Shown here: one piece after another, positions 1 to 64,000 of the stretch | How positions within the stretch are numbered: the stretch's first letter is position 1 | Layout of the letters: every line of letters begins with the position of its first letter | Assembly: GCA_028819845.1 (NCBI GenBank) | Contig: JAPPKS010000034.1 | Span: forward strand, 50,217-114,216 | Direction of reading: 5' to 3' | DNA length: 64,000 nt | Source: Candidatus Poribacteria bacterium | Lineage (GTDB): Bacteria > Poribacteria > WGA-4E > PCPOR2b | Program-made: the position numbers and the translations under genes | Notes under the pieces: generated by a model | What the model saw: the letters and a program-made list of their open reading frames with translations, nothing else | What the model was told of the DNA's origin: nothing | Databases searched by the model: none

Positions 1-427
1 ATTCATAACCCATCATTCAATCACAGTTCTTGTAGGTTGGGTAGAGCGGATAATCCCAAAACGGTTCAGGCTGCAATCGACGTTCAGAATTTCTAATGAT
101 GCTATGGTAAATACACACGGCGCGAAACCCAACGCTTTTGTAACCTCACGCAACCCCATCAAGCTCGATTATCAGAAATCATTCATTGGCTCATTGCGCT
201 GTGGGAGAGGCTTCCCAGCCTCGATTTTCATTCACGCCTTGTGTATATATGTACCCAAATGACTCAATTTAATCATAGCCCATCATTTAATCAAAAATAT
301 CACAGTTCTTATCCATTGGCTTATGCAATATTCATCTCGCGATGGGTTGGTGCTAAGGTCGACTATGTGGTACAATTTCAGCAGTAGTAAATCTGACGCG
401 TTTCGTGTGCGAAGGAGGACAAGATTA
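1..427. other. Gene-free left edge with nested repeats
   Basis: No gene is supported here. Besides the GTAGGTTGGG element it contains a direct repeat of the CCCATCATT(C/T)AATCA...CACAGTTCTT type at about 3-31 and 272-310. At 200-226 lies the palindromic GTGGGAGAGGCTTCCCAGCC element, whose relatives are at 48218-48244 and 29270-29294. Confidence 0.6.
31..147 (+). repeat. GTAGGTTGGG-type intergenic repeat, copy 1
   Basis: This ~117-bp element begins TGTAGGTTGGGTAGAGCGG and ends GCGAAACCCAACGC followed by TAACCTC. The inner ends GTTGGGT and ACCCAAC are inverted repeats. Nearly the same sequence occurs inverted at 7481-7598, and a diverged copy lies at 7253-7358. It looks like a non-autonomous MITE-type element; it encodes nothing recognisable. 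Confidence 0.7.
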
Positions 428-3064
428 TTGAGCAATATGTTGCGTAACGCATTTTCCCAGCTTATCATTGGTGTCGTCTCTCTATTTCTCGCCCTTGCTT
501 CCGCTAAGGCTGAGATTAGCAGCCCAGAAGATGTGCTTGGCTTCCGTGTCGGCGGCGACTACAAATTGGCGCGTTGGGAGTCAATTACAGATTATCTGAA
601 ACAATTGGCCGAGGTTTCTGATCGGGTAATTCTGGAGAATCACGGCAAAACCACGGAAGGACACGATTTTGCGCTCGTGTTAATATCGTCGCCAGAAAAT
701 TTGGCGAACCGGGAATATTTCAAAGCGATTCAGGGAAAACTCGCCGATCCGCGCGGACAGGATGCATCTGAATTGGACCAGCTTTGTCGTGAAGGCAAAG
801 CAGTCGTTCTAATTAACTGCAATTTACACTCGACAGAGATTGCATCGTCACAGATGTCTATGGAACTCGCCTTTCGGCTCGCGACCGAAAATACGAAACA
901 AATCCAAGAAATTCTCGAAAATGTGATTATTCTGCTAATTCCTTCCTCGAATCCTGACGGGTTGAACATGGTCATCGATTGGTACAATCGCTGCGTCGGC
1001 ACGCCGTATGAGGGTTCGCCCATGCCTTGGCTATATCACAAATACACTGGCCACGATAACAACCGTGATTGGTTCATGCTAACGCAGATTGAGACGCAAA
1101 TCGTAACCCGAATCCTTTATGAGGAATGGTTTCCTCAAGTCGTCTACGATGTTCACGAGATGGGCAATAGAGGCGCACGGTTTGTCATCCCCCCATATTT
1201 CGATCCCGTAAATCCCAATATCCACCCGATTCTACAGCGCGAACTCTCCCTGATCGGTGCACAAATCGCGCTGGATCTCACTTCGCAGGGATTCACCGGT
1301 GTTCTCTCCAGCGCAGTATACGACATGTGGTGGCACGGAGGTTTTCGCACCGTACCTTATCGCCATAACATGGTGGGCATACTGACCGAAGCTGCGAGAG
1401 TCAACATCGCTTCGCCAATCTTTCAACCTCGCAGCACCTTGAAAGGGCACCGACGCGGTCTCGGAAAGTATTCACTGCAGACCAACTTCCCTGAGCCGTG
1501 GCCCGGCGGTTGGTGGCGGTTACGTAACATCATTGACTATGAACTGTCTGCGTCGTTTTCAATTCTTTCGTGCGTCGCCAAACATAAGACGATGTTCCTC
1601 TCAAATTTCGTCAAAATGGGACGCCTTGCAGTGGAAAAGGGGAATAGTGAGCCGCCGCGAGCATTTCTTGTGCCGCTTAACCAACGCGACCTCAATAACG
1701 CGCTAAATATGCTAAGTATCTTGCAGCATGGCGGCGTAGAGATTCATCGGGCAAATGCAAGCTTTTCTGCGGATGGCGTCGAATATCCTGCGGGCACCTA
1801 CGTAATTTCGATGGCGCAGCCGTTTCGCGGACATGCCAAAGATTTGCTAGAAGTGCAGAAATACCCGGAACGGCGCGCAGGTCCCAACGCGCCGCCCGAA
1901 CGTCCGTATGACATCGCTGGCTGGACGCTCCCGTTACAGATGGGCGTGAAAGTAATCACGGTCGTTGACGACTTCGACGCCCATCTCATCCGAGTGGAAG
2001 AAATTCCAAAATTGCAGGGGCGATTACACACGGTATCTGACCCTGTTGCGTATCTTTTCAAAAACCAAACAAACGCAGAGACTATTGCACTCAATCGATT
2101 GCTAGCTTCGGAAGGATACACGCTCTACTGGTCGCCTAAAGCACATGCAATAGGCGGTCAAAATTTTCCACGCGGATCTATTTTAATCACGACGACAGAA
2201 ATTCCACAGCTTGCTTCAACCAATCTTCAAGAACTCGCTCATTCATTAGGAATTGAAATCCACGCAATGGCTGTTCTGCCCGATAAAGATCCAGATGTGA
2301 AGTTAACGCGGCCCCGTCTAGGGCTCTACAAACCTTGGGTCGCCAATATGGATGAAGGTTGGACTCGGTGGGTGCTAGACCAGCACGAATTCGCCTATCG
2401 CAGTCTAACCGATGCTGAGATACGATCTGGCGATTTAGATAATCGATACGATGCAATTATCCTGCCCGATATGAACCCATCAAAAACGATTAACGGTCAC
2501 GCTGAAGGCGCATTACCGCCGGAATATGTCGGCGGAATCGGGTTGGAGGGCGCCGCTAATCTTCGTACCTTCGTTGAAAACGGTGGCACCCTTATCTGTC
2601 TGAACCGCGCGTCGCAGCTTCCAGGACGTTATTTCGGACTGGACATTAATAACGCTCTTGATCCGCCCGGCGAATCCAATCAGCAGGCAACCAAGCCTGA
2701 TCCATTCTTCTGTCCCGGATCGCTGCTGCGTGTTTTCGTCGATACAACGCATCCGATTGGGTATGGACTAGATCGTGAAATGGCAGTATTTTTCAAGTCA
2801 GGACCAGCTCTTGAGGCGAGAGGCGGGAAGCCCGTTGCCTCCTATCCTGACTTTAATCCGCTCATGAGCGGCTGGATTCAGGGCGATAAACGCATCCGAC
2901 GAAAAGGCGCGCTCTGGGATGTCAAACTTGGAAAAGGGCATATCATCTTATTCGGCTTCAAGCCTCAGCACCGCGCGCAATCCCAAGGGACGTTTAAGCT
3001 GTTGTTTAACGCCATTTACTATGCATCATGGGGCGAGCAGGACAGCGAGTTAAACAACAAATAA
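428..3064 (+). CDS. Secreted M14-family zinc carboxypeptidase-like protein
   Basis: Predicted exported metallopeptidase of the M14 family, which removes C-terminal residues or cleaves cell-wall-type peptides with a single Zn ion. An AGGAGG at 413-418 sits 9 nt before an in-frame TTG at 428, so I take that start (878 aa); ATG 437 is the alternative and gives the same signal peptide (MLRNAFSQLIIGVV...ASAKA). The zinc motif HSTE is at H134/E137 and the third ligand is H243 in DVHEMG. NPDG lies between them, and E321 in LTEAAR is a good candidate for the catalytic Glu. The C-terminal ~250 residues (YDAIILPD, GGTLICLN, ILFGFKPQHRAQ) resemble a glutamine-amidotransferase-like fold, as in other large M14 proteins. 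It stands alone upstream of a repeat-rich spacer. The family is confident; the substrate is unknown. Confidence 0.88.
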   Translation: MSNMLRNAFSQLIIGVVSLFLALASAKAEISSPEDVLGFRVGGDYKLARWESITDYLKQLAEVSDRVILENHGKTTEGHDFALVLISSPENLANREYFKAIQGKLADPRGQDASELDQLCREGKAVVLINCNLHSTEIASSQMSMELAFRLATENTKQIQEILENVIILLIPSSNPDGLNMVIDWYNRCVGTPYEGSPMPWLYHKYTGHDNNRDWFMLTQIETQIVTRILYEEWFPQVVYDVHEMGNRGARFVIPPYFDPVNPNIHPILQRELSLIGAQIALDLTSQGFTGVLSSAVYDMWWHGGFRTVPYRHNMVGILTEAARVNIASPIFQPRSTLKGHRRGLGKYSLQTNFPEPWPGGWWRLRNIIDYELSASFSILSCVAKHKTMFLSNFVKMGRLAVEKGNSEPPRAFLVPLNQRDLNNALNMLSILQHGGVEIHRANASFSADGVEYPAGTYVISMAQPFRGHAKDLLEVQKYPERRAGPNAPPERPYDIAGWTLPLQMGVKVITVVDDFDAHLIRVEEIPKLQGRLHTVSDPVAYLFKNQTNAETIALNRLLASEGYTLYWSPKAHAIGGQNFPRGSILITTTEIPQLASTNLQELAHSLGIEIHAMAVLPDKDPDVKLTRPRLGLYKPWVANMDEGWTRWVLDQHEFAYRSLTDAEIRSGDLDNRYDAIILPDMNPSKTINGHAEGALPPEYVGGIGLEGAANLRTFVENGGTLICLNRASQLPGRYFGLDINNALDPPGESNQQATKPDPFFCPGSLLRVFVDTTHPIGYGLDREMAVFFKSGPALEARGGKPVASYPDFNPLMSGWIQGDKRIRRKGALWDVKLGKGHIILFGFKPQHRAQSQGTFKLLFNAIYYASWGEQDSELNNK

Positions 3065-3151
3065 AAACAAAAAAGCAGGTTCGCCTCAACCAATAGTGAA
3101 CCCCGGCGCCCCAATCACTCCACAGTTCATTTATCACAAAAAATGTATTTT

Positions 3152-3184
3152 GAAACCGAGTTTTTTTCTTTAAAACTCGGTTTC
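3152..3184. repeat. GAAACCGAG hairpin, copy 1
   Basis: GAAACCGAGTTTT pairs perfectly with AAAACTCGGTTTC around a 7-nt T-rich loop. Further copies are at 24828-24859 and 29444-29475. Copy 1 lies just after the M14 gene and could also help end transcription. Confidence 0.75.
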
Positions 3185-3260
3185 TTTAGAACCTGTTTGG
3201 AAATTCATTTTATACAGCTCCAGAGCGGCGGCAGGCGTATAGTATCCCCCTACCTTCCGC

Positions 3261-3321
3261 ATGCGGGGCATCTTGCCCCGCATGTGCCAACACCCCCTGT
3301 AGGCGGGGCATCTTGCCCCGC
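3261..3321. repeat. Two GCGGGGCA/TGCCCCGC hairpins
   Basis: ATGCGGGGCA TCT TGCCCCGCAT at 3261-3283 is a perfect 10-bp stem. A second hairpin with the same core is at 3303-3321, followed by the CCTGTAGGCGGG phrase. The same core recurs at 25207-25225. Confidence 0.7.
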
Positions 3322-3418
3322 GTGTACCAACACGCCCTGTAGGCGGGAATCAAGCGAGCGAATAGCGAATGTGTAAACCATCAACGCGGCTAATGTAAAT
3401 TAACGCAAAAATCTCCCG

Positions 3419-4273
3419 ATGACAACAAACCCCAATTTTACCGATGAACCGCAGCCAACCGAATCTACCGCTCGTTACCGTGCCATAGATGTAAACGTTC
3501 CGAGCAATCTGGAAAACATCAGAATCATCCTGCTTGAGCCGAGAGAGCCGGGCAATATTGGATCCGTCGCCCGCGTGATAAAAGGCATGGGGATGTCGCA
3601 GTTCTATCTGGTAAACCCTGTACCATTTTTGGATGTTGACGCAACATGGTACATGGCACACGGCGCCGCCGACATTGTCGAAAACTGCTGCGTCGTGGAT
3701 ACGCTGGAGGAGGCGTTCAGCGGAATTCACTTTGTAGTAGGCACTACCCATCGGCTCCGCGACCCCAAGTTGCCACCCGCCGCACCCGCAAGAGAAGCAG
3801 CACTCAAGATTGCCGCAATTTCTCAAAACCAGTCGGTTGCGCTGCTTTTCGGCCGTGAGGATTTTGGCTTATCCACCCATCACATTAGCCGTTGCCAGTT
3901 GACGGCGAGCATACCGATGGCGACCAAAAACCCTTCTTTGAACCTAGCGCAAGCAGTACAAATCTTCGCCTACGAAATCTTCATCGCTAGTGCAGGCGAC
4001 ATTCTACCCGCCGAACTGAATTATGCTGAGATAGGTGAAGTTGAAGCGTTTTACAATCGTGTAATTGAACTACTCAATCTCATTGGCGTTTCGCCGTACA
4101 ATCATGATTGGGAGACGTACCTGCGCTCGTTGAGGCGTGTATTTTCACGCACCCGCCTCGAAGAACGCGATATCGCAACGTTGGACATGGTCTTTTCAAC
4201 GGCGAGGCGTTACATAGAAAGGTTAAATCATCAGCTTGAAGAAACCGCCAATAATCAATCGACAGCGCCGTAG
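3419..4273 (+). CDS. trmJ: TrmJ-type tRNA/rRNA 2'-O-methyltransferase (SpoU/TrmH family)
   Basis: Cytoplasmic SPOUT methyltransferase that uses S-adenosylmethionine to methylate the ribose 2'-OH of a tRNA nucleotide; TrmJ enzymes act at position 32. All three SPOUT motifs are visible: NIGSVAR (residues 46-52), LLFGREDFGLS (142-152) and IPMATKNPSLNLAQAV (165-180), which form the knotted SAM site. The protein is 284 aa. Its C-terminal ~100 residues, with a conserved-looking SLRRVFSRTRLEERDI stretch, match the TrmJ rather than the TrmH layout. The first ~30 residues look poorly conserved and the start has no strong ribosome-binding site, so a slightly later start is possible. It is followed 38 nt later by a DUF58 gene on the same strand. 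The exact target nucleotide is inferred from the family only. Confidence 0.9.
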   Translation: MTTNPNFTDEPQPTESTARYRAIDVNVPSNLENIRIILLEPREPGNIGSVARVIKGMGMSQFYLVNPVPFLDVDATWYMAHGAADIVENCCVVDTLEEAFSGIHFVVGTTHRLRDPKLPPAAPAREAALKIAAISQNQSVALLFGREDFGLSTHHISRCQLTASIPMATKNPSLNLAQAVQIFAYEIFIASAGDILPAELNYAEIGEVEAFYNRVIELLNLIGVSPYNHDWETYLRSLRRVFSRTRLEERDIATLDMVFSTARRYIERLNHQLEETANNQSTAP

Positions 4274-4311
4274 GCCGCATTTTTTCAATTGCCAACAATT
4301 TTGGAGTCACA

Positions 4312-5202
4312 ATGAGAACATTTCATAAATTTCTAGATCCGGTCGCGCTGTCTCGATTGGGCGACATGGAGTTAGTCGCTCGTCTCGTCGTGGAGGGTTT
4401 CATCACGGGTCTGCACAAGAGCCCTTATCAAGGCTTCAGCGTTGAATTTGCCGAACATCGCCAATACATGCCCGGCGACGAAATCCGTTATATCGATTGG
4501 AAAGTGTACGGAAAATCGGATCGCTACTATGTCAAAAAGTTTGAAGAAGAGACAAATCTCCGTACCTATATCTTGCTCGATGCGAGCGGCTCTATGAACT
4601 ATAAATACGATGAGAAAACGCTAACCAAGTTTGAGTACGGTTGCTACCTCGCTGCATCGCTTTCCTACTTAATGCTAAAGCAACGGGATTCAGTCGGGTT
4701 GGCGGTTTTCGACACAAATATCCGAAACTACATTCCGCCTCGAGGTACTGCGCCCCATTTGCACGCTATCATGTCTGTCCTCGAAAAAGCTCAACCGGGA
4801 AATGAGACGAATATCAGCGCTATCCTTCACGAACTCGCCAAGCGAATTGTTCGCCGCGGGTTAGTGATTGTCATCTCCGACTTCCTTGACCAACCGTCAG
4901 AGGTGCTTTCCGCACTCAAGCATTTCCGCCATCGCAAGCACGAGGTCATCGCTTTTCATCTGCTCGATAGCGCAGAGATGACATTTCCGTTCGAAGGGCC
5001 CGTTGTCTTCCAAGATATGGAGACTGGCAAAACACTGCAAACGCAGTCGGAGGCGCTTAAAGCCGGTTATCTCGACCAACTCAATTCATTCATTCAAGAT
5101 TACCGGCGGGGATGCGGTTCCAGCCTAATTGACTACGTACAGCTCGACACATCAACGCCATTCGACTACGCCCTGTCATCATATCTCTCGCGCCGAAAGT
5201 AG
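4312..5202 (+). CDS. DUF58 domain protein with vWA-like metal site
   Basis: A 296-aa DUF58 protein. The signature YMPGDEIRYIDWKVYGK (residues 52-68) is the hallmark of the family. It is followed by a von Willebrand A-type MIDAS loop, DASGSM (90-95), and a long vWA-like fold to the C-terminus. There is no signal peptide, so it is probably cytosolic or membrane-associated. DUF58 proteins are normally encoded beside a MoxR AAA ATPase and are thought to work with it as a chaperone or metal-insertion pair. Here the only MoxR gene is 10 kb away on the other strand (15583-16560), and the other usual partners (RDD, SpoIIM-like) are at 43.4-45.3 kb. It lies between trmJ and an S9 peptidase. The function within the system is unknown. 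Confidence 0.88.
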   Translation: MRTFHKFLDPVALSRLGDMELVARLVVEGFITGLHKSPYQGFSVEFAEHRQYMPGDEIRYIDWKVYGKSDRYYVKKFEEETNLRTYILLDASGSMNYKYDEKTLTKFEYGCYLAASLSYLMLKQRDSVGLAVFDTNIRNYIPPRGTAPHLHAIMSVLEKAQPGNETNISAILHELAKRIVRRGLVIVISDFLDQPSEVLSALKHFRHRKHEVIAFHLLDSAEMTFPFEGPVVFQDMETGKTLQTQSEALKAGYLDQLNSFIQDYRRGCGSSLIDYVQLDTSTPFDYALSSYLSRRK

Positions 5203-5378
5203 GTTTAATTTAACATAACTTCCAACGGACAGCAAACTTCTTACTCCTACCCTCACCAACGTATTTGAAGTTAAAATGGCACACCACTATTCGTAATGGA
5301 CGCTTTTTAACCCGAATGAACAGCTCACTTCAGCCCACGAAATCCAGGGCTTTATATAACAAGCGGCAAAGGACTGAT

Positions 5379-7211
5379 ATGAAGAAGCATAGACCAGTCT
5401 CTCTTGATGATGTAGTGTCGTCCCCATATTCAAGGGTTGGGCCAAGCGATTTGTCATGCGACGGCAATCGTGTTGCGTACGTCTTTGAAGGCCGGATTCA
5501 CCTCATTGAAGTTGCCATGGGCAGCGATATAGAGCTTTTTGATGGGACTTTGCCAAAATGGTCACCGGTCAATCCACGGACGTTTGCCTTCCGAAAACCG
5601 GAGACGGACGGCATCTGGATTTACACCGCAGACCGATCAGACCGTCAAGTTAGTCCTCAGATTGGACATGTTAACTTGATTGAATGGTCGCACGATGGTC
5701 AATATCTTGCTACTGTTAGTTCAAAACAGTTTCCGAGACCTGATACTATAGAAAAACCCGACTTTGATACAATCATCAACGTTCGCCCTGAACCGCCATT
5801 GCACGGGAGCGTGTTGAACATAATAGATTATGTAACGGGCAATGTCATATTTTCAACAGAATCAAAAGCTGGCGAACGGTTCGATTCTGTTGGGTGGCAC
5901 CCGGATGGAAGGCTAATTACCGTCGCAAGTTGGTTTGAAAAAGAGGGAATCTACGACTATTTCTATCGCTTGTTTGACATTGACATTCAAACTAACGAAC
6001 AACAGACCCGAATTGAACCGAGCAAACGGGAAATTTCAGATCCCGCATGGGCTCCTGATGGGAGAACACTGGCTTTTTCCTATTGCCCCTATCCTTATGG
6101 TAGTGCAGTCCGCCATCTGTGCGGTCTCATGGATAAAGACAAAAAAGAGATTCGCATGTTGGGCGATGAATTCTATGTGACGGATATTCGTTGGTTACCT
6201 AATAGCCAAACGCTGAACTGTAGCGGTATAAATGGTATGACAAGAAGTATTTTCAGCATTGACATAATTACAGGAAAAACTGAACAAATCACAGGCCGAC
6301 TCGGCACACACAAAATCCACGGCGTCAGCAAGGACGGAAATGTGCTGCTGTACAGTCATGAAAGCCCTCAAACGCTGGCTGAGTTGTTTCTGGTTTCCAG
6401 AAATGACAACCAGCGAAAGAAACTCACACAATTCAGTGATATGATTGCTCAATATGAATTGTCGAACATTGAGGTTGTCTCCTGGAAGTCTTTTGATGGC
6501 TTAACCTTAGAGGGCTTGCTGTTGGCTCCAAAGGGACAATCCATTGAAAAAAACCATCCTACAATTGTCGATTTGCACAGCGGCCCAACCCTTGGCGGAG
6601 AATATGTTTTTGAGCCGGCATGGCACTGGTTATCCGCTCAAGGATACCAGGTTTTCGCTCCGGTTATGCGTGGCAGCCAGCAATACACCTGGTGTCAGCC
6701 TCCGACCGACGAGCTCGATTATAAAGATTCTATGTCTGGCGTTGAGTGGTTAATTCAAAATCATCTTTGCGACCCTGAAAAAATTGGTGTTCATGGCTTT
6801 AGTAACGGAGCCTCGCTTGGCGCATACGCCGTTGGCAATAGCAAGTGCTTCCGCGCCGCAGCGTTGATTGGAGGGACTTACGACTATCGGCTGTGGATAG
6901 GAATCCAGACGATGGCTCTTTCCGTCTGCGTTGAAGAATTAAACGGGATGCCGTGGGAAGTGCCTGACGTATATAAACAGCTTTCCCCGATAACTTATGC
7001 TCAAAATGTGAGCGCACCTGTATTGCTTCTAAATGGGGAATTAGACCACCAAGTAGACGCAGAACTTTATGCCACCTATCTTAGAAGTGCGGGTAAGAAA
7101 GTTGAGTACATCGTTTACAAAGGGGAAGAGCATTGTCTCCGCAAAAAGGAGCATATTCGAGATCGATGGTCACGGACGCTCGATTGGTTTAATAGGCATC
7201 TTCGGATTTGA
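5379..7211 (+). CDS. S9-family prolyl oligopeptidase-like serine peptidase
   Basis: A 610-aa cytosolic-looking peptidase of the S9 family (acylaminoacyl peptidase / DPP-like). AAAGGA at 5368-5373 with 5-nt spacing supports ATG 5379 over an upstream in-frame ATG at 5265. The first ~370 residues form a propeller with TolB-like blades (WSHDGQYLATVSS, WAPDGRTLAFSY), and the C-terminal ~240 residues are the alpha/beta hydrolase. The catalytic triad can be read as S475 in HGFSNGAS, D556 in GELDHQV and H585 in GEEHCL. No signal peptide is visible. Such enzymes cleave short peptides after proline or remove acylated N-terminal residues; the substrate cannot be told here. It stands alone, 176 nt after the DUF58 gene. 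Confidence 0.88.
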   Translation: MKKHRPVSLDDVVSSPYSRVGPSDLSCDGNRVAYVFEGRIHLIEVAMGSDIELFDGTLPKWSPVNPRTFAFRKPETDGIWIYTADRSDRQVSPQIGHVNLIEWSHDGQYLATVSSKQFPRPDTIEKPDFDTIINVRPEPPLHGSVLNIIDYVTGNVIFSTESKAGERFDSVGWHPDGRLITVASWFEKEGIYDYFYRLFDIDIQTNEQQTRIEPSKREISDPAWAPDGRTLAFSYCPYPYGSAVRHLCGLMDKDKKEIRMLGDEFYVTDIRWLPNSQTLNCSGINGMTRSIFSIDIITGKTEQITGRLGTHKIHGVSKDGNVLLYSHESPQTLAELFLVSRNDNQRKKLTQFSDMIAQYELSNIEVVSWKSFDGLTLEGLLLAPKGQSIEKNHPTIVDLHSGPTLGGEYVFEPAWHWLSAQGYQVFAPVMRGSQQYTWCQPPTDELDYKDSMSGVEWLIQNHLCDPEKIGVHGFSNGASLGAYAVGNSKCFRAAALIGGTYDYRLWIGIQTMALSVCVEELNGMPWEVPDVYKQLSPITYAQNVSAPVLLLNGELDHQVDAELYATYLRSAGKKVEYIVYKGEEHCLRKKEHIRDRWSRTLDWFNRHLRI

Positions 7212-7252
7212 ACTACGCTAAGTGTTCACGTTGTCTGCCACTTTTAAGATTT

Positions 7253-7358
7253 TGTAGGTTGGGTTAAGCGGATATGGTGATACATGCGTAATATCTCGTA
7301 AGAAGTACATACGTTGAGATTTTTTGGTAATTGGAATGGTGGAGCGAAACCCAACGTT
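7253..7358 (+). repeat. GTAGGTTGGG-type repeat, diverged copy 2
   Basis: It begins TGTAGGTTGGGTTAAGCGG and ends GGAGCGAAACCCAACG, with an interior different from copy 1. Same ends and similar length (~106 bp) as the other two copies, so this is the same family with an older interior. Confidence 0.65.
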
Positions 7359-7480
7359 TTGAAACGTTCGGATAGCCGACCGGCAGACGCCAACACCAGA
7401 ACGATTGGAACAAGGAAAAACAATGAGAGTATTTGGAATTCCGAGCGGTGTATTGTATTCGGAATTTGCCAGGTTTGCGC

Positions 7481-7598
7481 GAGGTTATAAAAGCGTTGGG
7501 TTTCGCTCTGCGTGTATTGATTGCAGCATCATTAGAAATTCGGAACGGTTAATTGCGACCGGAACCGTTTTGGAATTATCCGCTCTACCCAACCTACA
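7481..7598 (-). repeat. GTAGGTTGGG-type repeat, copy 3 (inverted)
   Basis: The reverse complement aligns along its whole length with copy 1 at 31-147, sharing the start, the AATTTCTAATGATGCT core and the GCGAAACCCAACGC end. It faces copy 2, so the pair forms a large inverted repeat around ~120 bp. Confidence 0.75.
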
Positions 7599-7798
7599 GA
7601 AACTATCAGTTAAAAACACCTTGACAACGTAAACAAGGGTGCATATAATTATAGACACTAAGGCGTGCTATTTTCTAGTGGATGGGGACATACACCTTTG
7701 GCGTGGAGATTCCGAATCAAAACGCTCAGGTTAGAAGGAATATCCGGATAAAAAACTGAAACAAATTAATTCAGTCCTGTAAATCCAGATTCAGACAA

Positions 7799-8081
7799 AA
7801 TGTGTGACATTTTGTGACATCCGATTATTTTTCAAAAATCAAAATATCATATAAACCCTTACCACAAGCGGGTTTAAGACGATCCCGCCGGACCAATTGT
7901 CGTATCACAACCTGCATCACAGATTGTGATATAATGTGACATTCCGCACAGAGGGCTTAACTCGTTCAATTTCCTTTAAACCCGTACCACAAGCGCGTTC
8001 ACGTAGATCTCTAACCGAGAAAGAAAAATGTCACAACCTGCCTCACAAATTGTGACATGGTGTGAGGTTTTGTGACATTCG
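7799..8081. repeat. Phased TGTGA arrays within a 125-bp duplication
   Basis: TGTGA words are spaced exactly 10 bp apart: two from 7804, two at 7925 and 7935, and three at 8051, 8061 and 8071. The last cluster also folds: TGTCACAA (8029-8036) pairs with TTGTGACA (8070-8077), and CCTCACA (8041-8047) with TGTGAGG (8061-8067). TCACAAATTGTGA (8043-8055) is palindromic. This looks like a protein-binding array or a decayed tandem repeat; no function is known to me. Confidence 0.6.
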
Positions 8082-8173
8082 GTTGACGGTTGGACAATTC
8101 GCCCACCTTGCAAATCTCGCCAAAGAAGAAATATTAGAACCAATCAATACTGGCGCATCATAATTCTCCCCTA

Positions 8174-8734
8174 TCACCACCGCCTCGATGCCTCGTTATA
8201 AAGTTCAATCTGTTGTGCGTTTCGGGGAATCTTAACCGGCACCGATTTTCGTTTACGATTCGCGTCCTTGATGACAATCGGAGCACGCAGTAAATTGCTT
8301 AACGTCACTGCCCGCGACTCATAATACGCCCACATCCGCTGCTCGCTGTACGGGTTGACGACGTATTCTTGTCCGGCGAAAAAATGGTCGTACTTAGGGT
8401 GTTCGAGTTCGATTGTTCTGTCATAGCCATTCAGTACGAACCGCGGCGGGTTGTCTCTGGGCGTATAGCCGCTCAACTTGCATTTCCACACATGGACGGG
8501 AGCCCCGGATTTGTTAATCAGATGAAGGGAGACAACAATCACGAGTCTATGGTTATCGTCGCGGTTGATGAACCAAGAATCATCTTCAATCACTTTGACC
8601 GTGAAATCTTCAATCTGCCGCTTCTTATGGTAGAGCGTTGCGAAAGCAATAAAAGAACCCACGCCAAGCAGCGTCCAGTGTCCCGCAGATGTCGAAAGAA
8701 ATTTGAGAAGTTCTTGTAGGAGAGATTGTAGCAT
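8174..8734 (-). CDS. Hypothetical protein with one N-terminal membrane helix
   Basis: A 186-aa protein I do not recognise. Residues ~17-35 (GHWTLLGVGSFIAFATLY) form one membrane helix followed by the basic HKKRQ, suggesting an N-out, C-in or tail-anchored topology. The remainder is a soluble mixed beta domain (residues ~45-180) with a central LVIVVSLHLINKSGAPVHVW stretch that looks like an immunoglobulin-like or beta-sandwich fold. Its start lies 43 nt beyond the stop of pcm on the same strand, so it may be the last gene of an sppA-pcm transcript. Downstream is the TGTGA array. Expression is plausible because the frame is long, clean and has ordinary codon usage, but the function is unknown. 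Confidence 0.65.
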   Translation of the reverse strand: MLQSLLQELLKFLSTSAGHWTLLGVGSFIAFATLYHKKRQIEDFTVKVIEDDSWFINRDDNHRLVIVVSLHLINKSGAPVHVWKCKLSGYTPRDNPPRFVLNGYDRTIELEHPKYDHFFAGQEYVVNPYSEQRMWAYYESRAVTLSNLLRAPIVIKDANRKRKSVPVKIPRNAQQIELYNEASRRW

Positions 8735-8777
8735 GTCATCCTGTCTTCGCAGGCAAGTCTGATTGCGCCCTAGATAG

Positions 8778-9455
8778 CTATTCCGGTGGGCAGGTCATGG
8801 GAACAAACCGAACGTCGCTAATCTTTTTACGCTCAAATCCGTGAACTGTTTTGCTAACAATTACCAAATCTTGATTGAAGTCGCCGACGGGAACCACCAT
8901 CCGCCCGCCCGCCGTTAACTGTTCGACGAGGTTGTCCGGCACTTTTTTTGGAGCAGCGGTAATGATTATCCGGTCAAAAGGCGCATGCTCTTCCCAACCG
9001 AAATATCCGTTACCGATTTTCTTGTGAATATTTTGATAGCCAAGTTTCGTTAGCCGCTTCCACGCAGCCTCCGCCAACTCAGGGATTATCTCAACAGTAT
9101 ATACCTCATCAATAATCTCCGCTAAAACCGCGGTCTGATAACCACAGCCGGTACCGATTTCAAGCACCTTTGATTCCGGATCTAGTCCGAGCTGGTCGGT
9201 CATGAGCGCAACAATGTACGGCTGAGACATTGTCTGTCCGCAGTCAATTGACAACGCATGATCTTCGTAAGCGCTGTCGATAGATTCGCGCTTCAGGAAC
9301 AGATGCCGCGGTACTTTCCTCATCGCTTCCAGAACATTGTTGTTTCTAATTCCACGCCTTTCAATCTGTGCGCGCACCATCTCTTCACGCAAGTGCGTAT
9401 AGGAATCCGCCGTGGAGTGGCTTGTATGCTTCTGCTGTTTGCCGCGGAAACGCAT
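8778..9455 (-). CDS. pcm: Protein-L-isoaspartate O-methyltransferase
   Basis: A cytoplasmic repair enzyme that methylates isoaspartyl residues of aged proteins with S-adenosylmethionine, starting their return to aspartate. The 225-aa length is typical. The family signature GQTMSQPY (residues 73-80) and the SAM motif VLEIGTGCGYQTAV (97-110) are intact, followed by VYTVEIIPELA (motif II) and the ITAAPKKVPDNLVEQL region. The first ~20 residues are extra and non-conserved; a GCAGGAG about 6 nt before ATG 9455 supports the long start. It sits between sppA and a small membrane-protein gene, all on the minus strand, possibly one transcript. Confidence 0.93.
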   Translation of the reverse strand: MRFRGKQQKHTSHSTADSYTHLREEMVRAQIERRGIRNNNVLEAMRKVPRHLFLKRESIDSAYEDHALSIDCGQTMSQPYIVALMTDQLGLDPESKVLEIGTGCGYQTAVLAEIIDEVYTVEIIPELAEAAWKRLTKLGYQNIHKKIGNGYFGWEEHAPFDRIIITAAPKKVPDNLVEQLTAGGRMVVPVGDFNQDLVIVSKTVHGFERKKISDVRFVPMTCPPE

Positions 9456-9609
9456 CGTAATCTCCTGCTTACATTCCGCTCTCGTAGGTGAATACGATTA
9501 ACTGCACGAATAGATTAAGCGTCCCAATAAGGAGCGTGATGGCAATGTTAGGCGATAGTCGTCAAAAATTATCGTACACACTATCCGTCCGATTAATCTT
9601 ACCCTGTAT

Positions 9610-11976
9610 TCAATCGTTGGCGGTTATCTGGTACGGCATTAGCAAAAATGTCCGATGCTTTGCGATGAGATCTACAACGGGAGAGAATTCCCAAAACATG
9701 TCCAGCGAGGCTGCCTCACGTAATTGAAGTGTTCTATAACCTGCATGAAAGGCGTGATAAAACTGCGACCACAGGCTCTGTTTTGGCAATCGGACGAGCT
9801 GAACCTCTCTGTGCGCTAGTCCGGCATGCTTTCGCGCAATTGAGAGCGCGTGCGCTAATCCGCCAAGCTCGTCAACAAGCCCATGTTCTTTCGCTTGCCT
9901 GCCTGTCCAGATGCGGCCCCGCCCCAAATTATCGACCGCTTCTTTTGCCATATTACGAGCGTTCGCCACTTTCTCTACGAACGCGTCGTAAATTTCTTGA
10001 ATCTGACGCTGCACGATAATGCGTTCTTCGGCTGGATAATCGCTGTTGTCAGTATAAAAGTCGGCGTGTTTTCCACGCTTGATTATCTCTTTATGAAGCC
10101 CAATCTTGTTGTAAAACCCTTTGAGGCTGTATTTCCCGCCGATTACGCCGATTGATCCTGTGATTGTGCCCGGTTCAGCAACGATCACGTCAGCGGGAAC
10201 AGCGATATAGTACCCTCCTGATCCGGCAACATCGCCCATTGAAACAATCAACGGCTTGACGGATTTCAGGCGAATTAGCTCCCGCCATATTCTATCTGCG
10301 GCTATGACCAACCCGCCGCCGCTATCAATGCGCAGCACGACCGCTTTGATTGAGGAATCTTTGCGCGTAGCTTTGATAGCTCGGGCGATGGTAGCAGCGC
10401 CCATGGTCTTTGATCCAGTGATTGGATCCGTGAAACTCTCGCCCGTCACCATCATTCCTTTTGCTTCGACGATAGCAATCTTCGGCGGCGGCGATTCCCA
10501 TTCGTAAGTGTATTCTTCAGTATTCAAATATGATTTTGCCTTCACCAAGCGGTGGCGCTTTCCTGTCAACGCTTTGGCAATATCCTTCAACTCATCCCGG
10601 TAGGCGAGCTCATCTACAAGTCCATTTTCCAACGCCTGTTTCGCGGTAAACGGCCCTCTATCTATGAGTTGCTTCACCTCTTCTTGGGCAAAATTGCGCC
10701 CTTCCGCTACTAATTGGGTCAACTGATCGTATAGGTCATCTAATATGGATTCTAGCATTTCGCGATGCGATTCTGACATATCCGTACGCGTGAAGAGATC
10801 GGACGCCGATTTGAATTCGCCGATGTGTTCTAAATCCGCGCGAACTCCAAGTTTGTCCAATACGCCTTTGTAGAACGAAACCTCGGATCGCAACCCAATC
10901 AAACGCACCTCGCCCGACGGGTGAAGCACAATTTTATCCGATACCGACGCCAGCAAGTAATTTCCGGTCGAACCGTTAATCATGTAACAGATTACCTTCT
11001 TTCCCGCCGACTGGAAATCTAAGATTATATCCCGCATCTCTTGTAGTCGTGCCAACCCGTAGTCACCGCCCCCGACTCTGATTAACGCCCCGGCAACCTC
11101 GGAATCCCGTTTCGCCGCCTTGAGCGTTTTTTCGATTTGACTCATACGCACGTCAAGGAAGACGTTTCGCCGCGTGTACCGCGTTGAGTGGAGTGCTTGG
11201 GAGAAGTGAAAATACCCCACCCCTTCTTGATGTTTTCCAACGTCGTCGAAACGGTTATACGTTCCCAACCCCATGTGCCCGATATTAAACCCGAAACGCA
11301 GATCGAAACTGCTGTCGTCGTTCAGGTTGCCCCGCAACGTTAACCCGTTGATAGGCCTCACCTCAAGCGCACAACTAAAATCAAGCCCGCTTACGTCCTC
11401 GACTTTACGTGCATCAATAGAGAACGTAATTCGTGAGGTATTTGGACGAAGCGCAATTCCGAAGTCATAAATTCTACCGAGTTTTTGACCTCGGAATCGG
11501 GGACGGTTGAGATCGCGTCCAATGGCGCCAACTGAAAGATATTGGCGGCGAAGCATCAATCCCAGAGACCATGACGAGAGCTTATCGTAGTCTTTATCCT
11601 CTGAATTCACCCAGCTATAACCAGTTCCCCAATATAAGGAACCGCTAAGGCGCCCTCCACTCGACAGCGTATACCGGTTGAAATCTATGTCATTCCCGGC
11701 GTTGGCAAATTCCATTCCGAAACCCGCTCTCGACGTAGAAATAAAAAAGGCATCATCGCCGACCGGATCACTTTGATAAGCCCGCAGGTAGTAGAGGTTA
11801 AAACCACGCCCCGTTCCTAAACCCGCCGGATTAAAAAACGACGCCAGCGCATCGTCGCTCACAGCAACAGAACTAGAAGGTAAGCGCGTGTTCACTTTCG
11901 GTGAGGCATCTACGGCAAATTGAGAGAGAAGAAATATCGTCAGTGAAGCATATATGAGAGTTCTCGTTTTATTCAA
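9610..11976 (-). CDS. sppA: SppA-type signal peptide peptidase fused to an N-terminal outer-membrane-like domain
   Basis: SppA is a membrane serine protease that digests cleaved signal peptides using a Ser-Lys dyad formed across two repeats. Both halves are present: K389 (GEFKSASDLF) in the first repeat and S586 (GDVAGSGGYY) in the second. The odd part is the N-terminus. After a signal peptide (LNKTRTLIYASLTIFLLSQF) come ~250 residues with LPSSSVAVSDDALASFFNPA and GFNLYYLRAY, typical of PorV/UPF0164-like outer-membrane beta-barrels, with alternating amphipathic strands. AGGAAG at 11985-11990, 8 nt before TTG 11976, decides this start (788 aa); the frame is open to 12024. Standard 67-kDa SppA is ~600 aa and lacks this domain. 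The peptidase call is confident; the barrel is inferred from sequence pattern. Confidence 0.87.
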   Translation of the reverse strand: MNKTRTLIYASLTIFLLSQFAVDASPKVNTRLPSSSVAVSDDALASFFNPAGLGTGRGFNLYYLRAYQSDPVGDDAFFISTSRAGFGMEFANAGNDIDFNRYTLSSGGRLSGSLYWGTGYSWVNSEDKDYDKLSSWSLGLMLRRQYLSVGAIGRDLNRPRFRGQKLGRIYDFGIALRPNTSRITFSIDARKVEDVSGLDFSCALEVRPINGLTLRGNLNDDSSFDLRFGFNIGHMGLGTYNRFDDVGKHQEGVGYFHFSQALHSTRYTRRNVFLDVRMSQIEKTLKAAKRDSEVAGALIRVGGGDYGLARLQEMRDIILDFQSAGKKVICYMINGSTGNYLLASVSDKIVLHPSGEVRLIGLRSEVSFYKGVLDKLGVRADLEHIGEFKSASDLFTRTDMSESHREMLESILDDLYDQLTQLVAEGRNFAQEEVKQLIDRGPFTAKQALENGLVDELAYRDELKDIAKALTGKRHRLVKAKSYLNTEEYTYEWESPPPKIAIVEAKGMMVTGESFTDPITGSKTMGAATIARAIKATRKDSSIKAVVLRIDSGGGLVIAADRIWRELIRLKSVKPLIVSMGDVAGSGGYYIAVPADVIVAEPGTITGSIGVIGGKYSLKGFYNKIGLHKEIIKRGKHADFYTDNSDYPAEERIIVQRQIQEIYDAFVEKVANARNMAKEAVDNLGRGRIWTGRQAKEHGLVDELGGLAHALSIARKHAGLAHREVQLVRLPKQSLWSQFYHAFHAGYRTLQLREAASLDMFWEFSPVVDLIAKHRTFLLMPYQITAND

Positions 11977-12335
11977 ATACAGCTCTTCCTGATGATTGAC
12001 GATGTACACGTCGTTTGCGTCCAAATCTTACCGACCCCGGCGTCTGGCCACTGTTTTTTGTGGCATTATATCACCAAAGCGTTCTCCAAGCAATCCAAAA
12101 AAAGTAGTATCCGCACGCCCTGTGCCGTAGTCATAAAGTAGTAAGCACGCTCCTTGTGCCGTAAAAAACTCACAGCACGGGACGCAAATCCGCCACTATG
12201 CGTTGAACCTTCGATTGTCACTATCCCTCTGGAAATCCAATTGACAATTCTCACACGACTCGTTATAATTTTGCGGATTAACTTCAAGAGCAAGGGTTTT
12301 CAATAGTTCGTAGCACCTATCGGAAGAGGGCCTTA
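11977..12335. other. Divergent sppA/argJ spacer
   Basis: About 360 bp between two divergent genes. It contains a GTAGTAAGCACGCTCCTTGTGCCGT phrase (~12129-12154) related to the palindromic repeat at 29300-29323. The 75-codon frame on the minus strand at 12066-12293 has no recognisable product. Promoters for both genes should lie here, but none matches consensus well enough to call. Confidence 0.5.
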
Positions 12336-13541
12336 ATGAAACACATAGAAGGCGGAATCACGGCGGTGCCGGGAATTCGCGCATCGGGTGTACACGCCGG
12401 ACTGAAACCGGACAACCAAAAAGATGTTGCCTTAATTGCTGCCGACGCACCTGCGGTTGCGGCGGGCGTTTTCACAAAGAATCGTGTCTGCGCCCCTGTC
12501 GTTTTGGCGTGCCGCGAACATCTCAATGACCAAACAGCGCAAGCGATTGTCATCAACAGCAAGAATGCTAATGCATGTACGGGCGGCCTCGGATTAGCCA
12601 ATGCGCGGCAGATGACCGCGTTGACTGGAATCGCGCTCGGCATCGATCCAAGCCTCGTGTTAGTCGCGTCGACGGGTGTTATCGGCGTGCAGTTGCCAAT
12701 GGACAAAATCGACAACGGAATTCGTCTCGCAGCGGGGACACTGCGGCCTGATAATGGACATGACGCCGCCCTCGCAATCATGACAACCGATACCGTCCCC
12801 AAGGAGTTTGCGGTTGAGATTGAGATTGCAGGAAAAAAGGCCAGAATCGGCGGTATGACGAAAGGCGCAGGGATGATTGCTCCGCACCTCGCCACCATGC
12901 TCGGTTTTCTAATGACGGATGCGAACATCTCCGCTGAACCGTTGCAGACTGCGCTGCGCGAAGCTGTTTCAAAATCTTTCAACCGCATCACGGTCGATTC
13001 GGACAGCAGCACGAACGATACTGTGCTCATTTTGGCGACCGGATCCGCAGGAAATCCAATCATATCAAACGTTGATAGCGAAGATTATGACCAATTTCAA
13101 AAAGGTTTGGATTTCGCTTGTATAGAGTTAGCGAAAATGATCGCACGAGACGGGGAGGGCGCAACAAAATTAATTGAAGTAATTGTCAAAGGTGCGAAGG
13201 ACGAAGTCGAAGGAGAGATGGTAGCCCGCGCAATCGCTGAGTCGCCGCTCGTAAAGACCGCAGTTTTTGGAGCGGATCCGAATTGGGGTAGGATTTTGAT
13301 GGCGATTGGAAAATCGGAAGCAGAATTCGACCCGTATCAGGTTGACGTGTGGCTCAACGGCTACCAGCTAGTCAAGCACGGCATGGACGCGGGCTTCGAT
13401 GAGGAGAAGGCAACTAATCTTTTCGCCAGGGACACCGTGGCAATTGATGTCGATTTGAACGCTGGAGATGCGGCCGTCACCATGTGGACGTGCGACTATT
13501 CTTACGATTATATTCGCATTAACGCAGACTACCGAACTTGA
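12336..13541 (+). CDS. argJ: Bifunctional ornithine/glutamate N-acetyltransferase ArgJ
   Basis: Catalyses the transacetylation between N-acetylornithine and glutamate in arginine biosynthesis and, in bifunctional forms, also makes N-acetylglutamate from acetyl-CoA. The 401-aa protein carries the autocleavage site KGAGMIAPHLATMLGF, with T187 as the residue that becomes the nucleophile of the beta chain. The oxyanion-hole motif STGVIG (112-117) and SKNANACTG (75-83) are also present. The C-terminus NADYRT matches the family ending. GAGGG precedes the ATG at normal distance. It is followed 100 nt later by argB on the same strand, giving consecutive arginine steps; argC and argD are not in the window. 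Whether it is mono- or bifunctional cannot be told from sequence by eye. Confidence 0.95.
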   Translation: MKHIEGGITAVPGIRASGVHAGLKPDNQKDVALIAADAPAVAAGVFTKNRVCAPVVLACREHLNDQTAQAIVINSKNANACTGGLGLANARQMTALTGIALGIDPSLVLVASTGVIGVQLPMDKIDNGIRLAAGTLRPDNGHDAALAIMTTDTVPKEFAVEIEIAGKKARIGGMTKGAGMIAPHLATMLGFLMTDANISAEPLQTALREAVSKSFNRITVDSDSSTNDTVLILATGSAGNPIISNVDSEDYDQFQKGLDFACIELAKMIARDGEGATKLIEVIVKGAKDEVEGEMVARAIAESPLVKTAVFGADPNWGRILMAIGKSEAEFDPYQVDVWLNGYQLVKHGMDAGFDEEKATNLFARDTVAIDVDLNAGDAAVTMWTCDYSYDYIRINADYRT

Positions 13542-13640
13542 CGGCCAGCGGGCAACGACCGGCGGTAAGTAAAAAAACACATCACTAGAAAATCATGAAC
13601 TCCCAATTAACTCAGGTATGACGGATATTGGAGCACAGAG

Positions 13641-14552
13641 ATGGATGAACTCGTAAAAAAAGCAGATATCCTGATTGAGGCGTTGCCGTACATCCGCCGA
13701 TTTTCGGGAAAGACAATCGTGATTAAGTATGGCGGCTCTGCGATGGAGCAGGAATCGCTCAAGCACAGCGTCATGCAGGACATCGTATTATTGAAATACA
13801 TCGGCATGCAACCTGTCGTTGTCCATGGCGGCGGCGCCCAAATTAGCGGGTGGATGAAGCGGATTGGCAAAGAAGCTGAGTTTGTGCAGGGGCTGCGGGT
13901 TACGGATCGAGAAACCATCGAGATCGCTGAAATGGTGTTAGCCGGCGCAATTAACAAGGAAATCGTTTCACTTATTAATCAGCATGGCGGGAGCGCAGTC
14001 GGACTCTGTGGAAAAGATGCCAACCTTATCCGCGCATCAAAACATGTCGCCCGCATCGTCGATGAGCATGGCGGCGCATCAACTGTCGATCTCGGCTTTG
14101 TAGGCGATATTGTAAAGGTAAACCCTGAAGTTATAATCGCACTGGATCAGGCGGGGTATGTCCCCGTGATTGCACCAAGCGGTGTTGGGGAAGATGGCTG
14201 CACGTATAACATCAATGCTGATATCACCGCGGGGGAAATTGCGGCGGCGCTTCAGGCTGAAAAACTCATCCTGCTGACAAATCAGCGGGGCATCCTACGG
14301 CAGATGGACGACGAGGCGACGCTAATTTCGACAATTAAAGTTGATGATATTGAGCAGCTAATCGCCGCCGGTGTCATCAGCAGCGGTATGCTGCCAAAAG
14401 TCGAAGCCTGCGTCACAGCGCTCAAATGCGGCGTCAAGAAGACGCACATTATTGACGGCAGAATCAGCCACGCAATATTGCTGGAAGTCTTTACTTCAGA
14501 AGGAATCGGTACAGAAATTATCGCCAGTGACCAGGATACGACAGACCGCTAA
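13641..14552 (+). CDS. argB: Acetylglutamate kinase
   Basis: Phosphorylates N-acetylglutamate with ATP, the second step of arginine synthesis, in the cytoplasm. The 303-aa protein has the amino-acid-kinase motifs KYGGSAM (29-35), VVVHGGGAQI (59-68) and the C-terminal ATP-site region with GVISSGMLPKVEA. An N-terminal helix of the KADILIEALPYIRRF type (residues 8-22) is the feature of arginine-inhibited hexameric enzymes, so feedback inhibition by arginine is likely (inference). GGAG lies 7 nt before the ATG. It follows argJ directly and ends near a heptamer satellite. Confidence 0.95.
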   Translation: MDELVKKADILIEALPYIRRFSGKTIVIKYGGSAMEQESLKHSVMQDIVLLKYIGMQPVVVHGGGAQISGWMKRIGKEAEFVQGLRVTDRETIEIAEMVLAGAINKEIVSLINQHGGSAVGLCGKDANLIRASKHVARIVDEHGGASTVDLGFVGDIVKVNPEVIIALDQAGYVPVIAPSGVGEDGCTYNINADITAGEIAAALQAEKLILLTNQRGILRQMDDEATLISTIKVDDIEQLIAAGVISSGMLPKVEACVTALKCGVKKTHIIDGRISHAILLEVFTSEGIGTEIIASDQDTTDR

Positions 14553-14627
14553 CCACAGGCCGCCGCTCTCTCTTGTGGCTCAACTGTCGTCCGAAAACGA
14601 GTACGTCCCCGACCTTACCCCTTACGT

Positions 14628-14742
14628 ATTACTCATTACTCATTACTCATTACTCATTACTCATTACTCATTACGCTTTACTCATTACGCATTACTCATT
14701 ACTCATTACGCTTTACTCATTACGCTTTACTCATTATTCATT
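14628..14742. repeat. Heptamer satellite (TTACTCA)n
   Basis: About 16 tandem 7-bp units, mostly TTACTCA with TTACGCT and TTACGCA variants, between the convergent ends of argB and the permease gene. Because 7 is not a multiple of 3, all frames read the same YSLLITH pattern, which explains spurious open frames here. The right end supplies the final codons and stop of the permease gene. Confidence 0.9.
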
Positions 14743-15506
14743 ACCTCCCTCCCACTCCCGCCTTGAAACTTCAGCGATAAAATAACAAGACAGATAGAAT
14801 TCAACAGCAGCAGCGTTGATAAGGCATTGAGCTCCGGCGTGATTCCAAACTTTAGCGTCGAGTAGACACGAACGGGTAAGGTCGTGTAGCCGACCCCTGC
14901 CGTAAAGAATGTGATCACAAAATCGTCAATTGACAACGTAAACGCCAGCAGCGCGCCGCCAACGACACCCGGTGCAATGAGCAGTAGGGTAATATGCCGG
15001 AACGTGTTCCATCTATTCGCGCCGAGATCCAACGCAGCTTCCTCGAAGGACCTGTCAAATCCCTTCAGTCGTGCACGAACGACAATCAAAACATACGAGG
15101 TACTGAACGCAACGTGCGCTACAACAATCGAAACGAGTCCTAGTGGAAGGTGAACCTGAACGTAAAACGTCAAGAGCGCAATTGCCATCACAATGTCCGG
15201 TATGATAATCGGCAGGAAGAGCGCTCTCGTCAGGGCAAGTCGAAACGGAAAACGGTACCGCTCAACGGCAAATGCCGCCATCGTTCCAATAATTGTTGCG
15301 ATGGCGGTTGAACACCCCGCTACAATGAGGCTGATCCGGCAGGCGTGCCACAAGTCGCGGTTTTTAAACAGCTTTGCGTACCAACTCAGTGGTCCCCAAG
15401 CCGCAGTTGGTTCAGAGGTGTTGAACGAGAAAACGATTAACGTCAAAATTGGCGCGTAAAGAAACAGAAAAATCAATACAACATTAAGTTCAAGCAGCCG
15501 TTTCAT
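14727..15506 (-). CDS. Spermidine/putrescine-type ABC transporter permease (PotC-like)
   Basis: A 259-aa inner-membrane permease with six predicted helices, of the PotC subfamily of binding-protein-dependent importers for polyamines. The EAA loop that contacts the ATPase is clear at residues 155-174 (EEAALDLGANRWNTFRHITL). The N-terminal FLYAPILTLIVFSFN and the C-terminal TLPVRVYSTLKFG are typical for PotC. No potA, potB or potD is adjacent: the upstream neighbour, 76 nt away, is a MoxR ATPase gene. The last residues (REVMNNE) and the TAA are read from the heptamer satellite, so the original C-terminus may have been replaced. The 3' end faces argB. Substrate assignment is by family only. Confidence 0.88.
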   Translation of the reverse strand: MKRLLELNVVLIFLFLYAPILTLIVFSFNTSEPTAAWGPLSWYAKLFKNRDLWHACRISLIVAGCSTAIATIIGTMAAFAVERYRFPFRLALTRALFLPIIIPDIVMAIALLTFYVQVHLPLGLVSIVVAHVAFSTSYVLIVVRARLKGFDRSFEEAALDLGANRWNTFRHITLLLIAPGVVGGALLAFTLSIDDFVITFFTAGVGYTTLPVRVYSTLKFGITPELNALSTLLLLNSICLVILSLKFQGGSGREVMNNE

Positions 15507-15582
15507 AATGTTGAACCAACGATTCCTTTAGCGGGCCGCGAGCCGCAATAAAGCCGCGCATGCTGCCGCAAAACCTTCCCGC

Positions 15583-16560
15583 TTACGGCACTTCCACTTC
15601 GCTAAAGATTTTCGAGACAATATCCTCGGAGGTCATCTCTTCTGCTTCCGCTTCGTAAGTGATGATAACTCGATGCCGCAGCACATCCATTCCGATTGAC
15701 TTGACATCTTGAGGCGTGACGTAACCTCTCCCCCGTATAAAAGCATGCGCTTTGGCAGCTATGGTCAAATAGATGGTTGCGCGCGGGGAAGCGCCGTATG
15801 CGATGAGCCGGTCCAAGTCGCCAAGGCTATCGTAGGATGCCGGTTCCCTAGTGGCAAATACTAAGTCAATGATGTAGTTCTTGATTTTCTCGTCCAGATA
15901 TATTTCGTCGACAACTTTCCTCGCGGCGAGGATATCCGCTGGCGATATAACCGCGTCAATGTCGAGGTTTGTGCTTGTGACAGCCATCCTCTCCATTATC
16001 TCCCGTTCCTCTTCCCGGCTAGGATAACCGATATTCAGCTTGAGCATAAATCGATCGACTTGGGCTTCCGGCAGTGGGTACGTACCCTCTTGCTCAATAG
16101 GATTTTGCGTCGCCAATACCAAAAACGGCTCGTCGAGTTGAAAGGTCGTCTCACCAATCGTTACCTGCTTCTCCTGCATGGCTTCTAGGAGTGCGCTTTG
16201 GACCTTTGCGGGCGCCCTGTTGATTTCATCGGCTAATATAATATTGGCAAAGATAGGGCCTTTTTTTGTGATGAACGAGCTGTCTCTTGGGTCAAAAACA
16301 AGCGTGCCAATTACATCGGCAGGTAGGAGGTCAGGTGTAAATTGGATGCGCTGGAACTTTGTTTCGATCGCCCGCGACAGCGTCTTGACAGACAGTGTTT
16401 TCGCTAAACCCGGCACGCCTTCCAAAAGCACATGTCCGTTGGCTAACATCCCAATCAGCAACCGTTCTATTAAATACTTCTGTCCAACGATGGTTTTCCC
16501 GATTTCATCTTCAATGCGATGAACAAAAACACTCTCTTTTTCAACTTTCTCATTTATCAC
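15583..16560 (-). CDS. MoxR-family AAA+ ATPase
   Basis: A 325-aa AAA+ ATPase of the MoxR group, cytosolic hexamers thought to act as chaperones for vWA-domain partners. Walker A is GVPGLAKT (residues 48-55), Walker B IILADE (107-112), sensor 1 ATQN (150-153) and an arginine-finger region EAQVDRF (165-171). The lid domain with SPRATIYL and RGYVTPQDVK is complete. The usual partner, a DUF58 protein, lies 10 kb away on the plus strand at 4312-5202 instead of next door. It is followed by an unrelated-looking permease gene and preceded by the C25 peptidase gene on the same strand, so it may share transcription with either. The family is certain; the client is unknown. Confidence 0.93.
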   Translation of the reverse strand: MINEKVEKESVFVHRIEDEIGKTIVGQKYLIERLLIGMLANGHVLLEGVPGLAKTLSVKTLSRAIETKFQRIQFTPDLLPADVIGTLVFDPRDSSFITKKGPIFANIILADEINRAPAKVQSALLEAMQEKQVTIGETTFQLDEPFLVLATQNPIEQEGTYPLPEAQVDRFMLKLNIGYPSREEEREIMERMAVTSTNLDIDAVISPADILAARKVVDEIYLDEKIKNYIIDLVFATREPASYDSLGDLDRLIAYGASPRATIYLTIAAKAHAFIRGRGYVTPQDVKSIGMDVLRHRVIITYEAEAEEMTSEDIVSKIFSEVEVP

Positions 16561-16641
16561 TGTATAATATCACCCCCAAAATCTGGCGCCCGTTAAGTTA
16601 TGTGACACCTTGGACCGCCGAAACGCTAAAGAGGTTTTACA

Positions 16642-19600
16642 TTACTTCAATTTCATCATCTTGATATAATCCGTCAGATCTTTTTGACCAGACATCATGA
16701 CGCGGATTTTGCAGTAATAAACCCCGTTCGCTACTTCTTCGCCATCCTCATCAAGTCCATCCCAGTGTACCATCATGAATCCGGCGGGGGCCGCTTCTTC
16801 GAATTCTCGCACCAATCGCCCCGACACGCTGTAAATCTTCATGGTCACGTAATCTGCAGCGCTAGTAAGCTCACAAGTAATAGTCGTCTCATGGCGAAAT
16901 GGATTCTCGAAATTCATTGCCCTGAGCAATTGAAGAATTTTGTGCACACGGAACTCAATCTCATCTACTGATTCATTTCCCTCAACATCACTTGCCGTAA
17001 GGCGAACTTGGTATGTACCGGGCTCTAATTCGGGAGATTGGTAATTCAATACAACTTGATTTGAACCTGGGCGATGACTCATGCGGTACTCCGTTTGTGG
17101 AATCAGTCTAAATTCTCGGTTGTCCTGGCTGATTTCTAACGAAATCGCGCGCGTGATGTAATCAATACCGCTGTTGTCAGTCAGAGTGGCTTGAATCAAC
17201 GGTTCCTTGGACACCGGATCCCCATCAATGAAGTTCTGCTTGCCGACAGTCAATTGAAGATCCGGCGGGATAGTATCGCTGCTCCGCATCAATGCCAGCC
17301 TACCGAGTATCGGGACTTCCGCTCGAACCCGCCCTACCCCCTTCGTTTCGAACCGAAAACTGTCACCCGGCTCAAAATTCCCCTCGCCAGCCAAAAGCCC
17401 GAGTGTCAATCCATATTCAGCAAAAGAAAACTCTTCCCCGATTTTACCCATGATGGGGCGGCCGTTCTCTGACAGTATACCGGTCTTTTCTCCTTCCACC
17501 CGAAAACGATTTGAATCCAAAAACAGAATCACCCATCGATCTGAAGGGATGGACGAATTCGGATCGAGACGAATGTACTGGATCGTACCCGTACCACTGT
17601 TTCGCTCCCTGAACGATGAAGCGTAAAGGCCGGGAGATCCACTGTCCGCATTATCGATTAACGCAATTTCGAAGGTTAATATATCACCAAATTCAAAATC
17701 AGTTTCGCCCGGGCTTACACCGATTTTAAGGTCGTTTTCGTAATCCAAACTCGGTCGCCCAGGCGTTTCTACGAATTGTTCCAGATTGCGATTCGGATTG
17801 ACCATCTCTAACGGCTCTTCGTTCTTGCTAACCATCAGGCGGTATGTGCTAGGAGACGTGAAAGCCAAAACCCATTTGCCCAACTCGGCGCCCGTCGGCG
17901 CGATTTGAACGCCGTTGATTTCTCCATTTCCGCGATTGGATTTACTCACGCTGGATAGTACCTGTTGCAGCTCCATGGACGTATTAGAGGCAAGGACCAA
18001 CTCCGAATTTAACCGTACCCATTTTTCCAAACCCTTTAACCAAAGGTACATGCCAATCTCCTTGGCTTGCTGCTCCGCCCCTTCGTTAATGGCATTTACC
18101 TGATCCGGTTCAAGATTGTAAATCTCTGTTAAGCCGAGTTCTTGCCTGACGGCCGTCCGCAATGCTTCTAAATCAAAACGAAGTTCCGCTATAATTGGCG
18201 CCGTTAATTGAATGTCTCCCGACGGCGTAGATTCTAGCACCGCATTGTAGGCAACTGCATCATTTCCGTTCGGCAACCCAATCGGCTTCAGATTTGGTTG
18301 CTGCGTGAAGGTAAATTGTTCCCTCCCGGTGAGCGGGGCAATTGTCAGCACGGCGGGTTGAGGGACGTTGCGCGCCGGAACGCGAAAATCGATGATGCCG
18401 TCTTGACTAAAGATACGCCGATCCGCCTTGCCGACAACTATTCCTTGTACTGAAATGCGGCGCCCGTTAATGTTATCAGTCTCATCGCCTTCACGCAGCT
18501 TGCCCTGTTTGGACTCAATCTGAGATGTTTCCACATCAGAATCAAATACCGGATCAACCCACGTAAATATTTCATGGACGCCCATTTCCAGTTCGTGATG
18601 GATTGCCGCCGTCGCTATCCAGTTGGTATTGAGCGGGGTTTCCGTAAACGCTAGTGGAATTTTTTGGCCGTTGCCGTTGATGGTGGTCTTGTGTGGTTCA
18701 AGCGGATTTCTGCGCTGCCAACTGTTAGGGCGAATCAACACCTTGCCTATCAAACTAGCATGTGAATCGACAACATAATCTTCATCAAGATCCGGATTGC
18801 CTTCAAAGAAAGCAACTTCCACACTTTCCTTCAGCTCAAGGTCTTCGACCTGTTCAATGTCTACGTTTAACGTCCATGCCTCGTCCTCATATGAATACTC
18901 GTAATAGATTAATCCATCTGAATACGTTTGGCCTCTAACGACTCTTATGTTTGGGAACACGAACGGGCGGAATTCAAGTGTATCGGAAACTGTGGTGTGA
19001 TTGTCAATATCAGTCACGAAGATTTCATACCGAATCGGTGCGCCGTTGGGAGACAAAGGTAAGGGCTTCGGTGTTGTATACCAACCCTTGCCGCGCGATG
19101 GCGCCTGGTGCATTGTAACCTCCACCCATTCCCGTGCAACAGGATTTCGCCAGTCTAAACGGATATTCTTTATTCCCCGGCTTTCAATCTCGTCGGAGAC
19201 CTGTACTGAAATACGAAACATTGTATCGCTGACGACCTCCGGTTGTATGTCAAGGATTTTCGGCACAAGCACTGTGAACGAATCACCGCCAACAGCAATG
19301 TGAGAGGCGTTCTGAGCGTAATATTCAACATGGGCATTTCCCGCGCTGATTCCATTAGGAATCGGCAGGGAAACCTCGGGAAATTTACCATTTCTGACGC
19401 TTGTGTCCTGCGTGACAACTACATCGCCGGAGTAAGCCTCAACCACGCCTTCCTCTCGCTCGACAAGCTTATAAGTGCCGGGGAACACGGCTTTAACTTG
19501 TAACGTCCCATTAAAATCCGACAATGGAGTAAATCGTTTCTGTTTACGTCCAGGATCGTATTCGACTTCAAAAATCTCACCCGGAGCGATTCTGAGTGTT

Positions 19601-22600
19601 TCACCCGGCGCTACCGTTTTCGTCTTAACCTCGGGTTGCATCTCATAATCCGCCATTGCTAGATTCATCGCCGGATCGCCGAAGAGCGTGTACTCCATCA
19701 TCACGTCAATCTGGCCAATCCCATCACGGATTAGTAATTCCACTTTTGAATCGAAGCTGAGTTCGCCGAGGCCGCGCACATTGCGCTTAAAAAGATCATC
19801 GAAGATGATTCGGTTGAGGGTATCATTGCCGCTGCCGTACGTCAAACGAGTGGCGCTGAGCATACCGATTATGCCGCCCCTCTCCTTTCGAAGCAGCTTT
19901 TCAGCCATGCTCGGCTCGCCGGGCGCATCAAAGTAACCGTTATAACAGCTCAAAACAAGCATAAACGGAAGATGTTCTGTCTGATCGACCCGGTCGACTG
20001 ACGCGTTGTCAAATATAGCCTCATGCGCCCATACAATCCTTCCGCCATGGCCAGCGTATTGGGCAATCACTGCACCTTCGCCCATTGTGTCGATAATCAA
20101 TTCCTTCGCAACGTGCTTCGGTAGCTTGCTGCCGTAAGCTTCAGGATTCGCATTAACCTCTTTAATAATGTCTTCGAGAAAGATTCGTGTTGTTTCATAT
20201 CCGAGTAATGTATGGCTTTGCGCAACTTCGGTCAAGCTCTTCTTGAATATGAAATCACCAGAGTTATTGACCTCGTCATCCGCAACGGAGATAATCTGCC
20301 GCCGCCAGCTTCCGTTCGGCCTGGTTCCCTCGTAGTTGATGATTTTTTCGACTATCTCATTGGCGGATTCCGGCGTTTCTGCGCTAAGTCTTCCAACATA
20401 GAAGTCCGCAAGTTCGTCAATCCCGCTCACCGTCGCATACCAATGATCAATTGAAGTTCGGCCAAACGAGCTTGTCCAGATGTAGTGAGTAGGGATATAT
20501 CCCAGCAGTTCCGGTGCATCAGGATAAATCTCTTCGTCAGTGCCCGTGTAATCGAACGTCCCATCTCCCATGATAACAAGATAAGAGAGCGCAGGTTGTT
20601 CCCAATGCTTATAGGCGTAAGTCAGAAATGCTTTTATGGCTTTTGGGTCCACCATGCCGTTGCTGAACGTGTTATAAATCTGGTTAACATCAACAACCTT
20701 CGCGCGATGTCCCCCGCCTTTTGAAGTCGATCGCCATTCAGCTAATTTTTGGGACGCTTCATTAAACACTGGGTGGCTAATTATCAAATAGTCTGCACCG
20801 TTCGACGGTGACAGCAAATCAGTAGGAGGAACGTGCTCCACATGAACCGGCCTGCGCACGCCGGCGGACGAAACCGCTAAGAATTTGGCATCGTGCGAAT
20901 CCGGTGCGTGGAAGGTTGCATTGTACGCGGCGCGTGGAATATCTCCTAGAGGTATCGGTTGTTCCCGCGCTTCTCCTTCACCGCCGCTCTCTTGAGCAAT
21001 TAGGCGCAAGCGATCGCGGTCAGCTCGATTCAAATGCACCCTGTCTATTTTGGCGTTTTGCAGTTTGGCAGTAAGAATCTCCCCGTCGTACTCAAAAATC
21101 TCCACTTCCGGCGAGAGGAAACTCTGAACGGTATATTCCAACGTGCGGTGTTTTCGTACGGCGTACGTATCCGTACTAGCTGGGGAGGAAAATGCAAGGT
21201 AATCGTCGACCGCTTTTAACAGGCGGGTGTACTCAACTTCAAAGGAATTAATGTACGTATGGTAGGGATAGCGGGTCGTGTCATCTTCCGTAGTCGTGTC
21301 TACTCGCGTAATCGTAAGCACATTCTTTTCGTTCTTGGTGAAATCCCGCAAATTGTCCCAAGCACGCAGTGTGCGTTCGACCGTCGCAACATTTTGGTCA
21401 GACCACGTGGCATTGTCAATCCTTATCCCATTCACTGAAACTAGGATTTCATGCCTTGTAGGAGCGCCGCCTTGCAGCAAAACCCGTATTCTAGGTTGGA
21501 CAAAGCTCTGCGTAAGGTCATACAATGGAAATTCTAGATTATCGTCATTGAAGTCCCCCGCGTTTTTGATTCCCGTCCAGTACCAAAAGTCAAGTGACTC
21601 GAACCAACCGTGCTTGTTACCAGGTGATACAACTGCCGGGGACACATGCTCCAGGTTGCTAGTTAGATGGTCTTCCTCGAAAACCACCTTAGATCGAAAA
21701 ACGGGTACGGTCTTCGCTCGAGGATCGCCCGGGTGTGCATTAATTTCTGCGACCCGCTTCCCGCGTGTCCGCTCAACGGTTAGCCAATAAACATTCCAGC
21801 GCGTATATCTACTCCCGGCATTTAAGCCAAAAAATTCCAGATAGTCGCCCCGGTCAAAACGCCCGTCGGTTTCTCCGCGTATGTAGATTGGGATTTCTTG
21901 GCTCTCGTTACCGCGGCCTGCGCCGTAACGCCGCAAATGAAGATATCGGGGATCGACACCCCTCAAATCCACATTCCACCTCTGGAACAATTCCTCCTTT
22001 GTCAGCCGGTAAATACCGGTTTCGTCAATGAGAATCTTGTACCGCTCGTCCACAGTTGATTGCTGGAGTGCGGGTGCAGATGCAATCCGCTGTTCTCTTG
22101 GGACACGCCATCGCCTCGCTTCATCGTAATTCGAAAGCTGCCTTTGGAACATCCGCTCGAACACTACTGGTTCAACCGAGCTTCTCATTGAAAGGGACCG
22201 ATTTGTAGGCGATTCGGAGAAACCCGATGCACGGGGGCGATTGGAGGCATAATCAAAATGCACACGCACAACTAGGCGTGGATAAATCCGCAGCGAACGT
22301 GTTCGTGGTTGATATTGGACAGGACGAAGTTCGAGAATAATAACCCGTTGCGATCGTATGTTCCCATCGTAAACAATCTGTGCTAGCGACTCGGGGTAAT
22401 GGGCGCCGCCGCTCTGGTAGGCAGCTCCATCTTCACGCCACTCATCGACAAGGCTCTGGACGCCTTTTGAACCTGTTTGTGGAACGCGGTGGGGGACGGG
22501 AGATATACGAGAGATACGCCGTGTTCGGTGTGCCGCATGAGTTACTTCAACATGAAAACTCGCGTTAGGCGGTACACCTAGCATAGTACGTGTAACTGGC

Positions 22601-22920
22601 AGTTGCGGGTTGCCTGCTTCATTGGTAAACCCGCTTTCATTGTAGCGAACTGACCGATATTGAACGCCAGCATGTGCTACAGTTGACACATCAAGTTCGG
22701 GCAGGTCAAACTCAACGGTTATCCCATTGGAATCAGATGCCGCTCGAACCGCCGCATAGCCCGTTGCGGCGAATATACCAGATAAAAGACCACTAAATAA
22801 AATGAGTAGAATTAACATCCGTATACTCGCCCATTGCGAGAAACAAGGTTGAACAAAGTCAACGTCTGTTTGGTAAACATCTGCGGTCATATCTGCCCGG
22901 AAATGACAGTGGTTCATCAA
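16642..22920 (-). CDS. Giant C25 (gingipain/PorU-like) cysteine peptidase
   Basis: A 2092-aa exported protein with a peptidase C25 domain. Start: AGGAGG 10 nt before TTG 22920 (ATG 22917 follows directly); the signal/anchor segment is MLILLILFSGLLSGIF from about residue 35. The N-terminal ~300 residues match the gingipain propeptide type (LGVPPNASFHVEV). The C25 core follows, with SNGADYLIISHP, the catalytic H958 in YAGHGG and C992 in LSCYNG. Roughly 800 further residues are beta-sandwich-like segments. The last ~85 residues form a FlgD/CTD-type module (NPFRHETTITCEL ... GVYYCKIR). In Bacteroidota, PorU is the C25 sortase that removes C-terminal sorting domains in type IX secretion; this protein is much longer. 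The exported WD40 protein at 50888-53113 carries a CTD and could be a substrate (inference). Confidence 0.88.
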   Translation of the reverse strand: MMNHCHFRADMTADVYQTDVDFVQPCFSQWASIRMLILLILFSGLLSGIFAATGYAAVRAASDSNGITVEFDLPELDVSTVAHAGVQYRSVRYNESGFTNEAGNPQLPVTRTMLGVPPNASFHVEVTHAAHRTRRISRISPVPHRVPQTGSKGVQSLVDEWREDGAAYQSGGAHYPESLAQIVYDGNIRSQRVIILELRPVQYQPRTRSLRIYPRLVVRVHFDYASNRPRASGFSESPTNRSLSMRSSVEPVVFERMFQRQLSNYDEARRWRVPREQRIASAPALQQSTVDERYKILIDETGIYRLTKEELFQRWNVDLRGVDPRYLHLRRYGAGRGNESQEIPIYIRGETDGRFDRGDYLEFFGLNAGSRYTRWNVYWLTVERTRGKRVAEINAHPGDPRAKTVPVFRSKVVFEEDHLTSNLEHVSPAVVSPGNKHGWFESLDFWYWTGIKNAGDFNDDNLEFPLYDLTQSFVQPRIRVLLQGGAPTRHEILVSVNGIRIDNATWSDQNVATVERTLRAWDNLRDFTKNEKNVLTITRVDTTTEDDTTRYPYHTYINSFEVEYTRLLKAVDDYLAFSSPASTDTYAVRKHRTLEYTVQSFLSPEVEIFEYDGEILTAKLQNAKIDRVHLNRADRDRLRLIAQESGGEGEAREQPIPLGDIPRAAYNATFHAPDSHDAKFLAVSSAGVRRPVHVEHVPPTDLLSPSNGADYLIISHPVFNEASQKLAEWRSTSKGGGHRAKVVDVNQIYNTFSNGMVDPKAIKAFLTYAYKHWEQPALSYLVIMGDGTFDYTGTDEEIYPDAPELLGYIPTHYIWTSSFGRTSIDHWYATVSGIDELADFYVGRLSAETPESANEIVEKIINYEGTRPNGSWRRQIISVADDEVNNSGDFIFKKSLTEVAQSHTLLGYETTRIFLEDIIKEVNANPEAYGSKLPKHVAKELIIDTMGEGAVIAQYAGHGGRIVWAHEAIFDNASVDRVDQTEHLPFMLVLSCYNGYFDAPGEPSMAEKLLRKERGGIIGMLSATRLTYGSGNDTLNRIIFDDLFKRNVRGLGELSFDSKVELLIRDGIGQIDVMMEYTLFGDPAMNLAMADYEMQPEVKTKTVAPGETLRIAPGEIFEVEYDPGRKQKRFTPLSDFNGTLQVKAVFPGTYKLVEREEGVVEAYSGDVVVTQDTSVRNGKFPEVSLPIPNGISAGNAHVEYYAQNASHIAVGGDSFTVLVPKILDIQPEVVSDTMFRISVQVSDEIESRGIKNIRLDWRNPVAREWVEVTMHQAPSRGKGWYTTPKPLPLSPNGAPIRYEIFVTDIDNHTTVSDTLEFRPFVFPNIRVVRGQTYSDGLIYYEYSYEDEAWTLNVDIEQVEDLELKESVEVAFFEGNPDLDEDYVVDSHASLIGKVLIRPNSWQRRNPLEPHKTTINGNGQKIPLAFTETPLNTNWIATAAIHHELEMGVHEIFTWVDPVFDSDVETSQIESKQGKLREGDETDNINGRRISVQGIVVGKADRRIFSQDGIIDFRVPARNVPQPAVLTIAPLTGREQFTFTQQPNLKPIGLPNGNDAVAYNAVLESTPSGDIQLTAPIIAELRFDLEALRTAVRQELGLTEIYNLEPDQVNAINEGAEQQAKEIGMYLWLKGLEKWVRLNSELVLASNTSMELQQVLSSVSKSNRGNGEINGVQIAPTGAELGKWVLAFTSPSTYRLMVSKNEEPLEMVNPNRNLEQFVETPGRPSLDYENDLKIGVSPGETDFEFGDILTFEIALIDNADSGSPGLYASSFRERNSGTGTIQYIRLDPNSSIPSDRWVILFLDSNRFRVEGEKTGILSENGRPIMGKIGEEFSFAEYGLTLGLLAGEGNFEPGDSFRFETKGVGRVRAEVPILGRLALMRSSDTIPPDLQLTVGKQNFIDGDPVSKEPLIQATLTDNSGIDYITRAISLEISQDNREFRLIPQTEYRMSHRPGSNQVVLNYQSPELEPGTYQVRLTASDVEGNESVDEIEFRVHKILQLLRAMNFENPFRHETTITCELTSAADYVTMKIYSVSGRLVREFEEAAPAGFMMVHWDGLDEDGEEVANGVYYCKIRVMMSGQKDLTDYIKMMKLK

Positions 22921-23407
22921 GTAATAGCTTCCTCCTCAAAATCGCAGCTTGTGAATTTTACGATTAGCAAATCTCTCTCCGTTACTTAGTGAAAAATTCA
23001 AATCGGATTCTTCACCCGCTGAAATGATGCCCAACTCAATGCACGAATTCAATAACACGGCATCAAAATTTTAACCAAACGTACACCATGTTCTAATCCG
23101 TTAAAAAGCGCGTTTGGCATGTCATAGTATATCATAGTCGTCATAGTGTGTCACTGTTAGTTTACTGAAACCTCATTGCGGCATCACACGTATTGTCCGT
23201 TACGCGCATGAAACCTGGATAATTAAACAGGTCGGCCAAAACTGTTGATTTCGTGACACAATTATTTTGAATTACAGGCTTGCTTTAATTTAGGATCTGT
23301 GCTATACTTTCGCATTGTAACATGCATCGTAACATTACAAAACTGTCTCAATATTCGTCCTCATCAGAGTCTAGGTTGCGCGACCGTAATATTAGGGGGG
23401 AAATTTC
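22921..23407. other. Divergent C25/M23 promoter region
   Basis: A 487-bp AT-rich spacer between divergent genes, without an open frame worth calling. TCATAGT is repeated three times around 23120-23150 (TCATAGTATATCATAG, GTCATAGTGTG). A sigma70-like promoter toward the M23 gene is at 23280-23308. Confidence 0.5.
23280..23308 (+). promoter_or_regulatory. Candidate sigma70 promoter of the M23 gene
   Basis: TTGCTT (23280-23285) and TATACT (23303-23308) are separated by 17 bp, on the strand of the M23 gene and about 100 nt before its start. The match is good but has not been tested. Confidence 0.5.
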
Positions 23408-24613
23408 GTGAAGGATATATATACCATTGTTGTCATGTCATCCGACAACGGGCCAATACGCCAATTTGCAATTGAACGTCATATTTTCCGAAAGTTGATA
23501 ATTCTGTCTTTTATTGTATTGGTGGGCGCTGTAGGAGGAGTGTTTTATGGCATTTATTCAAAGGGCAAGGTACACTCTATCCATAGTAAATTGCAATCTG
23601 CAAATTCGGAAAACGAACGGCTCAACACTGAACAACAGAGTTGGCGCGATACGCTAGACAACGAGATGCAGCAGATTCGGGACATGGCTGAAGGAGTACG
23701 GCATGTTTTAGGGATTAGCACAGAGAAAGGTATTCTCGGACAAGGTGGTGCTGGATTTGACGCAGAAATACTTGATGATATTGAACAGGAATCTATTCTT
23801 AAACCACAACCACAGGACGCGCATAGCATAGAAATTGACGCTGGCTTATCGGAAGACTCCCCCGCGAGTGATTCAAGACTCACTCAAATTCTCCGCTTGA
23901 AAAGAGAAATTCAACCAATTTACGATCATGTTGCAAACGCTGTCCAAACCGTCAATGAGATGCCCTCAATTTTGCCAATAAAGGTGCGCGACAAATTACT
24001 GTTTGCCGTCAATTTAGACGCCCCTACCGATCCGAGCGGTGAAAATATCTCATCCAAGTTACGGCGGGCGTTTACATCTAATGGAATCGCACTTTCCCAA
24101 GACGTATCAATTTCGACTGAAAAGGAAGATAGCCATTGGTGGATAGCTGATAAAGCAAAAAACCGTACCTACGCAGTCTATAAGGCAAAAGGTAAACTTA
24201 GCATATACCCTGAAGGAAACGAGGTGAAGCCGTATTGGTTTTCATCGGGATTTGGGTGGCGTCCCCACCCGATCACGAAAAAACGACAATTCCATCGAGG
24301 ACTGGATATTAGGGCGCGTAGGGGCACACCTGTGCTGGCGGCTGCTGATGGCGTCGTATCAAAGGTCACTCGGGACCGGTATCTCGGTAGGGTGATTCGG
24401 ATAGAACACAAGGCTAGCCAGATGGAAACCGTGTATGGACACCTGAACAAGTATGAAAAGGGAATTAGCCGTGGAATGGTTGTAAAACGCGGAGAAGTCA
24501 TTGCCTACGTGGGAAACACTGGCGTAAGTACGGGTCCGCACTTGCACTACGGTGTCTATCATGCGAAAAAGAAAAGTTGGATGAACCCGAAAAATTATAT
24601 TTTAAATCAATAA
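23408..24613 (+). CDS. M23 peptidoglycan endopeptidase, membrane anchored
   Basis: A 401-aa LytM-type zinc metallopeptidase, expected to cut peptide cross-links of peptidoglycan in the periplasm. A GGGGGG run 7 nt ahead of the GTG at 23408 sets the start. One membrane helix at residues ~29-50 (KLIILSFIVLVGAVGGVF) is followed by a coiled coil (~55-95, HSKLQSANSENERLN), a long linker and the C-terminal peptidase. The domain opens with FGWRPHP, and the zinc ligands are H296 and D300 (HRGLD) and H380 of the HLH motif (378-380). All catalytic residues are present, unlike the degenerate EnvC or FtsEX activators. It stands alone with its own promoter region and may act in cell-wall remodelling or division. 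Confidence 0.92.
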   Translation: MKDIYTIVVMSSDNGPIRQFAIERHIFRKLIILSFIVLVGAVGGVFYGIYSKGKVHSIHSKLQSANSENERLNTEQQSWRDTLDNEMQQIRDMAEGVRHVLGISTEKGILGQGGAGFDAEILDDIEQESILKPQPQDAHSIEIDAGLSEDSPASDSRLTQILRLKREIQPIYDHVANAVQTVNEMPSILPIKVRDKLLFAVNLDAPTDPSGENISSKLRRAFTSNGIALSQDVSISTEKEDSHWWIADKAKNRTYAVYKAKGKLSIYPEGNEVKPYWFSSGFGWRPHPITKKRQFHRGLDIRARRGTPVLAAADGVVSKVTRDRYLGRVIRIEHKASQMETVYGHLNKYEKGISRGMVVKRGEVIAYVGNTGVSTGPHLHYGVYHAKKKSWMNPKNYILNQ

Positions 24614-24827
24614 TTGCCGCACGCTTGTTCTTTGAAGCTACCATATACCTCCCAACATCCGATAGTGACGCACAATCCTTCAGATAAGCTGCCCTCCATC
24701 TCTATTAAAAATTTCAAATTCAGCGTTGTTTGCTCTTCTAGCACATCAAACGCCGCCTGCCATTTCCACTCCTTTTAGTAAATTCCGTATTATCCATACC
24801 CTACGCGCTTCTGCGCCAACGTAATAT

Positions 24828-24859
24828 GAAACCGAGTTTTTTCTTCAAAACTAGGTTTC
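24828..24859. repeat. GAAACCGAG hairpin, copy 2
   Basis: GAAACCGAGTTTT and AAAACTAGGTTTC pair with one mismatch (CTAGG in place of CTCGG). Same layout as 3152-3184. Confidence 0.7.
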
Positions 24860-25060
24860 TTTAACCGCGCAGTATATGAAATCTGCGCCTCCATTCCCGA
24901 CAGCTCGCATTTCCATGCGCTAATTGTAAATACCTGAGCAATGTGTAAACCATCTCTACGGCTAACACAGCTTTAGTAATATTTGGATTGCCAGCGCATT
25001 GATTTTTGGTATAATCATATAGAATCCGGATATCAAGATAAATCCCGTAAATTTTCAGAA

Positions 25061-25380
25061 CCTGTTTGAAAGTTCATTATAACAAAACTAATTCCCTTAC
25101 GCCAAACCCCAGTGTGCCGCCGCGCATTGTAGGCGGGGATCAAGCGGCCGAATAGGGAGTGCGATAGAGATCTTCCTTGCCCCGCGTACCCCAATACGCC
25201 TTGTAGGCGGGGCATCTTGCCCCGCTCAATGCTGGAGCAACGTATTTGGTGGAATCACGCTGAATAGCATCAACCGAGCGATAAGCGAAGACGATAGTAT
25301 TTCCCATGCGATAGAAGTTCCAACGGTTATTCGCAACTCAAACGCCCAAGAATGGTTTTGTCGCCTATTATTCAAACAGG
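25061..25380. repeat. 320-bp element with CCTGTTTGAA inverted ends
   Basis: The left end CCTGTTTGAA (25061-25070) is an exact inverted copy of the right end TTCAAACAGG (25371-25380). A shorter relative with the same ends is at 38409-38512, and a single end at 3192. It probably is a MITE-like element. It ends 35 bp before the start of the MmgE/PrpD gene, which argues against the longer open frame from 25352. Confidence 0.65.
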
Positions 25381-25414
25381 CTCTCATGTTCCAAATCAGA
25401 GAGGGAATAGTTTT

Positions 25415-26857
25415 GTGACTGCCTCATCTTCCAAAAACCGCCCTGAACCCGACCCGATACTCGTCGACATCGCAGAGTATGTAACCGGCTACACAATTGA
25501 AAGTCCGTTAGCCTTCGAAACAGCCCGGCACTGCCTCGTGGATTCACTCGGATGCGGCTTGTTAGCGTTGCGCTATCCCGAATGCACGAAACACCTGGGA
25601 CCAGTAATTTCCGGGACACACGTTTCGAACGGCGCCCGCGTACCGGGGCAACAGTTTGAGCTGGATCCGGTGCTGGCCGCGTTCAATATCAGCTGTCTAA
25701 TCCGATGGCTGGATTACAACGACACCTGGCTCGCGGCGGAGTGGGGACATCCCTCGGATAACCTAGGCAGCATCTTGGCAACCGCGGACTTTCTCAGCCG
25801 CAGAAACGTGGCAGAAGGGCGGCCGCCCCTTATGATGCGCGACGTGCTAACGTTTATGATTAAAGCCTACGAGATTCAGGGTGTACTCGCACTGGAAAAC
25901 AGCTTGAACCGTGTCGGATTAGACCACGTACTGTTCGTTAAAATTGCCTCGACGGCGGTCGTCACTAAGATGCTAGGAGGAGGTACCGACGAAATCATCA
26001 ATGCGGTGTCCAACGCCTTTATCGACGGCGGAAATTTGCGGGTCTACCGCCATGCACCCAACACCGGTTCCCGAAAATCCTGGGCAGCCGGGGACGCGGC
26101 AAGCCGCGCCGTGTGGCTCGCCCTGACCGCCATGAAAGGCGAAATGGGCTATAATTCGGCGATGTCTGTGCCGAAGTGGGGGTTTTACGACGTGCTCTTC
26201 AACGGACAGCCTTTTATCCGCAGTCGTCCATATGGAACGTATGTAATGGAAAATATCTTGTTCAAAATTTCATTCCCGGCAGAATTTCACGCCCAGACAG
26301 CAGTCGAATGCGCATTTAAGCTAAATAGCAAAATAAAAGATCGGCTGGACGAAATCGAGACAATTACAATCACGACCCACGAATCCGCGATTCGTATTAT
26401 TGATAAAACCGGCCCATTAAACAACCCCGCGGATCGAGATCACTGCCTACAATATATGGTAGCGGTTGGGCTTATCTACGGAGAGTTGACCGCCGACCAC
26501 TACGAAGATATAATCGCGCGAGAACCCCTCATTGACACCTTACGGGAAAAAATGGTCGTGGAGGAATCGCCCGCGTACAGCAAAGACTACCTCGATCCCC
26601 AGAAACGCTCCATCGCAAATGCCCTTCAAATTCGCTTCGTGGATGGCTCTACCACTGAAAAGGTCGCCGTCGAATATCCAATTGGACACCGACGCAGGCG
26701 AAACGAAGGAATTCCGCTGTTGGAGGAAAAATTTGTCTCCAACCTAGCGTCCCGTTTCCCTGCAAAGCGGGTGGAAGCTATCGCAGATCTCTGTTTTGAC
26801 CACAAACGGTTGGAAGCTGCAACAGTTAACGAATTCATGCAAATGTTTGTTATCTAA
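25415..26857 (+). CDS. MmgE/PrpD-family dehydratase-like protein
   Basis: A 480-aa cytosolic protein of the MmgE/PrpD family, which includes 2-methylcitrate dehydratase and cis-aconitate decarboxylase. GAGGG 9 nt ahead of GTG 25415 decides the start; the open frame reaches back to 25352, but that part is repeat DNA. Recognisable stretches are the N-terminal [16 protein letters not shown], then [13 protein letters not shown] and [13 protein letters not shown], and the middle region with [17 protein letters not shown]. The 480-aa length equals that of bacterial PrpD (about 483 aa). prpB and prpC are not adjacent, so a role in the methylcitrate cycle is not supported by context, and the reaction stays open among family members. 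A lipoprotein gene follows 64 nt later. Confidence 0.9.
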
Positions 26858-26921
26858 AGGTATGGAATAAGGTAACAGTAGAACTTCCGCACGAATGCAG
26901 GCTCTAAACAAGGAGAACTCA

Positions 26922-27668
26922 ATGAAAATTCAACCTCAACCAAATGTACACTATGTTTTTCTTGTCATTTGTAGTGTCGTTGTTATCGGTTGTTTGGGTG
27001 GATCGTCCGAAACGCCGGTGCAGATTCAAGCCACTTCGGCGGACAATCCGCCAACAATTTTGGAACTCCACTTATCGTCATCGAAACCCATTTATTCCGT
27101 CGATGAGAACATCCCTCTTGAGCTGCAAATTCATGTAGGGAAATTCGATTTGCTTGTGCCTTATGCCGCCGTTGAAGGGGAAAGCGTATTTACAAACTTG
27201 GTCGTAAAAAATGCGATGGGTGAATCGGTTAAACCTAAGCGCTCAATTGCCTTGGATGAAAAACCAAAAACCTTGATGCGGGAGGGTAGCCATGTCAGTT
27301 GCATTCGAGGCGCGGATTTGAAGGCGGGGTCAATGCGAACGGCTGTATTAGATAATCTGAATACCCGTTACAAATTGGATCCGGGCGATTATACGTTACA
27401 GTTAAGGACGATTCTGAAAGTCTATCGAGAATCTCTGCAAGATCAGTCGCCGCAAATCATTGAGTATGAACGTGAAATCGCAGCCATACAAAACTCACCG
27501 AAACTGCCCGCCTCCGAAAAACAGCAGGCTGTCGCTCAGTTGCGGGAAGAGATTGAATTCATGCGAGGTAAAATGGAGGGCAAACTTGACCAAATATTTC
27601 TGCCTATGAATTCTCTCAGGGGCACGGCAGAACTCGAATCAAACGTCGCATCGTTGAAAATCCAGTGA
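26922..27668 (+). CDS. Putative lipoprotein, beta-sandwich type
   Basis: A 248-aa predicted lipoprotein of no recognised family. AAGGAG sits 6 nt before ATG 26922. The signal ends in a lipobox-like VVIGC followed by LGGSS, so Cys at about residue 24 would be lipidated. After it, residues ~40-180 contain ILELHLSSSKPIYSVDENI, a phrase typical of intracellular-proteinase-inhibitor or Big-type beta-sandwich domains. Residues ~185-240 are helical and charged (IEYEREIAAIQ, EKQQAVAQLREEIEFM), suggesting a coiled coil. It converges with an HtrA-like protease gene only 12 bp away; a functional link is possible but not shown. Confidence 0.7.
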   Translation: MKIQPQPNVHYVFLVICSVVVIGCLGGSSETPVQIQATSADNPPTILELHLSSSKPIYSVDENIPLELQIHVGKFDLLVPYAAVEGESVFTNLVVKNAMGESVKPKRSIALDEKPKTLMREGSHVSCIRGADLKAGSMRTAVLDNLNTRYKLDPGDYTLQLRTILKVYRESLQDQSPQIIEYEREIAAIQNSPKLPASEKQQAVAQLREEIEFMRGKMEGKLDQIFLPMNSLRGTAELESNVASLKIQ

Positions 27669-27680
27669 CTCGCAAGGCGT

Positions 27681-29153
27681 TCATTGCGCCGCTGTTTCGT
27701 TTTCAATTCCCGCCTCTTCCCAGTCAAGCATTTGCTCATTCCATAAGAACACCTGCAGCGGACCGAACTTCAGGTTTACGGTCACACTCTTGGGAGTCGG
27801 TGAACTGTCAAACAGATTGAAATCACGGATGACCATGTACGTGTGTTGCCCATCCGAAATCTCCTTGCAGGCATCTATGAAGTCGTCCAATACTCGAATT
27901 GGCCGCCCGTTGATTTCCAAAATCACCACTTTTGAATTACCATTGCGCTCGCGCAGTCCGATGCGCGAAAAACTGCTGCCCGCAACCGCATGTGTCAAGT
28001 AAACACCATCGGCTTCAAAGTAGAGCATCCGTCTCAGGCTAGGTGTAATATCGTGAACAATCGAACCTGCAAAGCGGACAAACCGGCGAATTTTCTTCAA
28101 CTCGAGGTCTTCGACCGGCATCTCAACCGACATTGCCGCGCCGTTACGATAGATGTCTAGCATCACCGACCGCCCCACACTCTCATTCAAAATAGCGTCG
28201 AATGTATATAGCTCATCACGGATGAGTTTACCGTTGATTCGATAGACAATATCCGAAGCCCGTAAATGCATCTCACCGGTTGTTCGAGGAATAATTGATT
28301 CAATCTGAATGACTTTAGGTGTCCCCGTCTCTGATGGTCCAATTTCTTCACGCGAAGACTCCGGCAGTCTGAAATGCTTAATCGCCTCACCAATGGAGAT
28401 AAGTTCTAAATCCACACCGATTTCCCCGCGTTGGATTGGAATCTGATTCTGGATTTTCGTTAGGGCATCGGTCAAATAGTCCATTGGCAGCTCAAAACTT
28501 GAAGTGTCTGTTCCGCGCGCATGGATGGCAATGACCTCTCCTTTGGTGTTCCAGACAGGACTCCCGCTAGCTCCGCCCGTGCGGTCAAACGTCGCGTGGA
28601 TGTAGCTTGAGTGCCGATCGCCTTTGTTGACGTTAAGATTTGCAACTCTGCCAAACTTGATTGAATATTCTTCCTTCTCGTTGTTCCCAATCAATAGCAA
28701 TTCATCGCCCAAAGCTAGGCTGCGCCACGAGTTAGTTTTCACGGCCTGCAACTCAAACTGTACCTCTTCCGAATCGATTCGGTAAAACCCGAAATCGTGG
28801 GTCGGATCATAGTAGAGAATCTCCGCTTCTGTAAAACTTCCGTCGAAAAAGTTGATTTTCACGTAGGATGGGCTGCTGCCGGTGACATGCCGGTTAGTGG
28901 CGATAATCCCTCGCGCCGCATCAACGATGAAACCCGTGGCAAAGTTCGTACCCTTCGATTCCGCTTCAAATACAACTTCCGATGACGTTTCCACGTTCAC
29001 AACCATCGGCTTGAAAGCTGCAATCTGCTCTGTCCAATTGTGTGCTGCCAAACTCTCTGAGTTAAAGGTTGTTACTAACCAAAAGATGACAGAAATTACA
29101 ACCAATATTTCTCGTCCTCGCCTGAATTTGCGGGGTTCATAACTAAAACACAT
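27681..29153 (-). CDS. HtrA/Nma111-like serine protease with PDZ-like domains
   Basis: A 490-aa exported trypsin-like protease. GGAGGTGG followed by AAAAG sets the ATG at 29153. A signal sequence or anchor (ILVVISVIFWLVTTF) is followed by the chymotrypsin fold with triad H89 (TNRHVTG), D120 (HDFGFYRID) and S196 (GGASGSP). The TNRHVTG ... DPTHDFGFY pairing resembles the eukaryotic-type Nma111 branch of HtrA proteases more than DegP. Two PDZ-like domains follow: one around DIVYRINGKLI and one around VVILEINGRPI. Such proteases degrade or chaperone misfolded envelope proteins. The PDZ domains are inferred from short motifs. Confidence 0.88.
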   Translation of the reverse strand: MCFSYEPRKFRRGREILVVISVIFWLVTTFNSESLAAHNWTEQIAAFKPMVVNVETSSEVVFEAESKGTNFATGFIVDAARGIIATNRHVTGSSPSYVKINFFDGSFTEAEILYYDPTHDFGFYRIDSEEVQFELQAVKTNSWRSLALGDELLLIGNNEKEEYSIKFGRVANLNVNKGDRHSSYIHATFDRTGGASGSPVWNTKGEVIAIHARGTDTSSFELPMDYLTDALTKIQNQIPIQRGEIGVDLELISIGEAIKHFRLPESSREEIGPSETGTPKVIQIESIIPRTTGEMHLRASDIVYRINGKLIRDELYTFDAILNESVGRSVMLDIYRNGAAMSVEMPVEDLELKKIRRFVRFAGSIVHDITPSLRRMLYFEADGVYLTHAVAGSSFSRIGLRERNGNSKVVILEINGRPIRVLDDFIDACKEISDGQHTYMVIRDFNLFDSSPTPKSVTVNLKFGPLQVFLWNEQMLDWEEAGIENETAAQ

Positions 29154-29542
29154 CTTTTCCACCTCCAATTAAGATCCATTTTGGATTTCAAATTTACACG
29201 AATCACAGTTCAGATCGTATCGTCGAGAATCGCAACCCTTTCCTTCCACCCTCCAAATTACCCTCCACTGTGGGAGCGGCTTTCAGCCGCGATAAAGTAG
29301 TAGGCACACTCCGTGTGCCGTAATCTCTTGTGCAATCACACTTTCCATACACCGCAACCGCGCAATCAAGCGACCGAATAGGGCGCAATAGTCTTCGGCT
29401 CCCGTATCCTGTAGCAGCAATCTCCGAATCGCGACACTAATTTGAAACCGCGTTTTTTCTTCAAAACTCGGTTTCTTTAAATTGTTCAGTGCGGCAAAAC
29501 CTAAATCCATCATTATTGTGTAACGAGAATTACATTTCCCAA
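29154..29542. other. Repeat-rich spacer
   Basis: Palindromic elements are packed here: GTGGGAGCGGCTTTCAGCCGC (29271-29291), AGTAGGCACACTCCGTGTGCCGT (about 29300-29323), a TCTCCGAATCGCG phrase (29421-29433) like that at 45340, and a GAAACCGAG-type hairpin (29444-29475). No gene is supported. Confidence 0.6.
29444..29475. repeat. GAAACCGAG hairpin, copy 3
   Basis: GAAACCGCGTTTT and AAAACTCGGTTTC pair with one mismatch. Third copy of the element at 3152 and 24828. Confidence 0.7.
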
Positions 29543-31279
29543 TCAACGCCCCATTGCATAAGCTATCTGGGCACGGGGTGATGCACCCGCGGAAATCACG
29601 CCGGTTTTCGAATCAAAGGCGATTCCCAGCACCTTGCCGTGGCTCCAATCTCCCGCAATCGAAATCTGATGCCCGCGTTCTGCAAGCTCAACCCTCACCG
29701 TATCAGAAATTCGCCCCTCAAGCACTGCGCTGCCGGGCTCGGCATTGTGCGGATAAAAAGAATTGGGGAAATGGTGCGTGTGAAAGTTCGGCGCATCAAT
29801 GGCTTCTTGTAGATTCATACCAAAATCGACGATGTTGAGGAAAAATTGCAACGTCCACTGATCCTGGCAGTCGCCGCCCGGTGTCCCGAAAACCATAAAC
29901 GGCTCGCCGTCTTTCATTGCGAGAGAGGGAGTCAATGTCGTGCGCGGCCTTTTGCGCGGTGCGAGTGCATTCGCATGGTTGGCATCCAGATAGAACATCT
30001 GCCCGCGTGTCCCTAATGGAAATCCCAATCCATCTATAACCGGAGAGGACGGAATCCAACCTCCGCTTGGGGTAGCAGCAATCATGTTACCTTCACAGTC
30101 AATTGCGTCCAGATGGGTCGTATCACCCGTATAAACATCTGGATGTGAATCCCCGGATTCCAATTGAATCGGCGGCGAATCTCCGGCGCGGAGGTCCATT
30201 GACGCTTCTTCCGTATTGATGAGCCTGCGCCGTTCAGCGGCATACGCTTTCGAGAGTAATCGATCCAGCGGGACCGTGACAAAATCCGGGTCGCCGTAAT
30301 ATTTCTCACGATCCGCGAAGGCGAGTTTCGCAGATTCAACCACGGTGTGGATGTAGTCGGGCGAATTGTGCCCCATTGATGAAAGGTCAAATCCTTCAAG
30401 CAACCCCAACTGCTGCAAAAACACCGCACCTTGGCACCATGTGTTGCACTTGTATACATCGTAACCGCGATAGCTCAATGTTACCGGAGTTTCGACTTTT
30501 GTCTGATACATCTGGAAATCATCCGGCGCGAGCAACCCATAATTTTCTTGACCGCTAACATCGCGAATCTTCGTGCCCTGTGTAAATTCGACAATTCGTT
30601 CGGCAATTTCTCCCATGTAAAAGTAATCGCGCGCAGCCTCAATTGCCATTTCGCGTCCGCGATGCCGATTTCTGATCTCGACATCAATTGCAGCCTTGAA
30701 CGTGTTCGCCCAGTCCACATTGCGAAAGAGTTCGCCAACCATTGGTGGACGATCGTGGGGTAGGTAGACCCTAGCGGAGCTATGCCACTCATCCTGAAAT
30801 TTATCCGCAAGATTGCCGATGGCAGCCTGGAGCTCAGGATACATCGGGAATCCTTCCTCGGTCATTTCAATCGCTGGCGTCAACACGTCTTTTAGACTCA
30901 GTTTTCCAAAATGCTGCAAGGCCGTCAACCACGCACCAAACGCACCGGGGACTGTCGCTGACAATAATCCATCGCCCGGAATTAAACTTATCCCTCGGGA
31001 TTTGAACCAATCAATTGTGGCAGCTTTTGGGGCGTATCCTTGTCCGTTGATTGCGTAAACGCGTTTGCGGCGCGCCGAATAGACTAATATAGGGGCTTCA
31101 CCGCCGATTCCGTTTGACTGGGGTTCAAGCACGTTTACCGCAAAACCCGCAGCAACCCCTGCGTCAATCGCGTTGCCTCCCTTCTCAAGCATACGGAATC
31201 CCGCTGCCGCCGCCAGATAGTGCCCCGCCGTCACCACGCCATGTGTACCCGTCAATACGGGGCGAGTCGTAAACGGCAT
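29543..31279 (-). CDS. Gamma-glutamyltransferase family protein
   Basis: An Ntn-hydrolase of the gamma-glutamyltransferase / cephalosporin-acylase family, 578 aa from ATG 31279, with AAGGAGAG at good distance; the frame is open to 31336. The proenzyme is cut before T387 in TGDTTHLDAID, which becomes the N-terminal nucleophile; this matches the usual TTH position. Other conserved stretches are EKGGNAIDAGVAAGF, NGIGGEAPILVY and the C-terminal MVFGTPGGDCQDQ. There is no signal peptide, unlike the periplasmic E. coli enzyme, so it may act in the cytoplasm on gamma-glutamyl or related amides. The actual acyl donor is unknown. Neighbours are a Nudix gene upstream and a repeat region downstream. Confidence 0.92.
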   Translation of the reverse strand: MPFTTRPVLTGTHGVVTAGHYLAAAAGFRMLEKGGNAIDAGVAAGFAVNVLEPQSNGIGGEAPILVYSARRKRVYAINGQGYAPKAATIDWFKSRGISLIPGDGLLSATVPGAFGAWLTALQHFGKLSLKDVLTPAIEMTEEGFPMYPELQAAIGNLADKFQDEWHSSARVYLPHDRPPMVGELFRNVDWANTFKAAIDVEIRNRHRGREMAIEAARDYFYMGEIAERIVEFTQGTKIRDVSGQENYGLLAPDDFQMYQTKVETPVTLSYRGYDVYKCNTWCQGAVFLQQLGLLEGFDLSSMGHNSPDYIHTVVESAKLAFADREKYYGDPDFVTVPLDRLLSKAYAAERRRLINTEEASMDLRAGDSPPIQLESGDSHPDVYTGDTTHLDAIDCEGNMIAATPSGGWIPSSPVIDGLGFPLGTRGQMFYLDANHANALAPRKRPRTTLTPSLAMKDGEPFMVFGTPGGDCQDQWTLQFFLNIVDFGMNLQEAIDAPNFHTHHFPNSFYPHNAEPGSAVLEGRISDTVRVELAERGHQISIAGDWSHGKVLGIAFDSKTGVISAGASPRAQIAYAMGR

Positions 31280-31383
31280 ACCTGTTCTCTCCTTGGGAAT
31301 TAGTATCACTTTAATATTGGGTAGGTTCCAAACCAACCGAGGGTTTGCTTAGAATCTAACACTGGGAAGAAGCTATTACCAAC

Positions 31384-32010
31384 TTATTGTATCTGCTCGT
31401 AAACGAAATCCAACCACTTGTCCTGCGGTGGCACAATCCGCGGCTTCGGCGACAGCGGTGTCCAGTACACCTTGAAAATATGGTCTCTATCGCTTTTCAC
31501 TTCCCATCCATCCGCTGTTTCTTCCGGTGTAGTAAGCTGGAAGAAATGCCTCGCTTTTTGCGGACTTAGGTTACTATCGGGAACCCATCCGGTTATCTCG
31601 TAGTGGACGCATGTCGGATTTGGAATCCTATCGTATTCAAGGTATGAAACGTGTGTAAAATCATTATGCGTCGAACCGTAATTTACAGTTAGCCCCCTTG
31701 CCAACTCTTCTTTGCAAACGGTCGAGTTTAAACGCGGCTTGTTATAAACTTGGGTTGTTTTCGCAACGACGCTCTCATTTTCTCCCAACTCGTTTTCAAC
31801 ATACCCGAGAAATTTCTCAATCTTGACTAGCTTCAGACCGGTTTCCTCATAGACTTCTCGCATTACACCAGTTTCCAAGCTTTCACAGTCTTCTACAGTT
31901 CCGGCAGGAATCTGGATGCCCGCCGACGGATGCTTAAACACGAGCAACTCCTTCGCTCCATTGCGTTCCCGTGTGACAAATGCAGTGACTTTTTTGACAG
32001 CGCTATCCAT
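31384..32010 (-). CDS. Nudix hydrolase
   Basis: A 208-aa cytosolic pyrophosphohydrolase. The Nudix box fits the GX5EX7REUXEEXGU pattern exactly over residues 37-59: it starts GTVEDCE and ends REVYEETGL. The C-terminal ~80 residues (ITGWVPDSNLSPQKARHFF) are an extension beyond a minimal Nudix fold. A MazG-like gene follows upstream on the same strand, 135 bp away, making a neighbouring pair of nucleotide-cleaning enzymes. The substrate cannot be predicted. Confidence 0.88.
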   Translation of the reverse strand: MDSAVKKVTAFVTRERNGAKELLVFKHPSAGIQIPAGTVEDCESLETGVMREVYEETGLKLVKIEKFLGYVENELGENESVVAKTTQVYNKPRLNSTVCKEELARGLTVNYGSTHNDFTHVSYLEYDRIPNPTCVHYEITGWVPDSNLSPQKARHFFQLTTPEETADGWEVKSDRDHIFKVYWTPLSPKPRIVPPQDKWLDFVYEQIQ

Positions 32011-32145
32011 ATAAATGCCCTATGGTTTCGTACGAATTCGGCCGCCAGAGAAGAGATTTTGGACACGCTGCATCCTACGTTGATGAAGACAAAACTTCCG
32101 ACTAATCTGAATGCAATTTGGTTTTCCAGCTCTATCGTAGAGAGA

Positions 32146-32448
32146 TTAGGCAGATTTCCACTCTCTCCGGCCATCCTTGTCGAAAAACTTTTTTTCCACC
32201 GCCTCCTCAATGTCTATATCAAATTGATTCGCTAAAGCCGCAAGTATTACAAAGGCGTCGGCAATCTCCTCTTCAAGCCGGTCGGTGCGAATTCCTTCGT
32301 AGTTCTTAGACCAATGCCGTTTGAGTTCCGAAGCAATTTCCCCAATCTCCTCAGTCAAAAGCACCGCCAACTTGACAGGATCCGTAACAAATCCACGTTT
32401 CTCGCGTTCGTCAGCAATTCGTTTTTGGAGGTCAAGTAGTGTGTTCAT
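32146..32448 (-). CDS. MazG-like nucleotide pyrophosphohydrolase
   Basis: A 100-aa all-helical NTP pyrophosphohydrolase of the MazG/dUTPase-2 superfamily, expected to hydrolyse non-canonical NTPs to NMP and PPi. The metal-binding motifs are EEIGE (residues 33-37) and EEIAD (60-64). The C-terminal KKFFDKDGRREW segment is shared with the RS21-C6/MazG group. It is complete as a single-domain form and sits on the same strand as the Nudix gene. Confidence 0.85.
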   Translation of the reverse strand: MNTLLDLQKRIADEREKRGFVTDPVKLAVLLTEEIGEIASELKRHWSKNYEGIRTDRLEEEIADAFVILAALANQFDIDIEEAVEKKFFDKDGRREWKSA

Positions 32449-32537
32449 TGAAGCCTTCCATTATCCCGACTCCTTAAACAACTGAGACAGTAGTCTCGGC
32501 AATCTCTTTCTCCACAATATGTACTATGCCCATCCCG

Positions 32538-33689
32538 CTACCAATCCACCAAGCTGCCATCGGACTCATGATAAAATTCGCCGCCCAACTCTTCTACGTA
32601 TATGTCGAGATTCTGTTCAGCCGCTTTTTCGTCAATCTCAATGCCAAGGCCGGGCTTCGTTGGCAACTCGACGAAACCATCTTTAACTCGCCAATCTTCT
32701 TTCAAGAGGCCGGAGCCCATAACCCAATCTGTCTGTTCCTGAATCAAAAAGTTTGGCACTACCGCATCAACGTGCAACGACGCGGAAAACGCCACCGGCC
32801 CAATCGCACAGTGGGGTGCGATGTGCATATAGTAGATTTCTGCCATGTTGGCAATCTTTTTGAGTTCCGTGATACCGCCGGCATGGGAGGCATCCGGTTG
32901 GATATAAGCCACTGCTTGTTTCTCAAAGATTTCCCGAAATTCCCACCGCGACAATAGGCGCTCGCCCGTAGCAATCGGAAAGGTGACACGGTCCGAGACT
33001 AGCTTCAGCGCATCAATGTTCTCTTGTGGTACGGGTTCCTCCACGAACATCGGGCGCATGCCTTTTAATTCGTGACAGATCTCAATTGCAAGTGCGGGGG
33101 TCATCATGCCGTGGAAATCAAAGGCGAGTTCCACGTCAGGCCCAACCCACTCTCGCATCAAATATGCCCGCTCGACGAATGCGTCAATCATTGCCGGCGG
33201 TTCATGGCCCCGCCACTTGCCGCCCGGACCCGATTTGAAAACGCTGTAGCCTCCCTGTTTCTGTAGCGCTTCGAGTCGCTCCCGCGCCTGAGCTTTGCCT
33301 TCGTCGGTCATACTGCCAATGCCCCAGTGGGCGTAGACCCGGATGCGGTCTCGCACGGCATCGCCCAACAACTTGTAGGCCGGCACACCGTAGTGTTTCC
33401 CGGCGATGTCCCATAATGCCTGATCGATACCGGACAAGGCGCTCATCAGCACGCTCCCGCCTCGATAGAACGCACCCCGGTAGATATATTGCCAATGGTG
33501 CTCAATCCGCAGCGGATCTTTACCGATTAGATAGTCCGCCAGTTCTTCAACAGCTGCCCTGGTGCTCTTGGGTTTGCCTTCAAGTGTCGCTTCACCCCAT
33601 CCCACTATGCCGTTATCGGTCGTGATTTTAACTAGACGTGCCCGCTGGCGCGGAAAAAAATGTTCAACCTTAACGATTTTCAATTTCAC
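32538..33689 (-). CDS. Enolase-superfamily enzyme, galactonate dehydratase-like
   Basis: A 383-aa member of the mandelate racemase / muconate lactonizing enzyme family. The Mg ligands can be read as D191 (FDFHG), E217 (VEEPV) and E243 (GERL). H193 and H293 (APHCAIGP) occupy the places of the two catalytic histidines of E. coli D-galactonate dehydratase, each with the same offset of 8 residues. RWEFREIF and QPDASHAGGITE also follow that enzyme. It probably dehydrates an acid sugar to a 2-keto-3-deoxy acid in the cytoplasm. A PhyH oxygenase gene lies upstream on the same strand. The sugar isomerase (37.5 kb) and LamG protein (36.3 kb) nearby fit a carbohydrate-use region. Confidence 0.88.
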   Translation of the reverse strand: MKLKIVKVEHFFPRQRARLVKITTDNGIVGWGEATLEGKPKSTRAAVEELADYLIGKDPLRIEHHWQYIYRGAFYRGGSVLMSALSGIDQALWDIAGKHYGVPAYKLLGDAVRDRIRVYAHWGIGSMTDEGKAQARERLEALQKQGGYSVFKSGPGGKWRGHEPPAMIDAFVERAYLMREWVGPDVELAFDFHGMMTPALAIEICHELKGMRPMFVEEPVPQENIDALKLVSDRVTFPIATGERLLSRWEFREIFEKQAVAYIQPDASHAGGITELKKIANMAEIYYMHIAPHCAIGPVAFSASLHVDAVVPNFLIQEQTDWVMGSGLLKEDWRVKDGFVELPTKPGLGIEIDEKAAEQNLDIYVEELGGEFYHESDGSLVDW

Positions 33690-33734
33690 AGCTCCTACTT
33701 TGGCAAACTGCTCGGTGTATTCCCCATACCTCTA

Positions 33735-34904
33735 CTAGGTGCCCCAACTACCAATAAACTCCTCTAAACCGAAATTAGACGGCATTTCTTCGAAAAAGTA
33801 GCGCATCGGCCCCGACTGAAAGCCCGGTACGAAACACTCCTCGTCCCCCTGGAGTTTTCCGTCCAAAGTCTCGAACCGCTTCCACAGCGCATCAGCCTCG
33901 ACTTGCGAGAATCGGTTGCTGAATTCTGGTCCCCAATTGAGGGTAATCATGTGTTCCTCTCCCGCACGTCTACGAACTTCATCGGGTAGACTATCAAAGT
34001 CCGAACGTTTCAAGATGTGTACGTGATACGCCGCTTTGCAGAGAAATATTGTCAATACCAGCTTACCCATTTCCCCGGCACCCGGTTGGATTCCTTCGAG
34101 CGCTTCAATGTATGCGCCCGCATCTCTGACGATGATTGCACGAAGCGCTGATTCTGTCAAGTTCTGAAGTGTTGCGCTTCTCCGCCCCCAACCTTCAAAC
34201 GCTTCCCGCGCGGCGGGCGAAAGCGACTCCGTGAATACCAAATCTTGATAGTACGTGAAAATGGAATGCCCTCCATGCAGTGTACGCCGCAGTTTCTTGC
34301 TATAATTGCTGCCCCAGTGCAGCAAAAAGTTGCTGTACACAACCCCATCGCCCGCTTTGAGCTCCACAGGAATGCTATCCGGTAAAGGTACTCGCGGATC
34401 ATCAAGTAGCTGCTGATTCTCCGCGTCCGTATTGAGGCGGCGATGACTGCCGGGCACCACCCAAAAAACGTCATCGTCATAGAGGGGGATGTTCCACTGA
34501 AGATACCTCGGCATATTTTCTACCATGTCCATCTGAAGTGCGCGCAGCGGCGCCATATCAATGGGGTGGACATCCCGATGCCAATTTGATGGTCCGTGGT
34601 CATCCGTCGGGCTGCACATCATCCACATTCTAGTGACTCCCGCTTCTGGATGGCACAGCAGTTGTTGACTGACGCCTAAGGTATTTTCGTGCAACCAGAT
34701 TTCAACTGTATCCGCAGTGGTTTCATCAACTAAGCGATCCGCCTCAAGCCGCGGTTGAGCACTCGCAGCTAACCAAGATTCACCGCCCTGGCGTTTCACT
34801 AAGGTCTCATAATGATTGCGTAGGGAATCCAATTGTTCCCGCGGAACACACTCCCGAATAACGATGTATCCGTCGTCCAATAATTGTCGTGGATTCACCT
34901 TCAC
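33735..34904 (-). CDS. Phytanoyl-CoA dioxygenase (PhyH) family protein
   Basis: A 389-aa Fe(II)/2-oxoglutarate-dependent oxygenase. GGAG (34911-34914) 6 nt before GTG 34904 sets the start; the open frame continues to 34994, but its extra residues are not PhyH-like. The iron facial triad is H109 and D111 (NWHRDVHP) and H196 (LLHWGSN). Basic residues after it (KKLRRT) may bind 2-oxoglutarate. PhyH-family genes are multiplied in sponge-associated bacteria, where substrates are mostly unknown. It is 45 bp upstream of the galactonate-dehydratase-like gene on the same strand and probably cotranscribed. Confidence 0.88.
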   Translation of the reverse strand: MKVNPRQLLDDGYIVIRECVPREQLDSLRNHYETLVKRQGGESWLAASAQPRLEADRLVDETTADTVEIWLHENTLGVSQQLLCHPEAGVTRMWMMCSPTDDHGPSNWHRDVHPIDMAPLRALQMDMVENMPRYLQWNIPLYDDDVFWVVPGSHRRLNTDAENQQLLDDPRVPLPDSIPVELKAGDGVVYSNFLLHWGSNYSKKLRRTLHGGHSIFTYYQDLVFTESLSPAAREAFEGWGRRSATLQNLTESALRAIIVRDAGAYIEALEGIQPGAGEMGKLVLTIFLCKAAYHVHILKRSDFDSLPDEVRRRAGEEHMITLNWGPEFSNRFSQVEADALWKRFETLDGKLQGDEECFVPGFQSGPMRYFFEEMPSNFGLEEFIGSWGT

Positions 34905-35019
34905 GTTATTCTCCAAATGCTGACTTTCTAAATGAATGCTCCGTCGCGAACCTGGACAAATCACCAGAGCAAGGTTGGAAATAATGCCGCACAATTCCCA
35001 ACCTGCATCCTCTGGGAGG

Positions 35020-35146
35020 CGGAGTAACCGCCGTTATCCGGCAGAATGGCGCCCGTAATAAACGAGGCATCATCCGAGACCAAAAAGAGATTGACTTTCG
35101 CAATCTCTTCCGGGGCTTCCAATCTATTCCTAATCGTGAGTATCAA
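35020..35146 (-). pseudogene. C-terminal remnant of an SDR oxidoreductase
   Basis: Residues RLEAPEEIAKVNLFLVSD and ASFITGAILPDNGGYSA are the unmistakable C-terminal end of a short-chain dehydrogenase/reductase. An in-frame TAG closes the frame just upstream of 35146, and no catalytic YxxxK or glycine-rich motif is found upstream. The native stop is also lost, because the frame runs on to 34961 with unrelated residues. It is therefore a broken relic about 40 codons long, between the PhyH gene and the glycosylase gene. Confidence 0.75.
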
Positions 35147-35303
35147 CCATCGCTAAAATCAATCACCAACCACGTTGTCAGACAAATCTTCATCAAATGT
35201 CCTCAAGATTTCGGTTCAGTAATCGTGAGTGTGCTTTGAAATACTCGGCCGCCGTCCTCGGAGTTGAGAATTTCTCGAATCAATCGCACGATGTAACGCT
35301 TCT

Positions 35304-36107
35304 TCAAGTTGCAGGGCTTTGAGTTGGCATGTTCCGAAACTTGTAAAGGTACCAGGATCCAATGCTGCGGTATGGCTTCCATTTCTGTGCTATCTTCTTG
35401 GCCGATTCTAAATCACCGGCCTGGATATCGTATATGGTAGACATGACATTTCTAAGAGCGAGATCGTGTACAGGAAACACGTCCAACCTAGCGAGACCAA
35501 AAAGCAAGTACATATCGACAGTCCAGTCGCCAATGCCTTTTACTTCCTTGAGCAAGCGGCGGATTGTGGCGTCATCCTCACGATGTAATTGCGAAAACCG
35601 CAACTGCTTGCTGTCAGTCTTCTGGGCTAAATCAAGAATGTAATCGTATTTCCGATTCGAGATTCCGGTATTGAGCACATCCTGTTTCGGCAGAGATATA
35701 AACTGTCTTGGCGTGGCGTGTCCCGATGTAAACAACATTCGAAATCGCCTAATTATTGCGTCTGCTGCCGTCTTTGACAGTTGTTGTCCAATAATAGCAT
35801 TAATCAAGAAATCAAAGCCGGCACCGTTTTCAGCCAAACCGCATGGCCCTACCAAATGAATCACTTTGGCGAGTTTCTTGTCTCTTGTGCATAATTGGTA
35901 ACATATATCCGCGTAATTTGCAGCGTCTGAAACAGTTGGTACCGGCCCTGTTTGGATTCTAGACTCTAGGTTGTTTTTCCGTTGCCATGTTGCTACGTTA
36001 GAACGCACGGTAGGTAATGCCTCCTTGTCCACAAATATTGTGAAGTCCTTAATAAGTGTGTGCGCCGAGTTCTCTCTAGTAGCCAGTGAGGTATTTGACC
36101 AATTCAC
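35304..36107 (-). CDS. DNA-3-methyladenine glycosylase (HhH-GPD, AlkA-like)
   Basis: A 267-aa base-excision repair enzyme that removes alkylated purines from DNA. It has the FLINAIIGQQLSKTAA helix (residues ~100-115), the helix-hairpin-helix LLKEVKGIGDWTVDMYLLFG (185-204) and the catalytic D215 in FPVHDLALRN. No [4Fe-4S] cysteine loop follows, as expected for the AlkA/MAG group rather than Nth or MutY. The first ~50 residues look non-conserved and the start is uncertain; no good ribosome-binding site was found. It stands alone. Confidence 0.88.
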   Translation of the reverse strand: MNWSNTSLATRENSAHTLIKDFTIFVDKEALPTVRSNVATWQRKNNLESRIQTGPVPTVSDAANYADICYQLCTRDKKLAKVIHLVGPCGLAENGAGFDFLINAIIGQQLSKTAADAIIRRFRMLFTSGHATPRQFISLPKQDVLNTGISNRKYDYILDLAQKTDSKQLRFSQLHREDDATIRRLLKEVKGIGDWTVDMYLLFGLARLDVFPVHDLALRNVMSTIYDIQAGDLESAKKIAQKWKPYRSIGSWYLYKFRNMPTQSPAT

Positions 36108-36345
36108 TTGACGCGAACGTTTCGAGGTCTGTCGCTCCTTGGCTAAGGACGATGGTTACAGTTTGCTCTGGTATCGACCATGCCGCAATTTTCTTTGTAC
36201 TCGTCTTGTCGGGTTGGCTATCGCAACCAAAATTAAAACCGTGAGTGACTGGTCAATCGCGCCGTTATCCTCCTTCCGAGACAGCTGCCCACTTCACAGA
36301 GGAAAAAACGCGGGGCTCTGTCTCAACACAGCGTGCATTTGAGGG

Positions 36346-37161
36346 CTAACTGCGTTTGAGAGTTGCCCAAAGAATGGCGAGAGTTCCCGGCGGCGAAACC
36401 GACAGCGTTTGCCTGAGGCCGTCCTCCATCAACGTGACGATATCCTTCTCAGCCAGTGCGATGTTTAGTATGATGACTTCGTCAATGAGGCCGTCAAAGA
36501 ACAAACCGCCGTCCACCTTGTCGTACCCGATGTAAACATCGGAGTCATTCTGGTGAATCCCTCCCTTGCCAGCTATGAACGGCGGAGCCTTGCCCGCCGG
36601 AACGCCATCAACATAGATTACCATGTTCTCGCCATCGTACGTGCCGGCTAAATGATGCCACTCCATGTCGACTATCTCTTCAATCGACTCCATCACCGTG
36701 CGGTTACCCACCGTCCCATTGTGCGCGACCTCCATCTGGAACCTGTTTTGCCAGAACGCGAGGTAGTAAGTTCGCGACTGCGCAGTGTCCATTCTTCCGA
36801 TAATCATGTAACCCGGAGATTCCTGGGCATCGCGGCGTTGGATCCACGCCGCAAGTGTAATCTGCGTATCGGGATTCAACTTGTCCCCAGCGCTGCTCGG
36901 TATTTGCACAGCATCGTCCACGCCATCGAACAAGAGCGCAGCCCCAAACTTACCTGCGTCCCACTTGGCGCCCTTCAGCAACATGCCGTCATTGCCGCCG
37001 CCGGACGCGTCCTTAGCAACGCCACCTTCGTTCTCGTCCAGCAGCCAAGCGCCAACCACATGCGCTGTGTCAATCTCAGCGCCGCCTCCACCGACAAAGG
37101 TAACTGCAACCATAAGTGAACAAACACTTACCGACACCAATAGATTGTGTGTTTTTCTCAC
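36346..37161 (-). CDS. Secreted LamG/concanavalin-like protein
   Basis: A 271-aa exported protein with a signal peptide (LLVSVSVCSLMVAVTFVGG) and one LamG-like jelly-roll domain (residues ~35-240). Marker stretches are VGAWLLDENEGG, ALLFDGVDDAVQIP, ITLAAWIQRRD, WHHLAGTYDG and FFDGLIDEVIILNIALA. Such domains bind carbohydrate or sulfated glycans. The last residues, LSVSPPGTLAILWATLKRS, resemble the ending of the protein at 53260-54027 and may be a shared tail. It stands alone with ~290 bp of upstream DNA. Ligand unknown. Confidence 0.85.
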   Translation of the reverse strand: MRKTHNLLVSVSVCSLMVAVTFVGGGGAEIDTAHVVGAWLLDENEGGVAKDASGGGNDGMLLKGAKWDAGKFGAALLFDGVDDAVQIPSSAGDKLNPDTQITLAAWIQRRDAQESPGYMIIGRMDTAQSRTYYLAFWQNRFQMEVAHNGTVGNRTVMESIEEIVDMEWHHLAGTYDGENMVIYVDGVPAGKAPPFIAGKGGIHQNDSDVYIGYDKVDGGLFFDGLIDEVIILNIALAEKDIVTLMEDGLRQTLSVSPPGTLAILWATLKRS

Positions 37162-37450
37162 TGTTGTTCCTCCTTAGTTCGCAATCCGCGATTTCCCGGA
37201 TAACGGATATTGAGTGACGTTGTTTGGATAATGAAAGTGAAAACTCCAACTCTCACGGTACGAAATCGGCATAAGAATGTTCAACAGCACCACATTATCT
37301 CACGTCGAAAGCGGTGTATCTTTCTATAGACATCTTTCCTAATTAACTCAATGTCAAGATTGTCGCCTACATCCGGACAACTTCGCTGAAGGTTGTCACG
37401 TAATCGTGTCGGTGTAATAGGCAACATGCAGGTGTGTTAGCCGATAGGAT

Positions 37451-38284
37451 TTACAGGTCAGCTTCTCGCAGTGAACGCAGAAAGTCCGCGCTCACCTGCG
37501 CCGCTTCCGCCGGTGCCATGATTTCAGCGAGAGCTTGGTGAACGGTGACGTATCCGTCATAGCCGACTGCCTCCAGCGCGCCAAAGACCTCGCGCCAATC
37601 CACCCCGCGGGGGTCATGCAGAGGAATGTGGTCAAAATAGAACATTCCGCGTACCCACGTTTCAATGTGCGCTTTACCGTCCGGATTGTCCAGGTAATTC
37701 TGGAGGTAAACATTAAAAAGATAAGGTCTAAAAGCCTTGAGCGTTTCAATTCCGTATGATTCGCCACACATCTTAAGGTTGGCAGGTTCATAAATAACTC
37801 CGAAATTTGGTCGGTTCACGCGCTCCAGCACATCCAACGAACCTTCAATCGTCTCGAACAAACTCGCCACGTGGCATTGATGCGCTAGGCGCATGCCGCG
37901 TTCCGCAGCTTCATCAGATGCACGCTGCGCCCAAGCGATGTCCTCTTCTCTTTTCATGCAAACCCGCAACAGGTCGCACGCAAATGCTTCAGCGAGATTA
38001 AGGTAAGGGGTAATGTTCCGTAGTACGCCAGGGCCAGGTTCGAGATTCTCTGGGATCGCAAAGTCACCCGTCACCATTGATACCCTAAGCCCTTGCTGGT
38101 CGAGTGTTTGCCGCACTGATTTGACGCGGTCTATTGACGACTGTATGCCAGCTACTGACGCCCGCATACAAATTGCACGATAGCCGTTTTCCTTCGCCAG
38201 TTGCGCAACATCCTCAAATGGCAGGGTGGCAATCGTTTTGTCATAAAACGATTCGGCAATCCGTGAAGAAAGTGACAGTTTCAT
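37451..38284 (-). CDS. Sugar phosphate isomerase/epimerase-like TIM barrel
   Basis: A 277-aa AP-endonuclease-2/xylose-isomerase-type TIM barrel. Candidate metal ligands are in LAHQCHVAS, GVIYEPANL and the C-terminal VGYDGYVTVHQ. There is no signal peptide. These enzymes commonly isomerise or epimerise keto-sugars, or degrade inositol-type compounds; the reaction is not assignable here. It is encoded on the same strand as the LamG protein and galactonate-dehydratase-like genes, consistent with carbohydrate use. Confidence 0.85.
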   Translation of the reverse strand: MKLSLSSRIAESFYDKTIATLPFEDVAQLAKENGYRAICMRASVAGIQSSIDRVKSVRQTLDQQGLRVSMVTGDFAIPENLEPGPGVLRNITPYLNLAEAFACDLLRVCMKREEDIAWAQRASDEAAERGMRLAHQCHVASLFETIEGSLDVLERVNRPNFGVIYEPANLKMCGESYGIETLKAFRPYLFNVYLQNYLDNPDGKAHIETWVRGMFYFDHIPLHDPRGVDWREVFGALEAVGYDGYVTVHQALAEIMAPAEAAQVSADFLRSLREADL

Positions 38285-38662
38285 AATGCGATGCTCCTAG
38301 GCAGCTTGGTTTTTCCGCAACCGGTTTCGTGTACCAACTTCTGAGTTTTGACGTCATATTAAGTTAGCAAACACCAAACATTGGCGGACAACGCGGTTCC
38401 ATTAAAATCCTGTTCGAAAATTATTCTCTTTCAGCACTCGCCGCCGTAAGCCAAAATCCCAGCGCGGGATAAAGCCACCGAGAAAGGCTATACCTCCTAT
38501 TATTCAAACAGGTTATAACATCCTACTTCAGTCACCAATTTGTTTCAACAAAAAGATAGCCTTAGGTTCGGTTCAACTGGCGTGACGCCAATTTTTAAAA
38601 TACTATCATATATGTATAGCAGTCTACACTATGGACAATCCTATTCGCCCATCGGCATCAAC
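38285..38662. other. Spacer with an inverted-repeat element
   Basis: About 380 bp without a gene. It contains the 104-bp element described separately at 38409-38512. Nothing else was recognised. Confidence 0.5.
38409..38512. repeat. 104-bp element with CCTGTT(C/T)GAA inverted ends
   Basis: CCTGTTCGAA (38409-38418) faces TTCAAACAGG (38503-38512), differing at one position. The right-end phrase CCTATTATTCAAACAGG is identical to that at 25364-25380. It looks like a deleted form of the 320-bp element. Confidence 0.6.
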
Positions 38663-39142
38663 TTATCGGTAACGCGAGTTTTTGCCGAAGATTGGCCGCC
38701 AAATTGAAATCCGCCAAACGCTCAACAAGACAATCATAGCCGCCCAAATTGCCGTCAATAGGAACGACACCTTAGCAAGAATCCAAAGCCCGTAGGCAAA
38801 CATGAATATGAACCAAATCCGAGCAGCGGTTTTCATCACGAGTCTCTGCCAACCCGTTTTCGTGAAGTAAACTGCGATGCAATCAAATATGGCCCACAAC
38901 GCAAATATCAATCCGCCAAATTGGTCGGGACGGATATGCCGCACATTTAACAAGATAATCACGTTGAACGCGAGCAGACACAGAACAATCCCCAGATATA
39001 TAAATTTACCCGCGGTTGAAAGTCTTCGCGGCGCTCCATCTTTTAGTCGAGCAAGTTCTTCGACTAACTGCTTTTGCCGTTCTTGCTCGTCTTTAATCTT
39101 TTCTTTTAACTCCTGTTTTTCTGCGTCGGTAAATTGTCGCAT
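38663..39142 (-). CDS. Tandem paralogue A: multi-helix membrane protein of unknown family
   Basis: A 159-aa protein I do not recognise. It starts with the phrase MRQFTDAEKQ and a charged helix (residues ~5-35), followed by four predicted membrane helices (around 46-64, 78-92, 108-125 and 126-145). It shares this start, the ILCLL.FNV helix and the Y/FYFT..GW..R.MK.A segment with the next gene upstream, so the two are tandem duplicates. The region before each start is also alike (CTCTCAA(C/T)GGTG...CTCTC before ATG), so the promoter area was copied too. A cytosolic coiled-coil N-terminus on a membrane domain is all that can be said. Confidence 0.72.
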   Translation of the reverse strand: MRQFTDAEKQELKEKIKDEQERQKQLVEELARLKDGAPRRLSTAGKFIYLGIVLCLLAFNVIILLNVRHIRPDQFGGLIFALWAIFDCIAVYFTKTGWQRLVMKTAARIWFIFMFAYGLWILAKVSFLLTAIWAAMIVLLSVWRISIWRPIFGKNSRYR

Positions 39143-39297
39143 GAGAGATAATCTCTCCTAACACCGTTGAGAGCGTTTGATATACGGCGCAACATGCTGA
39201 CGCCGTTCATCCTAAGTTACGGGTGGATCCGACATACTCCTCAATGACTTATTGAGAATTACGCAGGCACTGTCAATGACAATCGTCGTTTGGCCAA

Positions 39298-39672
39298 TTA
39301 GTTTCCTATAAAAAGCCACGCTACATAAGCGAATCCAAGAACTAACCAAATCACTGCAACTGCTTTCATGATGCGGCTTGGCCAGCCTCTAGTTGTAAAG
39401 TAAAATGCGATATGATTAAATAAGAGCATCAAAGCGATCACGAGATTGCCGTATTGGTCTAAACCGAAGTGTTGCCATTTTACCAGATGAAACACGTTGA
39501 AACCGAGCAGGCAAAGGATGGGTCCCAAGAAACCATACTTCCACGCGGGGGATTCCCGTTTTTTTCCATCGCGTCGCCGGGCAAATTCTCTGACCGTCTG
39601 ATGACGCCGGTCTTGTTGGTCATAAATTTTAGCTTGCATTAACTGTTTTTCAGCGTCGGTAAATTGTCGCAT
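39298..39672 (-). CDS. Tandem paralogue B: multi-helix membrane protein of unknown family
   Basis: A 124-aa paralogue of the preceding entry, with the same MRQFTDAEKQ start, a charged N-terminal helix and three predicted membrane helices. It ends after FAYVAWLFIGN, about 30 residues shorter than paralogue A. The middle of the protein has diverged, so the duplication is not recent. The two genes are separated by 155 bp, both on the minus strand. No family is known to me. Confidence 0.7.
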   Translation of the reverse strand: MRQFTDAEKQLMQAKIYDQQDRRHQTVREFARRRDGKKRESPAWKYGFLGPILCLLGFNVFHLVKWQHFGLDQYGNLVIALMLLFNHIAFYFTTRGWPSRIMKAVAVIWLVLGFAYVAWLFIGN

Positions 39673-39779
39673 GAGAGATGGACTCCTCTAGCACCATTGA
39701 GAGCAGTTGGCAACTTGTGGATATTACGACTGCGGCTCACATATATCGGATTCACACTGAACCTACACGCCTTGAGGCT

Positions 39780-41354
39780 TTAATCTGCTAGCAGTGCTTC
39801 AACCAGCCAAATCAACGGCTGACCGCCTATGAGATTTGAACTTTCAAAACTGTATTGCCAATCCCCCGCTTTGTCAATCAGAATAAAAAATGGTATTCTT
39901 TCAATCTGGTAAGCCTTCCTCACCTCCTGGCGTGGGTCCAGCAGCATAGGCCAAGGTGGCTGATGTTCTTCCAAAATCTTTTGTACTTGCTGAGGAGTTT
40001 CACCGTCATTGATTCCCCATACGACGGCATCATCTGTATCACTGAATCGTTCGTGGACAATTTTGACTTCCGGAATCGCCTCATTGCATGGCCCGCACCA
40101 CGAAGCCCCAACATCAAGCAAAATCACCTTGCCTCGCATCGCCGATAGCGTGTGTTCCTCCCCTTCCAAAGTCTCTAAACAAAAATCCGGCACTTTCCTA
40201 TTTAGTCTATTCATGACAAGTTTCTGACGGATTTTCTCGCGGTCGGCATATTCTCGAATTCGATACTCAGCTTCGGCGGCTTTGAGAAAAGTCTCGAACG
40301 TATCAATAGTTTCCCCTCGCTCCCTTTGACGATAAACGCGTTCCAATCCCGCTCGGCCTTCGGCGTGCGAGGTAGGCGCAAAGTGCGCATCGGCATAGTA
40401 ACGCCTCGCTTTATGCCATTCTAGCATTCCTTCGGATGACCGCCCTAACATCCAGAAGTAATTTGCGGCATTTTCGTTCAATCTAGCCCATAGCGATTCC
40501 AAAAAATCGGGCGCGTTTGCTAAAAGCCCATCATGCGCCTCTCTCCACCGTTCCTGCCGCAAGTGGATTTCTCCGCGCAAGCGCGAAAACTCCCTATTTG
40601 CTTCTTCTACAGATCCTCGGTTATTTTCGACGAGCCACTCCCGTTCCTCTTCCTCCTCTAATCTAGCTTCGGCACGTCTCAAGATTTCCAATGCTTTGTC
40701 CATTCGGACGTTAAGCTTGAGCCGCCATTTTACCGCTTCAGTATAAGCCCATCCAAACCATCGTTGGGTCTCTTTGCAAAGGGAAAGATGGACTTTTAAG
40801 AACCGGTCAATAAGTTTATTAAGTTCGTCATCGCTCGCCAGCGAGCGATTTTCTTCGGCTAACCAAAGCATTTCTTCATATGCTATGAGATTCCATGATA
40901 ATACTGGGGCGTCTGAGGTGGCATAGGTATCAATATGGCGCTCGTGATAATACCACTTTTGGCGGACATCTTCGCTCTGTTCAGCAAACCCTAACAATGC
41001 AATCTGAAAACCTCTGGTGCTGGGGTATTGCAACATCTTATGAAACAAACTGTTGGGGATATTCTCTGCGTCATGGGAAAAGTTCCTATATCCCCAGTAA
41101 GCCGCCTCCAATACTTCCGGGGTTTCTAGGTGTGTCTTCAGCAGAGATTCGATTTCAGAGTGTATCCTCTCTTTTGCGTCCTCCTCTGAAAACATTTTGG
41201 CTATGAGTTTCCATCGTAAACCATAAACATCCAAGTCCGCAGGATTAGATTCCAGGGCACGCGCACTAATCTCTAAAGCCTTATCAAATTCACCCGACTG
41301 ATAGTAGTTTTCAATCTGCGCCGCTAAATCCTGTTGATGATTACGATCTGTCAT
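39780..41354 (-). CDS. TPR protein with C-terminal TlpA-like thioredoxin domain
   Basis: A 524-aa protein. Residues ~10-370 are helical with TPR-like repeats (YYQSGEFDKALEISARALES and WHKARRYYADAHFAP). Residues ~385-524 are a redoxin/TlpA fold with the active site WCGPC (C420/C423) and the cis-proline in IERIPFFILID. There is no signal peptide, so, unlike most TlpA proteins, it appears cytosolic. It may couple a protein-binding TPR scaffold to thiol-disulfide exchange. It lies alone, divergent from the restriction-modification island. Confidence 0.85.
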   Translation of the reverse strand: MTDRNHQQDLAAQIENYYQSGEFDKALEISARALESNPADLDVYGLRWKLIAKMFSEEDAKERIHSEIESLLKTHLETPEVLEAAYWGYRNFSHDAENIPNSLFHKMLQYPSTRGFQIALLGFAEQSEDVRQKWYYHERHIDTYATSDAPVLSWNLIAYEEMLWLAEENRSLASDDELNKLIDRFLKVHLSLCKETQRWFGWAYTEAVKWRLKLNVRMDKALEILRRAEARLEEEEEREWLVENNRGSVEEANREFSRLRGEIHLRQERWREAHDGLLANAPDFLESLWARLNENAANYFWMLGRSSEGMLEWHKARRYYADAHFAPTSHAEGRAGLERVYRQRERGETIDTFETFLKAAEAEYRIREYADREKIRQKLVMNRLNRKVPDFCLETLEGEEHTLSAMRGKVILLDVGASWCGPCNEAIPEVKIVHERFSDTDDAVVWGINDGETPQQVQKILEEHQPPWPMLLDPRQEVRKAYQIERIPFFILIDKAGDWQYSFESSNLIGGQPLIWLVEALLAD

Positions 41355-41496
41355 TTATCGCCGCCCCTCTGGCGTTCAAAGGAATTTCGCGTGGTGGGCT
41401 AATGAGACAATTTACGATGAAAACCGCGAATAGCTGGATCATCGGTAAATCGTTGCGCTGCGCCAGGTGATTTTGAAAATTGCCTCTCCAAAACCT

Positions 41497-41526
41497 TTGA
41501 CACAAGCATCAAGTCCATGCTATAAT
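41497..41526 (+). promoter_or_regulatory. Consensus sigma70 promoter of the R-M island
   Basis: TTGACA (41497-41502) and TATAAT (41521-41526), both exact consensus, are separated by 18 bp. This is the strongest promoter seen in the window and points at the antitoxin-like gene 41 bp downstream. Confidence 0.8.
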
Positions 41527-41542
41527 ATAGCTAAATTAGCTA
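41519..41542. promoter_or_regulatory. Overlapping palindromic operator candidates
   Basis: GCTATA-A-TATAGC (41519-41531) covers the -10 box, and TAGCTAA-A-TTAGCTA (41528-41542) covers the expected transcription start. Both are perfect and share TAGC. A protein bound here would block the promoter. Phd/YefM proteins are known autorepressors, so the first gene product is the obvious candidate (inference). Confidence 0.6.
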
Positions 41543-41566
41543 ATATGGAAAAATTGGAGATTGGAT

Positions 41567-41809
41567 ATGACTACAAAAACGATTCCCTCTACTGAAGCTC
41601 AAAACAATTTTGGCAGCATCCTTGATGATGTCATCCAGAACAACACCAGATATGTGATAAAACGCCGAAATACGCCGCAGGTCATATTGCTCAGTTTGTC
41701 AGACATTCAAAAATTATTGGGAGGAAATGAATTTGAGAGGCGAGAAATAGGAACTGTCATCCGAGAGCTTAGCCCCGTTTACAACCTTGGCGAACCAGTC
41801 GAGCAGTAG
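41567..41809 (+). CDS. Phd/YefM-type antitoxin-like regulator
   Basis: An 80-aa protein of the Phd/YefM family, with the typical N-terminal DNA-binding part (TIPSTEAQNNFGSILDDV, then RYVIKRRNTPQVILLSL) and a C-terminal tail ending SPVYNLGEPVEQ. These proteins repress their own promoter and neutralise a RelE- or PIN-type toxin. No toxin gene follows: the next frame, 9 nt downstream, is a DNA methyltransferase. Its stop TAG overlaps the AGGAG of that gene, so translation is coupled. It may serve as a transcriptional controller of the restriction-modification genes or be an orphan antitoxin. The start at ATG 41567 is preferred over TTG 41561. Confidence 0.87.
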   Translation: MTTKTIPSTEAQNNFGSILDDVIQNNTRYVIKRRNTPQVILLSLSDIQKLLGGNEFERREIGTVIRELSPVYNLGEPVEQ

Positions 41810-41818
41810 GAGCTAACC

Positions 41819-42763
41819 ATGCCGACAAATCGACTACAGCAGCTTTATGCTTTAGATTACAAGTCTTACTCATTTGCAAAATCTGTGATAATCTGTGCTA
41901 ATTGTTTTGAATGGATGGCGAGAATCCCCAAAGAGAGTATCCATGCAATTGTAACAGATCCACCATATGGTGTAAAGGAATACCAACCCGACCAGCTAGA
42001 AAAGCGTGAAAATGGAAACGGCGGTGTTTGGCGCATTCCACCCTCTTTTGATGGGCACAAGCGCTCACCTTTGCCGCGTTTTACAGCACTCAACCAGAAA
42101 GAAATAAACCGGCTGCAAAAACATTTTCTCGATTGGGCGCGGCTCGTTTCCCAAATTTTGCGCCCTGGAGGTCACATCTTTCTTGCTTCAAACGCCTTGC
42201 TATCGCAGACAGTGTTTACATCAATTTTAGATGCAGGTTTTGAGTTTAGGGGCCAAGTAATCCGGTTGGTAAAAACGCTGCGGGGCGGCGACAGACCTAA
42301 GAATGCAGAGAAAGAATTTTCTAATGTTTGCACGATGCCGCGCAGTTGTTACGAGCCTTGGGGGATTTTTCGAAAACCGCTCCTAAACGGAATGACGGTA
42401 AGCGAATGTCTAGAAGAGTTTCAAACCGGAGGGTTACGCCGAAAACCGGATGGGAACCCCTTTACAGATGTAATAGAAAGCGAACGCACCTCACAGAAGG
42501 AGCGCGGAATTGCCAATCATCCGAGTTTAAAACCACAGTCGTTTTTGCGGCAGGTTGTTTACTCCGCGCTGCCACTTGGGGAAGGAATAGTAGTAGATCC
42601 GTTCATGGGCTCCGGCTCCACAGTCGCTGCCGCAGAAGCAATCAAATATTCCTGTATCGGTGTAGAATGCTACGACAAATACTATACAATGAGCCGGCAA
42701 GCGATACCCGCTTTGGAGAATCTAAACACCGGAGATGTACAACTTAGTCTGTCAATCTGTTAA
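41819..42763 (+). CDS. DNA methyltransferase (N4-cytosine/N6-adenine, beta-like)
   Basis: A 314-aa site-specific DNA methyltransferase. Motif IV is TDPPYG (DPPY at residues 47-50), and motif I, DPFMGSGST (260-268), lies near the C-terminus. This order (IV first, I last) is the beta-class layout, with the target-recognition region between. DPPY suggests adenine-N6 or cytosine-N4 methylation, not C5. The AGGAG ribosome-binding site is embedded in the preceding stop codon. It converges with a PD-(D/E)XK protein gene, with only 4 nt between the two stops, which fits a type II restriction-modification pair. The recognition sequence is unknown. Confidence 0.9.
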   Translation: MPTNRLQQLYALDYKSYSFAKSVIICANCFEWMARIPKESIHAIVTDPPYGVKEYQPDQLEKRENGNGGVWRIPPSFDGHKRSPLPRFTALNQKEINRLQKHFLDWARLVSQILRPGGHIFLASNALLSQTVFTSILDAGFEFRGQVIRLVKTLRGGDRPKNAEKEFSNVCTMPRSCYEPWGIFRKPLLNGMTVSECLEEFQTGGLRRKPDGNPFTDVIESERTSQKERGIANHPSLKPQSFLRQVVYSALPLGEGIVVDPFMGSGSTVAAAEAIKYSCIGVECYDKYYTMSRQAIPALENLNTGDVQLSLSIC

Positions 42764-42767
42764 GTCC

Positions 42768-43403
42768 TTATATACCCAAGTTAGCCATCATTTTTTCTCT
42801 CCCGCTTGTGTTTACACTAGCGGTGATTGTCCGTCGACTGGCACCCGAACGCCCCGAAAATGTCCAGTCCTCTTTTACAATTCGGGCAATAAATACTCCC
42901 TTAAATCGAAATGGCTTAGGATCGACGCCCTTGATCGGATCTTGGGAAGTATTACTGTCAAAGTAAAACACCATAAGCCAAACGGATTCTGGGTTGTGCC
43001 CTTGCCACCCGCTTGCATGACGGGACGCTTTAACTTCGATGCCTTCTTGCGCATACTGCACCGCATTATTCGGAAACATCGTTTTTGGAAGCAAATCTGG
43101 ATGTCCATTGTGATACTGGTTCTTCGCTAAGTCAAAGCAATGCATCGGTATGTTGGTGTTGATGAACTCGCCAACGATGCTACTAAAGTTTGCGGGCATT
43201 AAGAAACTTTCAAGGCGCGGAATCTCCTTCGTGTAAAGTTGCGCGTTAATAAACCCTAGGAAATCAACAAAACCTTCCATTGCTTGACGGATATGTTCTA
43301 CTTCCAAACCATAAGGAAGCGTACAGTTTGGATTAAAGAATTTAGGATTCACAGGGACTGGTCTACAAGCCATCAATTCCCTGTCTAACGTGGTATTCGA
43401 CAA
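42768..43403 (-). CDS. Putative type II restriction endonuclease (PD-(D/E)XK fold)
   Basis: A 211-aa protein that I cannot place in a named restriction family, but its active-site pattern is convincing: D103 in GHPDLLP, then E123 and K125 in EGIEVKASR, followed by GWQGHNPESVWLMVFYF, a typical core strand with hydrophobic run. The start is TTG 43403 with AAGGAG 9 nt upstream. A weak start codon would keep expression of a toxic nuclease low. It is convergent with the methyltransferase gene. It could instead be a non-specific or repair nuclease of the same fold, but the neighbour makes a restriction role the best guess. Confidence 0.72.
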   Translation of the reverse strand: MSNTTLDRELMACRPVPVNPKFFNPNCTLPYGLEVEHIRQAMEGFVDFLGFINAQLYTKEIPRLESFLMPANFSSIVGEFINTNIPMHCFDLAKNQYHNGHPDLLPKTMFPNNAVQYAQEGIEVKASRHASGWQGHNPESVWLMVFYFDSNTSQDPIKGVDPKPFRFKGVFIARIVKEDWTFSGRSGASRRTITASVNTSGREKMMANLGI

Positions 43404-43453
43404 TTAAAAATGCTCCTTACCAGGTTCAAGAGCGGGCGATATGTCAAACACAC

Positions 43454-44434
43454 CTAATCTGCCGCATTTGTCGGTATCAACGGTCTTCTCGACCTGCCCA
43501 TCAAAAAGAGATAGGAGAACAGCAACACACCGGTTGCGAATCCGAATCCGACCTTGACGGTTGGCGGTAAACCGGAAGGTGAGACAAAACCCTCAATCAC
43601 GCCGGCGATGACGAGCAGTACAACGCAGCCGCCGATGAGTTTGACCGCGGTTTTCGCTGCATCGGTCAATGCGCGTTTCCGGGTAAACAGTGTCGGGCCA
43701 ATCAGCGCATACCCCATTTTTAAGCCCGCACCGCCCGCGATAAAAATTGTCGTCAATTCGATATAACCGTGCGGCGACACAAACGTCCAGAGTGGATGGG
43801 CGAGCCCATGCACGTGGCATAACCCTGCAATCGTGCCGATGTGCACACCATTGAAGGCTAGAATATAAACTGTACCGACCATATACATGATACCGCTAGC
43901 GAACGCCAAAAACGCGACACGAATGTTATTGGTCATGATAAATGAAGCAAACAGATTTCGCTGTAACTCCGGAATGTTCGTCCACATCTCCTTCTCGTGT
44001 ATCGTATCAACAATGTCTTCAGGCGCGAGTTTTTCCGCAATTTGAGGGTTCACCAGCGCCATCCAATATGTCGCGGCAAACCCGAGCGTAAACAGCAAAA
44101 ACGCAGCCGAGATGAAACCGAGGTTGCTGCGAAACAGCGTCGGAAACCCGGAGCTAAAGAACTGGCGAATCGTGTTTCTTTTCAAGGGGGAGCTTTGGTA
44201 GATACCGCTGTGGGCGCGGGAAGCCAGCGTGTTGAGGTATGAAACACAGCGGTCGTTTGGAAAATCGCGCCGGGCAATTGCCAAATCGGAGGTCACACGG
44301 CGGTACAAATATCCCAAACGATTGAGTTGCGTTGGCGTAGCGCTGCCGATATTGCCCCGCCGGCCGCGGTTCAAATACCCTTCCAACTCTGACCAGATTG
44401 GCTGCTTTTTGTTAATAAATTCTTCTAAAGTCAT
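43454..44434 (-). CDS. Stage II sporulation protein M-like (DUF95) membrane protein
   Basis: A 326-aa integral membrane protein of the SpoIIM/DUF95 family. A soluble N-terminal ~95 residues (YLNRGRRGNIGSATPTQLNRL) is followed by at least five membrane helices, the first near GFISAAFLLFTLGFAATYW. The family signature is FIMTNNIRVAFLAFASGI with HGLAHPLWTFVSPHGYIEL. Outside spore formers this family accompanies RDD, MoxR and DUF58 genes; here the RDD gene is divergent, 108 bp away. Function outside sporulation is unknown. Confidence 0.88.
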   Translation of the reverse strand: MTLEEFINKKQPIWSELEGYLNRGRRGNIGSATPTQLNRLGYLYRRVTSDLAIARRDFPNDRCVSYLNTLASRAHSGIYQSSPLKRNTIRQFFSSGFPTLFRSNLGFISAAFLLFTLGFAATYWMALVNPQIAEKLAPEDIVDTIHEKEMWTNIPELQRNLFASFIMTNNIRVAFLAFASGIMYMVGTVYILAFNGVHIGTIAGLCHVHGLAHPLWTFVSPHGYIELTTIFIAGGAGLKMGYALIGPTLFTRKRALTDAAKTAVKLIGGCVVLLVIAGVIEGFVSPSGLPPTVKVGFGFATGVLLFSYLFLMGRSRRPLIPTNAAD

Positions 44435-44542
44435 TTATTATAGCGTCGTCAGTTGATGATATTGCGGGAAACGCGCAGTAGACCCCGCGCAGCGCGGGTT
44501 TGCGCGTAATTATTTGCGCTTACAAACGTCTCTGGAGATCGA

Positions 44543-45316
44543 ATGACTACGAAAAGAGAGATTAACGACCGTCTATATGTTGAAACCCCTGAACAAATCA
44601 GAATCAACTATAGTATTGCAGGAATCGGTTCCCGTTTTTATGCCGCATTCGTTGATATCGCCGTGCTAATCCCGCTTATTTGCATAGGTGTCTATGTTAT
44701 CATACGTACCCATGCAGTTCTAGATGAAAATTTTGGTAATTGGCTGGTGGCAATTACCAGCATAGCCATATTCGCGCTCATCTGGGGTTACTATATCGCG
44801 TTTGAGATTACAACAAATGGCCAGTCTCCGGGCAAGCGCGCACTCGGTTTGCGGGTTATCAAAACGAACGGATACCCAATCAACTTTTCAGATTCAGCTA
44901 TAAGGAACTTGGTCCGAATTATCGATTTTCTGCCATTCTGCTACGGCGCCGGGCTAGTCGCTATGCTATTTAACAAAAATTGGCAGCGGTTGGGCGATTT
45001 AGCGGCTGGTACACTCGTTGTTAAAGAGGACGCCGTGGCTTCTCCCAATCCAGTACATCCCCCGACCATCCAAAAGTCGAATTTTGTCTATGCCGGCTGG
45101 ATTCAACCAGCTCAGGTTACCGACGCTGAATTAGCGGCAATACGCGAATATCTCGTACGTCGGCGGACCCTTCCGTTACCGCGCCGGTTGAAATTAGCGC
45201 ACACCATCGGAGACCCTATCGCCCGAAAAATGGGCGGCCATAAACACATTGATTACGACGTATTCCTCGACGAACTCTATGTCCTAAAGACAAACCCACG
45301 CAGCGCCGAATTGTAA
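44543..45316 (+). CDS. RDD-family membrane protein
   Basis: A 257-aa protein with an RDD domain over residues ~15-170. The family signature is visible as RFYAAFVDIAVLIPL in helix 1, NGQSPGKRALGLRVI between helices, and NKNWQRLGDLAAGTLVV at the end, with three to four membrane helices. The C-terminal ~85 residues are soluble (AELAAIREYLVRRR). It is divergent from the SpoIIM-like gene and probably shares the 108-bp promoter region, which contains a CCCGCGCAGCGCGGG hairpin (~44483-44498). RDD proteins are of uncertain function; some act in ion transport. Confidence 0.88.
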   Translation: MTTKREINDRLYVETPEQIRINYSIAGIGSRFYAAFVDIAVLIPLICIGVYVIIRTHAVLDENFGNWLVAITSIAIFALIWGYYIAFEITTNGQSPGKRALGLRVIKTNGYPINFSDSAIRNLVRIIDFLPFCYGAGLVAMLFNKNWQRLGDLAAGTLVVKEDAVASPNPVHPPTIQKSNFVYAGWIQPAQVTDAELAAIREYLVRRRTLPLPRRLKLAHTIGDPIARKMGGHKHIDYDVFLDELYVLKTNPRSAEL

Positions 45317-45449
45317 ATTGTCGGTATCATTGTAGGAGCGATCTCCGAATCGCGGCATTTTAGCATATAGGGCAAACACGTCTTCCTGTAGCAAGTTTCA
45401 CCCCCACCATTAACACCGAAGCCCCAAATGTTCGTACCCACAGTAGGGC

Positions 45450-45765
45450 GCCTGCCGTAGTCACGTCAAATTCGACAGTGGCAAATTCACTTTCTATACT
45501 CAGGACAGCTTTCTCGAAGCGTATAAAAATCTATCAACCCTGCGCCGATGGGACAATTTCTATCCGCGACTCTATTCCATTGCTTCAAATCAAAGCAAGA
45601 ATTTTCATTGTGCCCAAGAAAGACAAGTCGTCACTGCGCTTCTTGCTGAACACGTTTAAAATCATGGAATGGACACGAATGTCGAGGTGTTGCGGGGCAT
45701 CCGAATGTCATCCATCAAAGACTCGTACGAGCCAAAACGAAACTGAAAAAAACTTAAGTGAGGAG
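45450..45765 (+). pseudogene. Decayed ECF sigma domain of a sigma-propeller fusion gene
   Basis: Read in one frame, the DNA gives QDSFLEAYKNLSTLRRWDNF and YSIASNQSKNFHCAQERQVV, almost identical to the sigma2 region of the gene at 57984. That frame meets TAA at 45657-45659. A different frame then gives PNVIHQRLVRAKTKLKK, the end of sigma4. About 50-60 codons of sigma4 and the first half of sigma2 are missing. The frame continuous with the downstream WD40 gene (open from 45478) reads nonsense here. The left limit is approximate. Confidence 0.8.
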
Positions 45766-47805
45766 ATGATTCAAATGATGCACACAGCAATTGCCGAACG
45801 AAAATTACAACCGGGATTCACCGCGCATGTAGTAGAGTTAATCAGTGACGCCAAGATTCAAACCGCACCCCACAAAACCGCGCTGCCTTTGGGGTTATCT
45901 GCTGCGGGCGGGTTAATTCTCCTGCTCTTAAGTTTAAGCCTTCCACACAGCCCGCTTTATCCGGTGGGCGAATGGCTGGGTGGCTCGCTGCCGCTAAAAA
46001 CACAGGTTGTCGAGGATGGTGAACTCCCCGTAGACGTGGAAGCGACTCGAGTTGCGATACTCGGTACTAAAGGGGAAGATGACGATTTTGGACGGAGGCC
46101 AAAACCGCCCAGGTTACCTGCCGCCGTTGGATTTCAAGAATATCAGACGTGGGGTTTGCCGGAAAATGCCATCGCCCGCTTTGAAAAAGGGAAAATTAGT
46201 CAAGGTGACAGAGTAATAGCGTTTTCGCCCGATGGATTACATCTCGCCGTTGCAACGACCATTGGTGTCTGGCTTTATGACGTGCAGACATCTCGTGAAC
46301 TCGCGCTATTCGCCGGCGGTCGGTCCGGCTGGCTTCATGCTGTGGCATTCTCGCCCGATGGCACGCTACTCGCTGCGGGTGACGATGATGACATTAAACT
46401 CTGGGAGGTCGCAACGGGAAACAATATCACCACACTCACCGGGCATACGGAGTTGCCAAGATCTGTGGCGTTCTCGCCCGATGGCGCAAAACTCGTTTCA
46501 GGGTCAATAGATAAAACCGTCAAACTGTGGGAAGTTACAACGGGAGAAAACATCGCCACGCTTAAAGGACATACAGATGCAATCAAATCCGTAGCGTTTT
46601 CACCCGACGGTCTAAAAATCGTTTCAGGGTCCGGTGATAAAACCGTCAGAATGTGGGATGTCGCAACGAGAAAGAGTATCGACGCACTCAAAGGGCATAA
46701 GGATCGCATATCCTCCGTGGCATTTTCGCCTGACGGTTCAATACTTGTCTCAGGATCAGTGAATGGAACTGTTAAACTGTGGGAGGTTGTGTCGGGAAAA
46801 AATATTAAGACTTTCCGAGGGCAAGGAGATGGATTGTACAAGTCCCTCGCGGTCTCACCCAATGGTGCGCTAGTTGCGCATACCACCGGAGACCTTGGAA
46901 CGATTGAACTGCTGGATGTTTCAACAGGAAAAAATATCGTCACGAATTTCAGCCACGCGGGTTCAGTCAACGCTGCGGTGTTCTCGCCTGACGGCACAAA
47001 ACTCGCTATCCCTTTGCTGGCATCACAAGGTGTCAGACTGTGGGACATTGAGACAGGACTAAATACCGGCACACTCAAGCATAGCGGGTGGATTAACTCT
47101 GTTGCTTACTCAATGGACGGCAGGAAACTCGCCTTGGGGTCATGGGCTTCCATCCAACTGTGGGATGTCGAGACAAGAAAAGAGATTGCTGCATTCCAAA
47201 AGCACACGGGTTGGGTCAGTTCTGTGATGTTCTCATCCGACGGCGCGATTCTCGCCTCGGGCGCAGAATCCGTTAAGCTCTGGGACATCGCGACAGGAAA
47301 AAACGTCGCTACACTCACAGCGCATACGGATAGGGTCTCCGCCGTCGCGTTCTCACCCGATGGCACAATACTTGCCTCGGGGTCCGGCGATAAAACCGTA
47401 AAGCTATGGGAGGTTTCGTCTGGAAAAAATATCGCGACGCTCGCTGGGCATATGGATAGAGTGTCCTCTGTGGCGTTCTCACCCGATGGTACAAGAATCG
47501 CCTCGGGGTCATGGGATAACACAATCAAACTGTGGGAGATCTCAACGGGAAAAAATATCGCTACACTCGAGCATGAGGATAGGATCGCCTCTGTGGCATT
47601 TTCACCCGATGGCACGAAACTCGCCTCGGGATCGTGGGCTTCCGTCCAATTGTGGGAGGCCTCGACAGGCAATATCATCACTTCATTTCAAGGCGATCCG
47701 CATCCAGTCACCTCCGTTGCATTCTCGCCGGACGGCACAAAACTAGTTGCGGCGTCAATGGCGGGAACGGTGGTAATGTGGAATTTAGAAACGGATGATG
47801 ATTGA
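45766..47805 (+). CDS. Membrane-anchored WD40 protein, sigma-less paralogue
   Basis: About 679 aa. The frame is open from 45478, but residues before 45766 are an out-of-frame reading of a dead sigma domain. GAGGAG at 45760-45765 lies 9 nt before ATG 45775, and ATG 45766 is the first in-frame codon matching the paralogues. Layout: a linker (ERKLQPGFTAHVVELISDAK), one membrane helix (LPLGLSAAGGLILLLLSLSL), then at least 12 WD40 repeats of the AFSPDGxxLASGS...VKLW type. Linker and helix are nearly identical to those of the two intact sigma-propeller proteins, whose propellers are of a different (TolB) type. It should sit in the inner membrane with the propeller outside. A terminator hairpin follows at 48088-48131. 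It could be a sensor without output or a decaying gene. Confidence 0.8.
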   Translation: MIQMMHTAIAERKLQPGFTAHVVELISDAKIQTAPHKTALPLGLSAAGGLILLLLSLSLPHSPLYPVGEWLGGSLPLKTQVVEDGELPVDVEATRVAILGTKGEDDDFGRRPKPPRLPAAVGFQEYQTWGLPENAIARFEKGKISQGDRVIAFSPDGLHLAVATTIGVWLYDVQTSRELALFAGGRSGWLHAVAFSPDGTLLAAGDDDDIKLWEVATGNNITTLTGHTELPRSVAFSPDGAKLVSGSIDKTVKLWEVTTGENIATLKGHTDAIKSVAFSPDGLKIVSGSGDKTVRMWDVATRKSIDALKGHKDRISSVAFSPDGSILVSGSVNGTVKLWEVVSGKNIKTFRGQGDGLYKSLAVSPNGALVAHTTGDLGTIELLDVSTGKNIVTNFSHAGSVNAAVFSPDGTKLAIPLLASQGVRLWDIETGLNTGTLKHSGWINSVAYSMDGRKLALGSWASIQLWDVETRKEIAAFQKHTGWVSSVMFSSDGAILASGAESVKLWDIATGKNVATLTAHTDRVSAVAFSPDGTILASGSGDKTVKLWEVSSGKNIATLAGHMDRVSSVAFSPDGTRIASGSWDNTIKLWEISTGKNIATLEHEDRIASVAFSPDGTKLASGSWASVQLWEASTGNIITSFQGDPHPVTSVAFSPDGTKLVAASMAGTVVMWNLETDDD

Positions 47806-48729
47806 GGCTACGATGCCGATAAACCCTCGTCTCACAGTGCAATATCCAGACACTCCGCATCGGATTGCAGGAAAACTCAAAGTATAGTATTAGTCAAAAC
47901 GAAAATTTACGTACGCGAGTGTTTCCATCGAAGAGTTCTCCCCCTTGCCAAGGGGGAGTTAGAGGGGGTCTAGACCAAGCGAGAAATCGTCGCCAATGTC
48001 TACTATCACCTTGACCATAAAAACAACTCAAAGCACCAAGAAAGGAACATTTTTTATCTTGGTTGCCATGACTATCGCACACCTCGCGGCGTCCATTTGC
48101 TCCAATTTCACGGCAGACGGACGCCTTTTTCTTTTCCATACCGTACGTAGAACACATCTGTATTGCATGCTTTTTGAAGCCGTTACGACTAAAAATTATA
48201 AATTTACTCATTGGTTTGTGGGAGAGGCTTCCTAGCCTCGATTATAATTCAGCCAATTCCTCCTTGTGCAAACGTCAACCTAAATGACTATACCCTTTGT
48301 CCCTCAATATATTCATCAGTGCATTATCAATTCCTTGTGAGCGGACGCAACATCCTAAAATCCTGTAAATCCTGATTCAGACATCGGCATCGCCCAAAGC
48401 AAATGTGCCTTTTTTTTGAAAAAAAATTTACCCGATGTAATAATTCGATTGTGGGCGGCGTCTATGACTACGGATAATCATACTTTTTGTCCGAATCGCG
48501 GACTAAACCGCCTCCAGTGTGAATCTCGTCGACGGATTCGTTGGACGACATCGGAATCTTTCCGATGCAAACTTAGGTATATTAGCAGCCAATACGGTCT
48601 GATTCACCTTTTTTCATGGGGACCGCGGTTTTGAGGGTTGCGGCACCTCTGAGCATACAGTCACGGATAAACATGGCTCCACCGATAAGGGAATACAAAC
48701 CTAATCATTCGCATAAGGAGTTTACACAT
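47806..48729. other. Long spacer with terminator and duplicated upstream segment
   Basis: No gene is supported in ~920 bp. It contains a perfect hairpin CTCCCCCTTG-C-CAAGGGGGAG (47938-47958), a terminator (48088-48131) and a GTGGGAGAGGCTTCC palindrome (48218-48244). The tract 48280-48470 resembles the spacer before the gene at 57984 (TCCTGTAAATCCTGATTCAGAC, TTACCCGATGTAATAATTCG). The last ~100 bp lead into the TonB-like gene. Confidence 0.55.
48088..48131 (+). terminator. Rho-independent terminator after the WD40 paralogue
   Basis: GGCGTCCATTTGC and the imperfect complement GGCAGACGGACGCC form a stem followed by TTTTT. It closely matches the terminator at 57660-57702, behind a related gene. 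Confidence 0.7.
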
Positions 48730-49521
48730 ATGAAATCTCATCATAAGTACCGCTTCTGGTTAATGTCTCTAGCGGTACATCTATGTCTCGCGATAGTCTT
48801 CAGTTTAATCGCCATCAACCAAATTAATTCGATCGAAGTTGATGCTTTAAATGTGAGCATTTTTAAAGTGAAACCCATAAAGCCCGTAGAGAAATTACCG
48901 TATGTCAAGACACCTATTGCCACGCCGATAATACCTATGCCTGACATTCAAATCGAACGACAGATAGCGTCGTCGCAGTCCCGGGCTCTGACGACTCATC
49001 CTGGACGATCTGCCTCCGTATTTGCGGCGAAGGCCCCGGCGGTGGATTCCCTAGTTTCTCAATCTACCCCGCAATCTGAACGCGCCGAAATATCTGTCGA
49101 GGGACTCGTACAGTCTTCTCGTGTCAATCGCCAACCGGCCCAACCTCTTGCTACTGCTGTCGATCTTCCGTTTCACTCAAATGCGCCGCTAACGTCGGGG
49201 ATGAGCGGAGGCGGTTCGCTCTCGGAAGGGGTAGGCGGCGGTTACGGCGGTGGACGTAGAGCTGTCAGTTCGGGAAGCAATGTGGATGGTACAAGGGAAA
49301 GCGGGCGTGTTGGACTGATGTCGTTGATTGGCGCCGAAGGTGCTGCCAAAATTGACGACGCGCTTACCGATGTCGCCGACAAGGTAGCGCTGGGAGGCGG
49401 CGTGCCTGAACTCCCGCATGGTACTCCCGGTGCTATCGTGGTGGGTCGCGGACGCAATATTATGGGGCGGTTAAACTTGGCACGTTTTGAAGATCCCCTA
49501 CACCCTAGTGCGGACATATGA
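48730..49521 (+). CDS. TonB-like N-terminal half of a DUF4159 protein, ended by in-frame TGA
   Basis: 263 aa from ATG 48730 (AAGGAG 9 nt upstream) to a TGA at 49519-49521. A short cytoplasmic N-terminus is followed by one membrane helix (FWLMSLAVHLCLAIVFSLIA), then a proline-rich periplasmic stretch (VKPIKPVEKLPYVKTPIATP) like TonB, a Gly/Ser-rich region (GGGYGGGRRAV) and a conserved-looking end (IMGRLNLARFEDP). Beyond the TGA the same frame stays open and runs into the DUF4159 domain (next entry) without a frameshift. The most likely history is one gene of ~538 codons with a Trp TGG changed to TGA. Readthrough is possible but not shown. Confidence 0.7.
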   Translation: MKSHHKYRFWLMSLAVHLCLAIVFSLIAINQINSIEVDALNVSIFKVKPIKPVEKLPYVKTPIATPIIPMPDIQIERQIASSQSRALTTHPGRSASVFAAKAPAVDSLVSQSTPQSERAEISVEGLVQSSRVNRQPAQPLATAVDLPFHSNAPLTSGMSGGGSLSEGVGGGYGGGRRAVSSGSNVDGTRESGRVGLMSLIGAEGAAKIDDALTDVADKVALGGGVPELPHGTPGAIVVGRGRNIMGRLNLARFEDPLHPSADI

Positions 49522-49569
49522 GGCAGCGGTGTCGGCAATTTCCGATTTGGGGCAGGTCTGTCCTATCTA

Positions 49570-50346
49570 GTGCAATCGCTGAATGAAAAAACTAAGATAA
49601 AAACACAGTTTGTTGATGCAGTCCAGATGAACGATGCCGCGTTATTTCAGGCACCAATCATTTTCATGGAGCCGATACCTGGGGGCTCAAATATAAGTCC
49701 AGAACACCTGACACGAGTGTTCAACTCTCACAGTAATCCAATTTGGAATACGAGGCGACCGGGTGGATTAAACAAATACACTGACGCTGAAGTTCAAAGT
49801 CTGCGAGAGTATGTGCTGCATCGTGGGGGATTCATCTATATGGCCACACATGGAAATGCGAAAAACGCAATGATAGGCACAAGGAAGGTACTTCGGAATC
49901 TCCTGCCAGAGCATCAACTCGGCATTGTTCGCAACAATCATCCGATATACAACACTTATTATTCGCTAAATGGCCCCTTACGATTTCCTTTGCGCAAGAT
50001 TACCTTCATGGGAGACCATAGCATTCCCCTTCACTTTGGACGTTATTCCGAACTGCAAGGTATCACTATTGATGGGCGTCTTGCCGTCTTAGTTGATACC
50101 GAACAGATGATGCATGTAATCGATGGAGCAGTTCAGAAACCCTTCTATGGCAAGTTCGAGAATCAGAATCAAATTCTGGCGGAACTTGCGCCCCACGCAG
50201 CGCGCCAACTAATCAACATTGTCATCTATGCGATTACGCATGGGAATATTTCGGATTACAGCAACTACATTCCCGAAACGGTTTTGAATGATTCAGTCGA
50301 CAACGGTTTTTGGAAGAATGCACCAAATGTCACTCTGTTTCGATAG
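49570..50346 (+). CDS. DUF4159 domain, downstream half of a split gene
   Basis: 258 aa if started at GTG 49570; the frame is open back to the TGA at 49519. The DUF4159 fold is marked by APIIFMEPIPGG, LREYVLHRGGFIYMATHG, KITFMGDHSIPL and the C-terminal AARQLINIVIYAITHG. These domains belong to a class I glutamine-amidotransferase-like group and are often exported with a TonB-like N-terminal half, as here. No good ribosome-binding site precedes GTG 49570, which supports a pseudogene or a readthrough product rather than an independent gene. Function unknown. Confidence 0.7.
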   Translation: MQSLNEKTKIKTQFVDAVQMNDAALFQAPIIFMEPIPGGSNISPEHLTRVFNSHSNPIWNTRRPGGLNKYTDAEVQSLREYVLHRGGFIYMATHGNAKNAMIGTRKVLRNLLPEHQLGIVRNNHPIYNTYYSLNGPLRFPLRKITFMGDHSIPLHFGRYSELQGITIDGRLAVLVDTEQMMHVIDGAVQKPFYGKFENQNQILAELAPHAARQLINIVIYAITHGNISDYSNYIPETVLNDSVDNGFWKNAPNVTLFR

Positions 50347-50887
50347 TTCTGTCCCTGCTGCAACCCCCTTTTCATACTGGGTTGCTATTGCTCGGAAATG
50401 ACGCCGCAATTACTTGCCTTACATACGAAAAAGAGATAAGGTACACGTTGAAACCCGATAATTATAGTTCCTACGAAAGTTACCTAGTAATCGCTCTTGA
50501 ACTCTTCTATAGGCTTTAACCCGTGACACTTGCGCTACAAAGTTGTATCAACGCTGCAACAGCTCTCGCCAATACAATCTTGCCTGTTCCCAGACCCGGG
50601 CGGATGATGTTTTGAAAACTAGCATTGGCACACAATTTGCTTGATACGAATCCACAGAAATTTTCGCTTCCGTCATTGCTATTATGAGTGAAAGGTAAGT
50701 TGAATAACTAAAGACGCAGGACAAACCGAAACCTTTCAGTACGAGGGCGGAAAAAGATTAAATGACCTCTCTCGAAAACGGATTTGGATTATTCCATCAG
50801 GTCTAACAGGTTCTAAATCCGAGGTTGTGCGAAAAAAGACAAATTGAAAGGATGCTTCCCCTAATTCAAAGATGGAGGATTATTCGG
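50347..50887. other. Spacer before the exported WD40 gene
   Basis: About 540 bp. Two short frames at the left are not supported by homology or ribosome-binding sites. No repeat, hairpin or promoter stands out. Confidence 0.4.
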
Positions 50888-53113
50888 ATGAAGTACGCTA
50901 TGTTTTTCACGCTTAGCTTAATGTTCATTTCCGCTCTATGTCCACCGCTCAGCGTCGCCCAAGATTATTCGAAATGGAGTCTACCGGAAGGGGCTAAAGT
51001 GCGCATTGGAAAAGGTATTATAAGTGAGATACAGTTTTCGCCCGACGGCAATCGGCTTGCGGTGGCTAGCAGTATTGGTATTTGGCTGTACAATACATTA
51101 ACCCATCAAGAAATTGCACTGCTCACCGGGCACACGTTTGGGGTCGAGAGCGTAGCGTTCAGTCCTGATGGCGGCACTATTGCAAGTGGGGGTGCAGACC
51201 GTACCGTCCGACTGTGGAACGCCGATTCAGGCGAACTCCTGCTAACGCTCACCGGGCACACGTTTGGGGTCGAGAGCGTAGCGTTCAGTCCGGATGGCAG
51301 CGCTATCGCAAGTGGGGGCGCAGACCGTACCGTCCGACTGTGGAACGCCGATTCAGGCGAACTCCTGCAAAAGTTTACCGGCATAGGCTCCGCGGTCGAG
51401 AGCGTAGCGTTCAGTCCTGATGGCGGCACCATCGCAGGTGGGTGTGAGGACGCCGCCATTCGTCTGTGGGACGCCGATACGGGAGAACGCCTTCATACGC
51501 TCACCGGGCATTCGAATCCGATCGAAAGCGTTGCATTCAATCCGGATGGACGCACCATCGCCAGCGCCAGCGCCAGCTGGCGTAATGATAATACCATCCG
51601 ACTGTGGAACGCCGATACAGGAGAACACCTGCACACGCTCGCCTGGGGTAATACTGGATTCAAGAGCGTAGCGTTCAGTCCTGATGGCGGCACTCTTGCC
51701 AGTGGGGGTACGGGCGGTAGCATCCATCTGTGGGACGCAAATACGGGCGATCATCTGCGAAGGTTCACCCGCCATACGGATTGGGTCATTAGCGTTGCAT
51801 TCAATCCCGATGGACGCACCATCGCCAGCGCCGGCGGGCGTAATGATAATACCCTCCGCCTGTGGGACGCTCACAGAGGAGGACAACTGCAAGCGTTCAC
51901 TGGGCATACGTCTAGGGTCGATTGCGTTGCGTTCAGTCCCAATGGCGGCACCGTCGCTAATGGGAGCGAGGATGCTACTATCCGATTGTGGGACGCCAGC
52001 ACGGGAAAACACCAGAAAAGGTACAGGGTGCACATGTCTGATGTTCTTAGCGTTGCGTTCAATCCCAAGGGTGGTTCCATCGTAAGTAGTAGTTGGGACA
52101 ATACCATCTGGTTGACGGACACCGATACGGACAAACATTTGCTATCGCTAATAGGACATAGAGATGAAGTCCTGAGTGTTGCGTTTAGTCCCAATGGACG
52201 CCTGATCGCAAGCGGTGGAGGTTTGGACCGTACCATCCGTCTGTGGGACGTTGATACGGGAAGACAGTTGCGGGAGTTCACCGGACATTCGGGTTGGGTC
52301 AATAGCGTTGTATTCAGTCCCGATGGACTTATCATCGCCAGCGGAAGTGATGATAATACCATCCGACTGTGGAACACCCATAGGATAAAACACAAGCGAA
52401 CACTTAGAGGGCATACGGGTGCGGTTCGGAGCGTTGCGTTTAGTCCCGATGGACGCATCATCGCGAGTGGGGGTTGGGACCGTACCATTCGTCTGTGGGA
52501 CGCTGATGCGGGAAAGCAGTTGCTAGAGCTGACCGGACATAGGTCTGCGGTCAATAGCGTTGCATTCAGTTCCGATGGCACCACCATCGCAAGTGGAAGC
52601 GGGGACACTACCATCCGATTGTGGGAAGCCGATACAGGAAAACACCTGCTAACGCTCACTGGGCATACGGATGAGGTTCGAAGCGTCGCGTTTAATCCAA
52701 ATGGACGCACCATCGCCAGTGGGAGTTGGGACGGTACCGTGTTGTTGTGGATAAATCCCTTTTCAACCGCATTTGCGGTAGAACCGTCGGAAAAACTATC
52801 CACGTCGTTGGGAAACATCAAACGGACAGCGTTGCTGCAGAATTATCCGAATCCGTTCAACCCTGAAACGTGGATCCCGTACCAGTTGGCAGTCGATGCC
52901 CTTGTGATGTTGAAAATCTATGACCAGAGCGGTCAAATCGTACGTAAGCTAGACGTTGGACGCAAAAAAGCGGGAATCTACCGAGGCAAAGCAAAAGCCG
53001 CGTATTGGGACGGCCGTAATCAAAACGGAGATCCCGTCACAAGCGGCACCTATTTCTACCAACTCCGCGCGGGTGATTACACCGCTATACGGCGGATGGC
53101 AATCGTCAAGTAG
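50888..53113 (+). CDS. Exported WD40 protein with FlgD/sorting-type C-terminus
   Basis: 741 aa from ATG 50888 (GGAGG 10 nt upstream; the frame is open from 50825). A signal peptide (FFTLSLMFISALCPPLSVAQ) is followed by ~14 WD40 repeats of about 42 aa each (SVAFSPDGGTIASGG...IRLWDADTG), enough for two seven-bladed propellers. The C-terminal ~95 residues form a FlgD-Ig/CTD module: LLQNYPNPFNPETWIPYQLA, a KIYDQSGQIVRKL strand, then YWDGRNQNGDPV and TYFYQLRAGDY. This ending is typical for surface proteins of Poribacteria-like genomes and resembles type IX sorting domains. The first two repeats are 126-bp near-copies at DNA level. It may be a surface adhesin or scaffold. Confidence 0.88.
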   Translation: MKYAMFFTLSLMFISALCPPLSVAQDYSKWSLPEGAKVRIGKGIISEIQFSPDGNRLAVASSIGIWLYNTLTHQEIALLTGHTFGVESVAFSPDGGTIASGGADRTVRLWNADSGELLLTLTGHTFGVESVAFSPDGSAIASGGADRTVRLWNADSGELLQKFTGIGSAVESVAFSPDGGTIAGGCEDAAIRLWDADTGERLHTLTGHSNPIESVAFNPDGRTIASASASWRNDNTIRLWNADTGEHLHTLAWGNTGFKSVAFSPDGGTLASGGTGGSIHLWDANTGDHLRRFTRHTDWVISVAFNPDGRTIASAGGRNDNTLRLWDAHRGGQLQAFTGHTSRVDCVAFSPNGGTVANGSEDATIRLWDASTGKHQKRYRVHMSDVLSVAFNPKGGSIVSSSWDNTIWLTDTDTDKHLLSLIGHRDEVLSVAFSPNGRLIASGGGLDRTIRLWDVDTGRQLREFTGHSGWVNSVVFSPDGLIIASGSDDNTIRLWNTHRIKHKRTLRGHTGAVRSVAFSPDGRIIASGGWDRTIRLWDADAGKQLLELTGHRSAVNSVAFSSDGTTIASGSGDTTIRLWEADTGKHLLTLTGHTDEVRSVAFNPNGRTIASGSWDGTVLLWINPFSTAFAVEPSEKLSTSLGNIKRTALLQNYPNPFNPETWIPYQLAVDALVMLKIYDQSGQIVRKLDVGRKKAGIYRGKAKAAYWDGRNQNGDPVTSGTYFYQLRAGDYTAIRRMAIVK
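51124..51375 (+). repeat. 126-bp tandem repeat inside the WD40 gene
   Basis: Units 51124-51249 and 51250-51375 differ at only a few positions and encode the repeat beginning HTFGVESVAFSPDG. This points to recent blade duplication. Confidence 0.8.
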
Positions 53114-53259
53114 ACCACACATTAGGGTGAGAATCCTCAAAAATTCTAAAAAGCCAGTCACAGAAATCGCTGCCAACAAGATGATTAGATTCGATTGAAC
53201 GTATTAACGGCAATCAATTTGTCTATAGATAGGGAGGTTTCAACGGGAGGGGAGGTACT

Positions 53260-54027
53260 ATGACAATCAAAACTGCCCGACTCATGATTGTTCTATTGGG
53301 AACCATCTTTGTGTTTGGACAAATGTGTATCGCCGGCACATGGACAGACGATTTCAGTGACCCAACCCTTCGAGATTGGGACGGCGGTCTAAGAAATGAC
53401 GAGGTTAGCGCAACTGTTGTTGGTGGACACTTCTATTATAGAGGAAAAGATCAACTCGCACGCCATAATATGGAGAATAGGGGATTAGGGAAAATCCAAG
53501 ATTTTTCGCTCGAATTGAAGTTTATGTTTAGAAACCTCCGAGTTCCACAGGGGAGTTATTGGGTTATTATGTATGCATTATTTGACGAAGAAACGTGGGA
53601 TTACGACGGGATTATAGAATTTTTGTGGTATCCTAATATTGAGAAACCCAACATTATGGAAGTTACAATTGATCGCTTCGAGCGGGGGGTGCTGGAATGG
53701 CTTCCAGAAGCGGGGGAAATCTGGATCCCAAATACCGCTGCAATAGACAGCTTTGCATACGAAGAAAAGGTCTGGTACACGTTGAGGATTGAACGCGAAG
53801 GAAACCAATATACTTTTTCGATGGGCGATGTTATTCTATTCGCAGAAGATGATGCAGTGCCTATGGGTACGATTGAGCTGATTTTTAATGGACGGAATAC
53901 CATCTGGTTGGATGATTTTTCGGTGACGGGCCCCGATGTGCCGAATGGAGGACCCGGCTTTTTGGGAGTGAATCCGTTGGCAGAACAATTAACGACGACG
54001 TGGGGAAAGCTGAAAGCACAGAATTGA
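53260..54027 (+). CDS. Secreted concanavalin-like (LamG/DUF1080-type) protein
   Basis: 255 aa with a signal peptide (LMIVLLGTIFVFGQMCIAG). The mature part starts WTDDFSDPTLRDWDGG, which together with FSLELKFMFRNL and WLDDFSVTG is the pattern of 3-keto-disaccharide hydrolase-type and other concanavalin-like beta-sandwiches. No catalytic residues can be assigned. The end, LGVNPLAEQLTTTWGKLKAQ, resembles that of the LamG protein at 36346-37161 (LSVSPPGTLAILWATLKRS). It lies between the exported WD40 gene and the sigma-propeller pair, on the same strand. A GGAGGTACT runs to the ATG. Confidence 0.8.
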   Translation: MTIKTARLMIVLLGTIFVFGQMCIAGTWTDDFSDPTLRDWDGGLRNDEVSATVVGGHFYYRGKDQLARHNMENRGLGKIQDFSLELKFMFRNLRVPQGSYWVIMYALFDEETWDYDGIIEFLWYPNIEKPNIMEVTIDRFERGVLEWLPEAGEIWIPNTAAIDSFAYEEKVWYTLRIEREGNQYTFSMGDVILFAEDDAVPMGTIELIFNGRNTIWLDDFSVTGPDVPNGGPGFLGVNPLAEQLTTTWGKLKAQN

Positions 54028-54765
54028 TGCAAATCAAATGAAAGCTCCATTGACTTGGACTACGATGTTGGGTTATCATCGTCGGATGTGAAACTGCCTT
54101 TAATCCCATCCGGCAATAGCACCGGAATCTCCAACCGATGCGCCGACACAAAACGTCACACCGTTTTAGGAGTTTGGCGACTGCAGGCGATAGTTGTTTT
54201 TAAGGATGGGGTGGAAACGCAGAGACTAGTTGATAGTTCAGTCGAATCGTTTTCTTAGCTGTCACTCGAACGGGATGGAATCTTTGAGGCAATGCGCAAA
54301 TTTCCCATTGAAGACGTGTCACACCTAAGTTTGCTTGAATCGCTTGAATTGGAACAAATCCAAGAAATCGTAATTTCCTACCGCGGCAAACATCGCATCC
54401 GTGCAGATCAACTCCGGCTAAACCTGATTGTAAATGGGACGGAGCCGTAGGATGCACCGCAAATTGAATCAGACTTTGCAGACAATTCTGATTTTTGATG
54501 CTCGCGTATGATATTTGGTATAATGATGGAGGTTCGCTAAATTATTCCCTTTCTGAAGATGGCAACCAACTTGAATTGAGAAAGGAAAAAGGGGAGTACA
54601 TGGTCAAATTTATCCACCACCGACCTAAAACCCACTAACATTTCAGTATAGTTTGACGATACCAGCATTACTGAAGATTGCGGCACCGTCCTTAATCGAA
54701 CAAGCAACCCCACCTCGTTTTGAATCTCAAACTGCAACTTGCTCTTAAAATGCGAAAGAACACCT
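54028..54765. other. Spacer with degenerate coding traces
   Basis: Two traces read on the plus strand. Frame 54055-54450 is interrupted by a single in-frame TAG (54256-54258), after which LLESLELEQIQEIVISYRG and NLIVNGTEP look protein-like. A second short frame from ATG 54498 to TAA 54638 encodes 46 aa (MLAYDIWYNDGGSLNYSL...), also coding-like. Neither has a recognised relative, so they may be relics. No terminator or promoter was found. Confidence 0.35.
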
Positions 54766-57606
54766 ATGCACACGAGTGACAGGCAAATCGTTCATGAATG
54801 TCTTTCGGGCAACCCGGAGGCATTCGCCGAGTTAGTTGACAGATATAAAGTTCGAATTTTCGCGCTCGTGTATGCCAAAGTCGGTCAGTTTCAAGATGCA
54901 GAAGACCTCACTCAAGATGTGTTTTTCAACGCTTACAAAAAACTCTCCACGCTGAAACGATGGGACAATTTCTATGCGTGGCTTCATTCAAGCGCTGTGA
55001 ACCGATGTAATGATTTTCATCGTGCCCAATTTAGACAGATTGACGCAGCGTACGTTGCCGACCAATCCGACAGCCATCGAGCAGATATGGACGCGCACGC
55101 AAAAAACCTGAGAAACCAACGAATCCATGAAGCACTGGCTTCCCTCCCTGAGATGCACCGTCAAGTTTTAGTGCTCCGTTACATGGCTGGGCTAAAGAGC
55201 AAAGAGATTGCCGAGACGCTGCGGGTGTCTCCGAATACAATCAATCAGCGGCTGATGCGAGCTAGAGCGAAGCTCAAAACTGTCCTGAGTGAAGACCTGG
55301 TCTCAATGATGCCCACCGCCCTTGCCGACCGTAAATTATCTCCGGGATTTACGGCCCGCGTAGTGGAGTTAATCAGAGACGCGAAGATCCAAACGGCGCC
55401 CCACAAGACCGGGTTACCCGTAGGGTTATCTGCTGCAGGTGGGTTAATTCTCCTAGTCTTAAGTTTTAGCCTTCCACAAAACCCGATTCATCCGCTTCGC
55501 AACTGGCTCGGTGGACCGCTGCCTTCCAAATCACAGGTTACCGAAGATGGCAAGCTCCCTATTGATGCGGAAGTGACGCGAGTTGCAATACTTGCGGCCG
55601 ATGGAACAGATGGCGGTTTCGCTCCGAAACCGCCTACGCCCGAATCGCTTGCCGCCATCAGTCAGACCGAACAAACTGACCCGCCCAATGAGGAGATAAC
55701 GGTAACAGGCATACATCTCCCCGATGATTTTGATATTATGTGGTACGCCGACATTTCACCCGATGGCAGAGAAATGGTTTATGTAAGTAGACGGAATGAA
55801 TCATGGACTATGCAACTCGCCACTTTTCCACTCGTCGGGTTAGAGGCAATGGCGCCAAACGAACAACGCCGCAAAGTCATCTTACAAGAAGAGCCAAGCG
55901 AGGCAGATTATTTTCAACCCAAATGGTCGCCTGATGGCAGATGGATCGCGTTTTATCGTCAAGGAGCGAAATCACCCGAAAAAGATGTCGATGTGTGTGT
56001 AGTTCCCGTGACAGGAGGCGAAATGCGGCTTCTTGCAACAACCGATTCCGATAGACATCCGGGCGGACTGAGTTGGTCGCCCGACAGCGCGGAACTCGCC
56101 TTCGTCAAATGGCGCGGCGCGGCTGCTGATATTTACATCGTTTCGCTCGACACAGGTGCAGTGCGTCCTTTCACGACGGATGGAAAAGAAAACACCGAGC
56201 CCACTTGGTCGCCTGATGGTGAATGGATTGCCTATTCATCAAAACGAGGTCTCTGGATTGATAGCCTTCGTGTATGGCGGCAACCTGTGCGGGATGGTGA
56301 AGCAACAGTTAATGAAGGGCTTCATCTCATCCGCCCACCCATTCACTCACCCGACGGAAAGTGGGTTGCCTACACGAACTACTTACCCGATGGAAAAAGC
56401 GGTTTTATTGCATCGCGAGTCAACGAACAGGGTGAGCTAGCAGGCGAACCAATTTTCCTCAAAGCGGCGAGGCTACAGGTGAGCGCAAGACCGTTGCAGT
56501 GGACGCCGGACGGAAAACTAATCGTACTGCAAGAAGCTTACACAGAGATGACCTATGCCTTCAGTAAAAAAAGCGGTGAACGGCGCCGCTTGAGTTCTAA
56601 TCCGGAGTTTTGGTTTGAAGGCGCACAGTGGCAATCAGACGGGAATCGGCTTTTTCTTGGTTCTAGCAAAGACCGGCGCCCCGGTGTTTTGGACATCGAG
56701 ACCGGTCGATTCACCGATCTACCCATAGAAATCCCAGAAGGGATGTTTTTCGGTCAATCAACCCTTTCGCCCGATGAAAAGTGGGTTGCATTTGTGCGGA
56801 TTCATCCCAAGATGTCCCATAAGCTAGTGGGCGGAGTACCTCAAGTAAGTGCACATCTTCACATCATGCCGGTGGGAGGTGGAACGTCCAAACAGTTGGC
56901 GCAAACTGAGTTTTATGGTATGAATCCCCGCTGGTCGCCCGACGGTCAAAAAATCGCGTTCATCAACGCGAATTTCGCAGCATCAGCGGGTTTTGAGTCA
57001 AAACTCTGTGTCGCTTCTGTATCAGATAGTCAGGTGAAAACATTTACAGATACCGAACGGTGCATGGGAGCAGCTTGGTCGCCCGATGGAACGATGCTCG
57101 CGTATCTCCGCTTGAAGGGTAAGGGACAGGTTTTAGATTTGGATTTCGATGAGACAGAGGTTGACATCTATCTTGTTCCGGCAACGGGCGGAGAATCCAA
57201 GCGAATAGCCGCTCCACCCAATAGTCCACCCGAAGGGGAGATATTGCTGCCTTGGACACCCTTCGGGAGACTCTCCTGGACTCCTGATGGAAAGCGGTTG
57301 ACGTTCAAGATAGGCGGGCAAGCGTGGGTCATGTCAATCGACGGTGGGGAACCGAAGCCTATGCGAAGAAATTATATCCCGTCGAGTTGGTCATCGGATG
57401 GAGCGTCTTATCTCGCAATCGGACGAAACGGCGAATTGCAGCGGGTATCTCTCGACGGTACGACAATCGACGAATTGCCGTTTCGCGTTCCGGCGGACGC
57501 ACGTCCGCTTTCAATGTCGCCCGACGGTGAAACCATTCTGTATCGGCAGGTTGATTCGGGAACACAGTGCTGGAGCATTGATGTGAGTTATCTAGTCAAT
57601 CAATAG
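54766..57606 (+). CDS. ECF sigma factor fused to a membrane helix and TolB-like propeller (1)
   Basis: 946 aa from ATG 54766 (frame open from 54739; the alignment with the next gene favours this ATG). Sigma2 is at residues ~15-90 (FALVYAKVGQFQDAEDLTQD, RWDNFYAWLH), and sigma4 at ~120-175 (LPEMHRQVLVLRYMAG, SKEIAETLRVSPNTINQRL). A linker with PHKTGLPVG leads into one membrane helix (~218-238, GLSAAGGLILLVLSFSL). From ~300 on are TolB/PD40 repeats (PKWSPDGRWIAFYRQ, PTWSPDGEWIAYSS). The sigma domain would be cytosolic and the propeller periplasmic, so the protein joins sensor and sigma factor in one chain. No separate anti-sigma gene is adjacent. A terminator follows at 57660. How the sigma part is released (for example by proteolysis) is unknown. 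Confidence 0.9.
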   Translation: MHTSDRQIVHECLSGNPEAFAELVDRYKVRIFALVYAKVGQFQDAEDLTQDVFFNAYKKLSTLKRWDNFYAWLHSSAVNRCNDFHRAQFRQIDAAYVADQSDSHRADMDAHAKNLRNQRIHEALASLPEMHRQVLVLRYMAGLKSKEIAETLRVSPNTINQRLMRARAKLKTVLSEDLVSMMPTALADRKLSPGFTARVVELIRDAKIQTAPHKTGLPVGLSAAGGLILLVLSFSLPQNPIHPLRNWLGGPLPSKSQVTEDGKLPIDAEVTRVAILAADGTDGGFAPKPPTPESLAAISQTEQTDPPNEEITVTGIHLPDDFDIMWYADISPDGREMVYVSRRNESWTMQLATFPLVGLEAMAPNEQRRKVILQEEPSEADYFQPKWSPDGRWIAFYRQGAKSPEKDVDVCVVPVTGGEMRLLATTDSDRHPGGLSWSPDSAELAFVKWRGAAADIYIVSLDTGAVRPFTTDGKENTEPTWSPDGEWIAYSSKRGLWIDSLRVWRQPVRDGEATVNEGLHLIRPPIHSPDGKWVAYTNYLPDGKSGFIASRVNEQGELAGEPIFLKAARLQVSARPLQWTPDGKLIVLQEAYTEMTYAFSKKSGERRRLSSNPEFWFEGAQWQSDGNRLFLGSSKDRRPGVLDIETGRFTDLPIEIPEGMFFGQSTLSPDEKWVAFVRIHPKMSHKLVGGVPQVSAHLHIMPVGGGTSKQLAQTEFYGMNPRWSPDGQKIAFINANFAASAGFESKLCVASVSDSQVKTFTDTERCMGAAWSPDGTMLAYLRLKGKGQVLDLDFDETEVDIYLVPATGGESKRIAAPPNSPPEGEILLPWTPFGRLSWTPDGKRLTFKIGGQAWVMSIDGGEPKPMRRNYIPSSWSSDGASYLAIGRNGELQRVSLDGTTIDELPFRVPADARPLSMSPDGETILYRQVDSGTQCWSIDVSYLVNQ

Positions 57607-57983
57607 CGGATCCTTCAAAGTACACATAAGATTCGCCCAAATATCGGGCGTTCAATAACGGCGTCCATTTGCCCCAGATTTACGGCAAATGGACGCCTTT
57701 TTCGTTTCTGTATGGTTAATCACTGAATGCACATTCTCACATACTCACCCCAAATGCTTTCATCGTTGCACAATTAATTCCCATGTAAGAAGGCGCAATA
57801 TCCTGCAAATCCTAAAATCCTGTAAAACCTGATTCAGACAGAGTACAATATTCACAGGAAAACCTTCAATTCCACTGTAGCGGTTGCAACCTTTCTCCTC
57901 AAAAAAATCAACCCGATGTCAGAATTCGGGGTTGAGCGGTTACTATAAAGGCAGTAACAATCATCTCATTCGAGGGAGTGCCA
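57607..57983. other. Terminator and upstream region of the second sigma-propeller gene
   Basis: It holds the terminator at 57660-57702 and the shared AATCCTGTAAA(A)CCTGATTCAGAC phrase near 57808-57839. A GGTTGCAACC and a CAACCCGATGTC block lie about 20 bp apart before the gene (~57885-57920); an ECF-type -35/-10 pair is conceivable but only weakly supported. Confidence 0.5.
57660..57702 (+). terminator. Rho-independent terminator after sigma-propeller gene 1
   Basis: GGCGTCCATTTGCC (57660-57673) and GGCAAATGGACGCC (57684-57697) form a perfect 14-bp stem with a 10-nt loop, followed by TTTTT. Confidence 0.9.
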
Positions 57984-60875
57984 ATGCACACTAGAGATGG
58001 CCATATCGTTCATCAATGTCTTTCGGGAAACACGGAGACATTTGCCCTGTTGGTTGATAAATATAAGGAGCGCATCTTCGCGCTTGTGTACGCGAAAGTC
58101 GGACAGTTTCAAGACGCTGAAGATTTAACTCAGGATGTCTTTCTTGAAGCGTATAAGAACCTGTCAACCCTGCGGCGATGGGATAACTTCTATCCGTGGC
58201 TCTATTCCATTGCTTCGAATCAGTGCAAGAATTATCACCGCGCCCAAAAAAGACAGGTCGTCACGGTTCACCTTGCCAATCAGGATGAAAATCATCGAAT
58301 GGACGTTGAGGCGCACTCGGAAAAACTGAAAAATGAACGGGTTCACGACGCATTGGCTTCTCTCCCTGAGATGCACCGTCAAGTGTTAATGCTCCGTTAC
58401 ATGGCTGGCATGAAAAGCAAGGAGATTGCAGAAACGTTGCGGGTGTCTCCAAACACCATCGATCAGCGGCTCGTGCGAGCCAGAGCAAAATTAAAAACAA
58501 TTTTAAGTGAGGAGATGATTCCAATGATACGCACTGCTTTTGCCGAAAGAAGATTACAGCCGGGATTTACCGCCCGCGTGGTGGAGTTAATAAGTGACGC
58601 AAAGATTCAAACCGCGCCCCACAAGACCGCTCTGCCTTTGGGGCTGTCCGCAGCAGGCGGCGTAATTCTCCTACTCTTGATTTTGAGCTTTCCGCACAGC
58701 CCTCTTTATCCGTTGGGCGAATGGCTCGGCGGCTCTCTGCCTCTGAATACACAGGTTGTCGAGGATGGCGACCTCCCCGTAGATGCGCAAGCGACTCGAG
58801 TTGCGATACTCGGTGCTGAAGGGGAAGACGGTGATTTTGGACGGAGACCAAAACCGTTAAAGGCAGCCACAGCCATCAACCAAACTGAGGAAATAACAAC
58901 AACGGGCATAATTCTCCCAAATGATGCATCTTGGGATATGGACATTTCGCCCGATGGCACGAAGATGGTTTACCTCGGCAGAGGAGTTACATCCTTAGGG
59001 TATGAGTTCCAACTTATTGTGTCGCCTTTAGTAGACGCATCGAGCGATGTCTCGCCTAAACAAACGGTTCTAGTGCAAGGAGAGGGTGCAACAACACAAT
59101 ATTTTCAACCTAAATGGTCGCCTAACGGGATGTGGGTCGCCTTTTATCGTCAGGAACATCAATATCCGAGGGCGGAAGGTTATGGAAGTGACATTGATTT
59201 ATATCTTATTCCTGCGGCAGGCGGCAGAATGCGCTTCCTCGCCCGGACCGACTCTCAAAAGCACTCGCGTGGACTCAGTTGGCCACCTGATAGCAAAGAG
59301 ATTGCGTTTGTCAAATGGACAGGAGAGAATACGGATATTAGCATCGTGTCGCTAGACACCGGAGTAGTACGCCCATTTACAACGGACGGAAAAGGGAACA
59401 CCTCGCCATCGTGGTCGCCTGATGGAAACTGGATTTTCTATTTATCGCAACGCCCTTCATCTCGGGAAACATATCTCGGCAAGCCTGTCTGGAAACAGCC
59501 TGTTGATGGCGGTGTGGCAACACCGATAAACGTTGTTGCCATACAAGACGAGTTCGTTTATTCACCCAACGGAAAATGGGTTGCCCGCAACAACATTGCC
59601 GTTACGAACGGCAGTTTCTCGTTTCCCGGCATCGCTGTTGACCACTTCAACGAACATGGCGACTTAGCAGGAGATCCAATTTTACTTGAACCGGAGAAAT
59701 TTCAATATGCACCGAAACTTTTGCGGTGGACGCCGGGCGGAAAAATCATCATTCTACAAGAGGATCGCATAAAGGTTACCTACGCTGCTCTCAAAACAAA
59801 AAGCGGTACACTATGCTACCGCAGTGAAGCTGCCTATTTTAACGTCCAGACAAAAAGTGGCGCACGACGCTACCTCAATACTGATACGAGCATTTACGAC
59901 GTTCCGCGTTTTCCGACGAGTATTCCGCTTTTTCCGCTTACAGATCCGCAACTTATAGGTGTACAGTGGCTCTCTGGCGGGAATCGTCTGTTTTTCCCAT
60001 CTAGCGTGAACTTGCCTGGCAGTGGTGCGAGATGCGGGATTTTAGACATTGAAACCAACCGTTTTACACGCAGTCAACTTCTTGAATTTTTCAAGGAAAT
60101 AAATTTTGACGAATCTGCCCTTTCTCCTGATGAAAAACAAATCGCATTTGTGATTATGGTTAAACACCCCGAAACTAAACGCCAGTTGTACATCATACCG
60201 GTGCCAGGTGGAGCACCCAGACAGTTGACGCATGGCGAATCGTGGCCCTTCAATCTACGCTGGTCGCCTGATGGTCGAACAATCGCTTTCATCAATGGGC
60301 TAAGGAGAAGAACTGAGATGCCAAGCAGTCCGGAGTCGCAACTTTGCGTCGTTTCCGTATCGGATGGTAAACTGAAGATACTGGCAGATTCGGGCATGTC
60401 CGGCGAACCAGCTTGGTCCCCCGATGGTACAACACTGGCATACAAAAAATCGCCGCCCGACAACATACACATTGTACCCGCAACCGGTGGGCAGTCAAGG
60501 CAAATTACGAACACTCCAAACGAAGGAGAATCGGAAATCCATTGGACACCCGATGGCAAACAAATCACCTACAAAACAAACGACGCGGCTTGGTGGGTTA
60601 TATCAATTAACGGCGGGCAACCGAAGAAGTTGCATAGGAATTATATTCCGTCGAGCTGGTCATCGGATGGAGCAACGTATCATGCATTCGGACCGCATGG
60701 GAAGTTGCAACGCGTATCGTCAAATGGCGCGATACCCTCTGAACTCTCGGCTCGTGCTCCGATGAATGCTCGACCACTCTCTATGTCTCCCGATGGCGAA
60801 ACAATTCTACTACGACAAGTCGATTCGGTAAAGTCGTGTTGGAGCATTGATGTGAGTCATCTGGACAGCCAATGA
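57984..60875 (+). CDS. ECF sigma factor fused to a membrane helix and TolB-like propeller (2)
   Basis: 963 aa from ATG 57984 (AGGGAG 5 nt upstream; GTG 57978 lies within the ribosome-binding site). It has the same architecture as the gene before it, including TLRRWDNFYPWLYSIASNQ in sigma2 and the sigma4 helix-turn-helix SKEIAETLRVSPNTIDQRL. The linker ERRLQPGFTARVVELISDAK is followed by the membrane helix (~LPLGLSAAGGVILLLLILSF) and TolB blades (PSWSPDGNWIFYLS, LRWSPDGRTIAFIN, PAWSPDGTTLAYKK). Its propeller has a longer middle section than paralogue 1. The C-terminal phrase MSPDGETILLRQVDS...CWSIDVS is shared with paralogue 1. These two and the WD40 paralogue form a family of three within 15 kb, all on the plus strand. 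Confidence 0.9.
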   Translation: MHTRDGHIVHQCLSGNTETFALLVDKYKERIFALVYAKVGQFQDAEDLTQDVFLEAYKNLSTLRRWDNFYPWLYSIASNQCKNYHRAQKRQVVTVHLANQDENHRMDVEAHSEKLKNERVHDALASLPEMHRQVLMLRYMAGMKSKEIAETLRVSPNTIDQRLVRARAKLKTILSEEMIPMIRTAFAERRLQPGFTARVVELISDAKIQTAPHKTALPLGLSAAGGVILLLLILSFPHSPLYPLGEWLGGSLPLNTQVVEDGDLPVDAQATRVAILGAEGEDGDFGRRPKPLKAATAINQTEEITTTGIILPNDASWDMDISPDGTKMVYLGRGVTSLGYEFQLIVSPLVDASSDVSPKQTVLVQGEGATTQYFQPKWSPNGMWVAFYRQEHQYPRAEGYGSDIDLYLIPAAGGRMRFLARTDSQKHSRGLSWPPDSKEIAFVKWTGENTDISIVSLDTGVVRPFTTDGKGNTSPSWSPDGNWIFYLSQRPSSRETYLGKPVWKQPVDGGVATPINVVAIQDEFVYSPNGKWVARNNIAVTNGSFSFPGIAVDHFNEHGDLAGDPILLEPEKFQYAPKLLRWTPGGKIIILQEDRIKVTYAALKTKSGTLCYRSEAAYFNVQTKSGARRYLNTDTSIYDVPRFPTSIPLFPLTDPQLIGVQWLSGGNRLFFPSSVNLPGSGARCGILDIETNRFTRSQLLEFFKEINFDESALSPDEKQIAFVIMVKHPETKRQLYIIPVPGGAPRQLTHGESWPFNLRWSPDGRTIAFINGLRRRTEMPSSPESQLCVVSVSDGKLKILADSGMSGEPAWSPDGTTLAYKKSPPDNIHIVPATGGQSRQITNTPNEGESEIHWTPDGKQITYKTNDAAWWVISINGGQPKKLHRNYIPSSWSSDGATYHAFGPHGKLQRVSSNGAIPSELSARAPMNARPLSMSPDGETILLRQVDSVKSCWSIDVSHLDSQ

Positions 60876-60949
60876 TTATGCGTCGAACAAACCCTAGCTC
60901 TTTTCCCGCACAGGACACCGATGGAACACGCTCGTCCACTTGAGGATGA

Positions 60950-61528
60950 CTATGAAGTGACTTCCGCCAAGTTGGAAAGCTGAATCGGGAGCGAGTCCCA
61001 CCACGGCTCTTCCGCGCGGACGAGCAATAGATGTGTGTTGCCTGGGACATCGTTAGCGCCTAAGCCGCGTTCGATGACTTCCGTGTGTGAATCCCGCTCA
61101 AGATGTTTGGCAAGCCGGCTTTCCAATCGGTTGCCTGAACGAACCGCGTAGACACCCGTAATCTCCGCCGAACACAAGTCCAAGAGGAAGTCAATGTTCC
61201 AGAATAAGGTTTTACCGCGCTTTGGCAGCATGTTGCCGTTTCCCAAACCGCATTCAACGCATCGGCGCATCATCTCATCTCGAATACGGTGCGGTGCTTG
61301 ACCCCCACTCCGAGTTGCGTGCCGAATCAGCCGCCGCGCCAGAGATGTCGAACCCTTCTCCGAGAGCGCGGAGCCGACATAGCAATATTCACCGGCGGGC
61401 AGGGAAATCAGCTTCCCACGCTTGAATCGCCCGATCCGTAAGGTAGTGTCCTCAATGAGATGAATCCGCAGAACGTATGTTCCAGCCTGCGATTCACCGC
61501 CCATGATAACAATATTTGGATTATCCAC
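60950..61528 (-). CDS. DUF123 / GIY-YIG-related protein
   Basis: 192 aa. The DUF123 fold is shown by GTYVLRIHL, RIGRFKRGKLISLPAGEYCY, VGSALSEKG, LARRLIRH and KTLFWNIDFLLDLC. DUF123 is related to GIY-YIG endonucleases and occurs fused to or near DNA-repair genes, but no repair gene is adjacent. GTG 61528 is used as the start, with a modest AGG upstream. It converges with the second sigma-propeller gene, 75 bp away. Function unproven. Confidence 0.82.
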   Translation of the reverse strand: MDNPNIVIMGGESQAGTYVLRIHLIEDTTLRIGRFKRGKLISLPAGEYCYVGSALSEKGSTSLARRLIRHATRSGGQAPHRIRDEMMRRCVECGLGNGNMLPKRGKTLFWNIDFLLDLCSAEITGVYAVRSGNRLESRLAKHLERDSHTEVIERGLGANDVPGNTHLLLVRAEEPWWDSLPIQLSNLAEVTS

Positions 61529-61687
61529 GGAACTACCTAAGTCCTGACTGGTTCACCGCAACCTATGCCCTTCAAGCCAACCAACAGCCAAGGCAACGAC
61601 GACAGGGTCCGGCGATGAAGCCTTTGACGTTGATTGCGCCCTCTCAATCAATGATTATGCATGGTACCGTTCGGTGGTGGTTGCATT

Positions 61688-62563
61688 TCAATTTTCCTCT
61701 ACAGAAATCCTTAGGTAGAAGGCGTTGATGTCCCCTTTTTCGCTGAACCAATCACCGGTGGCGCCCAGCTTAAAAACTTCGCCGCACTGAAAACGATGCC
61801 TAAATGTTGTAAATGTATTGCGTTTAACACCCCACGCCGAGACTAGTGCCTCAGGTATCCCTTCTATCGGAAGTTTAGCGTCGCCAGCGAATAAGTCAAA
61901 CGAACCGGACGCATCCACACCGCCGACCCGGATTTAGATATCGAGTGCGCCGCCGTCTTCCAACGCTGTGGTGTCAACATTGACAACAGTGTAATCTTGA
62001 TAACCGCTGCCGGATGCACGAAAAATGTCTAATATCTCTTGTGCCGGCTGCGTTCTGTCGAGTACAACGCGCAATTCAGCTGAAGACGAGACGGAAGTGT
62101 CCTCACCTGAATTTTCCTCATCTAGATTTTCCCGTACGGAAACTGCGGCGCGAAAAGCGTTGACATACGGTTCCTCTCTATCGGGCTGTCCGGTCGCGCC
62201 TAACCTAAATACCCGACCGTTGTAGCAACGACGCGTGATCTGCCCTGTTTCGCCGGGCCCACAACCTGTCCGGTCAAGCATGTTTTTAGGTGTTCTTTCA
62301 TCGGAAAAATGTACAATTTCGCCGTCAAACAGATAAAAATCGCCTTCACCTTCATTTCTACCGACTTTAATGTCAATATTGAGTTCGCCGCCAATTTCAA
62401 AGTCCGTCGTATCAATCACAACAACGGTATAATCTTGATAACCGGCCTTTGGGGTACGAAAAACGTCCAACACCTCCTGCGAAGGAGACGCTCGAGTGAG
62501 GATGAGGTCCCCAACCCGGGTTGTTTTCCGGCTATGGCTTCCTTGAGGGTTGTGAGAAAATAT
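61688..62563 (-). pseudogene. Two-repeat protein of unknown family, broken by in-frame TAA
   Basis: One continuous frame on the minus strand from 62563 to 61688 is split by a single TAA at about 61932-61934. Upstream half: SPSQEVLDVFRTPKAGYQDY, then GGELNIDIKVG, FYLFDGEIVHF and VFRLGATGQPD...NAFRAAVSVRE. Downstream half repeats the pattern: AQEILDIFRASGSGYQDY, GGALDI-stop-IRVG, FDLFAGDAKLP and VFKLGATGD...NAFYLRISVEE. The stop replaces the Asp of the first repeat's NIDIKVG. The first repeat is ~120 aa. No family is known to me. The true start is uncertain, so it might also be the tail of a larger lost gene. Confidence 0.65.
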
Positions 62564-62612
62564 TTATGCGGCGGGGGTCCTCGACGATTACACCGCGGCG
62601 AAAACTGTGCGG

Positions 62613-63452
62613 TTACACGTTAGGCACCTTCCTGCAATCCATAGAGAACATGATGGGTAAGTTATGGTTCGGAATCTCCCAATAGCTGTCGGAGCGTTGA
62701 ACCATGCACGGGAACTTGCGAAAATGGCAATAGGGGTACTCCGTTAAGGAATGGACCATGAGACCAGCGGATGCAGCCGCCGTGGCAAATTCACCCATGT
62801 GGTGATACCACTGGTAGGTCGTAGAATTCACCAGACTGCCGCCTTCCCCGGTGTAAGACTCCTTGACAGTGCATAGTTCGGGGGCTTCCTCGTGGAAATA
62901 GTTCCCGTTGAACGAAAATCTGTCGTCCGCGGCATCATAGTTAAGCATGTCGAGCACCGGATGCCCATCGATCACGAAAATTCTGCCATCAGGTTGCAAC
63001 ATTGCACTCGCAACCGCAAACCAGTGATAGAGATCCCGTATCCAGCAAAACACGCCGTAAGAGGCAAAGACGAGATCGAATGAACCGCAATCCAGCACAT
63101 CCCACACAGAGTGGACATCCGTGCAATAGAACTCGGCACTCAGCTCGGTCATTTCGCTAAGTTCGCGTGCTTTCTGAATTGCTGCCTCGGAAAAGTCTAC
63201 ACCCGCCACAATACCGCCCATTCTGCGAAGTGAAAGCGTATCGAGGCCGAAGTGGCATTGCAGATGGAGAATTCGCTTACCGGTTACATCACCAAGCGCT
63301 TTGAGCTCGACCGGCCTTAACGTGCATCTGCCAGAGAGAAACCCTTGAACATCGTAATACTTGGTGCCAAAGTGGTGTACGACCCGTTCATTCCAATTCT
63401 CGCGGTTGGCTCGAAGGTAGGTTTCATCGTGGGACGGACTGTTGGTCTTCAT
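62613..63452 (-). CDS. Class I SAM-dependent methyltransferase
   Basis: 279 aa from ATG 63452, with AAAAGG about 7 nt upstream (frame open to 63545). The Rossmann-type SAM site is KRILHLQCHFGLDTLSLRR, with GGIVAGVDFSEAAI as motif II, FDLVFASYGVFCW as motif IV and the post-motif PDGRIFVIDGHP. The HLQCHFGLDTLS variant is typical of a group of uncharacterised small-molecule methyltransferases. There is no signal peptide. It lies on the same strand as the map gene, 107 bp downstream of it. Substrate unknown. Confidence 0.88.
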   Translation of the reverse strand: MKTNSPSHDETYLRANRENWNERVVHHFGTKYYDVQGFLSGRCTLRPVELKALGDVTGKRILHLQCHFGLDTLSLRRMGGIVAGVDFSEAAIQKARELSEMTELSAEFYCTDVHSVWDVLDCGSFDLVFASYGVFCWIRDLYHWFAVASAMLQPDGRIFVIDGHPVLDMLNYDAADDRFSFNGNYFHEEAPELCTVKESYTGEGGSLVNSTTYQWYHHMGEFATAAASAGLMVHSLTEYPYCHFRKFPCMVQRSDSYWEIPNHNLPIMFSMDCRKVPNV

Positions 63453-63559
63453 TTTGAAGCCTTTTGTGCGCCATTTCTCAAGTGACTCCTGCCGTAATCT
63501 GAAAGGCGAAAGCGCATTTTTTCCACAGCAAGAAACGAGCGTCAACAGAACATTAACCG

Positions 63560-64000
63560 CTACGCCGCCGTTAGTAAAATTGGCTGACCTTCCCTAATCA
63601 AAACGGTGTGTTCATAATGGGCAGATAGACCGCCATCGACTGTTCGAATTGTCCAGCCATCATCGTCCTCAAAGATTTTCCCCAAACCTTCGGCAATCAG
63701 CGGTTCAATCGTGATTACCAAACCGTCCGTCAACGGCTGCGTATCGGTTGGATGGAAAAAGTTGGCAACGAACGGACTTTCATGGATGTGTCTGCCAACA
63801 CCGTGGCCTCCTAACTCCTCAATCACGGAGAATCTATCTCTCCCCACCTCTCGTTCAACGGCTTTTCCAATACAATGGATAGGCCTTCCGGCGCGGGCAA
63901 CCGTCGCCGCCTTTTCAAAGGCTGTTTTCGCACACCAGCACAACTTCGCGGCTTTTCTAGAATACGGTGGGAGCGGAATGGTTGTAGCCGCATCCGCGAT
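63560..64000 (-). CDS. map: Methionine aminopeptidase, C-terminal part (cut by window edge)
   Basis: Removes the initiator methionine from nascent proteins, using two metal ions. The visible 146 residues carry the C-terminal half of the type I pita-bread fold: GGHGVGRHIHESPFVANFF with the metal-binding His, TIEPLIAEG with the Glu, and SAHYEHTVLI with the last Glu. Coding continues without a stop to the window edge (DAATTIPLPPYSRKAAKL), where the GDxxxT-type metal site begins, so the N-terminus lies outside. No frameshift was seen. Confidence 0.9.
   Translation of the reverse strand: MADAATTIPLPPYSRKAAKLCWCAKTAFEKAATVARAGRPIHCIGKAVEREVGRDRFSVIEELGGHGVGRHIHESPFVANFFHPTDTQPLTDGLVITIEPLIAEGLGKIFEDDDGWTIRTVDGGLSAHYEHTVLIREGQPILLTAA

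Follow-up and report, generated by a model that had tools for sequence, protein, structure and literature searches.

Sigma factors joined to a predicted membrane anchor and exchangeable outer domains in Candidatus Poribacteria

Two adjacent sigma factor fusions

The window analysed here, a stretch of 64,000 nucleotides from a Candidatus Poribacteria genome, contains on its forward strand two adjacent intact genes, as a first-pass annotation of the sequence had described and as their reading frames bear out. Gene 1 is uninterrupted from an ATG at 54766 to 57606 and encodes 946 amino acids; gene 2 is likewise uninterrupted from an ATG at 57984 to 60875 and encodes 963. An alternative TTG start is possible for gene 1 at 54739, although we placed the start at the ATG because it matches the M1 conserved among homologues. 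Both products show the same order of parts, namely sigma2, sigma4, a linker of ~40 residues, a single candidate membrane helix and a propeller region of the TolB/PD40 type, and the domain search proposed in the annotation found Sigma70_r2, Sigma70_r4_2 and PD40 above curated Pfam cut-offs in both. In gene 1, sigma region 2 (residues 23-88; 54832-55029; PF04542, 2.2e-11) and sigma region 4 (residues 118-170; 55117-55275; PF08281, 1.6e-15) are followed by a predicted cytoplasmic linker (55288-55410) with two predicted short helices (176-187 and 193/195-205), a predicted membrane helix (residues ~216-236; 55411-55473; hydropathy 1.96), a juxtamembrane stretch (residues 237-315; 55474-55710; AlphaFold2 pLDDT < 50) and an outer region of approximately two PD40/TolB-type propellers (55738-57585; PD40, 1.3e-32). 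The corresponding parts of gene 2 are sigma region 2 (residues 23-90; 58050-58253; PF04542, 7.3e-15), sigma region 4 (residues 118-170; 58335-58493; PF08281, 8.9e-15), the predicted membrane helix (residues ~216-236; 58629-58691; hydropathy 2.39) and outer PD40/TolB-type propellers (58911-60863; PD40, 3.1e-25).

The sigma part has the composition of an ECF sigma factor, with sigma2 and sigma4 and neither sigma3 nor sigma1.1; it exceeds the NCBIfam cut-off for sigma70-ECF in both proteins and matches the solved ECF sigma factors SigH/AlgU, SigW and RpoE. The best solved sequence match of the outer part is to TolB chains, and NCBIfam TolB is found below its equivalog cut-off (146 and 113 bits for genes 1 and 2, against 343 bits). 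By fold, the outer part of gene 1 approximates two tandem propellers (Foldseek on the AlphaFold2 model). It is next to impossible that an assembly error or frameshift has joined separate sigma and propeller genes: we found nothing in favour of this, and the uninterrupted fusion recurs in many independent assemblies, single-contig genomes included, so that a frameshift between the two parts is excluded by homologues in many other genomes. Adjoining the fusions, at 50825-53113, is a gene for a 762-residue WD40-repeat protein with a C-terminus that resembles the FlgD-like or sorting ends of exported proteins.

A sigma factor of this type usually needs a separate membrane partner, the anti-sigma factor. 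No anti-sigma gene adjoins gene 1 or gene 2, in agreement with the first reading of the locus. A search of this genome for anti-sigma genes of the zinc-finger type recovered six zf-HC2 genes (C35:17.5k, C19:95.7k, C20:116k, C21:41k, C30:263k and C33:54k), each lying a few hundred bases or less from a short, stand-alone sigma gene, and 0/6 lie beside a fused sigma. The genome also encodes a site-2 protease (Peptidase_M50).

Linker, membrane segment and predicted topology

The linker contains a conserved motif, L.P.FT....E.I, and a second motif, LPS.TQV...G.IPVD, is conserved in the juxtamembrane stretch. There is no cysteine in the linker (residues 174-222), where a search for an anti-sigma domain gave no Pfam match of note; a zinc-finger anti-sigma domain fused within it was rejected on both grounds. 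The only conserved cysteines, at positions 12 and 81, belong to the sigma2 side, and sigma4 has none. The AlphaFold2 model of gene 1 shows a well modelled sigma part, two linker helices at pLDDT around 76-87 and an outer part that is stranded throughout; confidence is low from residue 207 to 315, a stretch that includes the membrane segment. The sigma core matches sigma chains taken from anti-sigma complexes (Foldseek), a likeness that, in a comparison made without a stand-alone sigma control, may hint weakly at an off-state.

The first-pass annotation had proposed one membrane helix, and we find a single strongly hydrophobic segment in each protein at residues ~216-236 (the hydropathy values above are 19-residue Kyte-Doolittle means). 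Of 67 homologues examined in detail, which include a few overlapping fetches of one gene, 65 have a hydrophobic segment 40-60 residues after sigma4, and in 61 it is the sole one. Positive charge is biased across it: in 60 non-redundant cores, the stretch of 25 residues that precedes the segment contains on average 3.25 Lys and Arg residues, against 1.92 in the 25 residues after it, and 42 cores favour an N-in orientation as opposed to 6 that favour the reverse. The type of appended domain agrees with N-in/C-out, since anchored members carry outer-type domains and most of those sampled without a segment have ankyrin, leucine-rich, SecA or nuclease domains. This split is not absolute, as L079 has thioredoxin and PD40 domains yet no segment. 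Taken together, hydropathy, charge bias and domain type predict that the fused proteins are oriented N-in/C-out, and the poorly modelled stretch at residues 237-315 is a candidate region for a first proteolytic cut.

In an alternative arrangement the hydrophobic segment would not be a membrane helix, and a cytoplasmic propeller would bind partners and alter the conformation of sigma; such a mode has been proposed for ECF57, which carries WD40-like C-terminal extensions (PMC8999054), and the low AlphaFold2 confidence for the segment could be accommodated by it. We nevertheless consider it improbable, given hydropathy of 1.96-2.39 at one place, retention of the segment in 65/67 homologues, the positive-inside bias, and the cytoplasmic repeats on most of the sampled unanchored relatives, the PD40-bearing L079 excepted.

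A family across the phylum with exchanged outer domains

When related genomes were surveyed, as the first-pass annotation had suggested, the sigma core was found to be encoded in 59/59 Poribacteria genomes (profile A1, E <= 1e-25), although a match at this threshold need not always mean an anchored fusion. The number of core matches per genome ranges from 2 to at least 39, and among the matches listed most sit in ORFs of 700-1300 residues. All the closest matches on named genome contigs are from Candidatus Poribacteria. The present genome has sigma region 4 at 31 sites, of which about a dozen fall within ORFs of more than 400 residues. The proposal that a single chain combines sensor, anchor and output is well supported, and it holds across the phylum.

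TolB-type propellers, which the annotation had emphasised, are confirmed for genes 1 and 2 but are not a trait of the family, being one of at least seven classes of outer domain. These comprise PD40/TolB (genes 1 and 2, L181), WD40 (L033, L078, L187), Kelch (L071, L072, L074, L076, L184, L186), M16 peptidase (L077, L193), VPS10/BNR (L034, L175, L176, L191), CarboxypepD_reg repeats, some with a redoxin-like end (L031, L032, L087, L185), and C-type lectin (L032:8621); a GH32-like stretch is present in L186:829. A separate subgroup carries DUF4159 (L099, L101). The window itself contains a stand-alone DUF4159 gene at 49570-50346, this being the domain that forms the C-terminus of the sigma fusion in the latter two Poribacteria sequences.

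When 143 sigma domains were placed in a tree, a single clade (SH-aLRT 86) united 43 anchored Poribacteria members and contained no short sigma and no planctomycete member. The seven outer-domain classes require at least 14 changes on this tree, against a mean of 24 when shuffled, a count that is sensitive to a tree built from ~175 residues and to a few weak class assignments (L123, L164). It follows from this minimum that exchange of the outer domain has recurred.

Other arrangements were encountered among sequences without a membrane segment. On a Lentisphaerae-titled contig, L234:620-3160 has sigma2-sigma4 in frame with SecA DEAD and P-loop domains, and in sequences from Poribacteria and another phylum (L103, L104, L229 and L037:4862-6475) sigma is joined to long ankyrin or leucine-rich arrays. 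We also noted a poribacterial fusion of sigma with a bifunctional nuclease (BFN) domain (L088:1861-3180).

Terminator and candidate promoters

An intrinsic terminator with a 14-bp stem and a T-run lies between the two genes on the forward strand (57660-57702), and the RNA fold of 57640-57710 has an energy of -26.9 kcal/mol (z -4.45). Because the hairpin and T-run are strong, genes 1 and 2 are probably separate transcripts. Stretches upstream of gene 2 at 57659-57840, namely the hairpin of the terminator and another short segment, recur at 48087-48383 with 88-95% identity and are likely to be dispersed intergenic repeats.

Many family genes are preceded by an ECF-like motif, TGTAACnTTT ... GCGTC, for which the promoter model is TGTAACnTTT..GCGTCTAA. 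A split-half motif run settled on a local optimum rich in A/T and was set aside in favour of a split by subfamily. With a model built from two subfamilies, 46% of the upstream regions in the third exceed the 95th percentile of the controls (p about 1e-6); training in the reverse direction transfers weakly, with 17% of tests above that percentile. WD40-type orthologues from several genomes have a common upstream footprint, TGTGA.ATTT...CGTCT, which can be written as TGTGACATTT-N13-CGTCTAA. These motifs suggest autoregulation of many members. There is no recognisable promoter motif upstream of gene 1. Upstream of gene 2, a conserved block on the forward strand (57915-57950; GATGT.A.AATTCGGG...G.GCGG.T.CTATA.AG) is a candidate divergent ECF promoter; it is diverged, is common to gene 2 and its two relatives, and occurs once in the genome (<= 3 mismatches). 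A regulon search gave no exact match to the consensus promoter in this genome and no related pattern within the window. Genes 1 and 2 may themselves be autoregulated.

Decayed members, selection and discordant histories

The window contains a third, decayed member on the forward strand (45478-47805), in which an open frame encodes linker, membrane segment and WD40 repeats without an intact sigma domain. A remnant of its sigma region 2 (45498-45674), 78% identical to the gene 2 core by tblastn, lies in another frame with a stop codon, and sigma4 has for the most part been deleted. The linker, membrane segment and juxtamembrane stretch (45754-46158) are common to this member and gene 2, with 77% amino acid identity, and at the DNA level the two are 84% identical over ~400 bp (45709-46107). 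The outer domain, in contrast, is of the WD40 type although the portion from linker to juxtamembrane stretch matches the PD40-bearing gene 2, so that an exchange of outer domains is seen inside the window. This gene could be either a pseudogene or a receptor that has lost its output. A second example occurs elsewhere in the same genome (L036:8390-10624, contig C20), where an anchored M16-peptidase-like member has a sigma domain broken by a stop codon and a frameshift.

Sigma and propeller have discordant histories, to judge from an orthologue-like pair (G036:C126 and G015:C58) with sigma domains that are 91% identical and propellers that are 42% identical, against 72% and 65%, respectively, for gene 2 and G015:C58. 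Between genes 1 and 2 identity is 73% in sigma, which is among the most conserved regions, and 52% in the propeller. The sigma dN/dS ratio is about 0.1 in most comparisons (NG86 range about 0.08-0.16) and that of the propeller about 0.2-0.3, ratios that are rough since several of these comparisons come close to saturation at synonymous sites. The sigma part is under purifying selection. This bears on a further possibility, that sigma is an evolutionary leftover and that the proteins are now merely membrane-anchored propellers, as might be supposed from the two members of this genome that have lost sigma and kept the outer part open. The idea is very improbable in the light of the sigma domain that genes 1 and 2 and their homologues keep, its identity and low dN/dS relative to the propeller, and the ECF-like promoter motif that many family genes retain.

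A proposed route from envelope to promoter

It follows logically from the joined architecture that the sigma domain must either act at the membrane or be freed by proteolysis, and we lean towards a receptor with a cytoplasmic sigma and an outer propeller from which sigma would be released in two proteolytic steps. The protein would be a single-pass membrane receptor bearing a complete ECF sigma factor at its cytoplasmic end and sensor-like propellers outside. Before a signal, tethering would hold sigma off, possibly with help from the short linker helices; that the linker resembles no known anti-sigma domain counts against the scheme. The ectodomain may meet a ligand or partner, or report envelope damage, upon which the juxtamembrane stretch would be cut and the ectodomain removed or trimmed, leaving a shortened stump as a substrate for an intramembrane site-2 protease. 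Freed sigma would then bind the RNA polymerase core and direct a regulon, including in many members its own promoter. Topology, sensing, the off-state, both cuts, release and the regulon are what we infer for the fused sigmas, and the two-step release is proposed by analogy with IutY, in which Prc is followed by RseP.

The main rival is that sigma stays in the membrane and is exposed by ectodomain-driven dimerisation or by movement of the linker. Regulators of the ToxR/CadC type, which recruit RNA polymerase at the membrane, provide a model for such tethered activation; the membrane segment and linker are conserved, the two linker helices are modelled at pLDDT around 76-87, and no observation demands cleavage. 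We regard it as unlikely, however, as a membrane-held holoenzyme would on general grounds be hindered in moving along DNA, and as proteolysis is required by IutY, the nearest single-chain sigma to have been characterised, which is active after truncation (PMC5411451, PMC8999054).

A wider reading seems to us evenly balanced, namely that Poribacteria carry out much of their envelope sensing via a receptor class of their own, in which a constant sigma-linker-membrane cassette, combined with many unrelated ectodomains and with each receptor reading its own promoter, replaces separate sigma/anti-sigma pairs. If so, these receptors would have a role comparable to that of histidine kinases elsewhere, with one protein carrying an outside signal to promoter choice. 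Nature would have joined at least seven kinds of outer domain to one cassette, which would provide existing components for biosensors made of a single gene and an approach to what the uncultured, often sponge-associated Poribacteria sense. The question is also raised of how sigma stays silent without a recognisable anti-sigma domain.

Comparison with known systems

Single-chain sigma/membrane proteins are already known, namely IutY, SCO4117 of Streptomyces and ECF48/52/53 (PMC8999054), so that any uniqueness implied by the first-pass annotation does not stand. IutY of Pseudomonas putida (ECF243) combines sigma and a periplasmic domain in one chain and is freed by Prc and RseP; RseP is required for every variant that retains periplasmic residues, and Prc for a periplasmic part of more than about 50 residues (PMC5411451). 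Like IutY, the poribacterial proteins join a cytosolic ECF sigma, a membrane segment (here predicted) and a periplasmic part in one polypeptide, and have no separate anti-sigma factor. The periplasmic part of IutY, in contrast, is described as an anti-sigma domain of TonB-receptor signalling, where the present proteins have a large propeller region; a FecR-type periplasmic anti-sigma domain gave no Pfam match in genes 1 and 2 up to E = 0.05. Proteolysis, moreover, is demonstrated for IutY and proposed for the poribacterial proteins. SCO4117 and ECF48/52/53 of Actinobacteria similarly fuse sigma to a membrane helix and an extracytoplasmic domain (here predicted), but differ in that a zinc-finger anti-sigma domain separates sigma from the helix. 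The likeness to TolB is confined to the PD40-type propeller repeats, as the fused proteins are predicted to be membrane-anchored, are joined to sigma and fall far below the equivalog cut-off.

In ECF57 and in planctomycete fusions, too, sigma continues into a long C-terminal extension that bears WD40-like or similar domains, and ECF sigma factors of Tuwongella immobilis, from a planctomycete group described as mostly WD40-linked, were recovered from detergent fractions (PMC8567305). The WD40-like C-terminal repeats of ECF57 have counterparts here (PD40 in genes 1 and 2, WD40 in relatives), but the cysteine link between sigma2 and sigma4 of ECF57 is absent. Lacking these cysteines, a FecR-type domain and a zinc finger, the family is filed under none of ECF57, ECF243 and ECF48/52/53, a separation made on described features with a tree that holds no ECF57 reference sequences.

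An earlier comparison of other phyla had found an anchored long sigma ORF only in one planctomycete (L197). In three large planctomycete genomes, however, 20/20 long sigma ORFs retrieved show a hydrophobic segment beyond the sigma part, and uniqueness to Poribacteria was dropped. CarboxypepD_reg is present in most of the eight long sigma ORFs scanned, so that these genomes too contain sigma/CarboxypepD_reg fusions with a membrane-segment candidate. The planctomycete fusions lie outside the 43-member Poribacteria clade in the sigma tree, but a single clade of both is not rejected (AU p 0.19); an independent origin is favoured by the tree, though not established. The word sigma is absent from the main text of the Poribacteria genome paper of Kamke 2014 (PMC3909097), and in the open-licence literature searched we found no description of a Poribacteria-wide modular sigma clade, which does not prove that there is none. 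The fusion of sigma to a membrane sensor is thus a known idea; what seems to be new is a modular clade that extends across the Poribacteria.
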